From the NCBI RefSeq assembly GCF_006543045.1, contig NZ_RBZW01000021.1, positions 248,001-312,000 on the forward strand: DNA of 64,000 nucleotides, in the 5' to 3' direction. Below the pieces are notes generated by a model that saw nothing but the letters and a program-made list of their open reading frames with translations, was not told the origin of the DNA and ran no database searches. Both the position numbers and the translations under genes were made by a program. Below are positions 1 through 64,000 of the stretch, piece after piece (position 1 is the stretch's first letter; every line of letters begins with the position of its first letter). The stretch is from Salinadaptatus halalkaliphilus (GTDB lineage Archaea > Halobacteriota > Halobacteria > Halobacteriales > Natrialbaceae).

Positions 1-27
1 GCACTGGTCGTCGTCTTCGTCGTCTAA
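1..27 (+). CDS. atpK: ATP synthase subunit K (proteolipid), C-terminal end only
   Basis: The first 27 bases read as the last eight residues of a hydrophobic protein (ALVVVFVV) followed by TAA. In haloarchaeal A-type ATP synthase operons the gene before subunit E is the membrane proteolipid K, whose last helix ends in such residues. The rest lies outside the window. The identity is inferred mainly from operon order. Confidence 0.6.
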   Translation, partial: ALVVVFVV

Positions 28-49
28 ACACTCCGCGCTTTCTCTCACA

Positions 50-631
50 ATGAGTTTGGACACCGTCGTCGAAGACATTCGAGATGAGGCCCACGCGCGT
101 GCGGAGGACATCCGTGCCGAGGGCGAGGCTCGCGCCGAGGAGATCGAATCGGCAGCCGAGACAGACGCCGAGGAGATCCTCGAGTCGGCCGAGACCGAGG
201 TCGATCGTGAGATCGAGCAGTTGCGCGAACAGCGACTCTCCAGTGCGAAACTGGAGGCGAAACAGAAACGCCTGGAGGCCCGCCGTGACGTCCTCGGCGA
301 GGTTCGTGAGTCCGTGGAGGACGAACTCGTCGGACTCGAGGGCGACAGCCGTGAGGACCTCACCCGAGACTTGCTCGAGGCAGCGAGCGTCGAGTTCGAG
401 GCCGGCGACGACGTTTCCGTCTACGGCCGGCCCGGTGACGAGGCGCTACTCGAGTCGATTCTCGCCGACTACGACGGCTATGAGTACGCCGGCGAGTACG
501 ACTGTCTTGGCGGCGTCGTCGTCGAGAGCGCCCAGTCTCGAGTTCGGGTCAACAACACGTTCGACTCGGTGCTCGAGGACGTGTGGGAAGACAATCTCCA
601 GGCGATCAGCAACCGACTCTTCGAGCAATGA
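50..631 (+). CDS. atpE: A-type ATP synthase subunit E
   Basis: Peripheral stalk subunit E (193 aa) of the archaeal A-type ATP synthase, linking the A3B3 head to the membrane part. The N-terminal half (about residues 5-95) is a charged Glu/Ala/Arg-rich helix of the expected coiled-coil type, followed by a compact C-terminal domain with the family's 'GGVVVES' turn. It begins 22 bases after the K stop, and its TGA overlaps the ATG of subunit C (ATGA), which indicates translational coupling. Length and position fit the family. Confidence 0.95.
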   Translation: MSLDTVVEDIRDEAHARAEDIRAEGEARAEEIESAAETDAEEILESAETEVDREIEQLREQRLSSAKLEAKQKRLEARRDVLGEVRESVEDELVGLEGDSREDLTRDLLEAASVEFEAGDDVSVYGRPGDEALLESILADYDGYEYAGEYDCLGGVVVESAQSRVRVNNTFDSVLEDVWEDNLQAISNRLFEQ

Positions 632-1695
632 GCGTAGGCGCCTCGAATCCGGAATACGTGAACGCTCGCGTTCGGTCACGCCGAGCGTCGCTGTTTGCCG
701 ACGAGGATTACCGGAAGCTGATCCGGATGGGGCCGAGCGAGATCGCACGGTTCATGGAGGAAACGGAGTACGAACGCGAGATCAACGCACTCGGGGCCCG
801 ATTTTCAGGAGTCGACCTGATCGAGTACGCCCTGAACCGGAACCTCGCAAAGCACTTCGACGACCTACTGGACTGGTCCGAGGGGCGACTCTACGACCTC
901 GTCTCTCGATATCTCCGGAAGTTCGACGTCTGGAATCTGAAGACGATCATCCGCGGAATCTACACCGAGACTGATTCCGAAGCGATCCAGACCGACCTCA
1001 TCCGTGCGGGCGAACTCGAGGACGGAACGATCGACCGGCTCCTCGAGGTCGATACGATCGAAGACGCCGTCGAGGTCCTCTCGCGGACCATCTTCTACGA
1101 GCCGCTATCGGACGCCTTAGAGGAGTTCGAGGAGACCGGCGCGCTCGTTCCACTCGAGAACGCGCTGGACCGGGAGTTCTACGAGCACCTTCTGGAGGAC
1201 ATCTCCCGCGGCCCAGGCCACGAACCCCAGGAGGGACCCGAGGCGAAGTTCGTCGAGTTCCTGCAGGCCGAGATCGACTTCCGGAACGCCCGGAACGCCC
1301 TGCGACTCGCTCGCAGCGGTGCCGACCTCGATCCGGCGACCTACTACATCGAGGGCGGCGTGCTGTTCGATCGCGCCGACCTGAACCGACTGGTCGCGGA
1401 CTACGACGAACTCGTCGATCACATCGAGGAGAACAAACGGTACGGCGACCGTCTGTCGGGGGCGCTCGGTCGGCTCCGTGACGCCGACAGTCTCATCCAG
1501 TTCGAGCACGCACTCGACGCTGCACTGCTCGAGTACTCCGATACGCTCTCGAGCATCTACCCGGCCTCGGTATCGGCCGTGCTGTCGTACATCCTCGCGA
1601 AAGAACGCGAGGTCGAGAACATCCGCGCGATCGCACGCGGTCGCGAGGTCGGTCTCGACGAAAGCGAGATCGAGGAGGAGCTGGTGATCCTATGA
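628..1695 (+). CDS. atpC: A-type ATP synthase subunit C
   Basis: Subunit C (355 aa; V-type subunit d/AC39 family), the socket that joins the central stalk to the proteolipid ring. The ATG at 628 is chosen because it overlaps the E stop as ATGA and begins with MSVGASNPEYVNARVRSR, the usual N-terminus; upstream in-frame codons lie inside atpE. The protein is mostly helical and acidic, ending in 'EEELVIL'. It overlaps the next gene (F) by four bases, so E, C and F form one coupled unit. Confidence 0.95.
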   Translation: MSVGASNPEYVNARVRSRRASLFADEDYRKLIRMGPSEIARFMEETEYEREINALGARFSGVDLIEYALNRNLAKHFDDLLDWSEGRLYDLVSRYLRKFDVWNLKTIIRGIYTETDSEAIQTDLIRAGELEDGTIDRLLEVDTIEDAVEVLSRTIFYEPLSDALEEFEETGALVPLENALDREFYEHLLEDISRGPGHEPQEGPEAKFVEFLQAEIDFRNARNALRLARSGADLDPATYYIEGGVLFDRADLNRLVADYDELVDHIEENKRYGDRLSGALGRLRDADSLIQFEHALDAALLEYSDTLSSIYPASVSAVLSYILAKEREVENIRAIARGREVGLDESEIEEELVIL

Positions 1696-2021
1696 GCCAG
1701 GAAATCGCAGTCGTCGGCAGCCCGGAGTTTACGACCGGCTTTCGCCTCGCAGGCGTTCGCCGATTCGAGAACGTTCCGGACGACGACAAGAGCACAGAGT
1801 TAGACGACGCCGTCACGAACGTCTTGGACGACGAGGGGGTCGGCATCGTCGTCATGCACGACGACGATCTCGAGTACCTTTCGCGAAACGTTCGCCAGAC
1901 CGTCGAAACGAGCGTCGAGCCGGTCGTCGTCACCATCGGCAGCGGTACCGGTGGCGGCGGCCTGCGCGACCAGATCAAGCGGGCGATCGGTATCGACCTG
2001 ATGGACGAGGACGAACAATAA
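1692..2021 (+). CDS. atpF: A-type ATP synthase subunit F
   Basis: Small central-stalk subunit F (109 aa) of the A1 sector. The N-terminus 'MSQEIAVVGSPEFTTGFRLAG' and the Rossmann-like alternation of hydrophobic strands followed by 'GSGTGGGGLRDQIKRAIG' are typical of the archaeal V-type F family. ATG overlaps the C stop (ATGA). The gene ends three bases before the atpA start, consistent with a single polycistronic message. Confidence 0.95.
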   Translation: MSQEIAVVGSPEFTTGFRLAGVRRFENVPDDDKSTELDDAVTNVLDDEGVGIVVMHDDDLEYLSRNVRQTVETSVEPVVVTIGSGTGGGGLRDQIKRAIGIDLMDEDEQ

Positions 2022-2024
2022 ACT

Positions 2025-3788
2025 ATGAGCCAGGCAGAACAAACCGAGACCGTCGACGAAGACGGTGTAATCGAAAGCGTGAGCGGTCCCGTCGTGACCG
2101 CCACGGACCTCGACGCCCGGATGAACGATGTCGTCTACGTCGGCGACGAAGGACTGATGGGCGAGGTCATCGAAATCGAAGGGAACCTGACCACGATTCA
2201 GGTCTACGAGGAAACCTCCGGCGTCGGCCCGGGCGAACCCGTCGAGAACACGGGCGAACCCCTAAGCGTCGACCTCGGACCGGGGATGATGGACTCCATC
2301 TACGACGGTGTCCAGCGCCCGCTCGACGTCTTAGAGGACAAGATGGGGACCGCATTCCTCGACCGGGGCGTCGACGCCCCCGGGATCGACTTAGAAAAGA
2401 AGTGGGAGTTCGAACCCGAAGTCGAGGAAGGCGACGCGGTCGAACCCGGCGATGTCGTCGGCGTCGTCGAGGAGACCGTCACCATCGACCACAAGGTGAT
2501 GGTGCCGCCGGACTACGAAGGCGGCGAAGTCACGTCGGTCGAGAGCGGCGAGTTCACCGTCGAAGAGACGGTCGTCGAACTGGACAACGGCGAGGAGATC
2601 CAGATGCACCAGGAGTGGCCGGTGCGTCAGGCCCGCCCCGCCGGTGACAAGGAGACTCCAACCGAGCCACTCGTCACCGGACAGCGCGTCCAGGACGGCC
2701 TGTTCCCGCTCGCGAAGGGCGGGACGGCGGCGATCCCCGGCCCCTTCGGCTCGGGTAAGACCGTCACCCAGCAACAGCTCGCCAAGTGGTCCGACGCGGA
2801 CATCGTCGTCTACATCGGCTGTGGCGAACGTGGCAACGAGATGACGGAGGTCATCGAGGACTTCCCGGAACTGCCGGACCCACAGACTGGGAACCCGCTG
2901 ATGGCCCGAACCTGCCTCATCGCCAATACATCGAACATGCCCGTCGCGGCGCGTGAATCCTGTATCTACACGGGCATCACGATCGCCGAGTACTACCGCG
3001 ACATGGGCTACGACGTTGCACTCATGGCCGACTCCACCTCCCGGTGGGCCGAAGCCATGCGTGAAATCTCGAGTCGACTCGAGGAGATGCCCGGCGAGGA
3101 GGGATACCCCGCGTATCTCGCCGCGTCGCTCTCGGAGTTCTACGAGCGTGCCGGCAAGTTCCAGCTGATCAACGGCGGCGAAGGTTCGATTTCGGTCGTC
3201 GGGGCGGTCTCGCCACCGGGCGGGGACTTCTCCGAGCCGGTCACCCAGAACACACTGCGTATCGTCAAAACGTTCTGGGCACTGGACGCCGATCTGGCCG
3301 AACGACGGCACTTCCCCTCGATCAACTGGAACGAGTCCTACTCGCTGTACAAGGACCAGCTCGATCCGTGGTGGGAGGAAAACGTCGAAAGCGACTGGTC
3401 CGAGGTCCGTCAGTGGGCCGTCGACGTGTTAGACGAGGAGGACGAACTCCAAGAGATCGTCCAGCTCGTTGGCAAGGACGCGCTGCCGGAAGACCAGCAG
3501 CTCACGCTCGAGGTGGCTCGCTACCTGCGTGAGGCGTGGCTCCAGCAGAACGCCCTGCACGATGTCGACACCTACTGCGAACCGGACAAGACCTACCGGA
3601 TGCTGACGGCGATCAAGACGTTCAACGACGAGGCGTTCGACGCGCTGGACGCCGGCGTTCCGGTCGAGGAGATCACCGACATCGACGCCGCCCCGCGGCT
3701 CAACCGGATGGGCACCGCCGAGGAGTACGAGGCGTTCATCGACGAGATCGAAAGCGACCTCGAAGAGCAACTGCGAGCACTGTACTAA
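2025..3788 (+). CDS. atpA: A-type ATP synthase catalytic subunit A
   Basis: Catalytic A subunit (587 aa, the usual length). It has an N-terminal beta-barrel, the A-type non-homologous insert (about residues 120-210), and the nucleotide-binding domain with Walker A GPFGSGKT at residues 239-246. Downstream are '[18 protein letters not shown]' and the C-terminal helical bundle. It hydrolyses or makes ATP in the A3B3 hexamer on the cytoplasmic side. No intein interrupts the P-loop. It lies three bases after atpF and two before atpB. Confidence 0.98.
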
Positions 3789-3790
3789 CG

Positions 3791-5215
3791 ATGAAAGAGT
3801 ACCAGACTATCACGGAAGTCAGCGGCCCGCTGGTGTTCGCCGAGGTCGACGAACCCGTCGGCTACGACGAGATCGTCGAAATCGAGACGCCAGACGGAGA
3901 GACCCTGCGCGGACAGGTACTGGAATCGAGCGAGGGTATCGTCTCGATCCAGGTGTTCGAAGGCACGGGCGGTATCGACCGCAACGCCTCCGTTCGTTTC
4001 CTGGGCGAGACGATGAAGATGCCCGTCACCGAGGATCTGCTCGGACGGGTGTTAGACGGTTCGGGGAACCCGATCGACGGCGGCCCCGAAATCGTCCCCG
4101 ACAAACGACAGGACATCGTCGGCGAGGCGATCAACCCCTACTCTCGGGAGTATCCCGAGGAGTTCATCCAGACCGGCGTCTCCGCCATCGACGGCATGAA
4201 CACGCTGGTTCGGGGCCAGAAGCTGCCGATCTTCTCGGGCTCCGGACTGCCACACAACGAACTTGCACTCCAGATCGCCCGCCAGGCGACGGTTCCGGAA
4301 GAAGAAGCGACAGGCGACGACGACGAGGGCTCGGAGTTCGCCGTCATCTTCGGCGCGATGGGCATTACCGCCGAAGAGGCAAACGAGTTCATGGAGGACT
4401 TCGAGCGCACCGGCGCCTTGGAGCGGTCGGTCGTCTTCATGAACCTCGCGGACGACCCGGCGGTCGAACGTCAGGTCACGCCGCGACTCGTGCTCACGAC
4501 CGCCGAGTATCTGGCCTTCGAGAAGGACTACCACGTGCTGGTCATCCTGACGGACATGACCAACTACTGTGAGGCGCTGCGAGAGATCGGTGCCGCACGC
4601 GAGGAGGTCCCCGGTCGGCGTGGCTACCCCGGCTACATGTACACCGACCTGGCCCAGCTCTACGAGCGCGCGGGCCGAATCGAGGGTCGCGAGGGATCGG
4701 TCACGCAGATTCCGATCCTGACGATGCCCGGCGACGACGACACCCATCCGATCCCGGATCTGACCGGCTACATTACGGAAGGCCAGATCGTGATGGATCG
4801 GGACTTGAACAGTCAGGGGATCGAACCGCCGATCAACGTCCTGCCGTCGCTGTCGCGACTGATGGACGACGGGATCGGCGAGGGCCTGACCCGCGAGGAC
4901 CACGGCGATGTCTCCGACCAGATGTACGCCGCCTACGCGGAGGGTGAGGACCTGCGCGACCTCGTAAACATCGTCGGTCGCGAAGCCCTTTCCGAGCGGG
5001 ACAACAAGTTCCTCGACTTCGCGGACCGCTTCGAACAGGAGTTCGTCCAGCAGGGCTACCAGACGAACCGCTCGATCGACGAGACGCTCGAGATCGGCTG
5101 GGACCTGCTCTCGATGCTGCCAAAGGAGGCACTCAACCGTATCGACGAGGACCTCATCGAGGAACACTACCGCGAAGACGCCGGCGAGGAAGCCGAAGCC
5201 GTCTCGGCCGACTGA
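3791..5215 (+). CDS. atpB: A-type ATP synthase regulatory subunit B
   Basis: Non-catalytic B subunit (474 aa). The start at 3791 gives [19 protein letters not shown], the family N-terminus, and lies two bases after the atpA stop. The P-loop position carries '[19 protein letters not shown]' instead of a GKT Walker A, as expected for the non-catalytic subunit. In many haloarchaea subunit D follows within one or two genes; here the next gene is an unrelated acyl-CoA synthetase and no D-type gene is visible in the window. Confidence 0.97.
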
Positions 5216-5240
5216 TCGGCGGCTTTTCGACGTATCGCTT

Positions 5241-5249
5241 CGATTTTTA
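5241..5249 (+). terminator. possible T-tract terminator after the atp operon
   Basis: A gattttta tract lies about 30 bases after the atpB stop in an otherwise GC-rich sequence, with a second cttttc tract at 5223. Archaeal termination often uses such short T-runs. This is suggestive only. Confidence 0.25.
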
Positions 5250-5349
5250 CGCGTGGCCGTACTCGAGCGGTCGCTGTCTTCCGTTCGGCCGGTGTGTTTT
5301 CCGTTCGTCACGCACTCGTCCGGGGCAGAAAGCGGCTACAATTACCGCA

Positions 5350-5361
5350 ATAAACTTAATG
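5350..5361 (+). promoter_or_regulatory. TATA box for acyl-CoA synthetase gene
   Basis: An ataaacttaat element sits about 27 bases before the ATG at 5385, the spacing of a haloarchaeal TATA box feeding a leaderless transcript. Confidence 0.45.
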
Positions 5362-5384
5362 GTCGTTAATAGAATGGTACGTGT

Positions 5385-7001
5385 ATGCACAAACCACTGC
5401 TCGTGACGGAGTTTCTCGACCGAGCGCGCAAACATTACGGGGAGCACGAAGCCGTCGTCGCAACGTCAGGGGAGCGATATAGCTACGACGAACTCGGTGA
5501 GCGGGCCGATCGGTTCGCCGCGGCGTTGCAGGCTCGAGGTATCGAAAAGGGCGATCGTGTCGCCGTGTTGGATCCCAACACCCACTATCATCTCGAGGCA
5601 GCCTACGGGAGCATGCAGGTGGGGGCGGTCCACACGCCGCTGAACTATCGGTTGACGCCCGAGGACTTCGCCTACATTCTCGACGACGCCGAGGTCGACG
5701 CCATCTACGCGGATTACGACTACGCCGAGAAGATCGAGCCGATCCGTGACGAGGTGCCGACGGAGACGTTCATCACGAACGACGCCGACGCGGTGGCTGG
5801 AGCGTGGGAGGCGTTCGACGACGTGCTCGCCGAGGCCGGCACCGAGTACGATCGACCCGAGATGAGCGAGGACGAGATCGTGACGATCAACTATACCTCG
5901 GGGACCACGGGCGATCCGAAAGGCGTCTGTCGGACCCACCGCGCCGAGACGCTGCATGCCTACCTCATCTCGATTCACCAGGAAATCCGCGACGACGATA
6001 CGTATCTCTGGACGCTCCCGATGTTCCACGTCAACGGCTGGGGTCACATCTACGCGATCACGGGCATGGGGGCCAAACACGTCTGCACTCGAGGTGTGGA
6101 TGCGGGCGACATCTTCGAGACGGTCCGCGAGGAGGACGTCTCTTACCTCTGTGGCGCGCCGACGGTGTTGAACATGCTGATCGACTACTACGAAGAGCGC
6201 GCTGCGCCGGAGACGACGGGCGAGCCGGACGTTCGCATCGCGACGGCCGGTTCGGCGCCGCCGGAAGCAACCATCCGAACCGTCGAAGACGAGTTCGGCT
6301 GGTATCTCAAACACGTCTACGGCGCGACCGAGACGGGGCCCCTGATCACGACCTCCGACGCTCGCCGGACGTTCGACGACGACAGCCAGGACCGTTTCGC
6401 GATCAAGAAACGTCAGGGGCTGGGCTATCTCGGAACCGACATCCGCGTCGTCGACGAAGACGGCAACGATGTCCCCCAGGATGATGCCTCGATCGGCGAG
6501 ATCGTCGTCCGGGGCAACCAGGTTATGGACAAGTACTGGAACAAACCCGAGGCGACCGAGGAAGCCTTCTCGGATCGACTCGAGGGCTACTACCACATGG
6601 GCGATCTGGCGACCGTCGACGAGAACGGGATGATCTCGATTCAGGACCGGAAGAAAGACATCATCATCTCCGGCGGCGAGAACATCTCGAGTATCGAACT
6701 CGAAGACACGCTGTTCGAGCACGAGGCGGTCTCGGACGTCGCGGTCATCCCGGCACCGAGCGAGGAGTGGGGCGAGACGCCGAAGGCCTTCGTCGTGCCC
6801 GACAACGGCGAGCCTGACGATCCGGGTGTCACGACCGACGAACTCGTCGACTTTACGCGGGACAACCTCGCGAGCTACAAAGCCGTCCAGCGTGTCGAGT
6901 TCGTCGCGCAACTGCCGACCACCGCAACTGGCAAGGTCCAGAAGTACGAGCTGCGCCAGGAAGAGTGGGACGAGGAAGATCGAATGGTCGGCCAGGGATA
7001 G
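5385..7001 (+). CDS. acyl-CoA synthetase (AMP-forming), long/medium-chain type
   Basis: An AMP-forming acyl-CoA ligase (538 aa) of the ANL superfamily, activating a carboxylic acid through an acyl-adenylate to its CoA thioester. The P-loop-like motif YTSGTTGDPKG is at about residues 170-180 and the YGATETGP motif near 312. The 'GYYHMGDLATVDENG' hinge region and the C-terminal catalytic lysine motif (PTTATGKVQK) are also present. The substrate cannot be read from sequence; the closest type is the fatty-acyl/2-methylbutyryl-CoA ligase branch common in haloarchaea. It has its own promoter and stands alone between the atp operon and a TFB gene. Confidence 0.9.
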   Translation: MHKPLLVTEFLDRARKHYGEHEAVVATSGERYSYDELGERADRFAAALQARGIEKGDRVAVLDPNTHYHLEAAYGSMQVGAVHTPLNYRLTPEDFAYILDDAEVDAIYADYDYAEKIEPIRDEVPTETFITNDADAVAGAWEAFDDVLAEAGTEYDRPEMSEDEIVTINYTSGTTGDPKGVCRTHRAETLHAYLISIHQEIRDDDTYLWTLPMFHVNGWGHIYAITGMGAKHVCTRGVDAGDIFETVREEDVSYLCGAPTVLNMLIDYYEERAAPETTGEPDVRIATAGSAPPEATIRTVEDEFGWYLKHVYGATETGPLITTSDARRTFDDDSQDRFAIKKRQGLGYLGTDIRVVDEDGNDVPQDDASIGEIVVRGNQVMDKYWNKPEATEEAFSDRLEGYYHMGDLATVDENGMISIQDRKKDIIISGGENISSIELEDTLFEHEAVSDVAVIPAPSEEWGETPKAFVVPDNGEPDDPGVTTDELVDFTRDNLASYKAVQRVEFVAQLPTTATGKVQKYELRQEEWDEEDRMVGQG

Positions 7002-7089
7002 CTTCGAGTGGCGGCACACGAACCGGCAGCCGTCGATAGTGGTGACCTTTTGTCATCTGTGGCGGTTTTGTATCGCCGTCGCTCCCAGT

Positions 7090-7097
7090 GTTTAACC
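7090..7097 (+). promoter_or_regulatory. TATA box for TFB gene
   Basis: gtttaacc lies about 32 bases upstream of the ATG at 7126, matching the usual haloarchaeal TATA position for a transcript with little or no leader. Confidence 0.4.
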
Positions 7098-7125
7098 GGC
7101 TCGGACGAGTGTGTACAGTTGATCA

Positions 7126-8091
7126 ATGAAACGCCTGACTCGTCAGCAAACAGAGACGGAGGAGTCCGAGCGCGAGGCCGCCGATTCCGAGGGTGTTCGG
7201 ACGTGCCCCGAGTGTGACTCGAGTACGCTCACCAGAAGTGCGGACGGCAGCGAAGTGAGCTGTGAGGAGTGTGGACTGATCCTCGAAGAGGAGACGATCG
7301 ATCGCGGGCCCGAATGGCGGGCGTTCAACGCGACGGAGCGAGACAACAAGTCCCGCGTGGGTGCACCGACGACCCAGACGATGCACGACAAAGGGTTGAC
7401 GACGACCATCGACTGGAAGGACAGGGACGCCTACGGTCGCTCACTCTCTTCGAAGAAGCGAACCCAGATGAATCGGCTGCGAAAGTGGCAAGAGCGCATT
7501 CGAACGAAGGACGCCGGCGAACGCAACCTCCAGTTTGCGCTCTCTGAAACCGACCGAATGGCGTCCGCGCTCGGCGTTCCACGGTCGGTCCGGGAGGTCG
7601 CAAGCGTCCTCTACCGGCGGACCCTCGAGGAGGATCTCATCCGCGGGCGTTCGATCGAAGGTGTCGCGACGAGCACACTGTATGCCGCCTGCCGGATGGA
7701 GGGCATCCCACGGTCGCTGGACGAGGTCGCTGCCGTCTCGCGAGTCGACCGCAAGGAGATCGGGCGCACGTATCGTTACATCGCCCAGGAACTCGGCCTC
7801 GAGATGCAGCCAGTCGATCCGAAGAAGTACGTGCCCCGATTTTGCTCGGAGCTCGAGCTATCCGAGGAGGTACAGAACAAGGCCAACGAGATCATCGATA
7901 CGACTGCCGACCAGGGAATGCTGTCGGGCAAATCGCCGACCGGCTACGCCGCTGCAGCGATCTACGCAAGCGCGTTGCTCTGTAACGAAAAGAAAACCCA
8001 GAACGAAGTCGCGAGCGCCGCCCAAGTAACCGAAGTCACGATCCGGAACCGCTACCAGGAACAGATTTCGGCGATGGGAATACACGAGTGA
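7126..8091 (+). CDS. tfb: transcription initiation factor IIB (TFB)
   Basis: General transcription factor B (321 aa), which binds TBP-TATA and recruits RNA polymerase. The N-terminal zinc ribbon has Cys27, Cys30, Cys46 and Cys49 (CPEC/CEEC). The B-finger ('GPEWRAFNATERDNKSR') follows, then two cyclin-like repeats, with an HTH for the BRE near 'NEVASAAQVTEVTIRNRYQE'. Haloarchaea encode many TFB paralogs, so this one may serve a promoter subset. Its TGA stop at 8089-8091 abuts a palindromic repeat element. Confidence 0.95.
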   Translation: MKRLTRQQTETEESEREAADSEGVRTCPECDSSTLTRSADGSEVSCEECGLILEEETIDRGPEWRAFNATERDNKSRVGAPTTQTMHDKGLTTTIDWKDRDAYGRSLSSKKRTQMNRLRKWQERIRTKDAGERNLQFALSETDRMASALGVPRSVREVASVLYRRTLEEDLIRGRSIEGVATSTLYAACRMEGIPRSLDEVAAVSRVDRKEIGRTYRYIAQELGLEMQPVDPKKYVPRFCSELELSEEVQNKANEIIDTTADQGMLSGKSPTGYAAAAIYASALLCNEKKTQNEVASAAQVTEVTIRNRYQEQISAMGIHE

Positions 8092-8092
8092 G

Positions 8093-8169
8093 ACGGTTTA
8101 CTGTAAGTCGTTACCGCCGAAACCGCGACCCGTCTGCGGTTTCGCCGGTAAATCGTTACAGCAATCCGT
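8093..8169. repeat. palindromic repeat element, copy C
   Basis: Two 34-nt arms (8093-8126 and 8136-8169) surround the 9-nt loop gacccgtct. The inner stem gaaaccgc/gcggtttc is perfect and the outer arms have scattered mismatches. The arm ends (acgg.../...caatccgtatgag), the ttaccg core and the gacccgtc loop match copies A and B in this window. It begins one base after the tfb TGA stop. Confidence 0.8.
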
Positions 8170-8224
8170 ATGAGACGGAATTTCTGTCCGGGGTAGCGGT
8201 CGCGATAGGCGGCCATTCCAAACG

Positions 8225-8231
8225 GTTTATG
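8225..8231 (+). promoter_or_regulatory. TATA box for eIF5A-agmatinase operon
   Basis: gtttatg lies about 27 bases before the ATG at 8256, a leaderless-type spacing. Confidence 0.45.
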
Positions 8232-8255
8232 CCCGTCGGTTGATTACGCCGGAAC

Positions 8256-8630
8256 ATGGCGAAACAGCAGACCGAAGTTCGCGATCTCCAGGAAGGCAGC
8301 TACGTAATTATCGACGACGCAGCCTGTAAGATCGACGCCTACTCGACGGCGAAGCCGGGCAAACACGGCAGCGCCAAGGCACGCATCGAAGCCGAAGGTG
8401 TCTTCGACGGCAAGAAGCGGTCGCTCTCCCAGCCCGTCGACGCGAAGATCTGGGTCCCCATCATCGAGCGCAAAAACGGGCAGGTCGTCTCGGTCGACGG
8501 TAGCGACATGCAGGTTATGGATTTAGAGACGTACGAGACGATCACGATGCGTGTCCCAGACGACGCCGACCCATCGCCCGACGAAAACATCGAGTACCTC
8601 GAGATGGAAGACCAGCGAAAGATCGTCTAA
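8256..8630 (+). CDS. eif5A: translation initiation factor eIF5A (hypusine-containing)
   Basis: Archaeal aIF5A (124 aa), a translation elongation factor that relieves ribosome stalling after its conserved lysine is converted to (deoxy)hypusine. The modification loop reads [12 protein letters not shown], which puts the modified residue at Lys36. The remainder is the N-terminal SH3-like and C-terminal OB domains. The stop overlaps the ATG of the agmatinase-like gene by one base (taatg), so the two are co-translated. Confidence 0.97.
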
Positions 8631-9463
8631 TGTTTCCCGGGGCGATCGACACACGAGGCGATCCATCCGACCGTGATGGCGCGAACTTCGTGGTCGTCGG
8701 TGCGCCCCTGGACGTATCGACGACCTTTCAGCCGGGTACCCGATTTGGGCCCCGGCGCATTCGGACGTTTGCGGAACCGTTCGACGATTACGACCGTCGG
8801 ACCGACCAACAGTTCTCCGAACTCGGCATCTTCGATCACGGCGATGTCCGCGCCTGGGACGATGTCGAGGCCTACCTCGAGTTCCTCGAGGGGACGCTTC
8901 GCGATGTCGTCTGGGACGACGCCGTGCCGGTGACGCTGGGTGGCGAACACACCGTCTCGCTGGCGGGTGTCCGCGCTGTCGAACCCGATGTCGTCGTCTC
9001 GCTCGATGCCCACCTCGACCTTCGAGCGGAGTACGACGGGAATCCGCTCTCACACGCCTGTGTCATGCGACGGCTGCTCGAGTCCGTCGAGTCGGTCGAG
9101 GAACTGATCGTGATCGGCGCGCGCGCCGGTAGCGAAGCCGAGTGGGAGCGCGCCGAAATCGAGGACGTAACCGTCGTTGCGCCCGAAGACGCCGGATCGT
9201 GGTCGCTCCCGGACCGACTGACAGACCGTGATCTCTACCTGAGCGTCGACATCGACGTGGCCGATCCCGCCTACGCACCGGGAACGGGCACGACCGAGCC
9301 GTTCGGCCTCGAGCCCCGCGAGCTGCGCGATATCGTCCGCGAGCTCGCGCGGCAGGCGACCGGGTTCGACGTGGTCGAGGTCAACGACCGCGATGACGGC
9401 CAGGCGGCGTCGCTCGCCGGGAAACTGGTCCGGGAGTTCGTCTTCTCGAGGGCGGATCGGTAG
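8630..9463 (+). CDS. speB: agmatinase family protein (ureohydrolase), eIF5A-linked
   Basis: A ureohydrolase (277 aa) with the binuclear metal motifs GGEH (104-107), SLDAHLD (124-130) and SVDIDVADP (205-213). It would cleave agmatine or a guanidino adduct, releasing urea. Fusion-like coupling to eIF5A fits published haloarchaeal work in which deoxyhypusine synthase uses agmatine and an agmatinase-like enzyme completes the modification. So the substrate may be the eIF5A side chain rather than free agmatine; that is inference from context and known biology. Confidence 0.92.
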   Translation: MFPGAIDTRGDPSDRDGANFVVVGAPLDVSTTFQPGTRFGPRRIRTFAEPFDDYDRRTDQQFSELGIFDHGDVRAWDDVEAYLEFLEGTLRDVVWDDAVPVTLGGEHTVSLAGVRAVEPDVVVSLDAHLDLRAEYDGNPLSHACVMRRLLESVESVEELIVIGARAGSEAEWERAEIEDVTVVAPEDAGSWSLPDRLTDRDLYLSVDIDVADPAYAPGTGTTEPFGLEPRELRDIVRELARQATGFDVVEVNDRDDGQAASLAGKLVREFVFSRADR

Positions 9464-9649
9464 CGCCGACTGCTCGAGTCACGTACCGCGGCTCGATCGG
9501 CGGCTGCTGGTGGGCGATCGATACCGCGTCCTTGCAACTGCACCGAATAGCTTGATTGCCAGATCGGCTGCCAGCATACTGATGATGGAGTGGGCCGTGT
9601 TCGCCGGTAGTCACGGCGATTGCCGGCACGCGAGGGGAGGTAACCGAGT

Positions 9650-10218
9650 GTGAGCGAGCTTCCGCCGCGGACATCGATCAAACGTTGGCTGGTCACGACC
9701 AATCACAAAGACATCGGTATTCTCTATCTCGGGACATCCTTGTTTTTCCTGGTGCTTGGTGGGGTACTCGCGCTGTTGTTCCGGGCACAGCTCTGGGCGC
9801 CCGGTGGCATCGGCTTGCTGGACGGGAGCGAGTAATTCCTGGGCATCAAGGCCTGGGAGTGGAACTACGAGTTTGCCCACGATATCTACTGGTTCACCGA
9901 GTTGCAGTACTCGATGTACTTCCTCATACTGTCGGACAGAAGTCAGTGACACGTCGGTCGCGAATTCGCGGCTGTCCTTACGGTGACGGCCGCAGTACTG
10001 CGACCGATCGTTGAATAGTTCTGTCCAACAGTATCACGACCGGCCTCCACGCGCTGCACGTCGTCTTCGGCCTTCTGATTGCCGGGTTCATGCTCTACCG
10101 GATCGCGAGCATCGACGCCTACCTCGAGGATCACCGCCCAGTCGAGTTCTTCGGGCTCTACTGGCACTTCGTCGATATCGTGTGGGTCTTTCTGTTCCCG
10201 TTATTCTACCTCGTGTAG
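9650..10218 (+). pseudogene. remnant of fused cytochrome c oxidase subunit I/III gene
   Basis: From a GTG at 9650, 61 codons match the N-terminus of haloarchaeal oxidase subunit I (WLVTTNHKDIGILYLGTS, then GGVLALLFRAQLWAPGG). An in-frame TAA (9833-9835) is followed at once by the C-terminal part of subunit III (FLGIKAWEWNYEFAHDIYWF). After an inserted 109-bp element, subunit III resumes in another frame ([18 protein letters not shown]) and runs to the normal end FLFPLFYLV plus TAG at 10216-10218. Most of the roughly 2-kb middle, including the heme and copper ligands, is gone. It cannot make a working oxidase. Confidence 0.88.
9926..10034. mobile_element. 109-bp MITE-like element in the oxidase remnant
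   Basis: Terminal inverted repeats of 16 bp, ATACTGTCGGACAGAA at 9926-9941 and its complement with one mismatch at 10019-10034, enclose about 77 bp without a coding frame. Removing the element rejoins the subunit III reading frame exactly at [12 protein letters not shown], which shows it is an insertion. Any target duplication is at most one or two bases. No transposase is present, so it would be a non-autonomous element moved by an IS located elsewhere. Confidence 0.8.
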
Positions 10219-10311
10219 CGGTAGGCACGTCGTGTCGGTTTATTCTCGTCTCGCCGGCGACACTCGCGTCGATGGGCCGAATACAAGGCCCTCGCAGGCC
10301 AACGCATCGAC

Positions 10312-11079
10312 ATGGAACTCACGACGATCGCCGACCGTCTCGACGAGGAACTGCGAACGGCCGACTACGCCGACCTCGACGCCAGCGCGAACGGGTTGCA
10401 GGTCGGCCCCGATAGCGGCGAGATCACGCACGTCGCATTCGCCGTCGACGGCGTCGCAGAGACGTTCGACCGAGCACTCGAGGCCGACGCCGATCTGCTG
10501 GTCGTCCACCACGGCCTCTCCTGGGGCGGGTTCGACCGCGTGACCGGTCGGACCTACGACCGCCTCGAGCCCCTGCTTGCGAACGACCTCGCGCTGTACG
10601 TCTCTCACCTGCCCCTGGACGGCCACCAGGAACGCGGGAATGCGGCCGGCGTCGCCGACGTACTCGACCTCGAGAATCGACGGCCGTTCGGCGCACTCGG
10701 GCCGGAGTACATCGGCCAGTGCGGCGCCGCCGCCGAGCCCCTCGATCCCGACACGCTACGCGAGCGACTCGAGGCAACTCTCGAGACGGGCGGGCAGCCG
10801 GTCCGACACCTCGAATTCGGTCCCGACGAGATCGAGACGGTTGCGATCGTCACGGGCAGCGGAACGGACTGGCTCGACGAGGCCGTCGACGCGGGTGCGG
10901 ACGCGCTCGTGACGGGCGAAGGGAAAGGGAAGGTCTATCACGAGGCCAGGGAAGCGGGTATCCACGTCTATCTGGCGGGCCACTACGCGACCGAAGCCTT
11001 CGGCGTTCGCTCGCTCCAGTCGCTCGTCGAGGAGTGGGGTCTCGAGACGACGTATCTCGAGGTGCCGACCGGATTGTAA
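10312..11079 (+). CDS. Nif3-like dinuclear metal centre protein
   Basis: Nif3/YbgI family protein (255 aa, short archaeal form without the inserted PII-like domain). Candidate metal ligands are His66-His67 (VVHHGLS), the LPLDGH segment near residue 105 and GHYATE near residue 225. Members form toroidal hexamers with two metals per subunit; their role is still unclear, although some are annotated as GTP cyclohydrolase I type 2. It is a single gene after the oxidase remnant, convergent with the TetR gene behind it. Confidence 0.9.
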   Translation: MELTTIADRLDEELRTADYADLDASANGLQVGPDSGEITHVAFAVDGVAETFDRALEADADLLVVHHGLSWGGFDRVTGRTYDRLEPLLANDLALYVSHLPLDGHQERGNAAGVADVLDLENRRPFGALGPEYIGQCGAAAEPLDPDTLRERLEATLETGGQPVRHLEFGPDEIETVAIVTGSGTDWLDEAVDAGADALVTGEGKGKVYHEAREAGIHVYLAGHYATEAFGVRSLQSLVEEWGLETTYLEVPTGL

Positions 11080-11101
11080 GCACGCTGTGGACCCGTCGAC
11101 T

Positions 11102-11725
11102 CTATTGTGACTCGCCGTTGTCTTCGAAGAGCCCGTCAACGACGACGTCGATCAACGCACCGCGAATAACCTCGTACTCGGAGACGCCGTTGGTTTCGGA
11201 GTCGATATCTTTGCTCCGCGTGACAAACGCCAGCAAGCGCAACAGTCCATCGACGATCCGTGGGTCATCGTACTTGAACGCTGGATTATCTACCCACCCG
11301 TCGATGTAGCCGAGTCGTTCGTTACCGAACTCCTCGATGATCGCCCGCCGTTCGGCGTCCGAGAGCTGATTCTGTAACAACCGGAGCTCACCTTCGACGA
11401 CGAGTCGACTGATCAGCGGGTTCGATTCGATCGCCTCGAATACCGTCTCGAGGGTCACTCTAACCTGTTCACGTGGAGAATCGATATCCTCGACCGCCGC
11501 TTCGAGTTCCGCGTTGAGTCGCTTGCGTTCCGCGATGAGAACGTCGACGTAGAGCTCTTCCTTCGAGTCGAAAAATTGATAGAACGTGCTCGTCCCGATA
11601 CCCACATCGTCGGTGATGTCTTTGATACGCGTGCGTTCGAGCCCGTACTGTGCGAATAGCTCCCGGCCACACTCCAGCAGCGAGGCCCTGATTCGCTCGC
11701 GCTCCTCGTCACTAAACCCCTTCAT
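11102..11725 (-). CDS. TetR/AcrR family transcriptional regulator
   Basis: A one-component repressor (207 aa). The N-terminal HTH is clear (RTRIKDITDDVGIGTSTFYQ, then FFDSKEELYVDVL), followed by a helical ligand-binding domain with no recognisable ligand signature. It is transcribed away from an S-layer-like/RND exporter pair across a 306-bp intergenic region that carries an 8-bp-arm palindrome. The usual inference is that it represses that exporter operon and itself. Confidence 0.92.
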   Translation of the reverse strand: MKGFSDEERERIRASLLECGRELFAQYGLERTRIKDITDDVGIGTSTFYQFFDSKEELYVDVLIAERKRLNAELEAAVEDIDSPREQVRVTLETVFEAIESNPLISRLVVEGELRLLQNQLSDAERRAIIEEFGNERLGYIDGWVDNPAFKYDDPRIVDGLLRLLAFVTRSKDIDSETNGVSEYEVIRGALIDVVVDGLFEDNGESQ

Positions 11726-12031
11726 TGCCGTGGTGGTGTCGCTGTTTGGCGGTGGCGATTACATATCTATTCATTCTATAGCTGTCACCGATGCTGATTG
11801 TCACGATCGAATCGTCCCCTGGGTGGCGTTTACATCGAGTACTGGCACGGGACAGTCCCTCAGTTCGATACCAGTATTTAGGAACTCATGAATCAAAGCA
11901 TTTTTGATTCGTGTATTCTTCTGTTCGGGTATGGACTACAGTGTAGTCGGTTCCTCGAGTCGTCGATGGAGCCGCTGTCGCCGTCGTGATGCAGATAGCA
12001 GGACGAGTCGACGGCGGTGTGTGGTGGTCCG
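11726..12031. promoter_or_regulatory. divergent control region between TetR gene and exporter operon
   Basis: 306 bp without a gene. It contains AT-rich stretches (tacatatctattcattctat near 11760) suited to the TetR promoter on the minus strand. A perfect inverted repeat gaatcaaa-gcatt-tttgattc lies at 11890-11910, before the exporter genes. The palindrome is a candidate TetR operator; this is not proven. Confidence 0.45.
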
Positions 12032-13702
12032 ATGAATCGAGTCACCATCGCAGTGATCGCGCTTTCGGTCGTGTTGGTTGCCGCCGGCGGCGTCGTCGTC
12101 GCCGACGACGATACCGAGTTCGACGCGGCTGACGAGATGCCGGACGACGAGATACCCGAGCCGGAGCTCTCGGCCCAGCAAGCCCCACAACAGAATCAAC
12201 CGCTGCTTCGTGGCTCGCCGAGTATCGACCTCCACGCGCCAAATCCCACGGTACAGTCGGGTGAGACAAACGAGGTCCAGATCCAGGTCTCGAACGACGG
12301 CTCGCTCAGCCTCGGGACCGCCGAGGCCCGCGAGGTCGTGACGACGGCCCGAAACGTTCGCCTCGAGCCCGACGACGATACCACGGATCTCTCGGTCAGA
12401 AGCGGCGAGACGGCGATCGGTGCCGTCTCGGAAACCCAGCCCGGTCAATCGACGCTCGTCGTCGACGTTCCCGACGACGCAGAGGCCGGCACCTACTCGG
12501 TCAACGTCGATGTCTCCTACTCCTATACGTACCAGCAATCGAGCAGCGGCGTCACCTACGATCGGACCGCATCGAGGACAAAAACGATCGACCTCGTCGT
12601 CGACGACGACGCTCGGTTCGAACTCGTCTCGGCGACGACCGACGCACAGGTCGGCGACTCCGGCACGCTCGAGGCGGTCGTCGAGAACACCGGCGACGAG
12701 ACCGCACACGACGTCAGCGTCGCACTCGAGTCGCTCAGCGGCGGGTTGGTCTTCGGCGAGAGTGCCCAGGATACGGCCCGGATCGACGAACTCGAAGCTG
12801 GCGAGACGACGACGGTCACCTACGACGTGAGTGTCGCACCGGATACCACCCAGCGCCAGTATACGCTCGATGGCACCGTCCAGTTCAGAACCGAAGACGG
12901 GCTCCAGCGCGTCGACGACAGCCCGTCGGTCGGCGTCATCCCCCAGGCCGAACAGCAGTTCAGCCTCTCGGATATCGAATCGGACCTCTACGTCGGCGAG
13001 GACGGCGACCTCCACGGCACCGTCACGAACGTCGGGCCGAACCACGCCGAGAACGTCGTCGTCCGCTACACCGACGAGTCGCCGAACGTCGTCCCGATCG
13101 AAACCGCCGTCGCTGTCGGCACGCTCGAGGCCGGCGAATCCGAGACGTTCCGGCTGCCACTCGAGATCAGCGGCGAAGCCGAAGCCGTCGACCGGGCGAT
13201 CGATCTGGCGGTCCAGTATCGCAACAGCGACTTCGAACAGCGTCTCTACGAGGATCTCGAGATTGTGACGAGTGTCTCAGCCCAGCGGGATCAGTTCCTC
13301 GTCGACGTTCAGGACCGCGAACTCGCCGCCGGCGAGGAAAAACACGTCGATGTCGAGATCACGAACAATCTCGATCAGACCGTCACCGACGTCGAAGCGC
13401 GCCTGTTCGCCAGCGATCCACTCGACAGCGACGACGACGAGGCGTTCATCCAGGAACTCGAGCCCGGCGAGTCGACGACGATGACGTTCGCGCTCGAGGC
13501 CGACCCGACCGCGACGGCGAAGACGTACCCGATCTCCTTTGACTTTCGTTACGACGACGAGCGCGGCACGAGCAAGCTGTCGGATACGACTCGAGTCGCG
13601 ATCGATGTCACCGAAAGCGAGGGGGGGCTGCCGTTGACCCTGATCGGCGTGATCGTGCTCACGGGACTTGGAGCCGGTGCGTACGTCTACCAGCGGAGCT
13701 AA
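12032..13702 (+). CDS. secreted CARDB/COG1361-type protein, exporter partner
   Basis: A secreted, membrane-anchored protein (556 aa from the ATG at 12032; an in-frame GTG at 12017 is also possible). It has a signal peptide ('VTIAVIALSVVLVAAGGVVVA'), several immunoglobulin-like CARDB/COG1361 repeats (for example 'GTLEAVVENTGDETAHDV' and 'LHGTVTNVGPNHAENV'), and a C-terminal helix (LTLIGVIVLTGLGAGAYVY) with a short cytoplasmic end. It lies six bases before an RND exporter gene. Haloarchaea often pair such proteins with MMPL-type exporters, so it probably acts as its extracellular partner. Confidence 0.8.
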   Translation: MNRVTIAVIALSVVLVAAGGVVVADDDTEFDAADEMPDDEIPEPELSAQQAPQQNQPLLRGSPSIDLHAPNPTVQSGETNEVQIQVSNDGSLSLGTAEAREVVTTARNVRLEPDDDTTDLSVRSGETAIGAVSETQPGQSTLVVDVPDDAEAGTYSVNVDVSYSYTYQQSSSGVTYDRTASRTKTIDLVVDDDARFELVSATTDAQVGDSGTLEAVVENTGDETAHDVSVALESLSGGLVFGESAQDTARIDELEAGETTTVTYDVSVAPDTTQRQYTLDGTVQFRTEDGLQRVDDSPSVGVIPQAEQQFSLSDIESDLYVGEDGDLHGTVTNVGPNHAENVVVRYTDESPNVVPIETAVAVGTLEAGESETFRLPLEISGEAEAVDRAIDLAVQYRNSDFEQRLYEDLEIVTSVSAQRDQFLVDVQDRELAAGEEKHVDVEITNNLDQTVTDVEARLFASDPLDSDDDEAFIQELEPGESTTMTFALEADPTATAKTYPISFDFRYDDERGTSKLSDTTRVAIDVTESEGGLPLTLIGVIVLTGLGAGAYVYQRS

Positions 13703-13708
13703 CGATCT

Positions 13709-16183
13709 ATGACTGATCTCGGCCCACGGATCGAGGCGGCGACGGCCCGGCTCAACGAGACGATCGTCTCGAAGCCAAAGACCGTCATCGTCGTCTTCTT
13801 GTTGCTCACCGCGGTCTTCGCGGGCGGCATGACCGCGATCACGACCGACGCCGAGGCGACCGACGCCTTCACCGACGGTCTCGAGGAACAGGAAGCCCTC
13901 GACGCGATCGACGAGGAGTTCGAAGGGCCGTTTACGACCGATCAGGAGAGTACCCAGCTCATCCACACGAGCTCGGACGTGTTGACCCGCGGGGAACTAC
14001 TCGCCATGTTGACCGTTCTCGAGCGCGTCGACGACCGGCCGGACCTTCGCATGGAGTCGGCTAACGGGCCGGCGACGATCGTCGCACAGGCGCTCGACGA
14101 GAACGCACGGACGCCGGCACAGCAGCGCCAGGCGATCGAGGGCGCGACGAACGCCGAGATCAGGCAGGCGGTGCGTGCCGTCGCGGACGAGCCAGCGTTT
14201 TCGGCGATCGTCTCCGACGACTTCAGCGAGACCGAAGCGTCGGCCTCGGCGTCGATGACCGTCATCTCCCACGACGTCCCACAGGAGTTCGACGACGACG
14301 ACCTGACCGACGTCCAGACGGCCATCGACTCGCTCGCCGACGAGGAATCGGCCGACATCCGCGCCTTCGGAACCGGTGTCGTCAATGAGGAGTTCGAGAA
14401 CATCATCGGCGACTCGCTGGCGATCGTGATGCCCGTCGTCGTCGTCCTGTTGCTCGCGTTCCTCGTCGTCGCCTACCGCGACCCGATCGACCTCGCGCTT
14501 GGCCTCTTTGCCCTCTTGATGACGATCGTCTGGACGTTCGGCTTTCTGGGCTTTTCGGGAATTCCGTTCGACCAACAGCTGATCGCCGTCCCCGTCCTGT
14601 TGCTCGCGGTCGGGGTCGACTTCGGCATCCACATCATCAACCGCTACCGCGAGGAGACCGTCCAGGGATTCGCACCCCTCGAGGCCATGCGAACGGCGAA
14701 CAATCAGCTCATGATCGCCTTTATCATCGTGACTGTGACGACGGTCTTTGGCTTCGGTGCGAACATCATCTCCGACCTCGGCCCCATCCGGAACATGGGG
14801 ATCGTCTCGAGCGTCGGGATCATCTTTACGTTCCTGATCTTCGGGCTGTTCTTGCCCGCGGCGAAACTCGAGGTCGACCGGCTGCGTAATCGCTACGGCG
14901 TCCCCGAGTTCAACTCGACGCCGATCGCATCCGAAGAGTCCTCGCTGGGTCGCGTACTGTCGATCTCTGCGACCGTCGGACAGCGTGCACCCGCCGTCTT
15001 CGTCGTTATCCTGCTCGTCGTCGGTGGTGGGATGGGCGCGTACGGAGCGGGCGTCGACACCTCCTTCGACGACGAGGACTTCCTTCCACCCGAAGAGGAA
15101 GCCTGGTACGTCGAGTACATCCCCGAGCCGTTCGCGCCAGGGGATTACACGGTCACCGAGACGATCAACCTGCTCGAGGATCGCTTCGAGGCCAATCAAG
15201 ACGAGTCGATCACGATATACGTCGAAGGACCGTTCGAACAGGATCACGCGCTCGAGGCCTTGGAGAGTCCGAACTCGGATCCGCCGGAGAGTTTGGCCGT
15301 CGGACCTGGCGGCGAAGCCGACGCCCAGAGCATCGTGACGGTGATTCAGTCCTACGCCCAAGAAGACGAGGAGTTTGCCGCATTGGTCGAGCGCAACGAC
15401 CGAAGCGGAAACGGCGTGCCGGATCGCAATCTCGATCGCATCTACGACGAACTGTTCGCCTCGCCGGCCGGTCCGCAGGCCCAGCAGTACCTCACCGAGG
15501 ACCGTCGGGGCGCACAGATCGAGTACTCGATCGACGCCGAGGCCTCCCAGGCCGAGGTCGCCGCCGACGGCGCCGAATTCGCCGAGGAGTTTCGCTACGA
15601 CGCGACCGCCACCGGCATGCTCGTCATCTTCGATGCGATCACGGGGATCATCTTCGACTCGGCAATTCAGGGACTGATACTCGCGGTTGCCCTTACGGCG
15701 GTGTTTCTCGTGATCGCGTACGCCATCCTCGAGGGCAAGCCGTTACTCGGCATCGTCAACGTCTTCCCGATCGTCATCGCGGTGGCGTTTCTCATCGGGA
15801 CGATGCGGGCACTCGGGATGCCGTTGAACGCGATGACGGCGACGATCCTCTCGATATCGATCGGGATCGGTATCGCCTACTCCGTTCACACCACGGCTCG
15901 ATTCATCGACGAATACACCGACAGCGACGATACGCTGGACGCGCTGACGACGACGTTGTCGGGGACCGGCGGTGCACTCACCGGCAGCATGCTCACGACC
16001 TCGCTTGGAACCGGTGCGCTCGCACTCGCGATCACGCCCGTCCTCGGTGACTTTGGCCTGCTGATGGCGATGAGCGTCTTCTACTCCTTTGTCGGCGCCG
16101 TCGTCGCGATGCCGCCGGCGGTCTTCCTCTGGGCCCGGATCGACGACGCGGGCTCGATCCGTGCGTGGCTCTCGACGCGATAG
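13709..16183 (+). CDS. RND family transporter (MMPL/HAE3 type)
   Basis: A large exporter (824 aa) with two repeats of the RND fold. TM1 is at about 27-45, followed by an extracellular loop, a five-helix block at about 238-400 containing the charged segment GVDFGIHIINRYREE, then TM7 near 425, a second loop, and a C-terminal helix block at about 640-800. It probably uses ion gradients to move hydrophobic or lipidic compounds; the substrate cannot be read. It is in an operon with the preceding CARDB protein and next to a divergent TetR gene. Confidence 0.9.
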   Translation: MTDLGPRIEAATARLNETIVSKPKTVIVVFLLLTAVFAGGMTAITTDAEATDAFTDGLEEQEALDAIDEEFEGPFTTDQESTQLIHTSSDVLTRGELLAMLTVLERVDDRPDLRMESANGPATIVAQALDENARTPAQQRQAIEGATNAEIRQAVRAVADEPAFSAIVSDDFSETEASASASMTVISHDVPQEFDDDDLTDVQTAIDSLADEESADIRAFGTGVVNEEFENIIGDSLAIVMPVVVVLLLAFLVVAYRDPIDLALGLFALLMTIVWTFGFLGFSGIPFDQQLIAVPVLLLAVGVDFGIHIINRYREETVQGFAPLEAMRTANNQLMIAFIIVTVTTVFGFGANIISDLGPIRNMGIVSSVGIIFTFLIFGLFLPAAKLEVDRLRNRYGVPEFNSTPIASEESSLGRVLSISATVGQRAPAVFVVILLVVGGGMGAYGAGVDTSFDDEDFLPPEEEAWYVEYIPEPFAPGDYTVTETINLLEDRFEANQDESITIYVEGPFEQDHALEALESPNSDPPESLAVGPGGEADAQSIVTVIQSYAQEDEEFAALVERNDRSGNGVPDRNLDRIYDELFASPAGPQAQQYLTEDRRGAQIEYSIDAEASQAEVAADGAEFAEEFRYDATATGMLVIFDAITGIIFDSAIQGLILAVALTAVFLVIAYAILEGKPLLGIVNVFPIVIAVAFLIGTMRALGMPLNAMTATILSISIGIGIAYSVHTTARFIDEYTDSDDTLDALTTTLSGTGGALTGSMLTTSLGTGALALAITPVLGDFGLLMAMSVFYSFVGAVVAMPPAVFLWARIDDAGSIRAWLSTR

Positions 16184-16260
16184 GGTCGTGGGACCACCCA
16201 CCGAGTGGCTCGTTGACACAGATCGGTCGGCTTTTTAGCCCCCATCTCGAGGTGTCGCTC

Positions 16261-17037
16261 GTGAGCGAGTACGACACCATCTCGGCCGAGGTCGACCACG
16301 AAGAGGAGATTCCGGAGGATCATCCCCGCTACCAGGACCTGCTCACGCGCCACCGGATCGAAAACGGCGTCGAGAAAGGGATCACCCACCTTCAGGGAAT
16401 GCACGCCGAGGGCCGGGGCAGCGCCTTCGACTATCTGCTTGGCGAGGAGACGATTCCGAGCGCCGACGAGGCCGAACGCGCCGCCGCCGCCCACCTGTTG
16501 CTCGCGGACCACCCCGTCCTCTCGATCAACGGCAACGTCGCCGCGCTCGTCCCTGGCGAGATGGTTGAACTCGCCGACGCCGTCGACGCCGACCTCGAGA
16601 TCAACCTCTTCAACCGAACGCCCGAACGCATGCAGGCTATCGCCGACCACCTGCGCGACCACGGCGCCACGGCGGTCAAAGGCCTCGAGGCCGACGCCCG
16701 CATCCCGAACCTCGATCACAAACGCGCGAAAGTCGACGCCGACGGGATCTACGAGGCAGATGTCGTCGTCGTCCCCCTCGAGGACGGCGACCGCGCCGAA
16801 GCCCTCGAGGAGATGGGCAAGACCGAAATCGTGATCGACCTCAACCCGCTCTCGCGCTCACCACAGGTCGCCGAGGTGCCGGTCGTCGACAACATCATCC
16901 GCGCCGTCCCGAATATCACTGAACACGCCCGCGACCTCGCAGACGCCGAGACGGACGAGCTTCAGTCGGTCGTCGAGCAATTCGATCGGGAGGAAGCGCT
17001 CGAGGCGGCCGAGAAACGGATTCGAGACGGACTCTAA
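16261..17037 (+). CDS. 4-phosphopantoate--beta-alanine ligase
   Basis: Archaeal phosphopantothenate synthetase (258 aa; formerly DUF137), joining 4-phosphopantoate and beta-alanine with ATP in coenzyme A synthesis. Together with pantoate kinase it replaces bacterial PanC/PanK. The GTG at 16261 (VSEYDTISAEVDHEEEIPED) is chosen because the family starts just before 'HPRYQDLLTRHRIENGV'; upstream codons overlap the RND gene's end. Diagnostic segments are 'LLADHPVLSINGNVAALVPG', 'EINLFNRTPERM' and 'VIDLNPLSRSPQVA'. Confidence 0.9.
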   Translation: MSEYDTISAEVDHEEEIPEDHPRYQDLLTRHRIENGVEKGITHLQGMHAEGRGSAFDYLLGEETIPSADEAERAAAAHLLLADHPVLSINGNVAALVPGEMVELADAVDADLEINLFNRTPERMQAIADHLRDHGATAVKGLEADARIPNLDHKRAKVDADGIYEADVVVVPLEDGDRAEALEEMGKTEIVIDLNPLSRSPQVAEVPVVDNIIRAVPNITEHARDLADAETDELQSVVEQFDREEALEAAEKRIRDGL

Positions 17038-17051
17038 CACAGTAACCCGTC

Positions 17052-17465
17052 TCACTCGTTGCCATCGTACGGTTCGACCAGCGTCAGGAGATCTCGTTCG
17101 AGTTCACCGCCAACAAACTGAATCTGACCCGTTTCAGTCTCATAGTCGATTATCCGAGCTTCCTCCAGTTTTGGAAGGTGCGTATGACGAAGCGCGATCC
17201 GAACTCGTTGTCGGTGTTCGTCTGATTCCCGCTTGGCGTCTTCGTCTCGAACCCGGTCTGCAACGTGATCTACGAGTACATCGTATTCCAGTGTCTCCTC
17301 GAAGGAGGTGTTCAACGCGTTGAGGATGGCGCGTCGGTGTTCGTCCGCTACTGCCGACAGAATCGTATCAGACGAGATCGGTTTCTCACGCCCCGAAGAA
17401 CCAGAATCGTTATTAATTGACTGGATATCACGCGTCCCCAGCTTTCGACTCTCATCCATACTCAC
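17052..17465 (-). CDS. winged-helix regulator, DUF7344-like
   Basis: A small haloarchaeal protein (137 aa) with one winged-helix domain. 'DTILSAVADEHRRAILNALN' opens the domain, 'RIALRHTHLPKLEEARIIDY' forms the recognition helix and wing, and 'LLTLVEPY' ends it. This arrangement is typical of the DUF7344-like family next to HTH_10 regulators. An ATG two codons downstream (17459) is an equally possible start. It is probably a DNA-binding regulator with unknown targets. Confidence 0.75.
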   Translation of the reverse strand: MSMDESRKLGTRDIQSINNDSGSSGREKPISSDTILSAVADEHRRAILNALNTSFEETLEYDVLVDHVADRVRDEDAKRESDEHRQRVRIALRHTHLPKLEEARIIDYETETGQIQFVGGELERDLLTLVEPYDGNE

Positions 17466-17517
17466 CTAGCGTTGGCCCAACTGCCTGGCTCTGTTCCATG
17501 GTGCATAATGGAAACAG

Positions 17518-18183
17518 TCAGTCGACGTGGGCCGCTGACTCGGGCGTAAGAAGTGCGTACCTCCCGAACGTACCAATCGCACGACGCAGTCGCTCCGTCA
17601 CTGCCTGATCGGAAATCCCGATCTCGTCAGCTACCTCTGCGGTCGTACAGCCTCGTGGTATGTCGTAGTATCCCATTCGGACGGCAAGCGTGAGTGCTTC
17701 TCGTTGGGGCTCACTCAAGCCGTACCACGGACCGGCCTCGGGGTCCGTTGGATTGTATATACGGGTCATCTTCAGGGAAATGTGGGCGTCCTCACAACAG
17801 TCCTGGCACTGACTCAATGCCTCGCGGTCTACAAATCGCATCTCGAAATTCCATCCTTCCGGTGATCCAGTCGCACTTAGTATTTGCCCCTCGTGTTCCA
17901 AGATACACTGAAAAAGGTGGTCCTGGCTCGCATCCCAGTCGAGTCTGAACAGCGTCCGGTCCTCGAACACGTCCACTTCCGTGACGCTGTTGACCGTTGG
18001 ATAGCGTTCGACGGTCTCGAGAAAGCCGTTCTCGACCGGTTCGTAGACCCAGAAGAGCGGCACGGTAGCGTCCCCACTCGGGACGAGCGTTTCGAGTTCG
18101 ATCGCCGACGCTTGCCCGAGACTGAGAATTTGTCCGAGTTCAAAATCATCGGCCGGGATGCGAATCTCCGTTATCACACTCAT
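17518..18183 (-). CDS. bacterio-opsin-activator-like HTH_10 regulator
   Basis: 221 aa from the ATG at 18183 (MSVITEIRIPADDFELGQIL); longer upstream readings run into the divergent promoter region. An N-terminal ligand/sensor-like domain (about 1-150) is followed by a C-terminal HTH_10 domain (LSEPQREALTLAVRMGYYDI, then TTAEVADEIGISDQAVTERL). This is the haloarchaeal Bat-like family. It is similar throughout to the divergent neighbour at 18375, so the pair probably came from duplication. It may sense redox or metabolites; no cofactor motif is visible. Cys pairs occur near 'CQDCCEDAH'. Confidence 0.85.
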   Translation of the reverse strand: MSVITEIRIPADDFELGQILSLGQASAIELETLVPSGDATVPLFWVYEPVENGFLETVERYPTVNSVTEVDVFEDRTLFRLDWDASQDHLFQCILEHEGQILSATGSPEGWNFEMRFVDREALSQCQDCCEDAHISLKMTRIYNPTDPEAGPWYGLSEPQREALTLAVRMGYYDIPRGCTTAEVADEIGISDQAVTERLRRAIGTFGRYALLTPESAAHVD

Positions 18184-18228
18184 GCTCGCTTGTGCGACTA
18201 GATTGCCCGGCCGTACAAAAGGAGATGA

Positions 18229-18242
18229 CATGGTGTACCATG
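18229..18242. promoter_or_regulatory. palindrome between divergent HTH_10 genes
   Basis: catgg-tgta-ccatg is a perfect 5-bp-arm inverted repeat in the 191-bp gap between the two regulators, 46 bases before the minus-strand start. It could be a shared operator but is short enough to occur by chance. Confidence 0.25.
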
Positions 18243-18374
18243 GCCACCCAGCTACCAAACGGACTCCTCGCTCGCACCAGACAGTATCCCGGCCAGCAAC
18301 GGTGCGTTAGCTCGTCCGGAAGCCATGATACACCACCCATGCTGGTTATCCGCCTGCTAGACGAACCATTACTC

Positions 18375-19019
18375 ATGGCGACTGTGATGGAGTTTACGAG
18401 TCCTGTAGCGGAATTTCCGCTGGGGAGTGTGTTCGAGAACTTGCCGGGGGTGACGGTCGAACTCGAGCGACTCATCCCACACGAGACGCTGATCATCCCG
18501 TACTTCTGGGTCCGCGATGCGGAAACGGAGGACATCGAAGCTGCGTTCGACCAGCACGCCGGCGTGAGCAACATCCGAGTGGTCGATAGCGTCGAACACG
18601 AGTATCTCATGCGTGCCGAGTGGGAGCAAGCGTATTTCGGTATTTTGAGTGCGCTTGCCGAGGCCAACGTCGTCGTGCTCTCTGGAATTGGGACGAAAGA
18701 GGGGTGGAAATTCGAGGTACGCGGCGAGAGCCAGGCGGCAATCGCCGAGTTTCGAGAGCACTGCCAGGAAAACGACATTCCGATAGCGATCACCGCCGTC
18801 CACGCAATGCTTCCGATCCAGGGGGAGGGCTACGAGTTGACCGAGACCCAACGCGAGGCGCTGATAGTGGCCTACGAACGGGGCTACTTCGACACCCCAC
18901 GCGAGGTGTCGCTCGAGGAGATCGCCGACGAGCTCGACATTACCCAGCAATCACTCTCGTCACGCCTTCGACGCGGCCATCGACGGCTCATTGGAGCGAC
19001 GCTCGGTAGTTCGGTGTGA
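18375..19019 (+). CDS. bacterio-opsin-activator-like HTH_10 regulator
   Basis: 214 aa from ATG 18375 (MATVMEFTSPVAEFPLGSVF); a second ATG four codons later is also possible. The architecture matches the divergent gene at 17518: a sensor-like N-terminal domain ('LERLIPHETLIIPYFWVRD'), then the HTH_10 domain (LTETQREALIVAYERGYFDT, then SLEEIADELDITQQSLSSRL). The paralogs share the 'PYFWV/PLFWV' and 'KEGWKFEV/PEGWNFEM' segments. The shared intergenic region suggests cross- or auto-regulation, which is inference. Confidence 0.85.
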   Translation: MATVMEFTSPVAEFPLGSVFENLPGVTVELERLIPHETLIIPYFWVRDAETEDIEAAFDQHAGVSNIRVVDSVEHEYLMRAEWEQAYFGILSALAEANVVVLSGIGTKEGWKFEVRGESQAAIAEFREHCQENDIPIAITAVHAMLPIQGEGYELTETQREALIVAYERGYFDTPREVSLEEIADELDITQQSLSSRLRRGHRRLIGATLGSSV

Positions 19020-19145
19020 TCGTTCGGATGGTTCCCTATATTAACCCTCTGTATAATCAGTGCCCGTATTGAACCGACTCAGATGCCTATAATCGGGCAA
19101 GATGGATGCAACGGTATCGAGCATATACGAAAGGGGTGCGAGAAG

Positions 19146-19331
19146 ATGACTTCTGAGGAGACCTCGCTTACGTCGAAGGAGGAATTGAACGGGGCGCTGA
19201 AAGCCCTCCTTCGCAGGGCCTACGAGAGTGGTATCGATGTGGAAGGGGGATTCGAATGTCGGAATGGGGCCGAACACCCTGATTGGGACGTAATCGTCAC
19301 GGAAGTCGAAAAGAACGACCATTCGGAGTGA
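19146..19331 (+). CDS. small conserved haloarchaeal protein
   Basis: 61 aa from ATG 19146 (MTSEETSLTSKEELNGALKA). It contains 'LLRRAYESGIDVEGGFECRN', 'GAEHPDWDVIV', a pattern seen in many short haloarchaeal proteins of unknown function. A longer reading from 19083 is possible but begins with atypical sequence. An AT-rich stretch (ctatattaaccctctgtataat) about 90 bases upstream may hold the promoter. It lies among regulator genes and may be part of that signalling cluster. Confidence 0.65.
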   Translation: MTSEETSLTSKEELNGALKALLRRAYESGIDVEGGFECRNGAEHPDWDVIVTEVEKNDHSE

Positions 19332-19530
19332 CCGACGACGAGGAGTAACCGGTCGTCGCAGATAACGGGTTCGTGGGAAACGCTTGATCGAACTGTCCGA
19401 TCCATCTCCGGGCGTGGTTCTGGATACGGAACTCGCGCTACTCTACTGCTATCGAAACCCACGCTACCGTCGTGGCGAACTGGTGGCGTCGACATGCAGC
19501 GGCCACGATAGACCTGAAACAGCCGGTAGA

Positions 19531-19544
19531 AGGGTTACAACCCT
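19531..19544. promoter_or_regulatory. short palindrome upstream of HalOD1 gene
   Basis: agggtt-ac-aaccct is a perfect 6-bp-arm inverted repeat centred about 30 bases before the ATG at 19567, where a TATA box or operator would lie. No better promoter was seen here. Confidence 0.25.
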
Positions 19545-19566
19545 CGACCGTGGACGTGACACGTAG

Positions 19567-19863
19567 ATGAAAAAATCGCCCGGTTCCGACGATGGGGACG
19601 CCATCGCTCGACAGCAACTCGATAGCAGCCGAGACGCCCCAGCGACCCAGATCGTCGAGACGATCGCGACCCTCGAGGGGACGGATGCAGTTACCCTCCC
19701 GCCGGTGTACGACTGTATCGACGGGATCATCGCCGATATCCTCTCGTCACCGCCGTCCCCCGAGGCCGATGCGACGTTCGCGTTCACCTACCAGGGATAT
19801 CGCATCCACGTCGACCAGGAGGGAACGGTCGTGATCCATCGGGGGTCGACAGCGCCGCCCTGA
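19567..19863 (+). CDS. HalOD1 output-domain protein
   Basis: 98 aa, consisting almost entirely of the haloarchaeal HalOD1 output domain ('QIVETIATLEGTDAVTLPPV', 'YDCIDGIIADIL', then 'FTYQGYRIHVDQEGTVVIHR'). Such domains occur alone or at the end of response regulators and signal-transduction proteins; biochemical function is unknown. It starts with ATGAAAAAATCG, unusually AT-rich for the region. It is the last gene of the small regulator cluster at 17052-19863. Confidence 0.85.
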   Translation: MKKSPGSDDGDAIARQQLDSSRDAPATQIVETIATLEGTDAVTLPPVYDCIDGIIADILSSPPSPEADATFAFTYQGYRIHVDQEGTVVIHRGSTAPP

Positions 19864-19957
19864 CAACGAGGGCAGACAGCATCCGCCGGTAGCGTCTGGC
19901 CCAGACGGCACATCTCGAGGCCAACGATTATTTCCCCGGCCTTCGAACCGACGGGTA

Positions 19958-20155
19958 ATGCCATCGCTCGAGCCACCGTGTCTGCGATCGGAACACGCCT
20001 CGAAGGGCGCGGCGAAGGGTGCGAAAGTCGGCGGCAAGGTCGGCGGCGTCGCCGGGCCGGCAGGAGGTGCTGTCGGGGCCGGCGTCGGCGCGGCCTCGGG
20101 TTACCTCGCGGGGACCGCACGCGATCGAGTCGGATCCGTACTGAAGCCGTTTTGA
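19958..20155 (+). CDS. possible glycine-zipper small protein, probably frameshifted
   Basis: The reading frame (65 aa) has a glycine-zipper stretch (ASKGAAKGAKVGGKVGGVAG, then PAGGAVGAGVGAASGYLAG) of the kind that inserts in membranes. Its first 14 residues look unnatural. In another frame the same DNA gives NAIARATVSAIGTRL, a more plausible beginning. The gene may therefore carry a frameshift near 20000 or the start may be wrong. It occupies the 426-bp gap between the HalOD1 and pirin genes, where nothing else is convincing. Confidence 0.35.
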   Translation: MPSLEPPCLRSEHASKGAAKGAKVGGKVGGVAGPAGGAVGAGVGAASGYLAGTARDRVGSVLKPF

Positions 20156-20289
20156 TCGGTGCCCGTCGCCTGCAGTCGTCGCTCTCGATCTGCGAACTCG
20201 AGCGGCCAGCGTCGGCCAGCGCCATCGGTGTCACCCGCTTCGGTCGGTGATACCGCGTCGATAAATGCGTCGCACCCGTAGCCTCTGGC

Positions 20290-21042
20290 ATGACTGTCGG
20301 CTCCGAGACCACGCTCTACAACGCCCCGCCGACGGATGTCTCGCAAAATCAGGGCGCCTTTCGAACGCACTTTAACTTCCCCGGACGCCTGGTTCCAGGC
20401 CACGACGACCACGGCTACGGCCCGCTGGCGACGGTCGTCGAGTCGTTGCTGGATCCGGACACGCTGATCGCGATGCACCCGCATCGAAACGACGAGATCG
20501 TCTCCTGGGTCCCGGCTGGGGTAATGCGTCACGACGATCGCGAGGGCAACGAACTGGTCACCGACCGCGAGCACCTGCTGGTGATGAACGCGGGCAGGGG
20601 CTTCTGGCACGAGGAACGGACGCTCGCGGACGATCCACCGCTGCGGATGCTTCAGATCTTCGTCCGTCCGCACAGTCTCGACCTCGAGCCCCGGATTCAA
20701 CACGGTCCGATTGCGGACCCCGTCGACGACGAGTGGCGACACGTCTTCGGCCCCGACGGATCCGACGCGCCCTTTACCGTCCGCAACGCGGTCGACTGTT
20801 TCGACGCGCGTCTCGAGGCCGACTCGAGCGTCGACCTCCCCGATATCGACGGCCGGGACACGTATTTCTACGTCTTCGAGGGGGCACTCGAGGCCGAGGG
20901 AACCCGCTTCGACGAGCGCGAGAGCGGACTCGCCGTCGGCGACGGTATGGTAACGGTCACCGCCCGCGAAGCGACGATCGCCGTCGCGTTCTGTATCGAC
21001 CCCGACGCGCCGGTTACGCGCCAGGGAACGATCGGACGGTAG
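20290..21042 (+). CDS. pirin family protein (bicupin)
   Basis: A pirin/YhhW-type bicupin (250 aa). The N-terminal cupin contains the metal-ligand pattern 'IAMHPHRNDEIVSWVPAG' (His-x-His) and later 'EHLLVMNAGRGFWHEER' (Glu and His), and the conserved 'LQIFVRP' follows. Family members bind one iron and act as quercetinase-like dioxygenases or as redox-sensing cofactors; the role here is unknown. It is a monocistronic gene followed 134 bases later by tyrS. Confidence 0.88.
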   Translation: MTVGSETTLYNAPPTDVSQNQGAFRTHFNFPGRLVPGHDDHGYGPLATVVESLLDPDTLIAMHPHRNDEIVSWVPAGVMRHDDREGNELVTDREHLLVMNAGRGFWHEERTLADDPPLRMLQIFVRPHSLDLEPRIQHGPIADPVDDEWRHVFGPDGSDAPFTVRNAVDCFDARLEADSSVDLPDIDGRDTYFYVFEGALEAEGTRFDERESGLAVGDGMVTVTAREATIAVAFCIDPDAPVTRQGTIGR

Positions 21043-21176
21043 TTCGCGATCGGTTGGGACTCCGCGCGGATCGCCGTCGCTCCACGTGGGATGTAGGTAT
21101 GTGGGTGGGTAGGACACTGTCAGGCGGCCATCGGTGGGAAGTCATAAATCCGTCCGCTGATTCGGGTAAGCCAACG

Positions 21177-22157
21177 ATGGATACCTACGACCTGATCACG
21201 CGCAACGCCGCAGAGGTCGTCACCGACGAGGAGGTTCGCGAACTCGCCGCCGATCCAGCGGGCAAGCGCGCCTACGTCGGCTACGAACCCTCCGGCGTGC
21301 TCCACCTCGGGCACCTGCTGACGGCCAACAAGCTGATCGACTTACAGGAAGCCGGCATGGAGATCGTCGTCCTGCTCGCGGATGTCCACGCTTACCTCAA
21401 CGGGAAGGGGACCTTCGAGGAGATCCGCGACACCGCCGAGCAGATGCAAGCCCAGTTCGTCGCCTACGGCCTCGAGGCGGACCAGACCGAGTTCGTCTAC
21501 GGCTCGGCGTTCCAGCTCGAAGATGACTACACGCTGGATCTCCACGAACTCGAGCTCTCGACGACGATGAACCGCGCCCAGCGTGCGATGGCCGAGATCG
21601 CCGGCGACGAGACGGCGAAAGTCAGCCATCTCGTCTACCCGCTGATGCAGAGTCTGGACATCGAGTACCTCGATCTCGATCTGGCCGTCGGCGGCTTAGA
21701 CCAGCGCAAGGTCCACATGCTCCACCGGGAGGAGCTCCCGGATCTGGGCTACGAGGCCCGACCGTGTCTTCATACGCCGATCGTCGCGGACCTCACCAGC
21801 GGCGAGGGGAAGATGTCCTCGAGCGAGGGCGTCACGATCTCGATGGAGGATTCGACCGAGCAACTCGAGGAAAAGGTCAACTCGGCCTTTTGCCCACCGA
21901 CGCGCGAGCCGGAGGGCGACCTCGAGAACCCGGTCCTCGAACTGTTCGAGTACCACGTTTTCCCGCGGTTCGACGAGGTCGTCGTCGAGCGTCCGGAGAA
22001 GTACGGCGGCGACCTGAGCTACGAGAGCTACGAGACGCTGGCTGCAGACCTCGAGTCCGGCGAGCTCCACCCCGCGGACGCGAAGGGGACGCTCGCCACC
22101 TATCTCGACGAGCTGATCGCGCCCGGGCGCAAGAAGCTGCGCGAAATTCGTGGATAA
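21177..22157 (+). CDS. tyrS: tyrosine--tRNA ligase
   Basis: Class I tyrosyl-tRNA synthetase of the archaeal/eukaryotic type (326 aa). ATG 21177 gives MDTYDLITRNAAEVVTDEE, the family start; longer upstream readings overlap the pirin gene. The HIGH motif appears as HLGH (43-46) and the KMSKS motif as KMSSS from residue 212. The tyrosine-binding 'YVGYEPSG' is at 33-40. It charges tRNA-Tyr in the cytoplasm. Confidence 0.97.
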   Translation: MDTYDLITRNAAEVVTDEEVRELAADPAGKRAYVGYEPSGVLHLGHLLTANKLIDLQEAGMEIVVLLADVHAYLNGKGTFEEIRDTAEQMQAQFVAYGLEADQTEFVYGSAFQLEDDYTLDLHELELSTTMNRAQRAMAEIAGDETAKVSHLVYPLMQSLDIEYLDLDLAVGGLDQRKVHMLHREELPDLGYEARPCLHTPIVADLTSGEGKMSSSEGVTISMEDSTEQLEEKVNSAFCPPTREPEGDLENPVLELFEYHVFPRFDEVVVERPEKYGGDLSYESYETLAADLESGELHPADAKGTLATYLDELIAPGRKKLREIRG

Positions 22158-22348
22158 CGCCGGCGACTCGACGGTCTCGGGTCGTCTCGGTGTGCTCGAG
22201 ATCGTCGAGTCGACGGCCGCTTTTCTCGATGGCGTCGGCGTCGTCGAACGACCGCTGCTCGTGGCCATCGCCGTGACGGATCGAAACCTATTATAGGTCG
22301 GTCGTCGTTTCGATTGATCAACATGTTCGTTGTCGGACGGAGTCCGTC

Positions 22349-22849
22349 ATGACGCTCTGGCCAGCACTCGTCGACGTCGGCACGCTCATCGAGGAGACGA
22401 CCGGGTTCGGCGGCTACCTGCTGGTGTTCGTGTTCGCGATGATACCGGCGATCGAACCGTTCGTCGTGATCCCGGTCGCGATCGGGCTCGGGCTCGATCC
22501 GATCCTCACGGGGATCGCCGCGTTCGCCGGCAGCGTGACGGCGGTCGTCGCGATCGTCCTCGCTCACCAGCGCGTGGCCGCGTGGTGGCAACGGAGAACC
22601 GGATCGGAGCCGGCCGACTCGAGCGACCGGTACGGTCGAGCGCAGCGAGTCTGGAAGCGCTACGGACTGCCCGGGCTCGCCGTCGCGGGGCCGATTCTCG
22701 CGGGGATCCACCTCACCGCGCTCCTGGCGACGGTCGCCGGAACGAACGACCGCGTGACGGTCGCGTGGCTCACCGCCGGACTCGCGCTCTGGACGGTCGG
22801 CCTCGTCGCCGCGACCGTCGGTGGCCTCTCGCTTCTCGGCGTGCCGTAG
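22349..22849 (+). CDS. small multidrug export-like membrane protein (COG2426)
   Basis: An integral membrane protein (166 aa) of the COG2426 'small multi-drug export' family, with about four to five helices ('LLVFVFAMIPAIEPFVVIPV', 'LTGIAAFAGSVTAVVAIVLA', 'GLPGLAVAGPILAGIHLTAL', 'ALWTVGLVAATVGGLSLLGV'). The motif AIEPFVVIPVAIGLG is characteristic. Transport function in the family is assigned by similarity only. It is a single gene with a short AT-rich upstream segment (ctattatagg at 22288). Confidence 0.82.
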   Translation: MTLWPALVDVGTLIEETTGFGGYLLVFVFAMIPAIEPFVVIPVAIGLGLDPILTGIAAFAGSVTAVVAIVLAHQRVAAWWQRRTGSEPADSSDRYGRAQRVWKRYGLPGLAVAGPILAGIHLTALLATVAGTNDRVTVAWLTAGLALWTVGLVAATVGGLSLLGVP

Positions 22850-22871
22850 GTCGTCCGATCGAAAATACCGG

Positions 22872-23042
22872 TTAGAATTCGACCGCACCGATTGCCGTTT
22901 CCTCTCCGCAGCGAGGACACTCGAAGGACGTCCTGTAATCGTCGCACGGTTCGTGTACCTCCCGACCGCACGTCTCACAGCGCGTGAGCTCCGACGCCTC
23001 GATTTCGCGTTGACAGGTCGTACAGCGTCGCCCCAGTTTCAT
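22872..23042 (-). CDS. small zinc-ribbon protein
   Basis: 56 aa from ATG 23042 (MKLGRRCTTCQREIEASELT). Three CxxC pairs, CTTC, CETC and CPRC, plus the single Cys of EPCDD indicate a double zinc ribbon. The end, ECPRCGEETAIGAVEF, is typical of haloarchaeal small zinc-finger proteins. Longer readings upstream are low-quality. It is convergent with the COG2426 gene and divergent from birA. Possible roles are nucleic acid or protein binding. Confidence 0.7.
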   Translation of the reverse strand: MKLGRRCTTCQREIEASELTRCETCGREVHEPCDDYRTSFECPRCGEETAIGAVEF

Positions 23043-23211
23043 GGTTGGTTGTAGCGTATCACACGCCCTAGTCGTTGCTCCGTGAACGATCATCAAAAGC
23101 GTACGCATTGGCCAGTGAACCGAACGGTCACGGGCGGCTGCAGCGATACGCGACGACTCGTCTCGCGACGGACCCTGCCGATTCAAGTGCCAGCACGCCC
23201 CTCTCGAGGAC

Positions 23212-24150
23212 ATGAACGAGACGCGACGCGCCATCCTCGAGGCCCTCGCCGACGGCCCGGTCTCGGGTCCCGACCTCGCCGCAGAACTCGACGTCTCTCG
23301 TGCGGCGATCTGGAAACACGTCGACGAACTCCGCGACTCGGGGTTCGAGATCGAGAGCGGCCCGACGGGTTACGAACTCACCGAGATCACAGCCTACACC
23401 GGATCGACGGTCGAGTACGGCCTCGAGGTACCGTTCTCGATCGAGTACCACGACTCGATCGGGAGCACCAACGAGCGCGCACGCGAGTTGGCAACCGACG
23501 GCGCGACCGATGTCGCCGTCCTCGCGGACGAACAGACTGGCGGGCACGGCCGCCTGGAGCGCCCTTGGAGCGCACCCTCGGGCGGGATCTGGGTGAGCAT
23601 CGTCTGTCGGCCGTCGATCGCCCCCGCTCGAGCGCCGTTGTACACGCTCGCGGGGGCGGTGGCGACGACCCGGGTCGCTCGCGAGGCCGGCGTCGACGCC
23701 CACATCAAGTGGCCGAACGACGTCGTGGTTCCCGTCGGCGAGGCGGGCGACTACCGAAAGCTCACGGGCATTCTGACCGAGATGGAAGGCGAAACCGATC
23801 GCGTCGACTGGATTATCCCCGGGATCGGCGTCAACGCAAACATCGACGCCGACGCGTTGCCGCCCGAGGCGACCTCGATCCGCGAGGAAGCCGGCGACGT
23901 CGACCGGCGACGGTTCGTCCAACGGCTGCTCGAGGCGTTCGATGCGCTGCGGACGGATCTCGAGGCTATCGTCCCCGCCTGGCGCGAGCACGCACTGACG
24001 CTCGGCCAGCGCGTGCGGGTCGAACGCCCCGCCGGCGAGATCGTCGGCGACGCCGTCGAGGTTACTCCCACGGGTGCTCTCGTGGTCGAAACCGAGGACG
24101 GACGCGAGACCGTCTCTGCCGGCGACTGTGAACACCTTCGACCGGTGTGA
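23212..24150 (+). CDS. birA: biotin--[acetyl-CoA-carboxylase] ligase with HTH
   Basis: A bifunctional BirA (312 aa). The N-terminal winged helix (SGPDLAAELDVSRAAIWKHV) is followed by the biotin ligase domain with the loop 'GGHGRLERPWSAPSGGIWVS' (the GRGRxxRxW region as HGRLERPW) and 'HIKWPNDVVVPVG'. A C-terminal SH3-like domain completes it. It attaches biotin to carboxylase subunits and probably represses biotin uptake or synthesis genes using biotinyl-AMP. A BioMNY transporter lies 4.4 kb downstream. The TGA stop is followed by a degenerate palindromic repeat. Confidence 0.95.
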   Translation: MNETRRAILEALADGPVSGPDLAAELDVSRAAIWKHVDELRDSGFEIESGPTGYELTEITAYTGSTVEYGLEVPFSIEYHDSIGSTNERARELATDGATDVAVLADEQTGGHGRLERPWSAPSGGIWVSIVCRPSIAPARAPLYTLAGAVATTRVAREAGVDAHIKWPNDVVVPVGEAGDYRKLTGILTEMEGETDRVDWIIPGIGVNANIDADALPPEATSIREEAGDVDRRRFVQRLLEAFDALRTDLEAIVPAWREHALTLGQRVRVERPAGEIVGDAVEVTPTGALVVETEDGRETVSAGDCEHLRPV

Positions 24151-24226
24151 GACGCTCTCTCGGATTCGGTATCGGTGAGTGCTCGACCGGGGCAGCGCTC
24201 ACCGGTAACACGTTACACCGACCGGT
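24151..24226. repeat. palindromic repeat element, degenerate copy D
   Basis: The inner stem ggtgagtgct / agcgctcacc (24174-24183 and 24194-24203, one mismatch) surrounds the loop cgaccggggc. The distal arm gctcaccggtaacacgttac closely follows the distal arm of copy A. The proximal arm has decayed. It begins directly after the birA TGA stop. Confidence 0.55.
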
Positions 24227-24292
24227 CTGGGTGTGGCCCATCGCGTACAGCGGATCGATACCATGAACTATCCGGCGGGTGGCTAGTCGGGT

Positions 24293-24970
24293 ATGCCGAT
24301 CGAAGACCGCGAAAACGCCTCGCTAATCACGCACGCGTTAGCCAAGGATACGCTCTCGAGGCTACGTGATGTCGAAACGGAACAGGTGAGTTTTCGCAAG
24401 GGACTCGTCAAACTCGGCCGCATCTGTGGCTACGAGATTATCGACGGGCGGATGGAAACCGAGTACGTCGAGATCGAGACGCCCCTCGAGCCGACGATGG
24501 GCGAGCGGGTTCGCGGACTCGACGACGTCGTTATCATCAACGTCCTGCGCGCGGCGACGCCGTTCGTCGAGGGCCTGTTGAAGGCGTTCCCGCGTGCGCG
24601 CCAGGGTGTAATCAGCGCGAGCCGGGACGAAGAAGCCGGCCGCGACGGCGACGGCTCGTTCCCGATCACCGTCGATTACGTGAAACTGCCCGAGATCACC
24701 GAAGACGATACGGTGATCGTCGCCGATCCGATGCTCGCGACGGGGAGTACGATGTGTACGGTCCTCGAGCACGTCACCGAGAATTCGGTGGAGCCGGAGA
24801 ACCTGATCGTCCTCTCGGCGGTCTCGGCACCCGACGGCCTGTTGCGCGTCGGACGGGACGTCCCGGAGGCGGACCTCCTCACCGTCTCGATCGACGACAA
24901 ACTCGACGACGACGGCTTCATCGTCCCCGGGCTGGGCGACGCCGGCGATCGGGCGTTTCGTACGACCTGA
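24293..24970 (+). CDS. upp: uracil phosphoribosyltransferase
   Basis: UPRT (225 aa) converts uracil and PRPP to UMP in pyrimidine salvage. The PRPP-binding motif appears as [12 protein letters not shown] (about 143-154). The N-terminal '[20 protein letters not shown]' and the C-terminal uracil-binding '[18 protein letters not shown]' are complete. Its TGA stop (24968-24970) overlaps the first base of palindromic element E. Confidence 0.96.
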
Positions 24971-25046
24971 TACGGTCTGTTGTGTCGATGTCCCGGCGAA
25001 CCCACGAGCCGACCGTGGTTTCACTGTACTGAGAACTGATACGTAT
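24970..25046. repeat. palindromic repeat element, degenerate copy E
   Basis: It begins within the upp stop (TGATACGG...) and reads atacggtctgttgt, matching the proximal arm of copies A and B. An inner stem gaacccacg / cgtggtttc (one mismatch) surrounds a 7-nt loop, and the distal end is cgtat at 25042-25046. The middle of the arms has diverged. Confidence 0.5.
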
Positions 25047-25103
25047 GCGCGCCGTCACGGGTGTCGCATGCGGTTTCTCGCGCCCGCTCGAGTACGCGTG
25101 TCG

Positions 25104-26945
25104 TCACTCGCCAGTAATGCTGGCGATCGGATCCTCACCTTGCCATCGCGCGTAGCCGTAGGCGGCGACCAGCAGGATCGCTCCGAGCACGAGGAAGGCG
25201 GTCGTTCTGGCGAGGGCGTCGAGATCCTGCGTGTCGAACAGGAACACCTTCGCGGTTACGAGCGCGAGGACGGCGACGCCTTGCAGTCGGAGTCCGCGAA
25301 CGTCGGCGGTCAGCCCGGCGCCGACGAGGGCGAGACCAAACACCGCCCAGGCGACGGAGATGCCGGCGCCTGACAGCTCGAGTCCAAGCAAGACGACTGC
25401 GAGCCCGGTGGCGGCGACGGCGTACGGGCCGGCGACCGGGATCGCTCGATCGATCGCCGGGACGGTCCGCCCCTCGCGTCGGAACCACAAGGCGAGCCCG
25501 TAGAAGACGCCGATTGCCAGCGCGAACGCGGCGGCTCGACCCGTCGCGCTCGCTAGCGGTGCCGCGAGGTTGACGGCCGGGAGCTCGCTCGCGTCGACGA
25601 CCAGGAGTTTGGTCGTGATCCCGACGGCGACGAAGTGACTGCCGGTCTGGATCGCGTCAGCGTTGCGGAGTGTTGCGACGGCCACGCCCCCACAGACGAT
25701 CGCGACCAGCCCGACCGTCGCCCAGAACGTCCCGAACGCGAGCACCGCGGCGACACCCAACAGGACGACCGCGAACGAACCGGCCGCCTCGTCACGTCGA
25801 ACCGGCCGACGGGCTGTCGTCGCGTAGACGCCGACCAGGGCGAGTGCGACGGCCCCGACCGCGACACCCTCGACGGGCAGGTCCGCGAGCCAGTCTCGGA
25901 GGGCCCCCTCGAGTAACGTGGCGGCGAGGCCGGCGTTGCAGACGGTCAGCGATCCGAGCCAGAGCCGAGACCAGCGGCTGCTGTGTTCGACCGCGTCGCT
26001 GCTGATGTCCCGATCACTCGAGCGGCGGACGTACCCGCCGGCGAGGTAGAGACCGAACGCGACGGCGGTGACGGCGGCGAGCAGCGATGGAGTGGGCTCG
26101 TCGATGATCCACCACGCGAAGAGGAGGACGTATGTCGGGCCGACGCTGGCGACGACGGCGCGGTGCCACGGTCGGATCGTCGCGATGGCGACGAGGCCGG
26201 CCGAAAGGAAGAGGACGTACGCAGGCGTCAGCAGCGAGGTCCCGGCCTCGAGCGAGAGAAACGCCGTCACGTAGCCGAAGGAAAACGCCGCGCTGGCGAC
26301 GAGGGGCGCCCGATCGTGGACCGACACGAGCGCGGTGGCGGCGACCAGCACCGTCAATCCCGCCAGCGTGGCCCACAGCGGCGTTCCGATGGCCTCCCGG
26401 TAACTCTCGAAGCCGTAGGCCGCGTAGATGCTGAAGTACGCGATCGCCAGCCCCGCACCGGCTGCGATGCGGCCCCAGCGGACGTACCCTTGTCGCTCGG
26501 CGACGAACCGACCGCTGCCAAGCAGCGCGAGTCCGCCGGCGGTGCCAACGGCGACGCGCCCGAGGTGGCCGAGCAGGCCGGCCTCGATAGCCAGCTGGAT
26601 GAAGAGTACGACGCCGACGACCAGCGCCAGCCCGCCGACCAGTCCGAGCCACTTGATGCCGAGCGTGCGTTCCCAGTCGCGCTCGAGGACGCTCGAGTGC
26701 TCCCCACTCCCCGTCGCATCGTCGGCGACCGTCCCCTCACTCGGGTTGGTGCCATCGGCGTCCGTCTCGGTCTCGGCTGACTGATCGGTTTCGTCGATGT
26801 CTCTCTCGAGCGACTCGTTCGATTTGGTGGCTGTCGTCTCGTCACCGCGCTCGATCGTCGCTTCCAGGTCGGCGACGCGACGCCGGAGGGTGTCGACCTC
26901 CGTCCGGAGCCGCTGTACCTCCGCCGAGAGGTCGTCGTCGCTCAT
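25104..26945 (-). CDS. DUF2339 domain multi-pass membrane protein
   Basis: A large membrane protein (613 aa from ATG 26945, MSDDDLSAEVQRLRTEVDTL). It has an N-terminal coiled coil (about 1-32), an acidic Thr/Ser/Glu-rich linker (about 33-85), then roughly 16-18 hydrophobic helices from 'LGIKWLGLVGGLALVVGVVL' to the C-terminus, ending near 'KVFLFDTQDLDALARTTAFL'. That architecture and the last motif are typical of DUF2339. The function of the family is unknown. It is convergent with upp. Confidence 0.85.
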   Translation of the reverse strand: MSDDDLSAEVQRLRTEVDTLRRRVADLEATIERGDETTATKSNESLERDIDETDQSAETETDADGTNPSEGTVADDATGSGEHSSVLERDWERTLGIKWLGLVGGLALVVGVVLFIQLAIEAGLLGHLGRVAVGTAGGLALLGSGRFVAERQGYVRWGRIAAGAGLAIAYFSIYAAYGFESYREAIGTPLWATLAGLTVLVAATALVSVHDRAPLVASAAFSFGYVTAFLSLEAGTSLLTPAYVLFLSAGLVAIATIRPWHRAVVASVGPTYVLLFAWWIIDEPTPSLLAAVTAVAFGLYLAGGYVRRSSDRDISSDAVEHSSRWSRLWLGSLTVCNAGLAATLLEGALRDWLADLPVEGVAVGAVALALVGVYATTARRPVRRDEAAGSFAVVLLGVAAVLAFGTFWATVGLVAIVCGGVAVATLRNADAIQTGSHFVAVGITTKLLVVDASELPAVNLAAPLASATGRAAAFALAIGVFYGLALWFRREGRTVPAIDRAIPVAGPYAVAATGLAVVLLGLELSGAGISVAWAVFGLALVGAGLTADVRGLRLQGVAVLALVTAKVFLFDTQDLDALARTTAFLVLGAILLVAAYGYARWQGEDPIASITGE

Positions 26946-27183
26946 ACTGACCAATCATGTCGAATCGTGAAAAATCTATTGTGCTGACACGTATTGGTCC
27001 CCAGCAACGCGTTCGCCGGACAGCGCTGGATGACCGCGGTCGCGAAGAGATCGCTCCCGGCGACGAACGCGAGCGTGCCGATAGTCCGGTCACGGTTGCG
27101 GTAACCATATGTGGTCGGTAGTATGCGTGAATGGCAAACTACTGCATCAATGTGGATGATTATACTATTATTCGACCAGCACG

Positions 27184-27190
27184 TTTATAT
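27184..27190 (+). promoter_or_regulatory. TATA box for aminotransferase gene
   Basis: tttatat lies 25-31 bases before ATG 27215, an ideal haloarchaeal TATA position for a leaderless message. The surrounding stretch 27120-27214 is AT-rich. Confidence 0.55.
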
Positions 27191-27214
27191 TCTCAAGGTG
27201 ACAACTGTGGTTAG

Positions 27215-28450
27215 ATGGTTAATTCTACCCCACCGGACGGTTTCGACCATCTGTACAGCGATGTCGTCCGGGAGACGATGGACGGCTCCGTGTACGGGTC
27301 GTGGCGCTCGATTCGGGACGCCGACGCCGTCTCGTTGAGCTTTGGATTCCCTTACCCGGGCTCGTTTCCGAATCAAGAGCTGCTTTCGGCAGCGGAGGAG
27401 CTGTTTGAAGCCGAAGCCGACTGTGCGCTCCAGTATAGCGGCGGCGAATACGCGGCCGGCCTCCCCAAAATAATTGCCGACCAAGCGCGGGACCGAGGTA
27501 TCGACTGTGCGACCTCGGAGATACACCTCACGAACGGCGCAACGAACGCGATCGATACGGTGTGTCAGACGTTTCTCGACTCCGGTGACACGGTGTTCGT
27601 CGAGTCCCCCACGTTCATGGGCGCGCTACGTCTGTTCCGCAATTACGATGTCGATATCAGCGGCTTCGATGTAGACGAAGACGGCATCGTCGTCGACGCG
27701 GTCGCCGATGAACTCGCAAAACGACAGGCAGCCGGCGAGACGCTTCCAACACTTCTGTACACGATTCCGAACTTCCACAATCCGACGGGTGTCACCAGTT
27801 CCGCCGACCGCCGTGAGCGGTTGCTGGAACTCGCGGAGACGTACGATTTCATGATCCTCGAGGACGACCCGTACGGCCAGCTCCGGTATGAGGGTACTGA
27901 ACCGCCCCCGATCAAGGCGCTCGACGAGACCGGACGAACAATTCACGTCAATACCTTCTCGAAGACCATCGCTCCGGGCGTCCGGACGGGGTGGGCGATA
28001 GCGGAGGCGCCGATCATCGAGCAGTTCGACCGGATCAACGCCGGAGGCGAGCCCAGCTTCACCCGAGGCCTCATCACGAGCTACGCCGCGAACGGCCGGC
28101 TCGACCAAGCGATCGACGACCTGTGTGCCGGCTACCGTGAGCGGCGAGATCAAATGGTCGAAAGTCTCGAAACGCGGATGCCGCCGGGAACGACCTGGAA
28201 CGAACCTGCCGGTGGGTTCTTTATGTGGGTCGAGTTGCCGGAGGGAATCGACGCTGCGGAGTTGCTGCCCGACGCCATCGACGCCGGTGTGACGTATCTA
28301 CCCGGCTCGTTCTTTTATCACGAGGCGGGCGGGGAGCGACACGTCCGATTGTCGTTCAGTCACGCCTCGCCGTCGGCGATCGACGAGGGAATCAAAGCGC
28401 TGACTGACGCAGTGCGGACTGAGATCTCGGCCGCTGAGGCCGACGACTGA
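27215..28450 (+). CDS. PLP-dependent aminotransferase (fold type I, LysN/MocR-like)
   Basis: An aminotransferase (411 aa) of the aminotransferase class I/II group close to 2-aminoadipate aminotransferases. PLP-binding Lys250 lies in NTFSKTIAPGVRTGW. Other conserved pieces are 'LTNGATNAIDTVCQTFLDSG', 'YTIPNFHNPTGVTSS' and the C-terminal 'HVRLSFSHASP'. The MocR DNA-binding domain is absent, so it is an enzyme and not a regulator. The amino donor and acceptor are unknown. It is convergent with the biotin transporter operon, with palindromic element A between them. Confidence 0.9.
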   Translation: MVNSTPPDGFDHLYSDVVRETMDGSVYGSWRSIRDADAVSLSFGFPYPGSFPNQELLSAAEELFEAEADCALQYSGGEYAAGLPKIIADQARDRGIDCATSEIHLTNGATNAIDTVCQTFLDSGDTVFVESPTFMGALRLFRNYDVDISGFDVDEDGIVVDAVADELAKRQAAGETLPTLLYTIPNFHNPTGVTSSADRRERLLELAETYDFMILEDDPYGQLRYEGTEPPPIKALDETGRTIHVNTFSKTIAPGVRTGWAIAEAPIIEQFDRINAGGEPSFTRGLITSYAANGRLDQAIDDLCAGYRERRDQMVESLETRMPPGTTWNEPAGGFFMWVELPEGIDAAELLPDAIDAGVTYLPGSFFYHEAGGERHVRLSFSHASPSAIDEGIKALTDAVRTEISAAEADD

Positions 28451-28515
28451 TCTACCAGGACGCGTTTGGTTTCCGCCTGTTTCGCCCCACTCGAGCCATA
28501 CCCTCATCGTCGGTC

Positions 28516-28595
28516 ATACGGATTGTTGTAGCGTTTTACCGGTGATCACCGACCCGTCCGGGTGATCACCGGTAAAGAACTACAACGGTCCGTAT
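28516..28595. repeat. palindromic repeat element, copy A
   Basis: Two 35-nt arms (28516-28550, 28561-28595) with only five mismatches surround the loop gacccgtccg. Arm ends are atacgg and ccgtat, and each arm contains the self-complementary ggtgatcacc next to ttaccggt. The right end touches the bioN stop codon on the minus strand (tgatacgg in that orientation). Copy B at 60957 is the same sequence inverted, with one extra G in the loop. Confidence 0.9.
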
Positions 28596-29299
28596 CAAAG
28601 CAGTGCCGTCGCAGCCAGAACGATCGCCACGCCGAAAACCGGGAGGTCACGTCGCGACAGCGACAGCGCCGGCAGCGTCGGATTCCACGAGAAACAGCGG
28701 GCCTGCATGGCGAGTGTCAGCCGATCGGCCCGGTCGAACGCCCGCGAGAGCGACAGCGTCGCGATCGTCGTCGTCCGCTCGATAGCGTCCCGTTCGGTGC
28801 CCAGCCGCGCCGCGATGGCCTCTCGAATCGTCCGGAGGTCCGCCCGGAGAACGGGCAGAAACCGGAAAACGAGTGCGACGCCGATGGCGAGCACCTGGCC
28901 GGGCTTGCCGGGTATCGTCCGCTGGATCGCGGCTCGAGACGCTCGAACCGGGGTCGTGCGCACGTAGGCGGCGCTGACGAGCAGGATGAGCAGGACGCGG
29001 TAGCTCGCCTGCGCCGAGGTCACGCCGTCCGAGACGTCGATCCAGGGCGTCCCGAACGTCGCCGCGGCCACGAGCGGTGCGACCGCGAGCAAGACGAGCG
29101 CGAACCGATAGGCGTACAGCGTCCGTAGCGGCGGGACGCGAGCGACCGCGAGGACGAGAGCCGTCACGACGGTGAGCGCGCCCAGTGCCGGTAGCGTGGT
29201 GTGTGCGAGCGCGGTCGCCGCGAAGCCGATCTGGAACGCGAGCTTCGAGCGCGGATCGAGCCGGTGGGCGAGCGTCGTGCCCGGTTCGTAGGTGAGCAT
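28595..29299 (-). CDS. bioN: ECF transporter T component, biotin type
   Basis: An energy-coupling factor transmembrane protein (234 aa; CbiQ/BioN family) with about five helices and the coupling helices for the ATPase in 'SRAAIQRTIPGKPGQVLAIG' and near 'ADLRTIREAIAARLG'. It starts 'MLTYEPGTTLAHRLDPRSKL', the usual T-component beginning. It is the last gene of bioY-bioM-bioN and forms the membrane coupling unit with the upstream ATPase and BioY. Its stop overlaps the edge of repeat element A. Confidence 0.88.
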   Translation of the reverse strand: MLTYEPGTTLAHRLDPRSKLAFQIGFAATALAHTTLPALGALTVVTALVLAVARVPPLRTLYAYRFALVLLAVAPLVAAATFGTPWIDVSDGVTSAQASYRVLLILLVSAAYVRTTPVRASRAAIQRTIPGKPGQVLAIGVALVFRFLPVLRADLRTIREAIAARLGTERDAIERTTTIATLSLSRAFDRADRLTLAMQARCFSWNPTLPALSLSRRDLPVFGVAIVLAATALL

Positions 29300-29314
29300 G
29301 GTCGACGTGACGAG

Positions 29315-30052
29315 TTAGGTGGGTCCTCGAGAGGCCTGCGTGTGCCTCGAGCGGTCGGGGACGCGAACGGCCACGTCCGCGAGGTGCTCGCGTGCATCCT
29401 GTGGGGTGTCGTCGACGACGATTTCGCCATCGCGCATGGCGACGACGCGGTCGGCGAGCCCGAAGACATCCCGGAGGTTGTGGGTCGCCAGGACGACGCC
29501 CGTTCCGTCGGCGGCCAGCGACTCGAGGCGCTCGAGGACCGAGCGACGGGCGGGATCGTCCAGTCCAGTAAAGGGTTCGTCGAGGACGAGGTGTGAGGGA
29601 TCCATCGCGAGCGCGCCGGCGATGGCGATGCGGGCCTGCTCGCCGCCCGAGAGCGTCTCGATGCGCTCGCGTTCGCGGCCGGCCATGTTGACCGCCTCGA
29701 GCGCGTCGGCGACGCGGCGGTCGATTACCTCGCGCTCGAGGCCGAGATTTTCGGGGCCGAACGCGACGTCGGCGCCGATGGTCGCGGCGACGAACTGGTC
29801 TCGTGGGTGTTGAAACACCATCCCGATGCGCGATCGGGCCGCGAGCAGGTCGTCGTCGACGGGCGTCCCGTCCACGAGAACGGTTCCCGAATCGGGGGTG
29901 AGAAGGCCGTTGCAGTGGCGCAACAGGGTCGTCTTCCCGCTGCCGTTGGCCCCCGCCAGCAGGACGAACTCGTCGTCCGCGATCGACAGCGACAGCGACT
30001 CGAGGACCGCGACGTCGTCGAACGCCGTCGAGACGGACCGAAACTCGATCAC
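29315..30052 (-). CDS. bioM: ECF transporter ATP-binding component
   Basis: An ABC ATPase (245 aa). Walker A GANGSGKTT is at about 34-42, the Q-loop is in 'GMVFQHPRDQF', the signature is LSGGEQ near 140 and the Walker B is 'HLVLDEPFTGLD'. The start is GTG at 30052, overlapping the bioY stop as GTGA, which shows tight coupling. The gene lies 15 bases before bioN. It powers biotin uptake by the BioMNY complex; one ATPase gene means a homodimer. Confidence 0.9.
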   Translation of the reverse strand: MIEFRSVSTAFDDVAVLESLSLSIADDEFVLLAGANGSGKTTLLRHCNGLLTPDSGTVLVDGTPVDDDLLAARSRIGMVFQHPRDQFVAATIGADVAFGPENLGLEREVIDRRVADALEAVNMAGRERERIETLSGGEQARIAIAGALAMDPSHLVLDEPFTGLDDPARRSVLERLESLAADGTGVVLATHNLRDVFGLADRVVAMRDGEIVVDDTPQDAREHLADVAVRVPDRSRHTQASRGPT

Positions 30053-30636
30053 GACTGGAGCGGACGAATCCGACCGCTCTTGACGATGGCGATCGCCGCC
30101 GCGATCTTGAGGAGTTCACCGGGGACAAAGGGCGCCGCGAAGGTGAGCGTCGCCTCCCAGAGCTCGAGCTCGAGCAGCCAGGCCGCGTAGCCGGTTCCCA
30201 TCGCGTAGATGACGAGCGTCGCCCCGAGGAGAACGCTAACGAGCAGGGGTATCGGCGTCTCGGCTGGGTCCCGCAGCTCCGTGCCCCGATGGACGAGCAG
30301 CCCGACCAGTCCGGCAGCGATCGGATACGACCAGAGATAGCCCGCCGTCGTGCCGACGAGGACGCCGATACCGCCGGTCATCCCGGAAAACACCGGGAGC
30401 CCGATCGCGCCGGCGGCGAGATACAACAGGATCGAGATCGGCCCCCACACTGGCCCTAACAGGAGGCCGGCGAGGAAGACGAAAAGCACCTGCAAGGTGA
30501 TCGGGGCCGGCGAGAGCGGAATCGGTATCGAAATCGGTGCGACAGCACCAAGTAGCGTTGCGAGCAACGCGGCGCGAGCGATTTGGCCGACGACGGCGTC
30601 GTCGACGAGTTCGGCGGACGATCGTTCGGTTTCCAT
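30049..30636 (-). CDS. bioY: biotin transporter substrate-binding component BioY
   Basis: An S component (195 aa from ATG 30636, METERSSAELVDDAVVGQIA); upstream in-frame sequence lacks membrane character. It has six hydrophobic segments, with BioY features 'ISIPIPLSPAPITLQVLFVF', 'LAGLLLGPVWGPISILLYLA' and 'GLPVFSGMTGGIGVLVGTTA'. It captures biotin in the membrane and docks with BioM/BioN. This is the first gene of the operon; BirA, encoded at 23212, is the likely user and possible regulator. Confidence 0.92.
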   Translation of the reverse strand: METERSSAELVDDAVVGQIARAALLATLLGAVAPISIPIPLSPAPITLQVLFVFLAGLLLGPVWGPISILLYLAAGAIGLPVFSGMTGGIGVLVGTTAGYLWSYPIAAGLVGLLVHRGTELRDPAETPIPLLVSVLLGATLVIYAMGTGYAAWLLELELWEATLTFAAPFVPGELLKIAAAIAIVKSGRIRPLQS

Positions 30637-31038
30637 ACCCACCTTCGTTCGTAAACCGGGATCAAAACTTCGGTTTCCGAGATGGTCGAGCCGACGCTCG
30701 AGGACCGTTCGAAAGGCGTCGTTCCTGTCAACGCTGATCGAACTCGCGGACGAATCCAGGGTGAAATCGGGACGCACTCGAGGGCAGGCCTGGCGCTCTC
30801 TCGAGCCGTCCCGTCGGTGCCCCATCGGGGGTAATGGTGGATTGTATCCGTTTTGCAACCGAAACGACCGGCGTGTTTATCCAGTCGTTCGCGCTGGTGA
30901 GGGAGAACGTATGTCAGCGCGAGCAGCGACGTGGTGGGAGCGAGTTGTACAGTCAGCGACGAGCGAACGGCGAGTGACGATGCGGCGACGCCCGTCGGCC
31001 TGGGGTTCGCCAACGGCGGTGCTCGAGCGGGGCCGCCG
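30637..31038. other. 402-bp region between bioY and the repeat surface protein
   Basis: Divergent promoter region. It contains a TATA-like tttat at 30876-30880 on the plus strand and a 43-codon ORF at 30911-31042 whose stop overlaps the surface protein start. No palindromic element of the A/B family and no other gene are visible. Confidence 0.5.
30876..30880 (+). promoter_or_regulatory. TATA box upstream of small ORF and surface protein
   Basis: gtgtttatcc is positioned 31-35 bases before ATG 30911 and about 160 bases before the surface protein ATG 31039. The spacing predicts a transcript starting a few bases before the small ORF. Confidence 0.4.
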
Positions 31039-31042
31039 ATGA
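30911..31042 (+). CDS. possible 43-aa leader ORF overlapping the surface protein start
   Basis: The ORF reads MSARAATWWERVVQSATSER and ends ...LERGRR before TGA at 31040-31042, so its stop and the ATG at 31039 form ATGA. It is Arg-rich and basic, unlike most proteins here, and has no recognisable domain. The TATA box at 30876 fits its start better than that of the downstream gene. It may be a translated upstream ORF that couples translation of the surface protein, or the overlap may be accidental. Confidence 0.3.
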   Translation: MSARAATWWERVVQSATSERRVTMRRRPSAWGSPTAVLERGRR

Positions 31043-34000
31043 ATCGTGAACTCGTCGTCGTACTCGCCCTCGTCATGGCGACCAGTGCAGTCGCGCTCCC
31101 GATGCTCGGTGGGGGGATCGCCGCGGCGACCACTGACGCTGAGCCGGACGGCCAGTCGTCGATCGACAGTGGGTCCGCCCTCGAGTCGGCCGACACGACG
31201 ATCGCGGCTTCGGCTGTCGACACAATCCAGGCGGTCGACGGTACACAGGACGATGCGGATGCCGTCGAAGCGGGCGTCGACGACGGCATCGATCTGTTAC
31301 AGTCCCAGGGTATCGAGGTGAGTCAGGCACAGCGAACCGCCGCCCTCGAGACCGCCGAGGCGGCTGCGGCCCAGCACCAGGAGGCGTCGGCCGAACAAGT
31401 GCAGGCGGCGACCGCCGGTGCAGTGGCCGGCACGCTCGTTCAGGAACAGCGCATCGAGGTCGACCAGGTCCAGGTCGCCGTCGGCGGCGCGACCGAGGGC
31501 GCACTCGCCCAGCACCAGCAGGCCAACGCGACCCAGTTGCAGGCGGCCGCCTGGGGTGGCACCCACGGGGCCGTAGCCCAGTCCCAGCGCGTCGACCTCG
31601 AACAACTACAGGTCGCAGCCTACGGTGCCACGGCGGGCGCCGCGAGCGAGGCCGGCGAGCGCGAGATCGGCCACGTGCCGACGATTCAGGAGGCTACACA
31701 GGGTGGGGCCTACGGCGTCCTCGAGCAGTACCAGACGCTCACGGCCGAACAGCGCCAGCAGGTCACGCTCGAGCACGTCCAGTTCGCCGCCACCGGAGCG
31801 TCGGCGGGCGCCCTCGAGGGGACGACCGAGGCGGCCCTCGAGACCGAGCAGGACGTTGCCGTCGAGCAGTACCAGCACGCCGATATCAAGCAAGTACAGA
31901 AGGCCGCCGCGGGTGCGGCAGCGGGCGCGATCGACCAGCGCCAGACGGTGACGGTCGAGCAGACCCAGGCCGCCGCTCGCGGTGCTGGTTCAGGGCCGCT
32001 GAAGACGGTCCAGGCGACTGACCTCGAACAGATTCAGCGCATCTCGATTACGCAGATCCAGGCGGCATCCTTCGGCGCGGCGAAGGGATCGATCGAGCAA
32101 CACCAGGCGGCGACCGTCGAGCAGATCCAGGCCGCCGCCGACGGGGCCGCCCACGGCGCGCTCGTTCAGGAGCAGACGGTCTCGGTGACCCAGATCCAGC
32201 ACGCGGCGACCGGCGCCGCGACGGGTGCACTCGAGACGGCGGTCCAGGAACAGATCGTCGACGTCGAACAGATCCAGGCCGCCGCCAGCGGTGCGAGCGA
32301 GGGCGCGGTGATCCAGCGACAGGTCGTCGATGTCTCGCAGGTCCAGTCGCTGGCCAGTGGTGGCGGTAGCGGTGCGCTCGTCCAGCATCAGGAAGCCACC
32401 GTCGAGCAGATTCAAAGTGCTGCGAAGGGGGCGTCCCAGGAGACCGCGCGGGCGGTCCAGTACCAGCGCATTAGCGTCACGCAGCTCCAGACGCTCACCC
32501 AGGAGACGGCCGCCGACGCGACCGCGTACGCGGTGAGCGAGGGGTTTGACGACGAGACACAACTCGTCCAGTTCATCGAGATCGACGTCGTTCAGAAGCT
32601 CGAGACGATCGACGAACTCGAGGGGACAGCCTCGATTTCGATCGTCGACCAGGAGTCCGACGGCGAGACCGTGATCGTCGGTTCGGTCGAGCTCTCGGCG
32701 GGTGGCTTCGTGGCCATCTACGACGGGGTCGCGGCCGACGTCGACCCCGACGACGTGACCGGCGTCTCGGACTATCTCGAAGCAGGCGAGTACGACGACC
32801 TCGAGATCACACTCGAGGACGCACTCGAGGAGAGCCAGCCCGTTGTCGCCGTGGTCCACCACGATACGACCGAGGACCAGACGTTCCAGTACGTCGAGAG
32901 CGGCGGCGTCGAGGACGAGCCCTACGTCACCGACGGCGGCGGGCCGGTGCTCGACGGGGCGTTCGTCACGATCGAGGACGAACCCGACGAGCCGACCGCG
33001 ACGCTGACCGTCACCGATCAGGCGGGCGACGGCGAGTCGCTCGTCGTCGACGACGCCAGCGCGCCAGTCGACTACGGACTCATCGTCAGTGACGAGGATG
33101 GTGCCCAACTGGGCGAGAGCATTCCGTTCAACGCGACCGAGACCGTCGAGAACGAGTCGATCGGCCTCGACCCCGCACTCGAGGACGACGCGACGCTCGA
33201 GGTGGCAGTCGTCGACGCGGCCGACGAGGATCCGATCGAGAGTGAGACGATCGAGTACACGCTCGAGGACAAGCCGCCCGCCTTCGAGGCCGAGTTCCCG
33301 ACCTGCCAGCGCGGGGAGATCACGGGCTCGTTCGAGGACGGCGATTCCGTCATCGTCGCCACCGGCTTCTACGAGGCAAGTGGCTTCGGCAACACGCTCG
33401 GCGAGTACGGCATCACCGTCGGCGACGATGTCGAGGCGCCGCTCGAGGGGACGATCGTCTTCGAGGTCGGCGAGGAGTTCGCCGTCACCGAGACCGACGA
33501 GGGTGGGTTCATCGAGGTGCCGCCGGGCGAGTTCGGCGCGGCGATCACCGGCATCGCCTCGCCCGACGCGATTCCGGGTTCGATCGATCACCCGAATCCC
33601 GATGCAAGCGACTGCCTCGAGGACGTTCGACCCGGGCTCCCGACCCTCGAGGTCGTCGACGCGACGCCGGCCGACGACACAGCCTCTGACGACATCGATA
33701 CAGAGCCGTCTCCGGACGGGGAGACGATCGACGTCACCTTCGGCTACACGAATCCCAACGAGAGCCCGCTCCCGCTTGGCAGCGAGTTCGTCGAGGGCAC
33801 GACCGAGGACGAACCGATCGCGGAACTCGAGCCCGAAGAGGGCGAGTTCACCGTCGAGTGGATCCCCGAGAGCGACGAGGAGCAACTCGTCTGGGGGGTC
33901 GATATGACTCGATACGACTACGACGAGGACGCCGTCGAACCCGCAGCCACGCCACCGGCTGGCGAGATCCTGCCCGACGAGCCAGCCGAGCCCGCGATCT

Positions 34001-34806
34001 TCGACGCCGCGATCACGAACGTGACCGACCCGGTCACGCAGGGTGAGCCGATCGACGTCGACGCCGAGATCGAGAACGTCGGGGGCGAGTCGGACACGCA
34101 AGCCATCGAGCTCGCGATCGCCGACGAGGTCCGCGACTCGACCGAGGTCACCCTCGAGCCCAACGCCACGGACATCGTCTCACTGAGTGCGAGCATTGAC
34201 GATCTCGAGCCCGGCGACTACCCGCTGACGGTCTCGAGTGCGAACGAGACGGTCGAGACGACGGTGACGATCGAGCCGGTCGACGAGGCTGGCGAGTTCG
34301 TTCTCACCGACCTCTCCGGTCCGCCGACCGGCATCGCCGGCGAGGACGTGACCCTCGTCGCGACGATTACGAACGAGGGCGAGGCCGCGGCGAGCCAGAC
34401 GGTGACGTACACGGTCGACGACGAGGTGGTTGTCGAGGAGACGGTCGAGCTCGAGCCCGGCCTGTGGACGACCGAGACCTTCAGCGCGGAACTGCCGCCC
34501 GGCGAATCGAGCCACACGATCGCGACCGACGACGACGAGGCCTCGCTAACGATTACGGCCCAGGACGTGCCGGGAACGGACGACATCTTCGAGGAGGGGC
34601 CGACCGAGGACGGGCCCGAAACGGAACCTGAGGAGGAACCAACCGAGGATGCACCGGCCGAGGACGATACCGAGGAGACACCAACCGAGGACGATACCGA
34701 GGAGACGCCCGAGAACGAGTCGGGTGACGACGCTCCCGACGCCGCCGACGGTGACGAGGTCGGAACGGACACCGAAAACGGGCCAGCCACGGCGGCCGAC
34801 AGCTGA
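31039..34806 (+). CDS. large secreted protein with 23-residue Gln-rich repeats, DUF7282-like and CARDB domains
   Basis: 1255 aa from ATG 31039 (MNRELVVVLALVMATSAVAL). The signal peptide occupies about residues 1-32. Residues about 92-500 hold sixteen imperfect repeats, about 23 residues each, with the pattern VEQIQAAAxGAxxGALVQxQ, rich in Gln and Ala. They are followed by two DUF7282-like beta domains ('GGFVAIYDG' near 530-650 and 'ATLTVTDQAGDGESLVVDDA' near 660-750), further beta-rich regions, and two CARDB-like domains ('IDVDAEIENVGGESDTQAI' and 'VTLVATITNEGEAAASQTV') at about 980-1175. A Glu/Thr/Asp/Pro-rich tail closes it. No C-terminal helix or PGF anchor is visible, so it may be released or held by other contacts. 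It is probably a cell-surface or matrix protein. Confidence 0.85.
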   Translation: MNRELVVVLALVMATSAVALPMLGGGIAAATTDAEPDGQSSIDSGSALESADTTIAASAVDTIQAVDGTQDDADAVEAGVDDGIDLLQSQGIEVSQAQRTAALETAEAAAAQHQEASAEQVQAATAGAVAGTLVQEQRIEVDQVQVAVGGATEGALAQHQQANATQLQAAAWGGTHGAVAQSQRVDLEQLQVAAYGATAGAASEAGEREIGHVPTIQEATQGGAYGVLEQYQTLTAEQRQQVTLEHVQFAATGASAGALEGTTEAALETEQDVAVEQYQHADIKQVQKAAAGAAAGAIDQRQTVTVEQTQAAARGAGSGPLKTVQATDLEQIQRISITQIQAASFGAAKGSIEQHQAATVEQIQAAADGAAHGALVQEQTVSVTQIQHAATGAATGALETAVQEQIVDVEQIQAAASGASEGAVIQRQVVDVSQVQSLASGGGSGALVQHQEATVEQIQSAAKGASQETARAVQYQRISVTQLQTLTQETAADATAYAVSEGFDDETQLVQFIEIDVVQKLETIDELEGTASISIVDQESDGETVIVGSVELSAGGFVAIYDGVAADVDPDDVTGVSDYLEAGEYDDLEITLEDALEESQPVVAVVHHDTTEDQTFQYVESGGVEDEPYVTDGGGPVLDGAFVTIEDEPDEPTATLTVTDQAGDGESLVVDDASAPVDYGLIVSDEDGAQLGESIPFNATETVENESIGLDPALEDDATLEVAVVDAADEDPIESETIEYTLEDKPPAFEAEFPTCQRGEITGSFEDGDSVIVATGFYEASGFGNTLGEYGITVGDDVEAPLEGTIVFEVGEEFAVTETDEGGFIEVPPGEFGAAITGIASPDAIPGSIDHPNPDASDCLEDVRPGLPTLEVVDATPADDTASDDIDTEPSPDGETIDVTFGYTNPNESPLPLGSEFVEGTTEDEPIAELEPEEGEFTVEWIPESDEEQLVWGVDMTRYDYDEDAVEPAATPPAGEILPDEPAEPAIFDAAITNVTDPVTQGEPIDVDAEIENVGGESDTQAIELAIADEVRDSTEVTLEPNATDIVSLSASIDDLEPGDYPLTVSSANETVETTVTIEPVDEAGEFVLTDLSGPPTGIAGEDVTLVATITNEGEAAASQTVTYTVDDEVVVEETVELEPGLWTTETFSAELPPGESSHTIATDDDEASLTITAQDVPGTDDIFEEGPTEDGPETEPEEEPTEDAPAEDDTEETPTEDDTEETPENESGDDAPDAADGDEVGTDTENGPATAADS

Positions 34807-34864
34807 TCACGCCGTCTCGAGGGCATCGCTCGCGACGGGGGAACCTCGGCGAAACGGGACTTGG

Positions 34865-35155
34865 TTAGTGCTGGTGGCCGGTTGCTTCGCCGAACGTGAC
34901 GCCGAAGCGTTCCTCGAACAGCTCCATGACGCGTTCTTCCTGGGCTTCGAGTTCCTCGTCGCCGCCCTCTCCGTGGTGGACGAGGTGGTGAGCGCGGCTG
35001 GCGAACGACAGCAAGACGACGTCGCCGACCGTCTCGGCCGTCGATTGGTCGCCCTCGGCGACGAGATCGACGAGTCCTGCGGGGACCGTGATCTCGTCGG
35101 CGGTCTCGTCGTCGGCCTCGATCGAAAGCGTCGTCGTGTCTACGGAATCGGACAT
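34865..35155 (-). CDS. conserved haloarchaeal hypothetical, His-rich end
   Basis: 96 aa from ATG 35155 (MSDSVDTTTLSIEADDETAD). An acidic beta-rich N-terminal half is followed by 'GDVVLLSFASRAHHLVHHGE', a Glu-rich helix and the end 'FGVTFGEATGHQH'. The HH-x-x-HH cluster (AHHLVHHG) and C-terminal HQH could bind metal, but no known family function is recognised. It is convergent with the surface protein gene. Longer upstream readings are unlikely. Confidence 0.7.
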   Translation of the reverse strand: MSDSVDTTTLSIEADDETADEITVPAGLVDLVAEGDQSTAETVGDVVLLSFASRAHHLVHHGEGGDEELEAQEERVMELFEERFGVTFGEATGHQH

Positions 35156-35287
35156 ACCCTGACGGTCGGGCAGCGTCCGTAAAGATGCTGTGGCTTGCAT
35201 CGAACCGCCGTCCTGTCCATCTGGGACGAAACGACTCGATCGCCCGCCCCAGCCACGCGATTTCGCCACACCGTTCCCGTTCGTCGG

Positions 35288-35545
35288 TCAGGGCGCGTCG
35301 TCGTCGTCGGGGTTCATCGCCGCCCCGAGTTCGCTGTCGTACTCGTCGCGATTGTCGACCTGGCGAAGCCGCTGTGCAACCGTGTTCTCGAGGTCCTGGC
35401 GCAACGCCTCGTCGATGTCGGGGTCGGCAGCGAGCGTTTGGAGGTCCGCCCGCGCTGTCCGCAAGACGGCGATGGCCTCCTCGGTCTCGAGGTCGATCGC
35501 ACGCTCGAGACTTCGTTCGACGTCCTCGAGTGTGGGCTCGGTCAT
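35288..35545 (-). CDS. small helical conserved hypothetical protein
   Basis: 85 aa from ATG 35545 (MTEPTLEDVERSLERAIDLE). It is almost all helical and acidic, with 'IAVLRTARADLQTLAADPDI' and 'QDLENTVAQRLRQVDNRDEY' and the end 'AAMNPDDDDAP'. No domain is recognised. It is divergent from the LLM oxidoreductase gene and 132 bases from the neighbour at 34865. Confidence 0.65.
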   Translation of the reverse strand: MTEPTLEDVERSLERAIDLETEEAIAVLRTARADLQTLAADPDIDEALRQDLENTVAQRLRQVDNRDEYDSELGAAMNPDDDDAP

Positions 35546-35665
35546 GGCGATCGCTTCGGTCGCAGGGCGGATCACTGCTCGGCCGTCACGTGTCGGCACG
35601 GCCGGGTCGTTGCCTTCCATTCCGGGGGCACATCGTGTCACTCGTGCGTCGAATACGGACTGCTT

Positions 35666-36727
35666 ATGGGCGGAGCGGTCCCACCTTCGGCCGTGGAGCT
35701 ATCGCTCGTCGATCTCGCACCGATCCCGGAGGGTGGTACAGCGACGGCGGCGTTCGAGCAGACGGTCGAACGGGCCCAGCAGGCCGAAGAACTCGGCTAC
35801 TCGCGGTTTTGGGTCGCCGAGCATCACGACTTTACCGACTCGATCGCGAGCACGTCGCCCGAAGCACTGATCCCCCACGTCGCCGCGAAAACCGACGCCA
35901 TTCGCGTCGGCTCGGGCACCGTGTTGCTCAACCACTACAGTCCGTACAAGGTTGCGGAAACGTTCAGCGTTCTCGATGCCCTTGCCCCCGGCCGTATCGA
36001 TCTCGGGGTCGGCCGGGCGACCGGCAATCCGGTCAGCGATCTGGCCCTCCAACGGGATCGAAGCCAGCGCCGTCGCGGCGGTGATCACGCCGACAAGATT
36101 CACGAGGTCGCCGCACACATTCACGACGGCTTTCCCGACGACCACCAGTTCGCCGATCTGCAACTGCCCCGGTCAGCCGAGACCGTCCCCGAGATCTGGG
36201 TGCTTGGCTCGAGTCCCTCGAGTGCGAAGATCGCCGGCGAGCTGGGGCTACCCTACTGTTTTGCCGCGTTCATCAGGCCCGGCCCCGCCGTGGATGCCTT
36301 CGAGACCTATCGCGAGCAGTTCGAACCATCGTCGTTCGGCGCCGGGCCGGACGAGCCTAACGGAATGCTCGCCGTCAACGTCACCTGCGCCGAGACCGAC
36401 GAGAAAGCCGCGCGGCTGCGCGCGACCACGGAGGCGTCCTCCCGGCTCCTCCGAAGCGGCCGGGTCGAGGACCTGCCGATCCACTCGGTCGAGGAGGCAA
36501 TCGACGTACTCGGCGCCGTTCCAGACCCGACCCCCGACACGATCGAGCCGGGCGAGTGGCCGCGAGCCATCTCGGGCAGTCCGTCGACGGTGCGGAATCT
36601 GCTCGAGCAGCTCACGGCCCAGGTCGGCGTCGACGAGGTCGTGATCCAGAACCAGCTCGCGGAGCACGAAAACACGCTTCGGTCCCACGAGCTGCTGGCC
36701 GACGCCGCGGATCTCTCGGCCCGGTGA
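35666..36727 (+). CDS. LLM class flavin-dependent oxidoreductase
   Basis: A luciferase-like monooxygenase family protein (353 aa). The N-terminal 'VELSLVDLAPIPEGGTATAA' and 'EELGYSRFWVAEHHD' followed by 'RVGSGTVLLNHYSPYKVAET' and 'LDALAPGRIDLGVGRATG' identify the bacterial luciferase-alpha-like (MsnO8/YhbW) subgroup. It would bind FMN or F420; haloarchaea have F420, so the cofactor is uncertain, and the substrate is unknown. ATG 35666 is preferred, since upstream sequence is the divergent gene's region. It is followed 49 bases later by a GDPD gene. Confidence 0.88.
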   Translation: MGGAVPPSAVELSLVDLAPIPEGGTATAAFEQTVERAQQAEELGYSRFWVAEHHDFTDSIASTSPEALIPHVAAKTDAIRVGSGTVLLNHYSPYKVAETFSVLDALAPGRIDLGVGRATGNPVSDLALQRDRSQRRRGGDHADKIHEVAAHIHDGFPDDHQFADLQLPRSAETVPEIWVLGSSPSSAKIAGELGLPYCFAAFIRPGPAVDAFETYREQFEPSSFGAGPDEPNGMLAVNVTCAETDEKAARLRATTEASSRLLRSGRVEDLPIHSVEEAIDVLGAVPDPTPDTIEPGEWPRAISGSPSTVRNLLEQLTAQVGVDEVVIQNQLAEHENTLRSHELLADAADLSAR

Positions 36728-36776
36728 ATCGACGCTCGAGCGCAGCGACCATTATCCTGGCCCGCTACCGTCACGT

Positions 36777-37604
36777 ATGCCCAACCCTGCCGTCGTCGCC
36801 CATCGGTGCTACGCAGGCGTCGCCCCGGAGAATACCGTCGGTGCTGCCGTCGCGGCGGCCAATCACGAGGGGACGACGATGCTCGAGATCGACGTCCAGC
36901 CGGCGGCCTGCGGGACGCCGGTCGTCATCCACGACGAGCGACTCGAGGGGGCCCGACGTGGTCGCCCGCTGACCGACGCCACGGGCCTCGTCTGGGAGAC
37001 GCCGCTCGAGGACGTCCAGTCCGCCCACGTTCTCGGTACCGCGGAGACGGTCCCGACGCTCGAGGCGCTGCTCGAGGCGGTACCGGCGACGGTCGGGATC
37101 AACGTCGAGTTGAAGAATCCGGGGACGACCGAGCTGCGGGTCGGTGACGCCCTCGACGTTGACGAACGCGGGCGTCGCCAGGCCGTCTGGCAGCCGTTCG
37201 TCGAGCGAGTCGTCGCCGACTGTGGGGCCTTCGACGGCGAACTGCTGTTTTCGTCCTTTTGTGAGGGGGCACTCGCGGCGCTTCGCGAAACTGCGCCCGC
37301 CTACGCCGCCGCCCCGCTGGTGTGGGACGACCTCGCGGCCGGACTCGAGATCGCCGAGCGCTACGATTGCGAGGCGATCCATCCGCCGAAGAATGCGATC
37401 GCCGGCACCGATCTTGCGAGGACCGAGTACGCCGGCCGCTCCGCGACGGAGCCGACGGTCGATGTCCTCGAGCGCGCCCACGACGCCGGCCGAGCGGTCA
37501 CCGTCTGGACGGTCGAGAGCTGGCTCGAGGCTGCCCAACTCGCCGCGGCGGGCGTCGACGGTATCATCGCGGAGTATCCGGGCCTCGAGGGCTGCGTAGA
37601 GTAG
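36777..37604 (+). CDS. glycerophosphodiester phosphodiesterase
   Basis: A GDPD family protein (275 aa) that hydrolyses glycerophosphodiesters to glycerol phosphate and an alcohol. Catalytic-type residues are His9-Arg10 (VAHRCYAGVAPENT), Glu37 and Asp39 (LEIDVQ) and His52 (VVIHDERL). The C-terminal 'TVWTVESWLEAAQLAAAGVD' and 'GIIAEYPG' complete the TIM barrel. No signal peptide is visible, so it is cytoplasmic. Its products may feed glycerol phosphate use or lipid turnover. Confidence 0.92.
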   Translation: MPNPAVVAHRCYAGVAPENTVGAAVAAANHEGTTMLEIDVQPAACGTPVVIHDERLEGARRGRPLTDATGLVWETPLEDVQSAHVLGTAETVPTLEALLEAVPATVGINVELKNPGTTELRVGDALDVDERGRRQAVWQPFVERVVADCGAFDGELLFSSFCEGALAALRETAPAYAAAPLVWDDLAAGLEIAERYDCEAIHPPKNAIAGTDLARTEYAGRSATEPTVDVLERAHDAGRAVTVWTVESWLEAAQLAAAGVDGIIAEYPGLEGCVE

Positions 37605-37615
37605 GTCGACCTCGG

Positions 37616-38287
37616 TCACTTCTCGAGGCTGTGGACCGGCCGTTCGGGAGTCGGCTGGGTGAGTTCGAAGCCGACGGCGAGGACGACGACTTGCCAGCCG
37701 AGTCCACCGAGGACGAGTATCGCGTTGGCGGCTGTCGGACCGAGGGCTGCTTCGAACCCGACGCCGATGCGAACGACCGAGTCGACGAGGACGACGGCGA
37801 CCGTCGGCCAGAACGCGAGCGCGGCCCCGCGAACGAACTGGGAGAGACGAAGGTCGAGTCGCTCGAGGCCGTCGTAGAGGGCAAGCCAGCCGGCGACGGC
37901 CACACACGCGAGAAGAAAGAGGTTGCCCAGCGCGGGCGGCACGGTGACGAGCAGTGAGGCCACGAGCGCCATCGGTAACCCGATGAGTGGCAGACAGACA
38001 AGCGCCAGGATCGCGAACGGACCGCCGCCAGCGGGGTTTGCACGCAGTCGCCGATACCCCCCTCGCTCGAGCCAGATCGTACAGCCGGCAGCGATCGCCA
38101 GCACGAGTATCCAGAGCCACAGTTCGGGCACGCCGATATCGACCGGTGATCGACCGATCACCGTCTCGCTCGTTCGGACGACGTTGATCGCCGTCCAGAC
38201 CAGGACGAGAAACATCCCGACCGCTGCGCCGACTGCTGTCAGTATCGAACCGGCAACGTCGCGGAGCCGCCGAATCGTTCTCGTCAC
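37616..38287 (-). CDS. hypothetical multi-pass membrane protein
   Basis: 223 aa with about six hydrophobic segments: 'SILTAVGAAVGMFLVLVWTA', 'LWLWILVLAIAAGCTIWL', 'FAILALVCLPLIGLPMALVA', 'LGNLFLLACVAVAGWLALYD', 'ALAFWPTVAVVLVDSVVRIG' and 'ILVLGGLGWQVVVLAVGFEL'. No family is recognised. It is convergent with the GDPD gene, only 11 bases away. The plus strand opposite shows only low-complexity shadow frames. Confidence 0.65.
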   Translation of the reverse strand: MTRTIRRLRDVAGSILTAVGAAVGMFLVLVWTAINVVRTSETVIGRSPVDIGVPELWLWILVLAIAAGCTIWLERGGYRRLRANPAGGGPFAILALVCLPLIGLPMALVASLLVTVPPALGNLFLLACVAVAGWLALYDGLERLDLRLSQFVRGAALAFWPTVAVVLVDSVVRIGVGFEAALGPTAANAILVLGGLGWQVVVLAVGFELTQPTPERPVHSLEK

Positions 38288-38378
38288 GTGATGGTCACTG
38301 CATCCATTCGATCCTCGATGCTGGAAATAAATAAGTGGTGACGATTGTGGTGGCTATTACCATCGGGAACTGCACGTA

Positions 38379-39923
38379 TTACTCCCGGGGCGGCTGACGT
38401 TGGGAGAGGTCGTCGGTCGCGGGGCCCTCGAGGACCGTGCCGTCGGGGTCGTACCGCGAGCCGTGACAGGGACAGTCCCAACTGGCCTCGGCGTCGTTCC
38501 ACTCGAGGAGACAGCCCATGTGCGTACAGACGGCGGAGACGGCGTGGATGTCGTCGTCGGCGTCTCGCGCGCACGCGATCGGCCGGCCGTTCCGGCGAAC
38601 GATCGTTCCCTCGCCGGGCTCGAGGGGGATTCGGTCCGACTCGAGGAGCGCCCGGGCCCAGTCGGTGGCGAACTGACTCATCGCGTCGGCGTTCTCGGTT
38701 AGGGTCGTCCCGAGCGATGTCGTGGGCGTAAATCGCAGTGGATCGAACAGATCGGCTGTGGCCGGCGACTCACCCGTGAGGAGGTCCGCGAGCAGCGTGC
38801 CGGCGGCGACGCCGTTGGTCATTCCCCAGCCCCGAAAGCCCGTCGCGACGGAGACGTGCTCGGTCGCCGGGCCGATCGGGCCGACCAGCGGCACCTTATC
38901 GGCCGCGACGTAGTCCTGGGTCGACCAGCGGTAGGCGACCGACTCGACGGGAAACCGCTCGCGCGCCCAGCGGTAGAGTCGGCGGTAGCGTTCGGCGGTC
39001 GACCCGCCCTGGCCCGTCTTGTGATTTTCGCCGCCGACCAGCAGGAACTCGCCGCCGGCGTCGCGGTGAGTCCGAACCGACCGGTAGTTCTCGCTCGAGC
39101 GGTAGTACATCGCCTCGGGCGCTCGCCCGTCGAGACGCAGCGCGAGGACGTAGGACCGTTTCGGGTGCATCCGCGCGAAGTAGCCAGCGCGATCGAGGAT
39201 CGGAAAGCCGGTTGCGACGACGACTCGTCGGGCGGTTACCGTGGGGCCGTCGGTCCGAACGCGACAGGGCGAGCCGGGATCGATATTCGTTACGCGCGTG
39301 CGCTCGGCGACGAGCGCGTCGTCGTCGGCCCGCAGTTCGTCGGTGACCGCGAGCAGGTATTTCCGGGGGTGAAACCAGGCCTGATCCTCGAACTTGACCG
39401 CGGCCTGTGCGCGTTCGAACGGGGGGACCGACGTGACGTAACTCGCCTCGAGGCCGGCGGCACGTGCCGCCTCGACCTCGCGGCGGATTTCGTCGGGTTC
39501 GTTGCTGTAGAGGTAGGACGGCACGCGTTCGAACCCACACTCGATACCGAGGTCGTCGATGCGCCGTTCGACCGTCTCGATCGCGTCCTCCTGGAGTCGC
39601 GCGTACTGACTCGCCTGTCGGGGCCCGAACGCGTTTCGCAGGTGGTCGTATATAACGCCGTGTTGGCTGGTCAACTTCGCGGTCGTCTTCCCCGTGACGC
39701 CGCTTGCGACGCGGTCGCGTTCGAGGACCGCGACCGACTGGCCTCGCTCGCGCAGTTCGAGTGCGGTCGACAGCCCGGCGATTCCGGCGCCGACGACGGC
39801 GACGTCGACCGACGCCGGGTCCTCGAGCGTCGAGACTTGCCGGTCGTCGTCTTCGATCGTACTCGCGAGCCAGAGCGAGGTCGCTTCGCCGGGGAGGTCG
39901 TCGTCGCGAGGGAACTCGGCCAT
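38379..39923 (-). CDS. FAD-dependent oxidoreductase with C-terminal Rieske domain
   Basis: 514 aa from ATG 39923 (MAEFPRDDDLPGEATSLWLA). It has a DAO-type FAD domain with GAGIAG at about 45-50 ('AVVGAGIAGLSTALELRERG') and 'VAYRWSTQDYVAADKVPLVG'. The C-terminal Rieske [2Fe-2S] domain has CTHMGC and CPCHGS motifs separated by about 16 residues. This fusion is seen in YuxL/glycine-oxidase-like enzymes of soil bacteria and haloarchaea; the substrate, probably an amine, is unknown. It is a single gene, convergent on a membrane protein gene. Confidence 0.9.
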   Translation of the reverse strand: MAEFPRDDDLPGEATSLWLASTIEDDDRQVSTLEDPASVDVAVVGAGIAGLSTALELRERGQSVAVLERDRVASGVTGKTTAKLTSQHGVIYDHLRNAFGPRQASQYARLQEDAIETVERRIDDLGIECGFERVPSYLYSNEPDEIRREVEAARAAGLEASYVTSVPPFERAQAAVKFEDQAWFHPRKYLLAVTDELRADDDALVAERTRVTNIDPGSPCRVRTDGPTVTARRVVVATGFPILDRAGYFARMHPKRSYVLALRLDGRAPEAMYYRSSENYRSVRTHRDAGGEFLLVGGENHKTGQGGSTAERYRRLYRWARERFPVESVAYRWSTQDYVAADKVPLVGPIGPATEHVSVATGFRGWGMTNGVAAGTLLADLLTGESPATADLFDPLRFTPTTSLGTTLTENADAMSQFATDWARALLESDRIPLEPGEGTIVRRNGRPIACARDADDDIHAVSAVCTHMGCLLEWNDAEASWDCPCHGSRYDPDGTVLEGPATDDLSQRQPPRE

Positions 39924-39972
39924 TGGATCGACTCCAACTGACGGCAAGCGTCGTCAAATAACGCGTGGGTGG

Positions 39973-40401
39973 CTACGCGGTGTCGACGGCCCAGCGATCG
40001 GAGTAGGCCGTTCCACAATCACACCGGGCGTAGGCGTGGACGACGTCGCCCTCGGCGTAGATGCCGCCGACGTCCTCGTTTTGCTCCTCGGCGAAGGCGA
40101 AGACGAACTCGACCGCGTGGTCGTCGCCGTCGCTGGCCTCCGGACAGTCGCCACTCGCGAGATCGTCGGCGATGTCCCCCTCGAGCCCCATCGCCGATTG
40201 GGCGAATGCCATCGCGTCGACGCCGGTCACCGACTGGAACGCGCTTCGGCCCTGCTCGCCGTCGACGACGAGCAAGATGCCGTCACCGATCCGTTCGCCG
40301 ACCTGTTCGAGGCGGTCGCTCGAGACGGACGAGTCGGGAAGAAACATCGCGACGTCGTCGGGTCGCTCACCGGCCAAAAACTCCTCACGGCGCTCACTCA
40401 T
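39973..40401 (-). CDS. conserved haloarchaeal hypothetical (DUF5807-like)
   Basis: 142 aa from ATG 40401 (MSERREEFLAGERPDDVAMF). The protein has the pattern 'LEQVGERIGDGILLVVDGEQ', 'GRSAFQSVTGVDAMAFAQSA' and a C-terminal 'DVVHAYARCDCGTAYSDRW' with a CxC that may bind metal. I believe this is the DUF5807 family, but the number is from memory. The function is unknown. It lies 49 bases from the Rieske oxidoreductase gene on the same strand, so it may be co-transcribed with it. Confidence 0.7.
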   Translation of the reverse strand: MSERREEFLAGERPDDVAMFLPDSSVSSDRLEQVGERIGDGILLVVDGEQGRSAFQSVTGVDAMAFAQSAMGLEGDIADDLASGDCPEASDGDDHAVEFVFAFAEEQNEDVGGIYAEGDVVHAYARCDCGTAYSDRWAVDTA

Positions 40402-40863
40402 GGCGACCGATAGCGCCTCGACGGGGAAAAAGGGCGTCGTTTGTCCCGCCGAGTCGCCTGGCGGTGGAATCGGCTGTATCGGGTCCAGTGATAGTCTATC
40501 ATCCTTTTGGCCACTCATCAAGGAAAGAGAACGAATGCAAGAAATCTACAGTGAAAACGCAGTCTTCAAACATCACTGATCGGTAATGGACACGAATATG
40601 CTATTTGTGTATATTTTATAATAGTATGTACAGATACTGTCGTTGATTTATCTACCGATGGAGCGGTAGGTTCCCTGTCGTTTAATACGTGGCAGTTCGA
40701 GCACTCAACTAGTCGTGATTGGGATCGGAAACGCTGTGGCTGGCTGTCGCTGGCACCGAGCCTCCGTCACCGCCCGGTGACGAAACCAGACAGCGACGAG
40801 CCGTCGGCACCACGTCGGCGGCGGGACGGGACCCACTCACGAAACCCCCAATAGTGATCGGCA
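40402..40863. other. 462-bp AT-rich divergent intergenic region
   Basis: No convincing gene. The stretch 40580-40660 (including tgtgtatattttataatagt) is the most AT-rich in the window. It also holds a possible stem ctaccg...cggtag near 40656-40673 and a TATA-like tttaata at 40682. A 7-bp-arm palindrome lies closer to the PadR gene. The composition differs sharply from the flanks, which may mark lost or acquired DNA. Confidence 0.4.
40766..40781. promoter_or_regulatory. perfect palindrome upstream of PadR gene
   Basis: gtcaccg-cc-cggtgac lies about 83 bases before the PadR-like ATG at 40864. It could be a binding site for that regulator or for another; not demonstrable from sequence. Confidence 0.3.
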
Positions 40864-41364
40864 ATGCGTGAGGATACGATCAATACTCGGTCTATCCTCG
40901 AGAAACTCTCGAGGACGGCCATCACGGACGACCCACCGGAATCGGACGACGGCGACGTGGCTCGAGACGATCGGTCGAGCACCGGCGTCGAACACGAACT
41001 CGAGGCACTCCTCGCCGACGTTACGGAGGCGCTTTCGGTCGAGGACGTCGCCTTCGAGGAGACGCTCGTCAAGGAGAACCTCGACGAGATTCTCCTGGTA
41101 CTCATCGCGTTACACGAGGAGACACACGGCGACGAACTGCTGACCGATATCGAACAGTTGTTCGACACCCAGCTGAGTCCGGGAACCGTCTATCCGCTGT
41201 TACACGACCTCGAGGAGTCGGACACCCTCTCGATGCAGGCGAAAGTCCGCACGAAAGAGTACTCGATCGCCGACCGCGACGCCGTCAGAGCGGACCTCGA
41301 GGATGCGATGGTCCAACACCTCGCGTTCGGGATGTTACTGTACGCGTTCCTCCACCGATACTGA
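40864..41364 (+). CDS. PadR-like transcriptional regulator
   Basis: 166 aa. An acidic N-terminal 70 residues precede a winged-helix domain ('LVLIALHEETHGDELLTDIE', 'LFDTQLSPGTVYPLLHDLEE', 'KEYSIADRDAVRADLEDAM'), which matches the PadR pattern of HTH followed by a beta wing. The N-terminal extension is unusual but occurs in haloarchaeal members. The end 'HLAFGMLLYAFLHRY' is a hydrophobic helix, probably for dimerisation. No target gene lies directly adjacent; a palindrome is upstream. Confidence 0.85.
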   Translation: MREDTINTRSILEKLSRTAITDDPPESDDGDVARDDRSSTGVEHELEALLADVTEALSVEDVAFEETLVKENLDEILLVLIALHEETHGDELLTDIEQLFDTQLSPGTVYPLLHDLEESDTLSMQAKVRTKEYSIADRDAVRADLEDAMVQHLAFGMLLYAFLHRY

Positions 41365-41445
41365 TCACTCGATCCGGCCGGTGTCACACAGACGCTTGGC
41401 TCGCCGTCCCCGGTTCCGTCCCCGTTTTCGCCACTCCTCGTGGTC

Positions 41446-41886
41446 CTACTGATCGTCCTCGAGCGAACTGGCGATATCCTGCAAGCTGCTGGCTGGTGGC
41501 TCGTAGGCGTCGTAGTAGGCCGTCGCCCCAGGCTCGCGTAGGCCATAGAGAAAGTCGGGTTCGACGACGTCGAACAGCGCCGAGCCGCCGGCGCGAACGT
41601 CGTGGTCGTCGACCCACGCGGCCAACCGATCGCGTCCGGTGCTCGGATCACGAGCGGCGTCGGGCGTCTCGTAAATCCCACGAACGACGCGTTCGTCGCC
41701 GGTCAGTGCGCGCTCGACGGCGGCAAACTGTTCCGTCTCATCGAGGACGATTCGGACGACATCGTCGGTCGGGACGATGTCGGCCGCCTCGGCCGGCAAC
41801 TCGAGGGTGACGCCGGTTGCCGTCTCGGTACACGTGGCTCTGAACGTCTGGACTGAGGGATGATCGCTCGCAATTCGGTCTGCCAT
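41446..41886 (-). CDS. conserved haloarchaeal hypothetical protein
   Basis: 146 aa from ATG 41886 (MADRIASDHPSVQTFRATCT). It contains 'LELPAEAADIVPTDDVVRIV', 'GIYETPDAARDPSTGRDRLA' and the end 'PPASSLQDIASSLEDDQ'. It lies 16 bases after ribosomal protein S6e on the same strand, an arrangement I recall as common in haloarchaea, which suggests a translation-linked or housekeeping role. No catalytic motif is seen. Confidence 0.72.
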   Translation of the reverse strand: MADRIASDHPSVQTFRATCTETATGVTLELPAEAADIVPTDDVVRIVLDETEQFAAVERALTGDERVVRGIYETPDAARDPSTGRDRLAAWVDDHDVRAGGSALFDVVEPDFLYGLREPGATAYYDAYEPPASSLQDIASSLEDDQ

Positions 41887-41902
41887 GAGCGTGAAAACGA
41901 GG

Positions 41903-42304
41903 TTATTCGTCGGCGTCGTCGTCTTCGCCGAGCAGTTCGTCGACGGCGGTGGCGCCGCGGTCGACGATAGCGGCGTTGATCTGTGCGACGGCGTCGGAGA
42001 CTTCGCTGCCCCGAACCGTGATGCGGCGGCGCTCGCCGTCACGAGATGGGTGGTAACCGACCTGGCGACCCTCCATGAGGACTTCGTTCAGGTTCGCGCC
42101 GGCGACGTCAGGGTTGAGCGGTCGACCCGCGTCGTCGGAGCCGCCGGTGATCTCGAGCGTGTAGCCGTCGAGGCCGACGGCCGAGCCGTCGACTTCTTCG
42201 CCGATCGACTTGCCGATGAACCGATTTGCGTCCTGTTCGGCCGCCTCGAGCTGATAGGACGATCCGGAATCCGGATCGCCGACGACGACAGTGAAACTTG
42301 CCAT
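41903..42304 (-). CDS. rps6e: 30S ribosomal protein S6e
   Basis: Archaeal S6e (133 aa) from ATG 42304 ([20 protein letters not shown]). Typical segments are '[20 protein letters not shown]', '[20 protein letters not shown]' and '[20 protein letters not shown]'. It is a small-subunit ribosomal protein. The upstream reading beyond the ATG is unlikely to be translated. It is followed closely by the hypothetical gene at 41446, probably as one transcript. Confidence 0.96.
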
Positions 42305-42430
42305 GCCCGAGCCAAGACGACCGTCGCTCAAAAGAACATCGTTTCAATCCGACCGCTCGAGGGGACATACTGCGTCGGACCCGCCCTCGAGCGGGAGTGA
42401 TACCAACAAGTGTATCGCCAGTATCCGTGA

Positions 42431-43207
42431 CTACACGTCCCGCTCTTCCGAAATCTGGGGGACGCCTTTGGCGGTGATCGTCTCGCCGACGAGATACGAG
42501 GCGGCCGGACTGGCGAGGAACTGGGTCACGTCGGCGATCTCCTCGACGGTGCCGATCCGGCGGGCGACTTCGCTGCGGTCGATATTGTCGGCAGTGACGC
42601 CCATTTGACTCTCGACGCCGGGCGTGGCGACGAAGCCGGGGGCGATGCAGTTGACGCGGACGTCGTCATCGGCCCACTCGTAGGACAGCGTCGTCGTGAG
42701 GTTGATGACGGCCGCTTTGCCGGCACCGTAGGGACTCATCAGCGGCGACCCGCGCTGGCCGGCGACGCTGGCGAAGTTGATGACCGTGCCGCCGCCGTCC
42801 TTGAGGGAGTCTGCGGCGGCGTGGGTACAGTGGTAGGTTCCGTTGACGTTGATGTCGATGATCGTCTCCCAGCCGTTGGGCGAAATGTCGTCGAAGTCGG
42901 CCATGAAGGAGGCGCCGGCGTTGTTGACGAGCACGTCGATGGTACCGAACTCCTCGACGGTCGCCTCGACGAGCGCGTCGACGGCGTCGCGGTCCGTCAC
43001 GTCACACTCGATCGCCAGGGCCTCGCCGGGACTGTCGGCGTCGTTGATCTCCTCGGCGACGGGGTCGACGTTGTCCTGTTCGCGTGAACAGACGACGACG
43101 TCGACGCCGTCCGCGGCGAACTGTGTGGCGATCTCGCGACCGATCCCGCTCGAGGAGCCGGTGACGATGGCGACCTCACCGTCGACGCTAAACTGGTCCG
43201 TACTCAC
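42431..43207 (-). CDS. SDR family oxidoreductase
   Basis: A classical short-chain dehydrogenase/reductase (258 aa). The cofactor motif is 'TGSSSGIGREIATQFAADG' (TGxxxGIG) near residues 16-34, with NNAGAS near 90. The active site is Tyr-x-x-x-Lys in 'SPYGAGKAAVINLTTTL', preceded by the catalytic Ser in 'NFASVAGQRGS'. 'RVNCIAPGFVATPGVESQMG' follows. It is similar to 3-oxoacyl-ACP or glucose dehydrogenase-type SDRs; the substrate is unknown. It is divergent from the HAD gene. Confidence 0.93.
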   Translation of the reverse strand: MSTDQFSVDGEVAIVTGSSSGIGREIATQFAADGVDVVVCSREQDNVDPVAEEINDADSPGEALAIECDVTDRDAVDALVEATVEEFGTIDVLVNNAGASFMADFDDISPNGWETIIDINVNGTYHCTHAAADSLKDGGGTVINFASVAGQRGSPLMSPYGAGKAAVINLTTTLSYEWADDDVRVNCIAPGFVATPGVESQMGVTADNIDRSEVARRIGTVEEIADVTQFLASPAASYLVGETITAKGVPQISEERDV

Positions 43208-43341
43208 GCCTGCTCACCCGCAAACTGCATCTGTGCTGTTACCATTGTTGTCCAACACCGTCGGGTTTGGAGTAGCTGTTAATAAAGGTGTGTGAGAACA
43301 CCGCAGTGTTAAGTGGGTGCCCCGAGAGGGATAGACAACCA

Positions 43342-44070
43342 ATGAGCAGCGAGACGAATCCACAGTGTGGCAGCGCTGACGGCTGGGAGGCCGTCTTCTG
43401 GGACATCGGCGGCGTCATCCTCGAACTCGAGTCGGTCCAATCGGCCCACGCGGCGTTCGTCGCTGACCTTGTCGACGAACACGACCTCGAGATGAGTACC
43501 GAAACGGCCGTCGACACCTGGCGCAGCGCGGTCGGCGATCAGTTTCGATCGCGGGAGGGAACGGAATTCCAGTCGGCAACAGCGGCCTACGCACACGGGG
43601 TAGACGAACTGGTCGGGGAGTCGGTTCCGATCGAGGAGTGGAAACCACCCTTCGACGAGCACGTCCAGTCGTCGATCCGACCGATTCCGGGCGCCGTCGA
43701 GGCTATCGAGGAGTTGGCTGCCCGCGAGATCCACGTCGGGGTGATAAGCGATGTCGACGACGACGCCGGCAAGGGGATGCTCGAGCGCTTCGGCGTGCGC
43801 CAGCAGTTCGACTCGATCACGACCTCCGAGGCGGTCGGCCGAACGAAGCCCGATCCCGCGATGTTCGAGACCGCCCTCGAGACGGCCGATGTCGCCCCCG
43901 AGCGATCGCTGATGATCGGCGATCGGTACGACCACGACGTCAGAGGTGCCGACGAGATGGGGATGCACGGCGTCGCCTTCGGCGCCGAGGACGGTCCCGC
44001 CGTGGCCTACCGGATCGACTCGCCCGAGGAAATCCTCGAGATCGTCGCCGAGGAGACACCACCCGCGTAA
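43342..44070 (+). CDS. HAD family hydrolase
   Basis: 242 aa from ATG 43342 (MSSETNPQCGSADGWEAVFW). The HAD motif I appears as 'FWDIGGVILELESV' with Asp-x-Gly in place of the usual DxDxT/V second Asp. Motif II is near 'VGVISDVDD', and motifs III and IV are the Lys in 'GRTKPDPAMFETAL' and 'MIGDRYDHDVRGADEMG'. The missing second Asp of motif I is found in some dehalogenase-like HADs, so phosphatase activity is uncertain. A ttaataaa box at 43279 is the likely promoter. Confidence 0.85.
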   Translation: MSSETNPQCGSADGWEAVFWDIGGVILELESVQSAHAAFVADLVDEHDLEMSTETAVDTWRSAVGDQFRSREGTEFQSATAAYAHGVDELVGESVPIEEWKPPFDEHVQSSIRPIPGAVEAIEELAAREIHVGVISDVDDDAGKGMLERFGVRQQFDSITTSEAVGRTKPDPAMFETALETADVAPERSLMIGDRYDHDVRGADEMGMHGVAFGAEDGPAVAYRIDSPEEILEIVAEETPPA

Positions 44071-44145
44071 CGACCGTCTCTCGAGGCGGTTCGTACGACC
44101 GCTATCCAAACCCTTTTCTTCATAATTTACGAGTCATGTACTGAC

Positions 44146-44772
44146 ATGGGGGCAACCGGCGACGACGTGGGCGACACCCAGGAAGCGATCATGCACGCGA
44201 CCTATCGGGCGCTCTGTAAACACGGCTATGCGAATCTGACGATGCAGACGATCGCCGACGAGTTCGACAAGACCAAAGGCGTCATCCACTACCACTACGA
44301 CACCAAAGAGGACTTGCTCGTCGCATTTCTCGAGTATCTGCTGGAGTCCTTCGAGCAGAGTTTGGCGGCTATCGAGGGCGAAACGCCTCTCGAGCGCCTC
44401 GAGGCGTTCGTCGACGCGTTGCTGTTTGGACCGCCCGATCGCGGCCAGTTCGACCACTGGGAGCTCACGATCGCACTGCTGGAGGTTCGCTCCGAGGCCC
44501 CCTACAACGCCGAGTTCCGCAGACAGTTGAGCCGGAACTACGAAACGATCGAGGCGACGGTCGTCGCCATCGTCGAGGACGGCATCGAACAGGGGCAGTT
44601 TCGCCAAAATGTCGACCCCGAACAGGTCGCGGTCTTGCTGATGACGACGATCAACGGTGCGCGGATGTACCAGGTCTCGCTCGATCGCGACGACGTTGCC
44701 GACATCGTCAGAACCGCGCTCGAGGCGGTCGTTCGGGAGTGGCTCTGCGCCGACGCCCCCACGGACGAGTAG
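44146..44772 (+). CDS. TetR/AcrR family transcriptional regulator
   Basis: 208 aa. The HTH is 'MQTIADEFDKTKGVIHYHYD' in an N-terminal domain beginning 'EAIMHATYRALCKHGYANLT'. The C-terminal domain ('NAEFRRQLSRNYETIEATVV') resembles the TetR_C group. It is clearly paralogous to the gene at 47544. A cataattta box lies about 20 bases before the ATG. The 3' end carries a 21-bp direct repeat that includes the stop codon. The target is unknown; the downstream gene encodes a beta-lactamase-fold protein. Confidence 0.92.
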   Translation: MGATGDDVGDTQEAIMHATYRALCKHGYANLTMQTIADEFDKTKGVIHYHYDTKEDLLVAFLEYLLESFEQSLAAIEGETPLERLEAFVDALLFGPPDRGQFDHWELTIALLEVRSEAPYNAEFRRQLSRNYETIEATVVAIVEDGIEQGQFRQNVDPEQVAVLLMTTINGARMYQVSLDRDDVADIVRTALEAVVREWLCADAPTDE

Positions 44773-44812
44773 GCGGTCTCTGCGTCGATGTCCCCACGGA
44801 CGAGTAGGCGGT
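44757..44812. repeat. 21-bp direct repeat at the TetR gene end
   Basis: Exact copies at 44757-44777 and 44792-44812 of a sequence beginning ccccacggacgagtaggcgg, with 14 bp between them. The first copy includes the TetR stop codon. It is probably a small recent slippage or recombination duplication. Confidence 0.7.
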
Positions 44813-44880
44813 TTCCGACATCGCCGCCGGACGGCGGATTCCAGATCAACGGAGGGAAACGCTTCGAGTCCCAACGAGGG

Positions 44881-46125
44881 ATGATGGAGATCCGATTTTG
44901 CGGCGGCGCTCGAGAGATCGGACGGAGCGCGCTCGTAATCGATGAAACGTTGCTGGTCGATTTCGGGATGGACTCGGGCAACCCGCCGTCGTTTCCGGTC
45001 GGCGATGTCTCCCCGGCGGCCGTCGTCGTCAGCCACGGCCATCTGGACCACGTCGGGACGCTGCCGGCGTTGGTGTCGGGTGACGCGCGGCCGTCGGTAC
45101 ACTGGACGCCACCGACGCGGGATCTGGCGATGGTGTTGGCGCGGGATACGCTGACGCTACACGGCGGGAGCTACGATTGTCCGTTCACCGAGACCGAACT
45201 CGCTCGTCTCACGCAGGTTTCCGAACCCCACGGTTACGAGGAGTCGTTCGAGGCCGCAGGCTACGAGATCACGTTCTACGACGCGGGGCACATCCCTGGT
45301 AGCGCCCACGTCCTGATCGACGACGGGGAGACGCGCTTGCTCTACACCGGCGACTTTCACACCGAAGACCAGCGCCTCGTCGCCGGAACGACCGCCCGCC
45401 CCGACGCCGACGCCGTCATCTGTGAAAGCACCTACGCCGACACGACTCGTCCGCCCCGCGAGGCGATCGAAACCGCGTTCGTCGAAAGCCTCGAGGAGAC
45501 GCTCTGGGAGGGCGGGACGGTCGTCGTCCCCGCGTTCGCGATCGGGCGCACCCAGGAGATGCTGGCGCTGTGTGGCGAGGCCGATCTCGAGTGTTACGTC
45601 GACGGGATGGGGACGCGTGTAACGGAGATCCTACTTCGAGAGGCGAACCAGCCGTTCCTGCGCGACGCGGACGCCCTGCGACGGGCGGCGGGCCACGCCC
45701 GCTTCGTCGACGGTCGGGACGGCCAACGCGAGCGCATCGCCGAGCAAAACACCGTCATCGTCACCACCAGTGGGATGCTCCACGGCGGTCCCGCGATGAC
45801 CTACGTGCCGGCGATCGCCGACCACCCGACCAACAAGATCGCCATGACGGGCTATCAGGTCGACGGGACGCCCGGACGGGATCTCATCGAGACCGGGAGC
45901 GCCGAACTCGGCGACCGGGTGCACTCGGTCAGCGCGCAGGTCGAACAGTACGACTTCTCGGCCCACGCGGATCGAGACGGCTTGCTCGCGTTTCTCGAGT
46001 CCTATCGCGACAGCGAGATCCTCGTCGATCACGGCGATCGATGTGAGGCGTTCGCGGCCGACCTGCGCGAGGACGGATTCGAGGCGTTTGCCCCCGAACT
46101 GGGTACGCAGTATTCGGTTGCGTAG
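44881..46125 (+). CDS. MBL-fold beta-CASP RNase-like protein
   Basis: 414 aa from ATG 44881 (MMEIRFCGGAREIGRSALVI; the second Met is also possible). It has the metallo-beta-lactamase motif SHGHLDHVG, later 'YDAGHIPGSAHVLI' and 'LYTGDFHTEDQRL', then a beta-CASP region ('ICESTYADTTR', 'VVVPAFAIGRTQEMLALCG') and a C-terminal 'VEQYDFSAHADRDGLLAFLE' motif. This is the RNA-metabolising MBL/CPSF-like architecture without KH domains. It is probably a ribonuclease or exonuclease. It lies about 108 bases after the TetR gene. Confidence 0.9.
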   Translation: MMEIRFCGGAREIGRSALVIDETLLVDFGMDSGNPPSFPVGDVSPAAVVVSHGHLDHVGTLPALVSGDARPSVHWTPPTRDLAMVLARDTLTLHGGSYDCPFTETELARLTQVSEPHGYEESFEAAGYEITFYDAGHIPGSAHVLIDDGETRLLYTGDFHTEDQRLVAGTTARPDADAVICESTYADTTRPPREAIETAFVESLEETLWEGGTVVVPAFAIGRTQEMLALCGEADLECYVDGMGTRVTEILLREANQPFLRDADALRRAAGHARFVDGRDGQRERIAEQNTVIVTTSGMLHGGPAMTYVPAIADHPTNKIAMTGYQVDGTPGRDLIETGSAELGDRVHSVSAQVEQYDFSAHADRDGLLAFLESYRDSEILVDHGDRCEAFAADLREDGFEAFAPELGTQYSVA

Positions 46126-46151
46126 TGTCTACGCGTCTCGAAAGCGACACC

Positions 46152-46991
46152 TTACCGGTCGATCGGCGTCAGCACGTTCGTCTCGCCGATCGGATAGGAC
46201 CGCACGTCGCCCCACTTGGTATCGGCGATCTCGTACTCGCGATCGCCCTCGAGAATCTCGCGGACGCCGTCGCGAAGCTTCTCGAGGACGGCGAGGTCGT
46301 CGCCCGTGATCGGCTCGTTGTGGCTGGTGAGCAGCGTGTCGAACGCGCCCGCATCGCGAAGATCCACGAGCGTCGCGAACGTATCGACGTAGGCCTCGAG
46401 GTCGCCGCCCTCGAACATGACGTAGAGGTCGCGATCGACGTGGAGGACGTCGCCGCCGTAGAGCACACCTGTTGCCGGATCCAGGACGCCGATCTGTCCG
46501 GGGGCGTGGCCCGGCAGTGGGTATAGCTCGAGCGTGCGATCGCCGATATCGATCCCCTCCTCGACCGGCGCGGGTGTGGCCTCGAACGACTCGAGTTCGT
46601 AGCCGTCGGGATCGAACCCGTCGGGGAGGTCGTAGCCGGCCTCGAGCCACCGCCTGAGGAAGGCGGCCGCTGCGTCCTCGAACTCGTCGGTGAGCGTATC
46701 GACGGCGACGCGGCCGTCTGCCGGCAGTTCTGGCTGGCCGACGAGCACGTCGTCGAACTGCGACGCGGCCCCGATGTGGTCCCAGTGAGTGTGTGACAGG
46801 ACCATCGTCACCGGCGTCTCGACCAGTTCGGTCGTCAGGCCGTACAGGTCGCCGACGCCCGCACCGGCGTCGACCACGACCGATCTGTCTTCGCCCTCGA
46901 AAAGCACCATCCCGTAGCCGCCGGCTTCGTCGATGTGATACGTGCGATCGGCCACCTGCTCGATGTCGTACCAGTCGTCGGTCGCGTTCAT
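46152..46991 (-). CDS. MBL-fold metallo-hydrolase
   Basis: A stand-alone metallo-beta-lactamase-fold hydrolase (279 aa) with the zinc motif SHTHWDHIG and later GHAPGQIGV ('YPLPGHAPGQIGVLDPATGV') and LTSHNEPI, resembling glyoxalase II/ZipD-type thioesterases. The N-terminal 'YDIEQVADRTYHIDEAGGYG' and 'MVLFEGEDRSVVVDAG' are typical. The substrate is not determinable. It is convergent with the beta-CASP gene, 26 bases away. Confidence 0.88.
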   Translation of the reverse strand: MNATDDWYDIEQVADRTYHIDEAGGYGMVLFEGEDRSVVVDAGAGVGDLYGLTTELVETPVTMVLSHTHWDHIGAASQFDDVLVGQPELPADGRVAVDTLTDEFEDAAAAFLRRWLEAGYDLPDGFDPDGYELESFEATPAPVEEGIDIGDRTLELYPLPGHAPGQIGVLDPATGVLYGGDVLHVDRDLYVMFEGGDLEAYVDTFATLVDLRDAGAFDTLLTSHNEPITGDDLAVLEKLRDGVREILEGDREYEIADTKWGDVRSYPIGETNVLTPIDR

Positions 46992-47118
46992 ACCCTCGAG
47001 TCCGCGTGAAGCATCTTAAATCGCCGGCTCGAGACACAGCGGCTCGAACGACTGTCGGTCGACAGCCTCGATTACTACGACTCGAACAGTCAAGTACAGC
47101 GGCTGCGTATGGTCACTC

Positions 47119-47397
47119 GTGTTTATCGATCCCGAGCGTCTCGAGGATCGCCTGCACGAGGAGTTCGACGGCTCGAGAGGCGAGGCTCGCGTGGTCGTTC
47201 GGCAGGCGGTCGACCTCGCGGATTCCAGTCAGTACGAGGCACACGTCGGCGCGCCGTTGACGACCGACGTGATTCTCGAGGAACTCGCGGACGCTCCGAG
47301 TGGAACGCCGGCGGATCGGTGGAACTGGTGGATCGGCTCGCTCGAGTTGGCTTACGGGGAGTACGAGCGGTTCGGGATCCGTCAGTACAGGAAGTAA
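47119..47397 (+). CDS. conserved haloarchaeal hypothetical protein
   Basis: 92 aa from a GTG at 47119 (FIDPERLEDRLHEEFDGSRG). 'EARVVVRQAVDLADSSQYEA', 'LTTDVILEELADAPSGTPAD' and the aromatic end 'WNWWIGSLELAYGEYERFGI' form a pattern I recognise from many haloarchaeal genomes without an assigned function. No ATG start is available. It is divergent from the MBL gene at 46152. Confidence 0.72.
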   Translation: MFIDPERLEDRLHEEFDGSRGEARVVVRQAVDLADSSQYEAHVGAPLTTDVILEELADAPSGTPADRWNWWIGSLELAYGEYERFGIRQYRK

Positions 47398-47543
47398 CAC
47401 GGTGGACGTTCGCCTCGCTACTGCTGTCCCGACACAGCCGCCGCGCCCTCGACACTCTCGAGTGGACCCCGGTGGCGATATCATAGCCCAATTCCGACGC
47501 GGCTCCTTTCGGAAACGAAACAACTTTTATCCGTTCCTGACCA

Positions 47544-48251
47544 ATGAGTCAGCTAGTGACCGATTCGGACGTTCGTGAAACGATCATGGCTGCGACCTAC
47601 GACGCACTCTGTGAGCAGGGTTACAGTGATCTCACGGCCCAGGACATCGCCGACCGGACCGACAAGAGCAAGGCGTCGTTGTTCTACCACTACGACTCCA
47701 AAGCGGACTTGCTGGCTGACTTCGTCGCGTATCTCCTCGAGTGGTTCGACGATCGCATCGCCGCAACCGAGTCGTTGCCGCCGGTCGAACGGTTGGCGCT
47801 GGCGATCGACTGGTTTCTCTACGGCTCGACGAACGACGACCGCGAGTCGGTCCACGCCGCGCTGTTGGAGCTCCGGACACAAGCACCGCACAACGAGCAG
47901 TACCGCGACCAACTTCGCGAGAGCGACGACCGTCTTCGGGCGTCGCTCGAGGGCATCCTCGCGGACGGCATCGACGCCGGCCAGTTCGTCGATCACGACA
48001 CCGGGCAAACGGCAACGTTGCTCCTGGCGGCAGTCGACGGCGCGCGAACCCGACAGATCACGCTCGACCGCGAGCAGTACCTCGCGGACGTTCGCTCGGC
48101 GATTCTCGAACAGATCGTCGATGACCTCCTCGCAGCGGACGTGGAGAATCCGGCGGCCCACTCTCCGCCATCGGCACCCGTCGTCGACCATCCGATTTGG
48201 GACGTACCGATCGACGACCGACAACACGATCACGACGACACCGATGGCTGA
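47544..48251 (+). CDS. TetR/AcrR family transcriptional regulator
   Basis: 235 aa, paralogous to the gene at 44146. It has the HTH 'AQDIADRTDKSKASLFYHYD' and shares the opening 'ETIMAATYDALCEQGYSDLT'. The C-terminal ligand domain is followed by an extra His/Asp-rich tail (VDHPIWDVPIDDRQHDHDDT). A cttttatcc box lies only about 15-22 bases before the ATG at 47544, so the real start may be a few codons later. It lies 40 bases before the hypothetical gene at 48291 and may be transcribed with it. Confidence 0.9.
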   Translation: MSQLVTDSDVRETIMAATYDALCEQGYSDLTAQDIADRTDKSKASLFYHYDSKADLLADFVAYLLEWFDDRIAATESLPPVERLALAIDWFLYGSTNDDRESVHAALLELRTQAPHNEQYRDQLRESDDRLRASLEGILADGIDAGQFVDHDTGQTATLLLAAVDGARTRQITLDREQYLADVRSAILEQIVDDLLAADVENPAAHSPPSAPVVDHPIWDVPIDDRQHDHDDTDG

Positions 48252-48290
48252 ACGACACCGGCGACGGCGTCGTCCCCTCCAACTCAAGGT

Positions 48291-49172
48291 ATGAGCGAAC
48301 CCACCTCCACGAACGAGCAACGAAACGCACCCGATCACCACGTTTCGGCCCTTTCCCCGCCGGTTCGAACGATCGCAGTGGAGTCGATCCCGCCACAGGA
48401 CCGATCGCTTTCCGTCTCACTGTGTCGGGTTGCCGGCGAGTTCGGTAGCGCCGCCGACTCGTCGCCACGACGGACCGATCGCATCCTCGAGCCGGTGACC
48501 GATGCCGTCGCCGTCTTCGAGGGGTACGTTCGGATCCGATGTGAGCTACTGACCGGCGATCGGTACGACCGTCCTGGGTCCCGTGATGTCGCCGTCCTGG
48601 CGAGTGACTCTCTGCATGCAACCGCCTACACGATGGTCGCCGACGCTCCGATCGCGGACCGGCGGATCCTCGACCTGTATCGCGTTCTGACCGAGGGATC
48701 CTCGACAGTTTCGGGGGCCTTTCAAGGCCGCTCGAGCGACGACGGCGAGCCGACGGGAATCGTGACACCCCGACCCGCCACTGTCCTCGCCGGTATCGCA
48801 GCCGATCTCGGCGCAACCGCTGTCGGGGTGCCCGCCGAGCAGCGAACGGCACTCACACGGTATAGCCGGTCGCTCGTAGCCGCACTGACGCTCCACCCGT
48901 CCCCGACTGACGCCCTCACCGAGACAGTCGTCCACCTTCTCGAGGGTCGCGACGAGTCCCATGCGACGGTCGATCGTGAGCGAGCCACCACCGACGGGAC
49001 CCCGGTCGAAACAACGTCGATCGAGACACACCTCGAGCGGGCGCGGACCGCGCTGTCCTCGCTCGAGGTCGTCGACCGGAACGATCGTCGCGACGGCGTC
49101 CAGTCGCCGAGTGCCCGTCTCGAGAGGGCAACACGGATTCCGTTCGAGGACGTAGTGGCCGACGATGGCTGA
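48291..49172 (+). CDS. haloarchaeal hypothetical, possible polyprenyl-synthetase-like fold
   Basis: 293 aa, helical and acidic, with 'VAVFEGYVRIRCELLTGDRY' and 'RDVAVLASDSLHATAYTMVA' followed by 'APIADRRILDLYRVLTEGSS'. These resemble the helix pattern of isoprenyl diphosphate synthases but lack both DDxxD motifs, so it would not be catalytic as such. The comparison is tentative. It begins 40 bases after the TetR gene and overlaps the following membrane protein gene by eight bases, which suggests one operon. Confidence 0.6.
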   Translation: MSEPTSTNEQRNAPDHHVSALSPPVRTIAVESIPPQDRSLSVSLCRVAGEFGSAADSSPRRTDRILEPVTDAVAVFEGYVRIRCELLTGDRYDRPGSRDVAVLASDSLHATAYTMVADAPIADRRILDLYRVLTEGSSTVSGAFQGRSSDDGEPTGIVTPRPATVLAGIAADLGATAVGVPAEQRTALTRYSRSLVAALTLHPSPTDALTETVVHLLEGRDESHATVDRERATTDGTPVETTSIETHLERARTALSSLEVVDRNDRRDGVQSPSARLERATRIPFEDVVADDG

Positions 49173-49506
49173 CGTTACGCGACCGATCTGGCCGGCGTAC
49201 CTGTTGACGGTGTTCGTCGGCGGTCTCGGACACTGTTATCTTGGCCAGTGGAAACGCGGGGTGGCCTGGTTCGTGCTGTACCTGCTGTCGCTTGCGTTTC
49301 TGTCTGCCCGGACGCTGTCGGGTGCGTTCGATCTCAGCGAGCCGTTTTTCGTCACCGCGTTGCAGTTCGAGTCGGTCGACTATGTCGACGTCGCCATCCC
49401 GCTTGCGGTGCTTTTGGTCTGTCTGCTCGACGTTTACCTCGTCGGGCTGGCTAAACGAACCGACGCGCCGATCGCTCCGGAGGAATCGCACTCGAACGGT
49501 TCGTAG
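49165..49506 (+). CDS. TM2-like small membrane protein
   Basis: 113 aa with three hydrophobic segments ('PAYLLTVFVGGLGHCYLGQW', 'GVAWFVLYLLSLAFLSARTL', 'VAIPLAVLLVCLLDVYLVGL'). The GGLGHCYLGQWKRG turn resembles a TM2-domain glycine-rich loop. ATG 49165 overlaps the upstream stop by eight bases. No zinc ribbon is attached. The function is unknown. Confidence 0.72.
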   Translation: MADVTRPIWPAYLLTVFVGGLGHCYLGQWKRGVAWFVLYLLSLAFLSARTLSGAFDLSEPFFVTALQFESVDYVDVAIPLAVLLVCLLDVYLVGLAKRTDAPIAPEESHSNGS

Positions 49507-49515
49507 CGACGACGG

Positions 49516-50106
49516 TTACCCGTCTGTAAGCCAGGCATCGATCGCACCTGCCTGTGCGCCGCGGCGGTGAATCGTGCCGTCGGCGACATCGACGACGGTG
49601 CTTTCGGTGCCCGGGGTCTCCCCGGCGTCGATGACGGTGGCTTCGTCGCGGACTCGGTGGCCGATTTCCTCGACCCTGCAAGCGCTCGGCTCGCCGCTTA
49701 CGTTCGCACTGGTCGCGGTGATCGGGCGCTCCAGACGCTCGAGCAACGCGAGTGCGGGCTCACAGTCCGGCACCCGGACGCCGACCCGGTCGCGACCGGC
49801 CGTCAGTACGTCGGGAACTGGATCGCGTCGCTCACAGAGCACCGTCACGGGGCCCGGCAGAAATTCCTCGGCGAACGCACGCTCCCGATCGGTCGCGCGG
49901 ACGTATCCCGCCTCGAGTGCCGTCTCGAACGTCGGGACGGCAAGTGAGACGGGCTTCGATCGATCCCGTCCCTTACACTCGAAGACGTGCTCGACGGCTG
50001 CAGGATCGAGCGCGTCGGCTCCCAGCCCGTAGACCGTCTCGGTCGGGTAGACGACTAACTCGCCAGCCCGGATCGCTTCGACTGCACGCTCGAGAGCCTC
50101 GTCCAT
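49516..50106 (-). CDS. L-threonylcarbamoyladenylate synthase (Sua5/YrdC type)
   Basis: YrdC-domain protein (196 aa from ATG 50106, MDEALERAVEAIRAGELVVY). It makes threonylcarbamoyl-AMP for the t6A modification of ANN-decoding tRNAs. Family motifs are 'VVYPTETVYGLGADALDPAA', 'KGRDRSKPVSLAVP', 'FLPGPVTVLC' and 'RPITATSANVSGEPSAC'. The C-terminal Sua5 domain is absent, giving the short YrdC form. It is convergent with the gene at 49165, 9 bases away. Confidence 0.94.
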   Translation of the reverse strand: MDEALERAVEAIRAGELVVYPTETVYGLGADALDPAAVEHVFECKGRDRSKPVSLAVPTFETALEAGYVRATDRERAFAEEFLPGPVTVLCERRDPVPDVLTAGRDRVGVRVPDCEPALALLERLERPITATSANVSGEPSACRVEEIGHRVRDEATVIDAGETPGTESTVVDVADGTIHRRGAQAGAIDAWLTDG

Positions 50107-50186
50107 GGTCGGCAGTCGCGGCCTCACGGGCAAAAGCGTACCGTCGTCGGTCGATCGTCCTCGAGTGCCGTGATCGATCGTTGATC

Positions 50187-50894
50187 TCACTCACTCGTAT
50201 ACTCTTCCCGACAGGTATGGACCGCCACGTGATCGACCTCGACGGCCACGTCCTCCTCGGTGACGTGCAATCGGGCCTGGGTTCCGCCCGTGCGTGTTAC
50301 CGGCCAGCTATCGGGCGCTCGAGGGTCGCCGTCGACCGTCGCCGCGACCTCGAAGGTCGCGTACTCGTTCGAGACGGCGAGCTCGGGTCGCTCGGTGACA
50401 TCGATTTCGTCGTCGGGCTCGACCTCGACGCCGGCTTCCTCGAAGATCGTGTTGTCAGCTTCGTCGCGAACGACGATGTCGACGACGACCGGCTCGTCGG
50501 TCTCGTTGACCACCTCGAGATCGTTCGTCCCCGGCCAGGTCGGCGTCGTCTCCTCGAACCGGAGTTTCGATGTCGCTTCCTCGCGTTCGATCTCCCACTC
50601 GTAGTAGTCGCCGTCGTTCTCGACGACGGATGTCGGCGCGACGGCGTGGGGAAACCAGAGTTCGTCGTCGGTCTCGTAGCCGTCGTTCTCGAGTGCCCGT
50701 TGGGCTTCGGCCTGGGGTTCGTCCGGCAGCATCGAATACGGAATAATGTAGTCGTCACACTGCTCGAAGTTGGGATCGAGGTCGTCGCCGCCGTCGGTGG
50801 GCGAGGATCCCGTTCGCTCGAGTTCACCGAGACAGCCGGCAGCGATTGCGGAAACGATACCGCAGGCACCGCCGAGAAACCGTCGCCGATTCAT
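50187..50894 (-). CDS. secreted lipoprotein of unknown function
   Basis: 235 aa. The N-terminus MNRRRFLGGACGIVSAIAAG with a following Cys is a Tat-type signal (RRRFLG) with lipobox AAGC, so the mature protein is lipid-anchored outside the membrane. The body is acidic and beta-rich ('LEVVNETDEPVVVDIVVRDE', 'VEVDHVAVHTCREEYTSE'), suggesting an Ig-like fold. No enzymatic motif is visible. It has its own AT-rich upstream region (ctcaattatccctcaataaa). Confidence 0.78.
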   Translation of the reverse strand: MNRRRFLGGACGIVSAIAAGCLGELERTGSSPTDGGDDLDPNFEQCDDYIIPYSMLPDEPQAEAQRALENDGYETDDELWFPHAVAPTSVVENDGDYYEWEIEREEATSKLRFEETTPTWPGTNDLEVVNETDEPVVVDIVVRDEADNTIFEEAGVEVEPDDEIDVTERPELAVSNEYATFEVAATVDGDPRAPDSWPVTRTGGTQARLHVTEEDVAVEVDHVAVHTCREEYTSE

Positions 50895-51058
50895 GTCAGC
50901 TAAAACCTCTCAATTATCCCTCAATAAACCTACGCGTTGGATCGGTGTCTCACCGAGCGGATACGACGAGTTCGGAGCTACTCGTCGATTCAGCCGACGG
51001 AGCCGTTCCATCACACGTTGGCGGCGGCTTTTTGCCTCCGGGGACTGTGCCCGAAGAC

Positions 51059-51286
51059 ATGTTCCCCGATAGCTCTCGCCCGGAAACGGATCAGGACGAC
51101 CAGTGGAAAGAGCGGATAGACGCCCTCGAGCGAGGACAGACGCGACTCGAAAACACGCTCCGCGGACTCGGCCGAGAACTGGATTTCTCGATCGGCTGTC
51201 TTTGTCCGAATTGTGAGAACTCCCTCATGATACGGTCCAACGGCGAGATGTACTGTCCGCGGTGTCGTAACCGGACCGGACTGTAA
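51059..51286 (+). CDS. small coiled-coil zinc-ribbon protein
   Basis: 75 aa from ATG 51059 (MFPDSSRPETDQDDQWKERI). A charged helix of about 30 residues ('RIDALERGQTRLENTLRGLG') is followed by a zinc ribbon with CPNC and CPRC pairs (CLCPNCENSL and EMYCPRCRNRTGL). Longer upstream readings are poor. The function is unknown; it may bind nucleic acid. Confidence 0.65.
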   Translation: MFPDSSRPETDQDDQWKERIDALERGQTRLENTLRGLGRELDFSIGCLCPNCENSLMIRSNGEMYCPRCRNRTGL

Positions 51287-51489
51287 CTGACTCTCGGGCA
51301 CTATTGCTCTCCGTTCAATATACAACTCCCTCTACAGCGTGCGTTCGTCCGTTCGGCTCGGCTGCCATACGCCATTTCCGGCGTGAACGCGACTCCTCCT
51401 GGATCGTTATAATACGCCGATACAGCCTGTCTAGCAGGTTGTCGGTCTTCACTCGATCAGAATTGTGTTACTTGGGCAATCTGCACAAT

Positions 51490-51495
51490 ACTTAT
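51490..51495 (+). promoter_or_regulatory. TATA box for VKOR-like gene
   Basis: acttat in acaatacttatggtg lies about 30 bases before ATG 51523, a leaderless-type position. Confidence 0.4.
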
Positions 51496-51522
51496 GGTGT
51501 CTCCTCTCCAAACCAGTATTGT

Positions 51523-52158
51523 ATGTCAACCAAAAATCCGGGGTCAGTGGCGTTCGATTACGAGTGGTCCTATTTGCCGCGAGCGACGGTATTGTTCGGC
51601 ATTTTTGCCGTTGTCGCCGTGATTGGCTGGCTCGTAACGGTCCTCCTCACGGCGATCCACCTATTCGCGATTCCAGCAATACCGCCCGACGCGCCGGTCC
51701 AGGGAAGCATCGACGTGATCACGAGTCAGTGGGCCTACGTCTTCGGCATCCCGCTCGCGACACTTGGCGGGTTCTACTATCTGACGACGATCGGGCTCGC
51801 GCTGTGGTGGTTCGATACGCGTCACCCGCTACTCATCAAGATCCTGACGCCGATTACGGCGAGCGGCGTGGCGTTCTCGGCGTACTTCGTCTACCTGCAA
51901 CTGGGCGTCATCGGCGAGATCTGCCCGTTCTGTATGGTGTCTGCCGGCGCGACGGTCGTCCTGTTCGCCCTCGAGTTGGCGATCCTTCGTGCGAGCGAGA
52001 CGCCATCGCTGTCGGCCATGACCGGCGATTTCGGCTCGCTTCTCGAGGAGACGACCGCGCCATTGATCGTCTTCCCGGTGTTGATCGGACTGGTCACACT
52101 CGCGGGCCTGTTCGCGGTACCGTTGCTGCCGCTTCCCGATCCGGTCCCCTTCGTCTAA
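51523..52158 (+). CDS. vitamin K epoxide reductase family membrane protein, partial cysteine set
   Basis: 211 aa from ATG 51523 (MSTKNPGSVAFDYEWSYLPR). It has five hydrophobic segments with the VKOR core: 'WAYVFGIPLATLGGFYYLTT', 'FSAYFVYLQLGVIGEICPFC' and the active-site CPFC at 134-137. The extracellular loop, which normally holds a Cys pair before 'xxDVV', here reads 'PVQGSIDVITSQWAYVFGIP' with no cysteine. So the electron-relay pair is missing and only the quinone-side CxxC remains. It might act with a separate thiol protein. It belongs to the DsbB/VKOR-type disulfide-forming systems. Confidence 0.8.
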   Translation: MSTKNPGSVAFDYEWSYLPRATVLFGIFAVVAVIGWLVTVLLTAIHLFAIPAIPPDAPVQGSIDVITSQWAYVFGIPLATLGGFYYLTTIGLALWWFDTRHPLLIKILTPITASGVAFSAYFVYLQLGVIGEICPFCMVSAGATVVLFALELAILRASETPSLSAMTGDFGSLLEETTAPLIVFPVLIGLVTLAGLFAVPLLPLPDPVPFV

Positions 52159-52254
52159 CGCATCGAACAGGGACGTAGCGCCCTCGTGGTCTGCTCATTC
52201 TCCGTCCTCGCTGCGACCGCTCCCGACGGTCGACTCGGCAACGACTCGCGAGGA

Positions 52255-52389
52255 TCAGCCGGCAGCCATCTCGCGACAACTTTCGACGCAGTCGGGGAGC
52301 ACCTCCGCACAGACCTGTGCGGCCTCGAGACAGTTGTCGATACACTCCTGTATGTGGCCGTCCGCGTGCTCGAGTTGTTCGAGTGCCAT
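52255..52389 (-). CDS. shortened four-helix copper-binding protein (DUF326-like)
   Basis: 44 aa (MALEQLEHADGHIQECIDNC, then LEAAQVCAEVLPDCVESCRE). The first 27 residues match the start of DUF326 copper-storage-like proteins, which are normally about 110 aa with many cysteines. Here the middle is missing and the end follows directly. Five cysteines remain, at 16, 20, 27, 34 and 38. It may be a mini-protein or a deletion remnant. It lies between the VKOR-like gene and the MoxR gene. Confidence 0.6.
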   Translation of the reverse strand: MALEQLEHADGHIQECIDNCLEAAQVCAEVLPDCVESCREMAAG

Positions 52390-52444
52390 AGCAGGTTGAT
52401 GTCGCTCGGGGGAAAGAAACTCCGAGTGGCGAGTGCAAGGACGG

Positions 52445-53752
52445 CTACCGATCTCGCTCGGTCTCCTCGCGTGTGGACGGTTCTGACTCTCGACCGGACG
52501 CGTCCGACGCCCACGGATCGGAATCTCGAGACTGGGACTCCTGGCGCTTCGACGAGACGGGATCCTGGTGCTCGCCGGTGGCTGGTTCCTGTCGCGGCTC
52601 GGTACTAGGTCGATGATCCGTGGGGGACGTGGGCTGACGATCGTCCGGAGACGACGCTTGGCTGCCGCGACCGGGCTGGTCAGCCGACGCCGTCGGATCC
52701 GCATGTTCGTGCTCGGGCAGCAACGCGGGATCGGTGACCGGCTCCGTCTCGGGAGACGCCGGATCGCCGTGGGCGTCGTCCGACGTCGGCGAGACGCCGG
52801 GCACGTCGACTGTCTGTAGTGCGCGACGGACGACATCGGTCGCGTCGACCCCCTCGACGGTCGCTTCAGTCGTCAACACGAGCCGGTGGGCCATCGTCGG
52901 GATCGCAAGCCGTTTGATGTCGATGGGGGTAACGTACGATCGGCCGTCGATAACTGCCCCGGCGCGGGCGGCCTCGAAGACCCGTTGGACGCCGCGGGGT
53001 GAGACGCCGATCTCGACTCGCTCGTCTTCGCGTGTTGCCCGCGCGAGATCGACGATGTACCGTCTGAGGTCGCGTTCGACCGAGATGCCTTCGGTAACGG
53101 CCTGGAGGATGTCGACCGTCTCGGGCGTCACGACCGGCTCGACGCTCGGCGAGAGGGTCCGGCGGGTAGCGCGGCGCTCGAGCAACCCCATTTCGCCCTC
53201 GATGTCGGGGTAGCCAAGCGAGGTTTTGACGCTGAAGCGATCGCGCTGGGCTTCGGGCAGCCGGAAGGTGCCGTCCTGTTCGATCGGGTTCTGGGTGGCG
53301 ATCACGATAAACGGCGTCGGTAGCTCGTGGGTTTCGCCGTCGACGCTGACCTGTCGTTCCTCCATCGCCTCGAGCAGGGCGGCCTGGGTCTTCGGCGGCG
53401 CGCGATTGATCTCGTCGGCCAGTACGACGTTTGTAAAGACCGGTCCCTCGGCGAAGGCGAACTCGCCGGCGTGTTCGTCGTAGACCATCGAGCCCGTCAC
53501 GTCCGCGGGTAGCAAATCGGGTGTAAACTGGATGCGGGTGAACTCGAGGCCCATCGCTTCGGCGAGGACGCGTGCGGTGACGGTCTTGCCCGTTCCCGGA
53601 ACGTCCTCCAAGAGGACGTGTCCGCGAGCGAGTACGGCGGCGACGATCGCCTGCAGGACATCGTCGTCGACGATCGCGGCGTCCTCGACCCGATCGACGA
53701 TGTGCTCGACGGCGTCGGCAGCCTCGGCGGGTGCCACGGTCGGCTCGTCCAT
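52445..53752 (-). CDS. MoxR-type AAA+ ATPase with long disordered tail
   Basis: 435 aa. The AAA core has Walker A in 'EDVPGTGKTVTARVLAEAMG' (51-57), Walker B in 'VVLADEINRAPPKTQAALLE', sensor and 'ATQNPIEQDGTFRLPEAQRD'. It ends near residue 320 ('VVRRALQTVDVPGVSPTS'). About 110 further residues are Ser/Pro/Gln/Asp/Glu-rich and low-complexity, unusual for the family. MoxR proteins act as chaperones with DUF58/VWA partners; here the DUF58 gene lies upstream on the same strand. Confidence 0.9.
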   Translation of the reverse strand: MDEPTVAPAEAADAVEHIVDRVEDAAIVDDDVLQAIVAAVLARGHVLLEDVPGTGKTVTARVLAEAMGLEFTRIQFTPDLLPADVTGSMVYDEHAGEFAFAEGPVFTNVVLADEINRAPPKTQAALLEAMEERQVSVDGETHELPTPFIVIATQNPIEQDGTFRLPEAQRDRFSVKTSLGYPDIEGEMGLLERRATRRTLSPSVEPVVTPETVDILQAVTEGISVERDLRRYIVDLARATREDERVEIGVSPRGVQRVFEAARAGAVIDGRSYVTPIDIKRLAIPTMAHRLVLTTEATVEGVDATDVVRRALQTVDVPGVSPTSDDAHGDPASPETEPVTDPALLPEHEHADPTASADQPGRGSQASSPDDRQPTSPTDHRPSTEPRQEPATGEHQDPVSSKRQESQSRDSDPWASDASGRESEPSTREETERDR

Positions 53753-53839
53753 ACACGACAGTGACGCTAGACGATTAAGTACCCTCGGCCTTCGTCGACG
53801 GCGGGCGCTCCTCGAGCGTGGTCGACCCCCAGATTCGAG

Positions 53840-54292
53840 TTACGATGGCGCGGGCGGATGGCGCGCCGAGTCGATCCAGAAGTCTTCGATCGCCTGGGCC
53901 ATCGAGGAGAACTCGTCGGGGCTGTCGGGTTTCGTGAGGTAGGCGTTTGCCGCGCGCTCGTAACTCTCGACGATATCTTCCTCGGTGTTCGAACTCGAGA
54001 GGACGAGCACCGGCGGTGGCGGATAGTCGAGTTCCTCGCTCAACCTGTCGAGCAGGGTGAACCCGTCTACCCGAGGCAGGTTGAGATCCAGGAGGATCAG
54101 ATCGGGACGCGTCCCCGGATCGTCGTCCTGGCACACCTGCAGGTACGAGGTCGCTTCTTCCCCGTCGGGGACGGTGTGGAACCGTACCTCGGTGTTGGTC
54201 GCCTTGAACGCCTCTTGGGCGAGACGGGCGTCCCCGCGGTTGTCTTCGACGAGCAGGATGTCGACCGGCTCGTCGGGTGTATGGTCAGTCAT
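53840..54292 (-). CDS. response regulator, Rcp1-like receiver
   Basis: A single receiver domain (150 aa from ATG 54292, MTDHTPDEPVDILLVEDNRG). Acidic residues are in VEDN (15-18), the phospho-acceptor is Asp69 (LILLDLNLPRVDG) and the Lys is in 'AYLTKPDSPDEF'. No output domain is present, as in phytochrome-linked Rcp1-type regulators of haloarchaea. It sits between the MoxR gene and the membrane protein gene of a DUF58 cluster, all on the same strand. Confidence 0.92.
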   Translation of the reverse strand: MTDHTPDEPVDILLVEDNRGDARLAQEAFKATNTEVRFHTVPDGEEATSYLQVCQDDDPGTRPDLILLDLNLPRVDGFTLLDRLSEELDYPPPPVLVLSSSNTEEDIVESYERAANAYLTKPDSPDEFSSMAQAIEDFWIDSARHPPAPS

Positions 54293-54395
54293 AGGATTCA
54301 CTAGCAACGTCTCGAGACAGCCGCCTAAGAGTGGTCCCTACACACGTTGCCATCGAGATATCCACTGCCGTCGTCTCGAGGGTGGCGTGTCCCGC

Positions 54396-55865
54396 TCACC
54401 CGCGCAGCGGGAGCAACACCAGCAGCGTGCCGACCCCGACCGCGAGCAACCCAGCCGTCCCGCCGACCCCACCGAAGACGCCGGTTCGAACGATCTCGAG
54501 GCCGAGCGCCAGCACCACCGCGCTGATCGCCAGTCCCGTCGAGAGCACGCCGTGGACCAACTCGAGGCGTCGACTCGCCGGCATGTGTCCGAGCTCGGCG
54601 GTGACACCGAGGCCGAACGTCGAGACGTCCCAGACCAACACTGCGCCAGCGAGACACGCGAACACGAAGATGGGATGACTCGCGCTCAGACCGATCGCCG
54701 CGAGGACGAGCCCCGCGGCGGTCAGGGCGGGCCCAGCGGCGCGGGCGGGAACGAGCCCGATCGCGATACTGACGACGAGTCCGCCGAACACGAGCAGAAA
54801 CGCGAACGGTCCGAACAGGAGGACGACGCCCGCTACCAGCGGGGCGAGCCCGGCAAGCAGTGCACCCGGCGCTGGCGTCCCAAGCATCGCGCCGACGAAC
54901 ACCACCGCGACGACGAGGACGCCCGCGCCGACCAGCGACGCGCCGACGAGAATCGCGACGCTCCAGGTGCTCCCCTCGCCACCGAGCTGTTGCGCTCCCT
55001 GTCGAACGGTCGCCGAAGCGACGCCGACGGCGACGACGAGCAATCCTGCACCGACCAACGGCCAGATGACGACCGGCGAGGACAGCCAGCGGAGACCGAC
55101 CTCGAGCGGCCCCACGAGTGCCACGAGCTGGCCGAAGAGCCCGGTCACCCAGAGCGTCGCGATCAGCAGTATCGTCCCAATCGAGCCGACGAAACAGCCG
55201 GCGAGCACGCGCCGGAGCGTCGCGAGTCGCTCGTCGACCCGCTCGCGGCGGGATCGGGGTGTCAACTGTCGGATCGGTACCAGCCACAGGCCGAGTAGCA
55301 CGCACAGGGTGACCCCGGCGAGGACGACGAGCAGACCGACGAGGGAGGCCGCCGGAGTCGACGCCGTAGTGACGAGCCCGAGCATCGCCCAGGCGAGTGC
55401 CACGATGGCAGCCCCCAGTCCGACGAACAGCAACGAGACTAACAGGGAGCCGTAGGTGAGCGCACAGCCCGCAGTCGCTCGTAGCAGACCGTCGCTGTCG
55501 ACGTCGGCCCAGGCCATCCCGAGGCCCAACAGCGAAAACGCGACGCCGACGACGACGAGGCCGACCCGGCCGAAGACGGGCCCGATCACGACGAGCAAGG
55601 CGAACGCGGAGCCGAAGGTCACGATGAACGCGTAGCCGACGGCCTGGGGGACGAACCCGGTGCGCTCGAGGAGGCCGATTCCCGCGACCGTCAGTCCGGC
55701 GACAGTCCCGAGGACGGTCACCAGCGACGGCTCGCCGATCGCAACGCCCCCGGCGACGGCGAGTGCGACGACGACGAGCGTCGCGATCGCGAGACTCGCC
55801 GCTCGTGGCCGTCCCTCGTCGCCGATCGCGGATGGCCGGTCGAGACGCGGGCCGGCAAGCGACAT
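54396..55865 (-). CDS. multi-pass membrane protein of the MoxR/DUF58 cluster
   Basis: 489 aa, with roughly 14-16 hydrophobic helices distributed over the whole length ('LAIATLVVVALAVAGGVAIG' to 'GVGTLLVLLPLRG'). No catalytic motif is visible. Its ATG directly follows the DUF58 stop (TAG then ATG), so the two are co-transcribed. Such a large membrane protein accompanies DUF58 and DUF4129 genes in haloarchaea; its job is unknown. Confidence 0.8.
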   Translation of the reverse strand: MSLAGPRLDRPSAIGDEGRPRAASLAIATLVVVALAVAGGVAIGEPSLVTVLGTVAGLTVAGIGLLERTGFVPQAVGYAFIVTFGSAFALLVVIGPVFGRVGLVVVGVAFSLLGLGMAWADVDSDGLLRATAGCALTYGSLLVSLLFVGLGAAIVALAWAMLGLVTTASTPAASLVGLLVVLAGVTLCVLLGLWLVPIRQLTPRSRRERVDERLATLRRVLAGCFVGSIGTILLIATLWVTGLFGQLVALVGPLEVGLRWLSSPVVIWPLVGAGLLVVAVGVASATVRQGAQQLGGEGSTWSVAILVGASLVGAGVLVVAVVFVGAMLGTPAPGALLAGLAPLVAGVVLLFGPFAFLLVFGGLVVSIAIGLVPARAAGPALTAAGLVLAAIGLSASHPIFVFACLAGAVLVWDVSTFGLGVTAELGHMPASRRLELVHGVLSTGLAISAVVLALGLEIVRTGVFGGVGGTAGLLAVGVGTLLVLLPLRG

Positions 55866-58328
55866 CTACGTCCCACCTCCGGAGCCAGCACCGAGTCGCC
55901 CGCTCGAGCGAAGGGCTTCGACGCGGAAGGCGTAGGCGACGATGAGGTCCAGCGGCGTCCCCCGCCGCCAGTCGACCGCCCGGGCGCCGAATCTTTGACA
56001 GCGCGCGAGCCGGGTTCGTCGCCGCGTCTGTTCGTACTGGCCGCTGACCGTATTCGACGGGACGACATCCGGCGAGAGGGCGACGACCGGCAGATCGGCC
56101 GCGCGCCAGGTTTCGATCGTCTCGAGCGCTCGGTCGTCGAGCAGCGGCGAGAACAGCGCGAGCTGACTTCGCTGGTCGACGAGTTCGATCAGCTTTCGAG
56201 ACTGCGATCGAGTCCGCTCGCTATCCGCGAGTGGGCGACCGTTCGCGAGCGAATCGAGTGCCGACTCGTCGTCAGTTGACGGTGGCTGTTCCCCTCGAGG
56301 GGGTCCACGGCCCCGCTCCTCTCGGGGAGATCCACGGCCGTCTCCGGTCGGTGATTCGTCGGGGTTGCCCGACCGAGGCCCGCCCAAGTGCCAGTTCGGC
56401 GCCTGAATCGACGATGTCTGGGGCTTTCGTCGGTCACCGTCGTCGTCAACCGGCTCGTCGAATTCGGTTGCGGATCGGAGTAATTCGAATGCGCGCGAGC
56501 GGTGGTCCCGTCCCTGCCCGGGCGCGAGCCACGCGAGGCCGGCCGGCCCGTCGCCGTCGACACCGAGGACCGCGAGACCGACGTCGTGGCCGTGGCCGAG
56601 CAGGTCGGTCAGCGCTCGGGTCGCCGCGTAGGCCGATAGCTCGACGGCGGTTGGCTGGCCGGGGCCGGCGACGACGCGGTTGGGCGCGCGTGCGTCGACG
56701 ACGAGGACGACCGTCGCCGCGACCTGTCGCTCGTAGGCCACCGTCGCGAGCGTGCCGCGTTTGGCGTACTGTCGCCAGTCGATCCGGTCGGCGGGATCGT
56801 CCGGCCGGTACTCCCGCGTCGAGTGGAAGGCGATGCCCTCGCCGGCGCGATCGGTCGTCAACTGACCGACTCGGCCGCGACCGCGGTCCTCGAGCGGCGG
56901 TGCGTCGGCGTCGAGTCGACAGTGCAGCGCTCGGTCGCCGGCCGGCGAGAGTCTCGCCGTCGCGACCGCGCCAGCAGCCAGGCCACGACAGCGAATCTGG
57001 ACGTCTTCGAATTCGTACTCGCCGCGTCTGGCGACGACGAGATACTCGAGGTGAACCGTCTCGCCGGGCTCGAGCGTCGTGCCGGCCCGTGGCGACCCCT
57101 CGAGGACGGCCAGGGCCTCGGGGACGCCGTCGACGATGCGAACGTCGGCGAGCGTCCGATCGCCATCATTGCGGACGGTGAGGCCGACGGTAACTGGCTG
57201 GCCGGGCGGCGCCGGCGACGGCACGATTGTCCGGCTGACGACGATGTCGTCGGGAACGGTCGCGGTCGAAAGCGAGCCGTAGGCGACGTAGGCGAGGGGG
57301 ACGATCGCCCCCAGCAACAGGACGCCGTTGCCGTCGACGAGGCCGGCCGCCACGAGGAGGATCGTCGCGGCGACGGCACCCCGAAACCGTCGCTGCCGGC
57401 CGATCTCGAGGACATCGATTGTCCTGGCATCGTCCGCGCTCGCCTCGAGCGGTGCCGACGACTGCGATCCGTTCGCGTCGGTCGCTGCCGACTCGGTGTC
57501 TTCGGCGGGAGGCCCATCACTCGCCTGACCGGCGCCGGTCGTCCGGTCGTCGTGGCCGGCCATCAGCGATGCCGTCGGTGGTTGCGGCCCGCGAGCGGTC
57601 GCGTGTGGATCGGCGGCCCGCTGGAGGCGGCCGTCCGCGCCCCGGGTGAGCTCCTCGAGTCGGGGTTGGACGACGGGGACGGTTCGGGGCGCGGTCTGTC
57701 CCGGGACGGCGGGGAGGGCGCCGTTTGCGGCCGCGGCGACCGCGTTCACGGCGCGACGCGTCCGATCCCGAACGACCCGTTCGGGAAACAGCCACGCCCG
57801 AACGCGCTCCCGGAGCGGTCGGTCCGGCCCGCGACGGTCCGCCTCGAGGACGCTCGCGGCGACGGGATCGTCGATCCAGGTGCCCGTTTCGAGGCGCTCG
57901 GCGATCGCATCGGGCGTCTCTCCGCCCTGGACGAGCGCGTCGGTGAGTGCCTCCCGGAGCGCCGGCCGGACGACCGCGAGGCCGTCGTCGACGGTCCCCT
58001 CGAGGCGGGCTCGTTCGCCCGCTTGCTCGACGAGATCCGCGAGGGCGTCGCTCGAGAGGGGCTGGTCGTCGGGTGTGCGTTCGGGCGCCGGATTCGCGAA
58101 CTGCTCGTCGTTCGCCCAGGGGACCGCCGGCGTCTCGCCGTCGCCCTCGAGACGCCCCCAGATCTTCCAGACCAGCGCCACGAGCGCTCCGAGTGCGATC
58201 AGGGCAGCCACTGCCGTCCCAGCAGCCGACGGCGGGCCGGCGGGTTGGCCGCCGAGTGCGAGCAGGCTTCCGATGGTAACGAACGCGAGGCCGGTGCCGA
58301 CGGCGGCGAGCAAGTGCCAGCGACTCAC
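55866..58328 (-). CDS. DUF58 domain-containing membrane protein
   Basis: 820 aa. The N-terminal region has two helices ('LLAAVGTGLAFVTIGSLLAL', 'TAVAALIALGALVALVWKIW'). A long soluble part follows, then two helices near 310-350 ('VAATILLVAAGLVDGNGVLL'), a beta domain ('VGLTVRNDGDRTLADVRIVD') and the DUF58 core with 'REYRPDDPADRIDWRQYAKR' near residues 505-525. A Pro/Arg/Ser-rich linker interrupts the core. DUF58 proteins are candidate VWA-like partners of MoxR. It overlaps the DUF4129 gene by four bases. Confidence 0.88.
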   Translation of the reverse strand: MSRWHLLAAVGTGLAFVTIGSLLALGGQPAGPPSAAGTAVAALIALGALVALVWKIWGRLEGDGETPAVPWANDEQFANPAPERTPDDQPLSSDALADLVEQAGERARLEGTVDDGLAVVRPALREALTDALVQGGETPDAIAERLETGTWIDDPVAASVLEADRRGPDRPLRERVRAWLFPERVVRDRTRRAVNAVAAAANGALPAVPGQTAPRTVPVVQPRLEELTRGADGRLQRAADPHATARGPQPPTASLMAGHDDRTTGAGQASDGPPAEDTESAATDANGSQSSAPLEASADDARTIDVLEIGRQRRFRGAVAATILLVAAGLVDGNGVLLLGAIVPLAYVAYGSLSTATVPDDIVVSRTIVPSPAPPGQPVTVGLTVRNDGDRTLADVRIVDGVPEALAVLEGSPRAGTTLEPGETVHLEYLVVARRGEYEFEDVQIRCRGLAAGAVATARLSPAGDRALHCRLDADAPPLEDRGRGRVGQLTTDRAGEGIAFHSTREYRPDDPADRIDWRQYAKRGTLATVAYERQVAATVVLVVDARAPNRVVAGPGQPTAVELSAYAATRALTDLLGHGHDVGLAVLGVDGDGPAGLAWLAPGQGRDHRSRAFELLRSATEFDEPVDDDGDRRKPQTSSIQAPNWHLGGPRSGNPDESPTGDGRGSPREERGRGPPRGEQPPSTDDESALDSLANGRPLADSERTRSQSRKLIELVDQRSQLALFSPLLDDRALETIETWRAADLPVVALSPDVVPSNTVSGQYEQTRRRTRLARCQRFGARAVDWRRGTPLDLIVAYAFRVEALRSSGRLGAGSGGGT

Positions 58329-60697
58329 GATCGGTCCACCTCCGAGACCGTCTCGTCGTCCGCGGACGATTCGTCCGGGGGCACCGTCTCGCCGGTTGCG
58401 GACCGCTCGTCCGGAAGCGACGCTTCGCCCGTTCCTGTCGGTTCCCCAGCCGCGGCTGACGCCCCTGGCGCCGACGCCGAATCCATCGCCGCCGTCGCGC
58501 GCTGCTCGGTCGGTGGCCCCGCCTCGAGGGCGTCCGCGACTCTCGCGTAGGCGTCCATTGCCTGCTCGCGGGCCTCGCGCGACGGTTCTCGATCGCCGTA
58601 CTCGAGTTCCCGAAAGAGCGTCGTCAACTCAGCCATTGGTACCGGGGGAACCCCCGCCTCGATCGCCCGGCGTTCGATCTCGGCCGGGGCGCTGGTTCGC
58701 CACTCCCGCGGCGCGACCGTGCTCGCGACGAATCGCCAGACGGATCGAACGGAGGAAAAGTCGTCACCGTCGCTCGAGTCGAGTGTCGACGCCGAGTCCG
58801 ACGGCGCGGTCGTGGTGCTCGTGTCGGCCACCGATGTCTCTTCGGCCGAGCGGGCGGCGAGCACGCCGACGACCCCGACGACGAGGACACCGGCTGTGAG
58901 CAGCCCGCCGGCGGGGCCGCCGAGAGCGTAGCCGACGCCGACGAGCGAGACGGCACCGACCAGCCCGCCGAGTCCGACGAGGAGCCGACTCGAGTGGCCG
59001 GTGAGTGCGCCCAGACCGCGGCGACAACCCGCAAGCGTCCGTCGCGGGAGCACGCCGAGCCAGCCCGCGAGTCGGCGAGCCAGCCCCGACACGGACCGCG
59101 GTAGCGACCGGAGCCAGGCGGCCAGTCCGCCACCGGCCGCCCACGCGCGGTCGACCACGGCCTCGAGCACGCCGACGACGACCAGCGTGTGGCCGAGGAG
59201 CCACTCGACCGTCCGCCCGAAGACGCCCCGTACGGAGGGACGTTCAGTGACGCCCGCTCGAGGGTCGAGCTCTCGGCTCGAGCGGGCGGCCGCGAGTGCG
59301 AGCGCACCGACGGTCCCCACGCCCAGTACGAGGAGTCCGCCGGCGGCTCCGTAGAACGCTTCGGCGATCAGCGCGGCGAGGACAGCCGTTGCGACGCCGA
59401 GGACGATCGTCGGCCCCCGGCGGCCGTGGGTCCGGTAGGCGACGCCGGCGGTGACGAACACGAGCATCGAAATCGCGGTGACGGGGCCGCCGTAGGCCCC
59501 GACGAGCGTCGTCCTCGCCGTCTGATCGCCCGTACCGACTGTTATCGGCGCAGTCGGATCGAGCGGCAGCGTTATCGGGGCCGTGCCGTCGTCGTCGGTC
59601 GTCCCGCGATAGTCGCCGTCGACGGTGACCGTCGCGTCGTCGGCCCCGTCGTCGGCCAGCTCCGCGACGACGGTCCCGTCGCTGCCGGGAATCGGCGCGA
59701 TGGCGTCCGCACGGAGCGTCGCCTCGAGCAGGCGGACCTCGAGCGTCGTCGTGCCGTCGAACTCCCCCCGGGAGACCGCAAGCTCGAGTTCTTCGGTGCC
59801 GTCGTCGGGGACCGTCACGGACGCCTCGCCGTCCCGATCGGTTTCCGCGACTCGATCGCCGTCGACCGAGACGTCCGCGGCTGCCATCGGAACACCGTCG
59901 ATATGGGCCTCGAGGTCGATGGCCGAACCGGGATCGGGGGCGCCGTCGACGACGATCGATACCTCGCCGTCGACCTCGTAGGCGGCGGTCGCGTTCGTCG
60001 CGTCGTCGGATTGGACGGTGCTCAACTGGGCAGCCAGCGATCGGTGCTGCCCCGTCACGCGGTGTCGACGCGAGTGCTCGAGGCTCGATTCGGTCGTCGC
60101 GATCGACGCGTCGATGCTTCTGACCGCCGTCTGGATGCTGCCGACCGATCCGGGGGCGGTCAGGCCCGCCGACTCGAACCCGTCGAGTGTCTCCGTCGCC
60201 GCCCGACACTCGCCGCCCTCGCCGGTCGCGACGCGGACCTCGAGGTCCGACTCGTAGGGGACCTCGCCGGTCACCTGGCCGCGCTCGTCGGTGACGCCGA
60301 CGCCGCGGTCGTTGAACCAGACGCGGGCGTCGGTCACGGGTTCGCGTTCGTGGTGAATCGTCGCCGTGACGTCGTCGCCCGGCGTCGGACCGGCGTCGAG
60401 TTGGATCGTACAGGCCGTTTCGCCGTCGATCGAGTCCTCCGTAGGGGTTTCGGTCCAGCCGAGCCACTCGAGGAGATCGAACCAGTCGAACGTCGGCTCG
60501 GTGCCCTCGCCCGCGTCGCCTTCACCGTCGCCCGGCGTGTCGACGGTGTTCGATGGGCCATCCGATTCGTCGGTGCCGACAACCGCCGGCGCGACGAACG
60601 CCGCGAGTACGACCGCGAGGGCGGCGACGGCCACCAGCGACACCTGCCGGTAGTCGATCCCGGCACTCGAGGCCTCGACGGCGGCATCGTCGGACAT
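58325..60697 (-). CDS. DUF4129 domain membrane protein with extracellular beta domains
   Basis: 790 aa from ATG 60697 (MSDDAAVEASSAGIDYRQVS). It has an N-terminal helix ('VSLVAVAALAVVLAAFVAPA'), an extracellular region with several carboxypeptidase-like beta repeats ('ARVWFNDRGVGVTDERGQVT', 'AADVSVDGDRVAETDRDGEA'), then about five or six helices. The cytoplasmic C-terminal DUF4129 part follows ('FVASTVAPREWRTSAPAEIE', 'ELTTLFRELEYGDREPSREA'), with a low-complexity Ser/Thr/Glu tail. It is the first gene of the MoxR/DUF58 cluster on this strand. Confidence 0.82.
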   Translation of the reverse strand: MSDDAAVEASSAGIDYRQVSLVAVAALAVVLAAFVAPAVVGTDESDGPSNTVDTPGDGEGDAGEGTEPTFDWFDLLEWLGWTETPTEDSIDGETACTIQLDAGPTPGDDVTATIHHEREPVTDARVWFNDRGVGVTDERGQVTGEVPYESDLEVRVATGEGGECRAATETLDGFESAGLTAPGSVGSIQTAVRSIDASIATTESSLEHSRRHRVTGQHRSLAAQLSTVQSDDATNATAAYEVDGEVSIVVDGAPDPGSAIDLEAHIDGVPMAAADVSVDGDRVAETDRDGEASVTVPDDGTEELELAVSRGEFDGTTTLEVRLLEATLRADAIAPIPGSDGTVVAELADDGADDATVTVDGDYRGTTDDDGTAPITLPLDPTAPITVGTGDQTARTTLVGAYGGPVTAISMLVFVTAGVAYRTHGRRGPTIVLGVATAVLAALIAEAFYGAAGGLLVLGVGTVGALALAAARSSRELDPRAGVTERPSVRGVFGRTVEWLLGHTLVVVGVLEAVVDRAWAAGGGLAAWLRSLPRSVSGLARRLAGWLGVLPRRTLAGCRRGLGALTGHSSRLLVGLGGLVGAVSLVGVGYALGGPAGGLLTAGVLVVGVVGVLAARSAEETSVADTSTTTAPSDSASTLDSSDGDDFSSVRSVWRFVASTVAPREWRTSAPAEIERRAIEAGVPPVPMAELTTLFRELEYGDREPSREAREQAMDAYARVADALEAGPPTEQRATAAMDSASAPGASAAAGEPTGTGEASLPDERSATGETVPPDESSADDETVSEVDRS

Positions 60698-61099
60698 TCT
60701 GGACACTCCGTTTGTCGGTCGACGAACGCTCCGGTCGCAGGTCGGACCGAGCAGTTGACTGCGGAGGGCCGACCGACCTGTCGTTCTGCCTGGATATGAG
60801 AGCCACCGGACCAAGAAGCTATCCACGTTCGATTGCATCGAGAACGACCGCGGGTGGGAAACCGACTTGCGTTCGACTTCTTTTCCCGCGCGGCCGGTAC
60901 AAATATCTCGACGATCGTGTCTCCCAAAAACCTTTAGCGGATGGGTAGTGTGCGTGATACGGACCGTTGTAGTTCTTTACCGGTGATCACCCGGACGGGG
61001 TCGGTGATCACCGGTAAAACGCTACAACAATCCGTATGAGTCCAGGATGGACCTCGCTGTGCGCTGGCTGTCGCGACACCACCGACGGCGGGTGGTCGA
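60698..61099. other. intergenic region with repeat copy B
   Basis: About 400 bp with no intact gene. It holds the promoter side of the DUF4129 gene (minus strand; aaaaacctttag near 60926 is AT-rich), then palindromic element B, then about 60 bp leading into the gene fragments at 61100. The left side of element B ends no visible gene, although tgatacgg begins it as in the other copies. Confidence 0.45.
60957..61037. repeat. palindromic repeat element, copy B
   Basis: 35-nt arms at 60957-60991 and 61003-61037 around the loop cggacggggtc. It is the exact inverse of copy A apart from one extra G in the loop. Left end is atacggaccgttgtag and right end caatccgtat. It lies 32.4 kb from copy A in inverted orientation. 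Confidence 0.9.
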
Positions 61100-61350
61100 A
61101 TGATCGCGACGGACAATTTCACGAAACGATACGGTGATGTCGTCGCACTCGAGGGTCTCGACCTCGAGGTGCCGGCGGGTGGGCCCTGGCTGGCGTCGCG
61201 TACCTCCTCGCGAGCGGCCGCTCGAGGGATTACCTCGATCTCGCCGTCCCCACGACCTGGGACGTGCGGTATCTCGCGATCGGGCTCGCGGCGTCGGTAG
61301 CCGTCTATAACCGGATTCAACCCAGCAGTGCAGGTTTGGACCGCCACTAG
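61100..61350 (+). pseudogene. fragments of ABC ATPase and CPBP-type membrane gene
   Basis: 61100-61180 encodes 27 residues of a typical ABC transporter ATPase start (MIATDNFTKRYGDVVALEGL, then DLEVPAG), stopping just before Walker A. Immediately after, in another frame (from about 61183), the DNA reads ALAGVAYLLASGRSRDYLDL, then AVPTTWDVRYLAIGLAASVA. This resembles a helix pair of a CPBP-family membrane protease. That frame ends at a hairpin with a TAG at 61348-61350. Both pieces are truncated, so the region is a deletion scar. Confidence 0.7.
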
Positions 61351-61424
61351 TGGCTTCCCAAGCCTGCACTGCTGGGTCGAACCAGTTGGCGGGTGTCGGT
61401 TCGACCCAGCAGTCGACGCTTGGG
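61316..61424. repeat. 24-bp inverted repeat hairpin plus third partial copy
   Basis: Arms 61316-61339 and 61358-61381 (24 bp, two mismatches; core acccagcagtgcagg) enclose an inner palindrome gccactagtggc. A third, partial direct copy (ttcgacccagcagtcgacgc) follows at 61400-61424. The hairpin lies between the gene fragments and the MFS gene. It could be a MITE or IS end, or a terminator. Confidence 0.65.
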
Positions 61425-61430
61425 AGGGTA

Positions 61431-62651
61431 CTAGGCCGGCTGCTCGAGGACGACGGCGTCCTGGCGCGCCCAGATGGCGATACCCATGGTGAGCAGTATC
61501 CCGCCGGAGGCCACGAGTACCGGTTGGTAGCCGACGACGGCAGCGGCAAGCGGGAAGATAGCCGGGCCGGCGGCTTCGCCGGTGTGGATGAAACTCGTTC
61601 GGAGACTCACCGCACCGCCACGAAATCGACCGGGGGTAAACGAGCTCACGGCCGTGTTCATCGACGGAATTGCCAGGCCGGAACCAACGCCGAACACCAC
61701 GACGGCGCCCACGATCGAGAGCACCGACCCACTGTGCAACACCGCGCCGATGGCCGCGAGGCTGACGCCGTAGATCGCGAGTCCCGCACCGATCAGTTCG
61801 ACATTCGTGGCGTACCTCGAGAGCCGGCCGTTCTGTGAGGCGACGATCCCCGACGTGACCGAGGCACCGGTGAGGACGAGGCCGATTTCCGATGAGGAGA
61901 GGCCGTACTGTTCGTCTAACAGCAGGGGCATCAGCGTCAGCAGTGCACCGAAGACGGTCACGAAGATGACGAACGTCGCCCCGTAGAGTACGAACGAGTC
62001 CCGCAGCGAGACGGATGCAGCGGCGTCGCGGACGTACTCGAGGCCGCCGGCGTCGTTTTTCGCCACGTCGGGCTCCTCGAGTGTCCACAGCGCGACCAGC
62101 CCGAGAACGACACCGAGCGCGAACAGCACGAACGGGATGTTCCAGGCGATACCGGCGAGGACGCCCCCGACGACCGGGAAGATCGAGGTCCCGACCGAGA
62201 GGATCGTGCTGTTGATCCCCATGATCGAGTTTCGCTGCATGCCGTCCCAGTAGTCGCCGATGAGCGCGACCGCAAGCGTCGTCAAGCCGCTACCACCGAC
62301 GCCCTGGAGGAATCGCAGGAGCAACAGGCTAGAAAACGAGTCGACCAGGGCGATCGCCGTCCCGGCGGCCCCGTAGACGAACAGACACGGGAGCAAGACG
62401 GGCCGGCGACCGAACCGGTCGGCCAGTACGCCGACGATTGGTGCCAGCACGATCCCTGGCAGCGCAAACACAGTGATGACGAGACCCACCTCTGCGCTCG
62501 TCACGTCGAACGTCTCGCGAATGACCGGTAGAATCGGTGCGATGAGCGACACCCCCATCACGGCGACGACCATCGTCGCCAGGATAACCTGCAGCGTCGA
62601 CGATCGCCAGGGAATCGAACCGTCTCGGTCGTCGGTGCTCGGTTCTTGCAT
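61431..62651 (-). CDS. MFS transporter (multidrug-type, DHA1-like)
   Basis: A major facilitator protein (406 aa) with 12 predicted helices. The loop 2-3 motif reads 'GVLADRFGRRPVLLPCLFVY' (GxLaDrxGrkxxl), with the antiporter-type 'FLQGVGGSGLTTLAVALIGD' in TM4-5. It is probably a proton-coupled exporter of drugs or metabolites. Its 3' end lies against the hairpin region. It is divergent from a second MFS gene across 305 bp. Confidence 0.92.
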   Translation of the reverse strand: MQEPSTDDRDGSIPWRSSTLQVILATMVVAVMGVSLIAPILPVIRETFDVTSAEVGLVITVFALPGIVLAPIVGVLADRFGRRPVLLPCLFVYGAAGTAIALVDSFSSLLLLRFLQGVGGSGLTTLAVALIGDYWDGMQRNSIMGINSTILSVGTSIFPVVGGVLAGIAWNIPFVLFALGVVLGLVALWTLEEPDVAKNDAGGLEYVRDAAASVSLRDSFVLYGATFVIFVTVFGALLTLMPLLLDEQYGLSSSEIGLVLTGASVTSGIVASQNGRLSRYATNVELIGAGLAIYGVSLAAIGAVLHSGSVLSIVGAVVVFGVGSGLAIPSMNTAVSSFTPGRFRGGAVSLRTSFIHTGEAAGPAIFPLAAAVVGYQPVLVASGGILLTMGIAIWARQDAVVLEQPA

Positions 62652-62956
62652 GGTTACGCTCGAGTCGTGATCCTGTCGTGTAACCGCCGCTGGAGAATCG
62701 ACCCGTACCGCCCCGTTTCGTATTGCTCGACGCGACCGATACGTGTCGCCGTGATTCTCGATTGACGGCGTCAGTGCAATGGGACTGTGTTACGACAACA
62801 ATACACACGTTGTGTGATAAACGGTCCGGAACCGGCATCCGGCGCGGCGACGCCGCTCGAGACGAGTTCGCGTTACCGAGGCGACGGTGAGTACCGAACG
62901 CTCGAGCAGGGTTCCGGGTTCCATACACCTATCAGGATCGTGTTTGAGGGTCGGAT
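62652..62956. promoter_or_regulatory. divergent promoter region of two MFS genes
   Basis: 305 bp without a gene. A palindrome acaca-cgt-tgtgt at 62803-62815 sits near the middle, next to acgacaacaatac, which is the most AT-rich part and a likely promoter zone. No regulator gene adjoins. Confidence 0.35.
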
Positions 62957-64000
62957 ATGGGATCGCGGTTCTGGCGGATCGTCACCGCAGTGACGGTGTG
63001 GCACATCGCTGCCAGCGTCTGTTACTATGCGGTGTATGCCGGAACGCCGCTGTTTCGCGACGCGTTCTCACTGTCGGGATTCGAGATCGGACTCGTCATC
63101 ACGTCGCTGACGCTCGGCTACGCGCTGTTTTTGTTGCCGTTCGGGATCGCGACGGATCGGTTCGGCGAGCGCCGCACGTTGACCGGAGGGTTGGTCGGAC
63201 TATCACTCGGCGTATTCGCCGTGGCGATCGCCCCGACGTACTGGCTCCTGTTGGTGGCCGTCTTCTTGCTGGGATCGATGTACGGCAGTGCAACGCCGGG
63301 GACGAACAAAGCGATCTTCGATCAGGTCGAACCGGACCGACACCACCGTGCGATCGGCATCAAGCAGATCGGGCCGACGATGGGCAGCGCCATCGGCGCG
63401 GTTCTCGTCACCGGGCTCGCCGGTCTCGTGTTCTGGCAGTTCGGCTTTCTCCTCGCGACGGCGATCGGACTCGTCGTCGCTGGCGGCTTCGTCTACGCCT
63501 ATCGTGATGTCGACGAGGCCGAGGCCGCCTCTCCGGACTTTCGCAGATTGTTGTCGAACCGGGCTTACGTCGTCCTGTTGCTCGCCGGCGTCTGTCTCGG
63601 CGCCGCCTTCTACACGACGACCGGCTACACCGTCCTCTTCGTCGACGAATCGGTCGGCGCGACCGTCGCGACGGGCGGACTCGTGCTCGCGGCGCTCCAG
63701 CTCTCGAGCAGCGTCGGCAAGGTCGTCGTCGGCACGCTGGCGGATCTCCTTCCCGGGCCAGCGAGGGTGCGGACGGGCGGGCTGTTGGTCGTACAGGCGT
63801 TCGGCGGCGGTGTGCTGTTCGTCGTCCTCCCGTTCGCCGAGACGCCGCTGACGGCGGGCGCGGCGTTCGTCGCGCTCGGTGCGCTGATTATCGGATCGAC
63901 CGGACTCTACTACTCCTGCATTTCGACGCTCGTTCCCGACGACGAGCTCGGCGCGGCATCCGCCGCCGGGCAACTGGCCGTGACCGTCAGCGGACTGTTT
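62957..64000 (+). CDS. MFS transporter, truncated by window end
   Basis: 348 codons from ATG 62957 (MGSRFWRIVTAVTVWHIAAS) run open to the last base. It has about ten helices so far, with the MFS motif 'PFGIATDRFGERRTLTGGLV' after TM2 and 'VLLVAVFLLGSMYGSATPGT'-like TM4 (written here as LLVAVFLLGSMYG). It probably resembles the sugar-phosphate/nitrate-type or Bcr-like group; specificity is unknown. It is transcribed away from the other MFS gene. Confidence 0.88.
   Translation, partial: MGSRFWRIVTAVTVWHIAASVCYYAVYAGTPLFRDAFSLSGFEIGLVITSLTLGYALFLLPFGIATDRFGERRTLTGGLVGLSLGVFAVAIAPTYWLLLVAVFLLGSMYGSATPGTNKAIFDQVEPDRHHRAIGIKQIGPTMGSAIGAVLVTGLAGLVFWQFGFLLATAIGLVVAGGFVYAYRDVDEAEAASPDFRRLLSNRAYVVLLLAGVCLGAAFYTTTGYTVLFVDESVGATVATGGLVLAALQLSSSVGKVVVGTLADLLPGPARVRTGGLLVVQAFGGGVLFVVLPFAETPLTAGAAFVALGALIIGSTGLYYSCISTLVPDDELGAASAAGQLAVTVSGLF

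Follow-up and report, generated by a model that had tools for sequence, protein, structure and literature searches.

The protein of 1255 residues encoded at positions 31039..34806 of the window, the whole stretch of 64,000 nucleotides of Salinadaptatus halalkaliphilus DNA that was analysed, contains a real and regular repeat of 23 residues that matches no named family. The protein appears to belong to a conserved, exported and so far uncharacterised family with predicted helical repeats and an unusual leader ORF. The repeat, its fixed length, the order of the domains, the putative export signal and the leader ORF can be read from the aligned sequences. As to function, we give about even chances to an exported, surface-retained helical scaffold with DUF7282 and CARDB domains, the dose of which is set in part by the leader ORF; the scaffold role and the retention at the membrane are presumed. 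The features of the locus are as follows.

28595..30672, minus strand: ecfT-ecfA-bioY (biotin ECF transporter), divergent neighbours (Pfam, synteny)
30841..30882, plus strand: conserved promoter region, with an upstream element (GATTGTnTC...AACYGAAACGACC) and a TATA-like box at about 30876 (upstream alignment of orthologs)
30911..31042, plus strand: leader ORF of 43 codons, its TGA overlapping the main ATG as ATGA (seen in 56 of 67 loci)
31039..34806, plus strand: repeat protein gene
31039..31116, plus strand: residues 1-26, hydrophobic and ending in a conserved ALPxLGGG, a putative N-terminal signal for export or signal anchor (hydrophobicity, ortholog alignment)
31240..31836, plus strand: cap and first repeats, residues 68-266 (AlphaFold2: predicted helices of 16-21 residues, short linkers)
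31387..32466, plus strand: 14 scored 23-residue repeats, residues 117-476 (single-repeat HMM, register table)
32467..32568, plus strand: degenerate C-terminal repeats or cap, residues 477-510 (alignment)
32629..32970, plus strand: DUF7282, residues 531-644 (Pfam PF23951, E 2e-31)
34312..34527, plus strand: CARDB, residues 1092-1163 (Pfam PF07705, E 3.7e-8)
34534..34803, plus strand: low-complexity acidic tail, 41% Asp+Glu, poorly conserved (composition, identity)
34865..35161, minus strand: DUF7545 gene, downstream neighbour (Pfam; 39 of 43 named loci)

The repeat array and the protein that carries it

At a 23-residue lag, the repeat region had an identity of 0.25-0.26, compared to a top value of 0.171 at any lag between 5 and 59 in 2000 shuffles, and the signal at lag 46 was no higher than that at lag 23. 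Using a single-repeat HMM trained on repeats of the protein's own family, we identified 14 copies (15-35 bits) within residues 117-476, starting at 117, 140, 163, 186, 212, 243, 282, 305, 336, 359, 382, 408, 431 and 454; worn copies on either side of residues 117-476 raise the total to about 16-17, in line with the sixteen units counted in a preliminary description of this DNA. The spacing is 23 residues except for two steps of 26, two of 31 and one of 39, and the steps of 31 and 39 equal 23 plus one or two additional 8-residue QxQ units (two such units sit at 243-282, the others in the 31-residue steps). The consensus is TVEQIQxAAxGAAxGALxQxQxV; across 13 aligned repeats from each of 26 orthologs, both Gly residues of the GxxxG motif are invariant and the Ala and Gln next to them nearly so. 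The strict alternation of hydrophobic and Gln positions that the preliminary description reported holds in the linker and helix start (L.Q.Q.V.V.Q.Q) but not in the middle of the unit (AAxGAAxGA). That description could name no family for the repeat, and the array likewise had no match when sequences and profiles were searched in Pfam, NCBIfam and the PDB.

From the N-terminus, the protein consists of a hydrophobic segment, a poorly conserved linker, the array, DUF7282, a middle region, CARDB and the acidic tail. The two domain types placed earlier behind the array both scored above their Pfam gathering cut-offs (108.9 bits vs. 27 for DUF7282, 34 bits vs. 22.7 for CARDB), with a second matching stretch for DUF7282 and two stretches in all for CARDB. 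The hydrophobic N-terminus is conserved in orthologs, spans 20-30 residues, ends in ALPxLGGG and lacks a lipobox Cys in the ortholog alignment. It is a putative Sec or Tat signal, which favours the earlier view that the protein is secreted; paralogs bear apparent twin-Arg (Tat) signals. The earlier description saw no membrane anchor, and a C-terminal membrane segment is indeed absent from the protein and from the 25 family orthologs examined, and none of these has the C-terminus of an archaeosortase substrate of the PGF-CTERM type. Several relatives in other families finish with a membrane helix and basic residues, and no sorting model matched in five distant relatives scanned in NCBIfam. These sequences would be read most simply as a multidomain protein that is exported and associated with the membrane or envelope. 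Asp and Glu make up 11% of the repeat domain vs. 23-41% of the C-terminal half of the same protein and 16-17% of five neighbouring cytoplasmic proteins; such low acidity is unusual for a domain facing saturated salt, and suggests that much of the surface of the domain may be packed.

Predicted fold of the array

For residues 68-266 (the cap and first repeats), AlphaFold2 with 43 sequences predicted helices only, with pLDDT 93.1 and pTM 0.91 for the best model and pLDDT from 88.9 to 93.1 over all five. The helices (model residues 29-44, 51-66, 74-89 and 97-112) are 16 residues long each, spaced 22-23 residues apart and joined by linkers of 6-7 residues. A model of residues 66-648 (41 sequences) had a mean pLDDT of 72, high over its first 200 residues, and showed helices across the whole array, with strands confined to DUF7282. 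The second half of the array is poorly modelled, however, mean pLDDT being 24-58 in most ten-residue blocks of model residues 261 to 380. The structure prediction proposed in the preliminary description thus gave confident, regularly spaced helices for residues 68-266 and low confidence beyond. AlphaFold2 is prone to render Ala-rich sequence helical. On these models, helical repeats are likely in the first half of the array and probable in the second. Of the two shapes suggested earlier, a repetitive helical rod fits the models, whereas a beta-solenoid is not supported, because each repeat is modelled at this confidence (in the cap and first repeats) as one helix with zero strands. When the model of residues 68-266 was searched against the PDB, no structure matched below E 0.001; the top match was the designed repeat DHR10 (TM-score 0.45, rmsd 8.4), and the 583-residue model gave low TM-scores and large rmsd throughout.

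Under the scaffold reading, the N-terminal 440 residues would form an alpha-solenoid of 16-residue helices (V-E-Q-I-Q-x-A-A-x-G-A-A-x-G-A-L), one per 23-residue repeat and each leading into an extended linker of 7 residues (x-Q-x-Q-x-V-x). The invariant Gly and the Ala of the GxxxG motif would permit tight packing between adjacent helices, and the Gln pairs, located where each helix begins and within the linker, would build a ladder of side-chain hydrogen bonds from repeat to repeat that makes the stack stiffer; packing along the Gly face and the Gln ladder are both presumed. The result would be a rod or platform of fixed length that holds DUF7282, CARDB and the acidic tail off the membrane and probably adds to envelope structure or surface contacts, while the leader mini-ORF, coupled through the ATGA overlap, would partly set the amount of protein. 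It is also possible, at less than even chances, that the array represents a new class of solenoid, in which each turn of 23 residues pairs a helix with an extended return segment of alternating Gln, so that the helices would all be parallel and Gln ladders would line one edge; the product would be an exported rod of fixed length, with its expression gated by the leader ORF.

Distribution and conservation

Matches were found in 104 of 125 Natrialbaceae genomes, about 98 of them with the whole array in the match table and the remaining six with diverged or partial relatives alone; the genus of the source was represented by its own single genome in the searched set. The relatives come from Natronorubrum, Natrialba, Natrinema, Haloterrigena, Natronococcus and other genera. 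Across a sample of the class, 113 of 391 genomes matched, and the 20 matching genomes in a phylum sample of 393 all belong to the protein's own order. A scan of contigs yielded 0 matches with the single protein as query and 43 loci with an alignment as query. An origin in viruses or plasmids was rejected, as relatives were absent from viral contigs, phages and plasmids and no PHROG matched. Literature searches returned nothing on DUF7282 or Gln-rich haloarchaeal repeats, nor on the N. magadii locus tags presumed to flank bioYMN.

The scored copy number is 13-15 in the source protein and in all 66 Natrialbaceae ortholog loci, and ranges from 9 to 21 in relatives that belong to other families of the order. 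Corresponding repeats of different species are 70% identical on average vs. 43% for different repeats within one protein, which indicates that the array is old and has been neither homogenised nor resized. The variation in repeat number between strains anticipated in the preliminary description is thus not supported. Identity to the source protein decreases from the array (66%) to DUF7282 (58%), CARDB (39%) and the tail (28%); on these alignments, the array is the most conserved region of the protein and is of fixed length within Natrialbaceae.

The adhesin, matrix fibre and coat layer named in the preliminary description are candidate roles. These comparisons also bear on whether the protein is an adhesin or of a receptor type, with an array that binds by its surface and a stalk made of the C-terminal domains. 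Such a role would suit an exported multidomain protein in which relatives join the array to one to three DUF7282 domains, CARDB, a right-handed beta-helix region or TSP3 repeats, thus exchanging the C-terminal domains; it would also suit the exposed-looking aromatic and charged residues found among the repeat positions that vary most (6, 9, 13, 17, 19 and 21), and the retention by corresponding repeats of their own identity between species. However, a copy number fixed within the family and an array that is more conserved than the rest of the protein are not what would be expected of a surface under diversifying pressure, and we consider this role rather unlikely.

If, instead, the scaffold reading is correct, most Natrialbaceae genomes carry an uncharacterised exported protein in one copy and of fixed length, with a fold that none of the solved structures closely resembles. 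What is known of haloarchaeal envelopes concerns chiefly the S-layer glycoprotein and pili, and a conserved scaffold would add a new component to the envelope.

Comparison with known repeat proteins

Alpha-solenoids (HEAT, TPR, TAL-effector and designed helical repeats) are elongated stacks of short tandem helices, as the array may be, and the designed helical repeats DHR10 and FD15 were the top PDB fold matches, with TAL effectors among the lower ones. However, these folds are built on a helix pair, whereas the unit here would be a single helix per 23 residues, and similarity to any solved chain did not exceed a TM-score of 0.45, with no sequence match. HEAT, TPR, PPR, TAL and other named families gave no profile match in the Pfam, NCBIfam and PDB sequence searches. 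Leucine-rich repeats have units of 20-29 residues with one helix and one extended segment; they differ in having a Leu/Asn ladder where Gln is found here, the array has no strands in the model, and neither a Pfam match nor the LxxLxLxxN strand motif was found. Haloarchaeal DUF7282/CARDB surface proteins share the domains of the C-terminal half, but those families do not include the N-terminal repeat array, and the other DUF7282 protein of the same genome (a 389-aa frame) did not match the array.

Curlin repeats (CsgA/CsgB) have a period near 23 residues and regular Gln, and are exported. By analogy, the array could be a curli-like or other beta-solenoid, or a functional amyloid, with L.Q.Q.V.V.Q.Q as the strand, Gln ladders running along the fibre and AAxGAAxG as the turn. 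The regular placement of Gln resembles curlin, linker conservation strictly alternates every two residues (p about 0.05 in a periodicity test), and the paralogs L063 and L064 hold short QSQSVDVSQSQ stretches built of the Gln motif alone. In the repeat core, the periodicity of conservation did not separate helix (p = 0.20-0.30) from strand (p = 0.14-0.24). Against these points, curlins have a strand-turn-strand core, whereas the array is predicted to be helical around a GxxxG core: both AlphaFold2 models are free of strands in the array, the confident one containing helices only, and GxxxG with its flanking Ala fits helix packing. Neither the curlin-repeat family nor any other solenoid family was listed for the protein in Pfam at E up to 1. 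Moreover, the divergent relative L060 retains AxGAAxGAL with linkers that lack Gln and are of other lengths, which points to the helix as the conserved unit. We therefore rejected the beta-solenoid or curlin assignment as the account of the array, and regard an amyloid-like fibre as improbable.

Neighbouring genes and the leader ORF

The ecfT-ecfA-bioY genes lie divergently upstream of the repeat gene in 40 of 43 named loci, and the DUF7545 gene lies convergently downstream in 39 of 43. No bioY was found near the repeat gene in any of 22 loci from other families, nor at L066 within the family. Conversely, bioY was kept in all 19 family genomes searched, which were chosen because the repeat gene is missing or located elsewhere (most lack it), and the conserved DNA and promoter element between the two genes were not found upstream of bioY in those 19 genomes. 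From the family-limited synteny, the retention of bioY without the repeat gene and the failure to find the element at bioY, we conclude that the pairing reflects inherited position, not shared function. A surface protein that captures biotin for the adjacent BioY-EcfA-EcfT transporter, as the pairing alone might suggest, is thus highly improbable, and we rejected a biotin function deduced from a neighbourhood that does not extend beyond Natrialbaceae. Outside the family, the only conserved neighbours were clusters common to 3-4 loci, which resemble local shared synteny.

The leader ATG (30911) lies 35 nt past the TATA-like box in the window and 31-35 nt past it across loci, a distance that fits a leaderless haloarchaeal transcript. 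A leader ORF with stop-start overlap was identified in 56 of 67 loci, representing 50 distinct sequences (the two sets of loci overlap) and 32 lengths from 17 to 130 codons; the overlap is ATGA, with GTGA or TTGA in a few loci. The 32 lengths imply many indels, every one of which preserved the frame. The leader peptides showed no conservation across the loci compared, and the GC content of the three codon positions is flat in the leader (0.62/0.69/0.62) vs. biased in the main gene (0.75/0.54/0.78). When leaders were shuffled and given the right frame, 26% remained open, so that the chance of an open leader is below about 9% (26% times a one-in-three frame). In a control scan of genes neighbouring about 44 loci, the arrangement occurred in 2 of 941 genes (the raw count was 4 of 943, of which two were focal genes that had passed the filter and were removed). 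Comparison of these frequencies (56/67 vs. 2/941), in which the locus counts are not independent because of shared ancestry, suggests that the leader ORF is translationally coupled to the main gene. Coupling of this ATGA stop-start type has been established experimentally in Haloferax volcanii for other pairs of genes (PMC6728339). Taken together, these findings suggest that a conserved mini-gene probably controls translation of the repeat gene. The leader ORF would be a clean natural case in which to ask whether leaderless mini-cistrons serve haloarchaea to drive downstream translation by stop-start coupling. If the array is a new solenoid class, the leader might be conserved solely for its start, its frame and its overlapping stop, which we hold possible but less than evenly probable. 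Outside the family, some relatives have the same arrangement, and others are leaderless themselves.

Composition of the repeat domain

window 31303-32568: repeat domain, low in acidic residues and Gln-rich

Asp and Glu make up 11% of this domain vs. 23-41% of the protein's remainder (about half the acidic content), and Gln makes up 16%, a composition that is unusual for an exposed haloarchaeal domain.

Gene neighbourhood and upstream region

window 28595-30672: bioY-ecfA-ecfT, divergent from the repeat gene
window 34865-35161: DUF7545 gene, convergent with the repeat gene
window 30841-31042: region upstream of the repeat gene, with a conserved promoter and leader ORF

The first two features flank the repeat gene in nearly all named family loci, and this arrangement is absent at loci outside the family. 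The leader ORF stop shares ATGA with the repeat gene start; across 50 distinct loci, its conservation is limited to start, frame and stop, with no sequence conservation of the peptide.

Relatives and paralogs

L069:7296-9992 (-): relative without scored repeats
L063:9097-10140 (-) and L064:9187-10212 (-): short paralogs
L062:8561-10228 (+) and L070:9077-10702 (+): paralogs with apparent Tat export
L061:7678-10821 (-): paralog with 26-residue repeats

The L069 relative retains the N-terminal cap as well as its C-terminal architecture, with no scored repeats. Both short paralogs have what looks like a twin-Arg signal, along with two scored 23-residue repeats and a linker rich in Lys; towards the C-terminus, QSQSVDVSQSQ motifs (Gln unit only) form a run. 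The apparently Tat-exported L062 and L070 paralogs have seven scored repeats, then a strongly hydrophobic segment at about residues 344-394 and a tail rich in Asn, Gly and Asp. The very regular 26-residue repeats of the L061 paralog (QHQEVTVEQLQYAAAGTAQGAVSAVYQ) resemble one another more closely than those of the main family do, and may reflect recent amplification.
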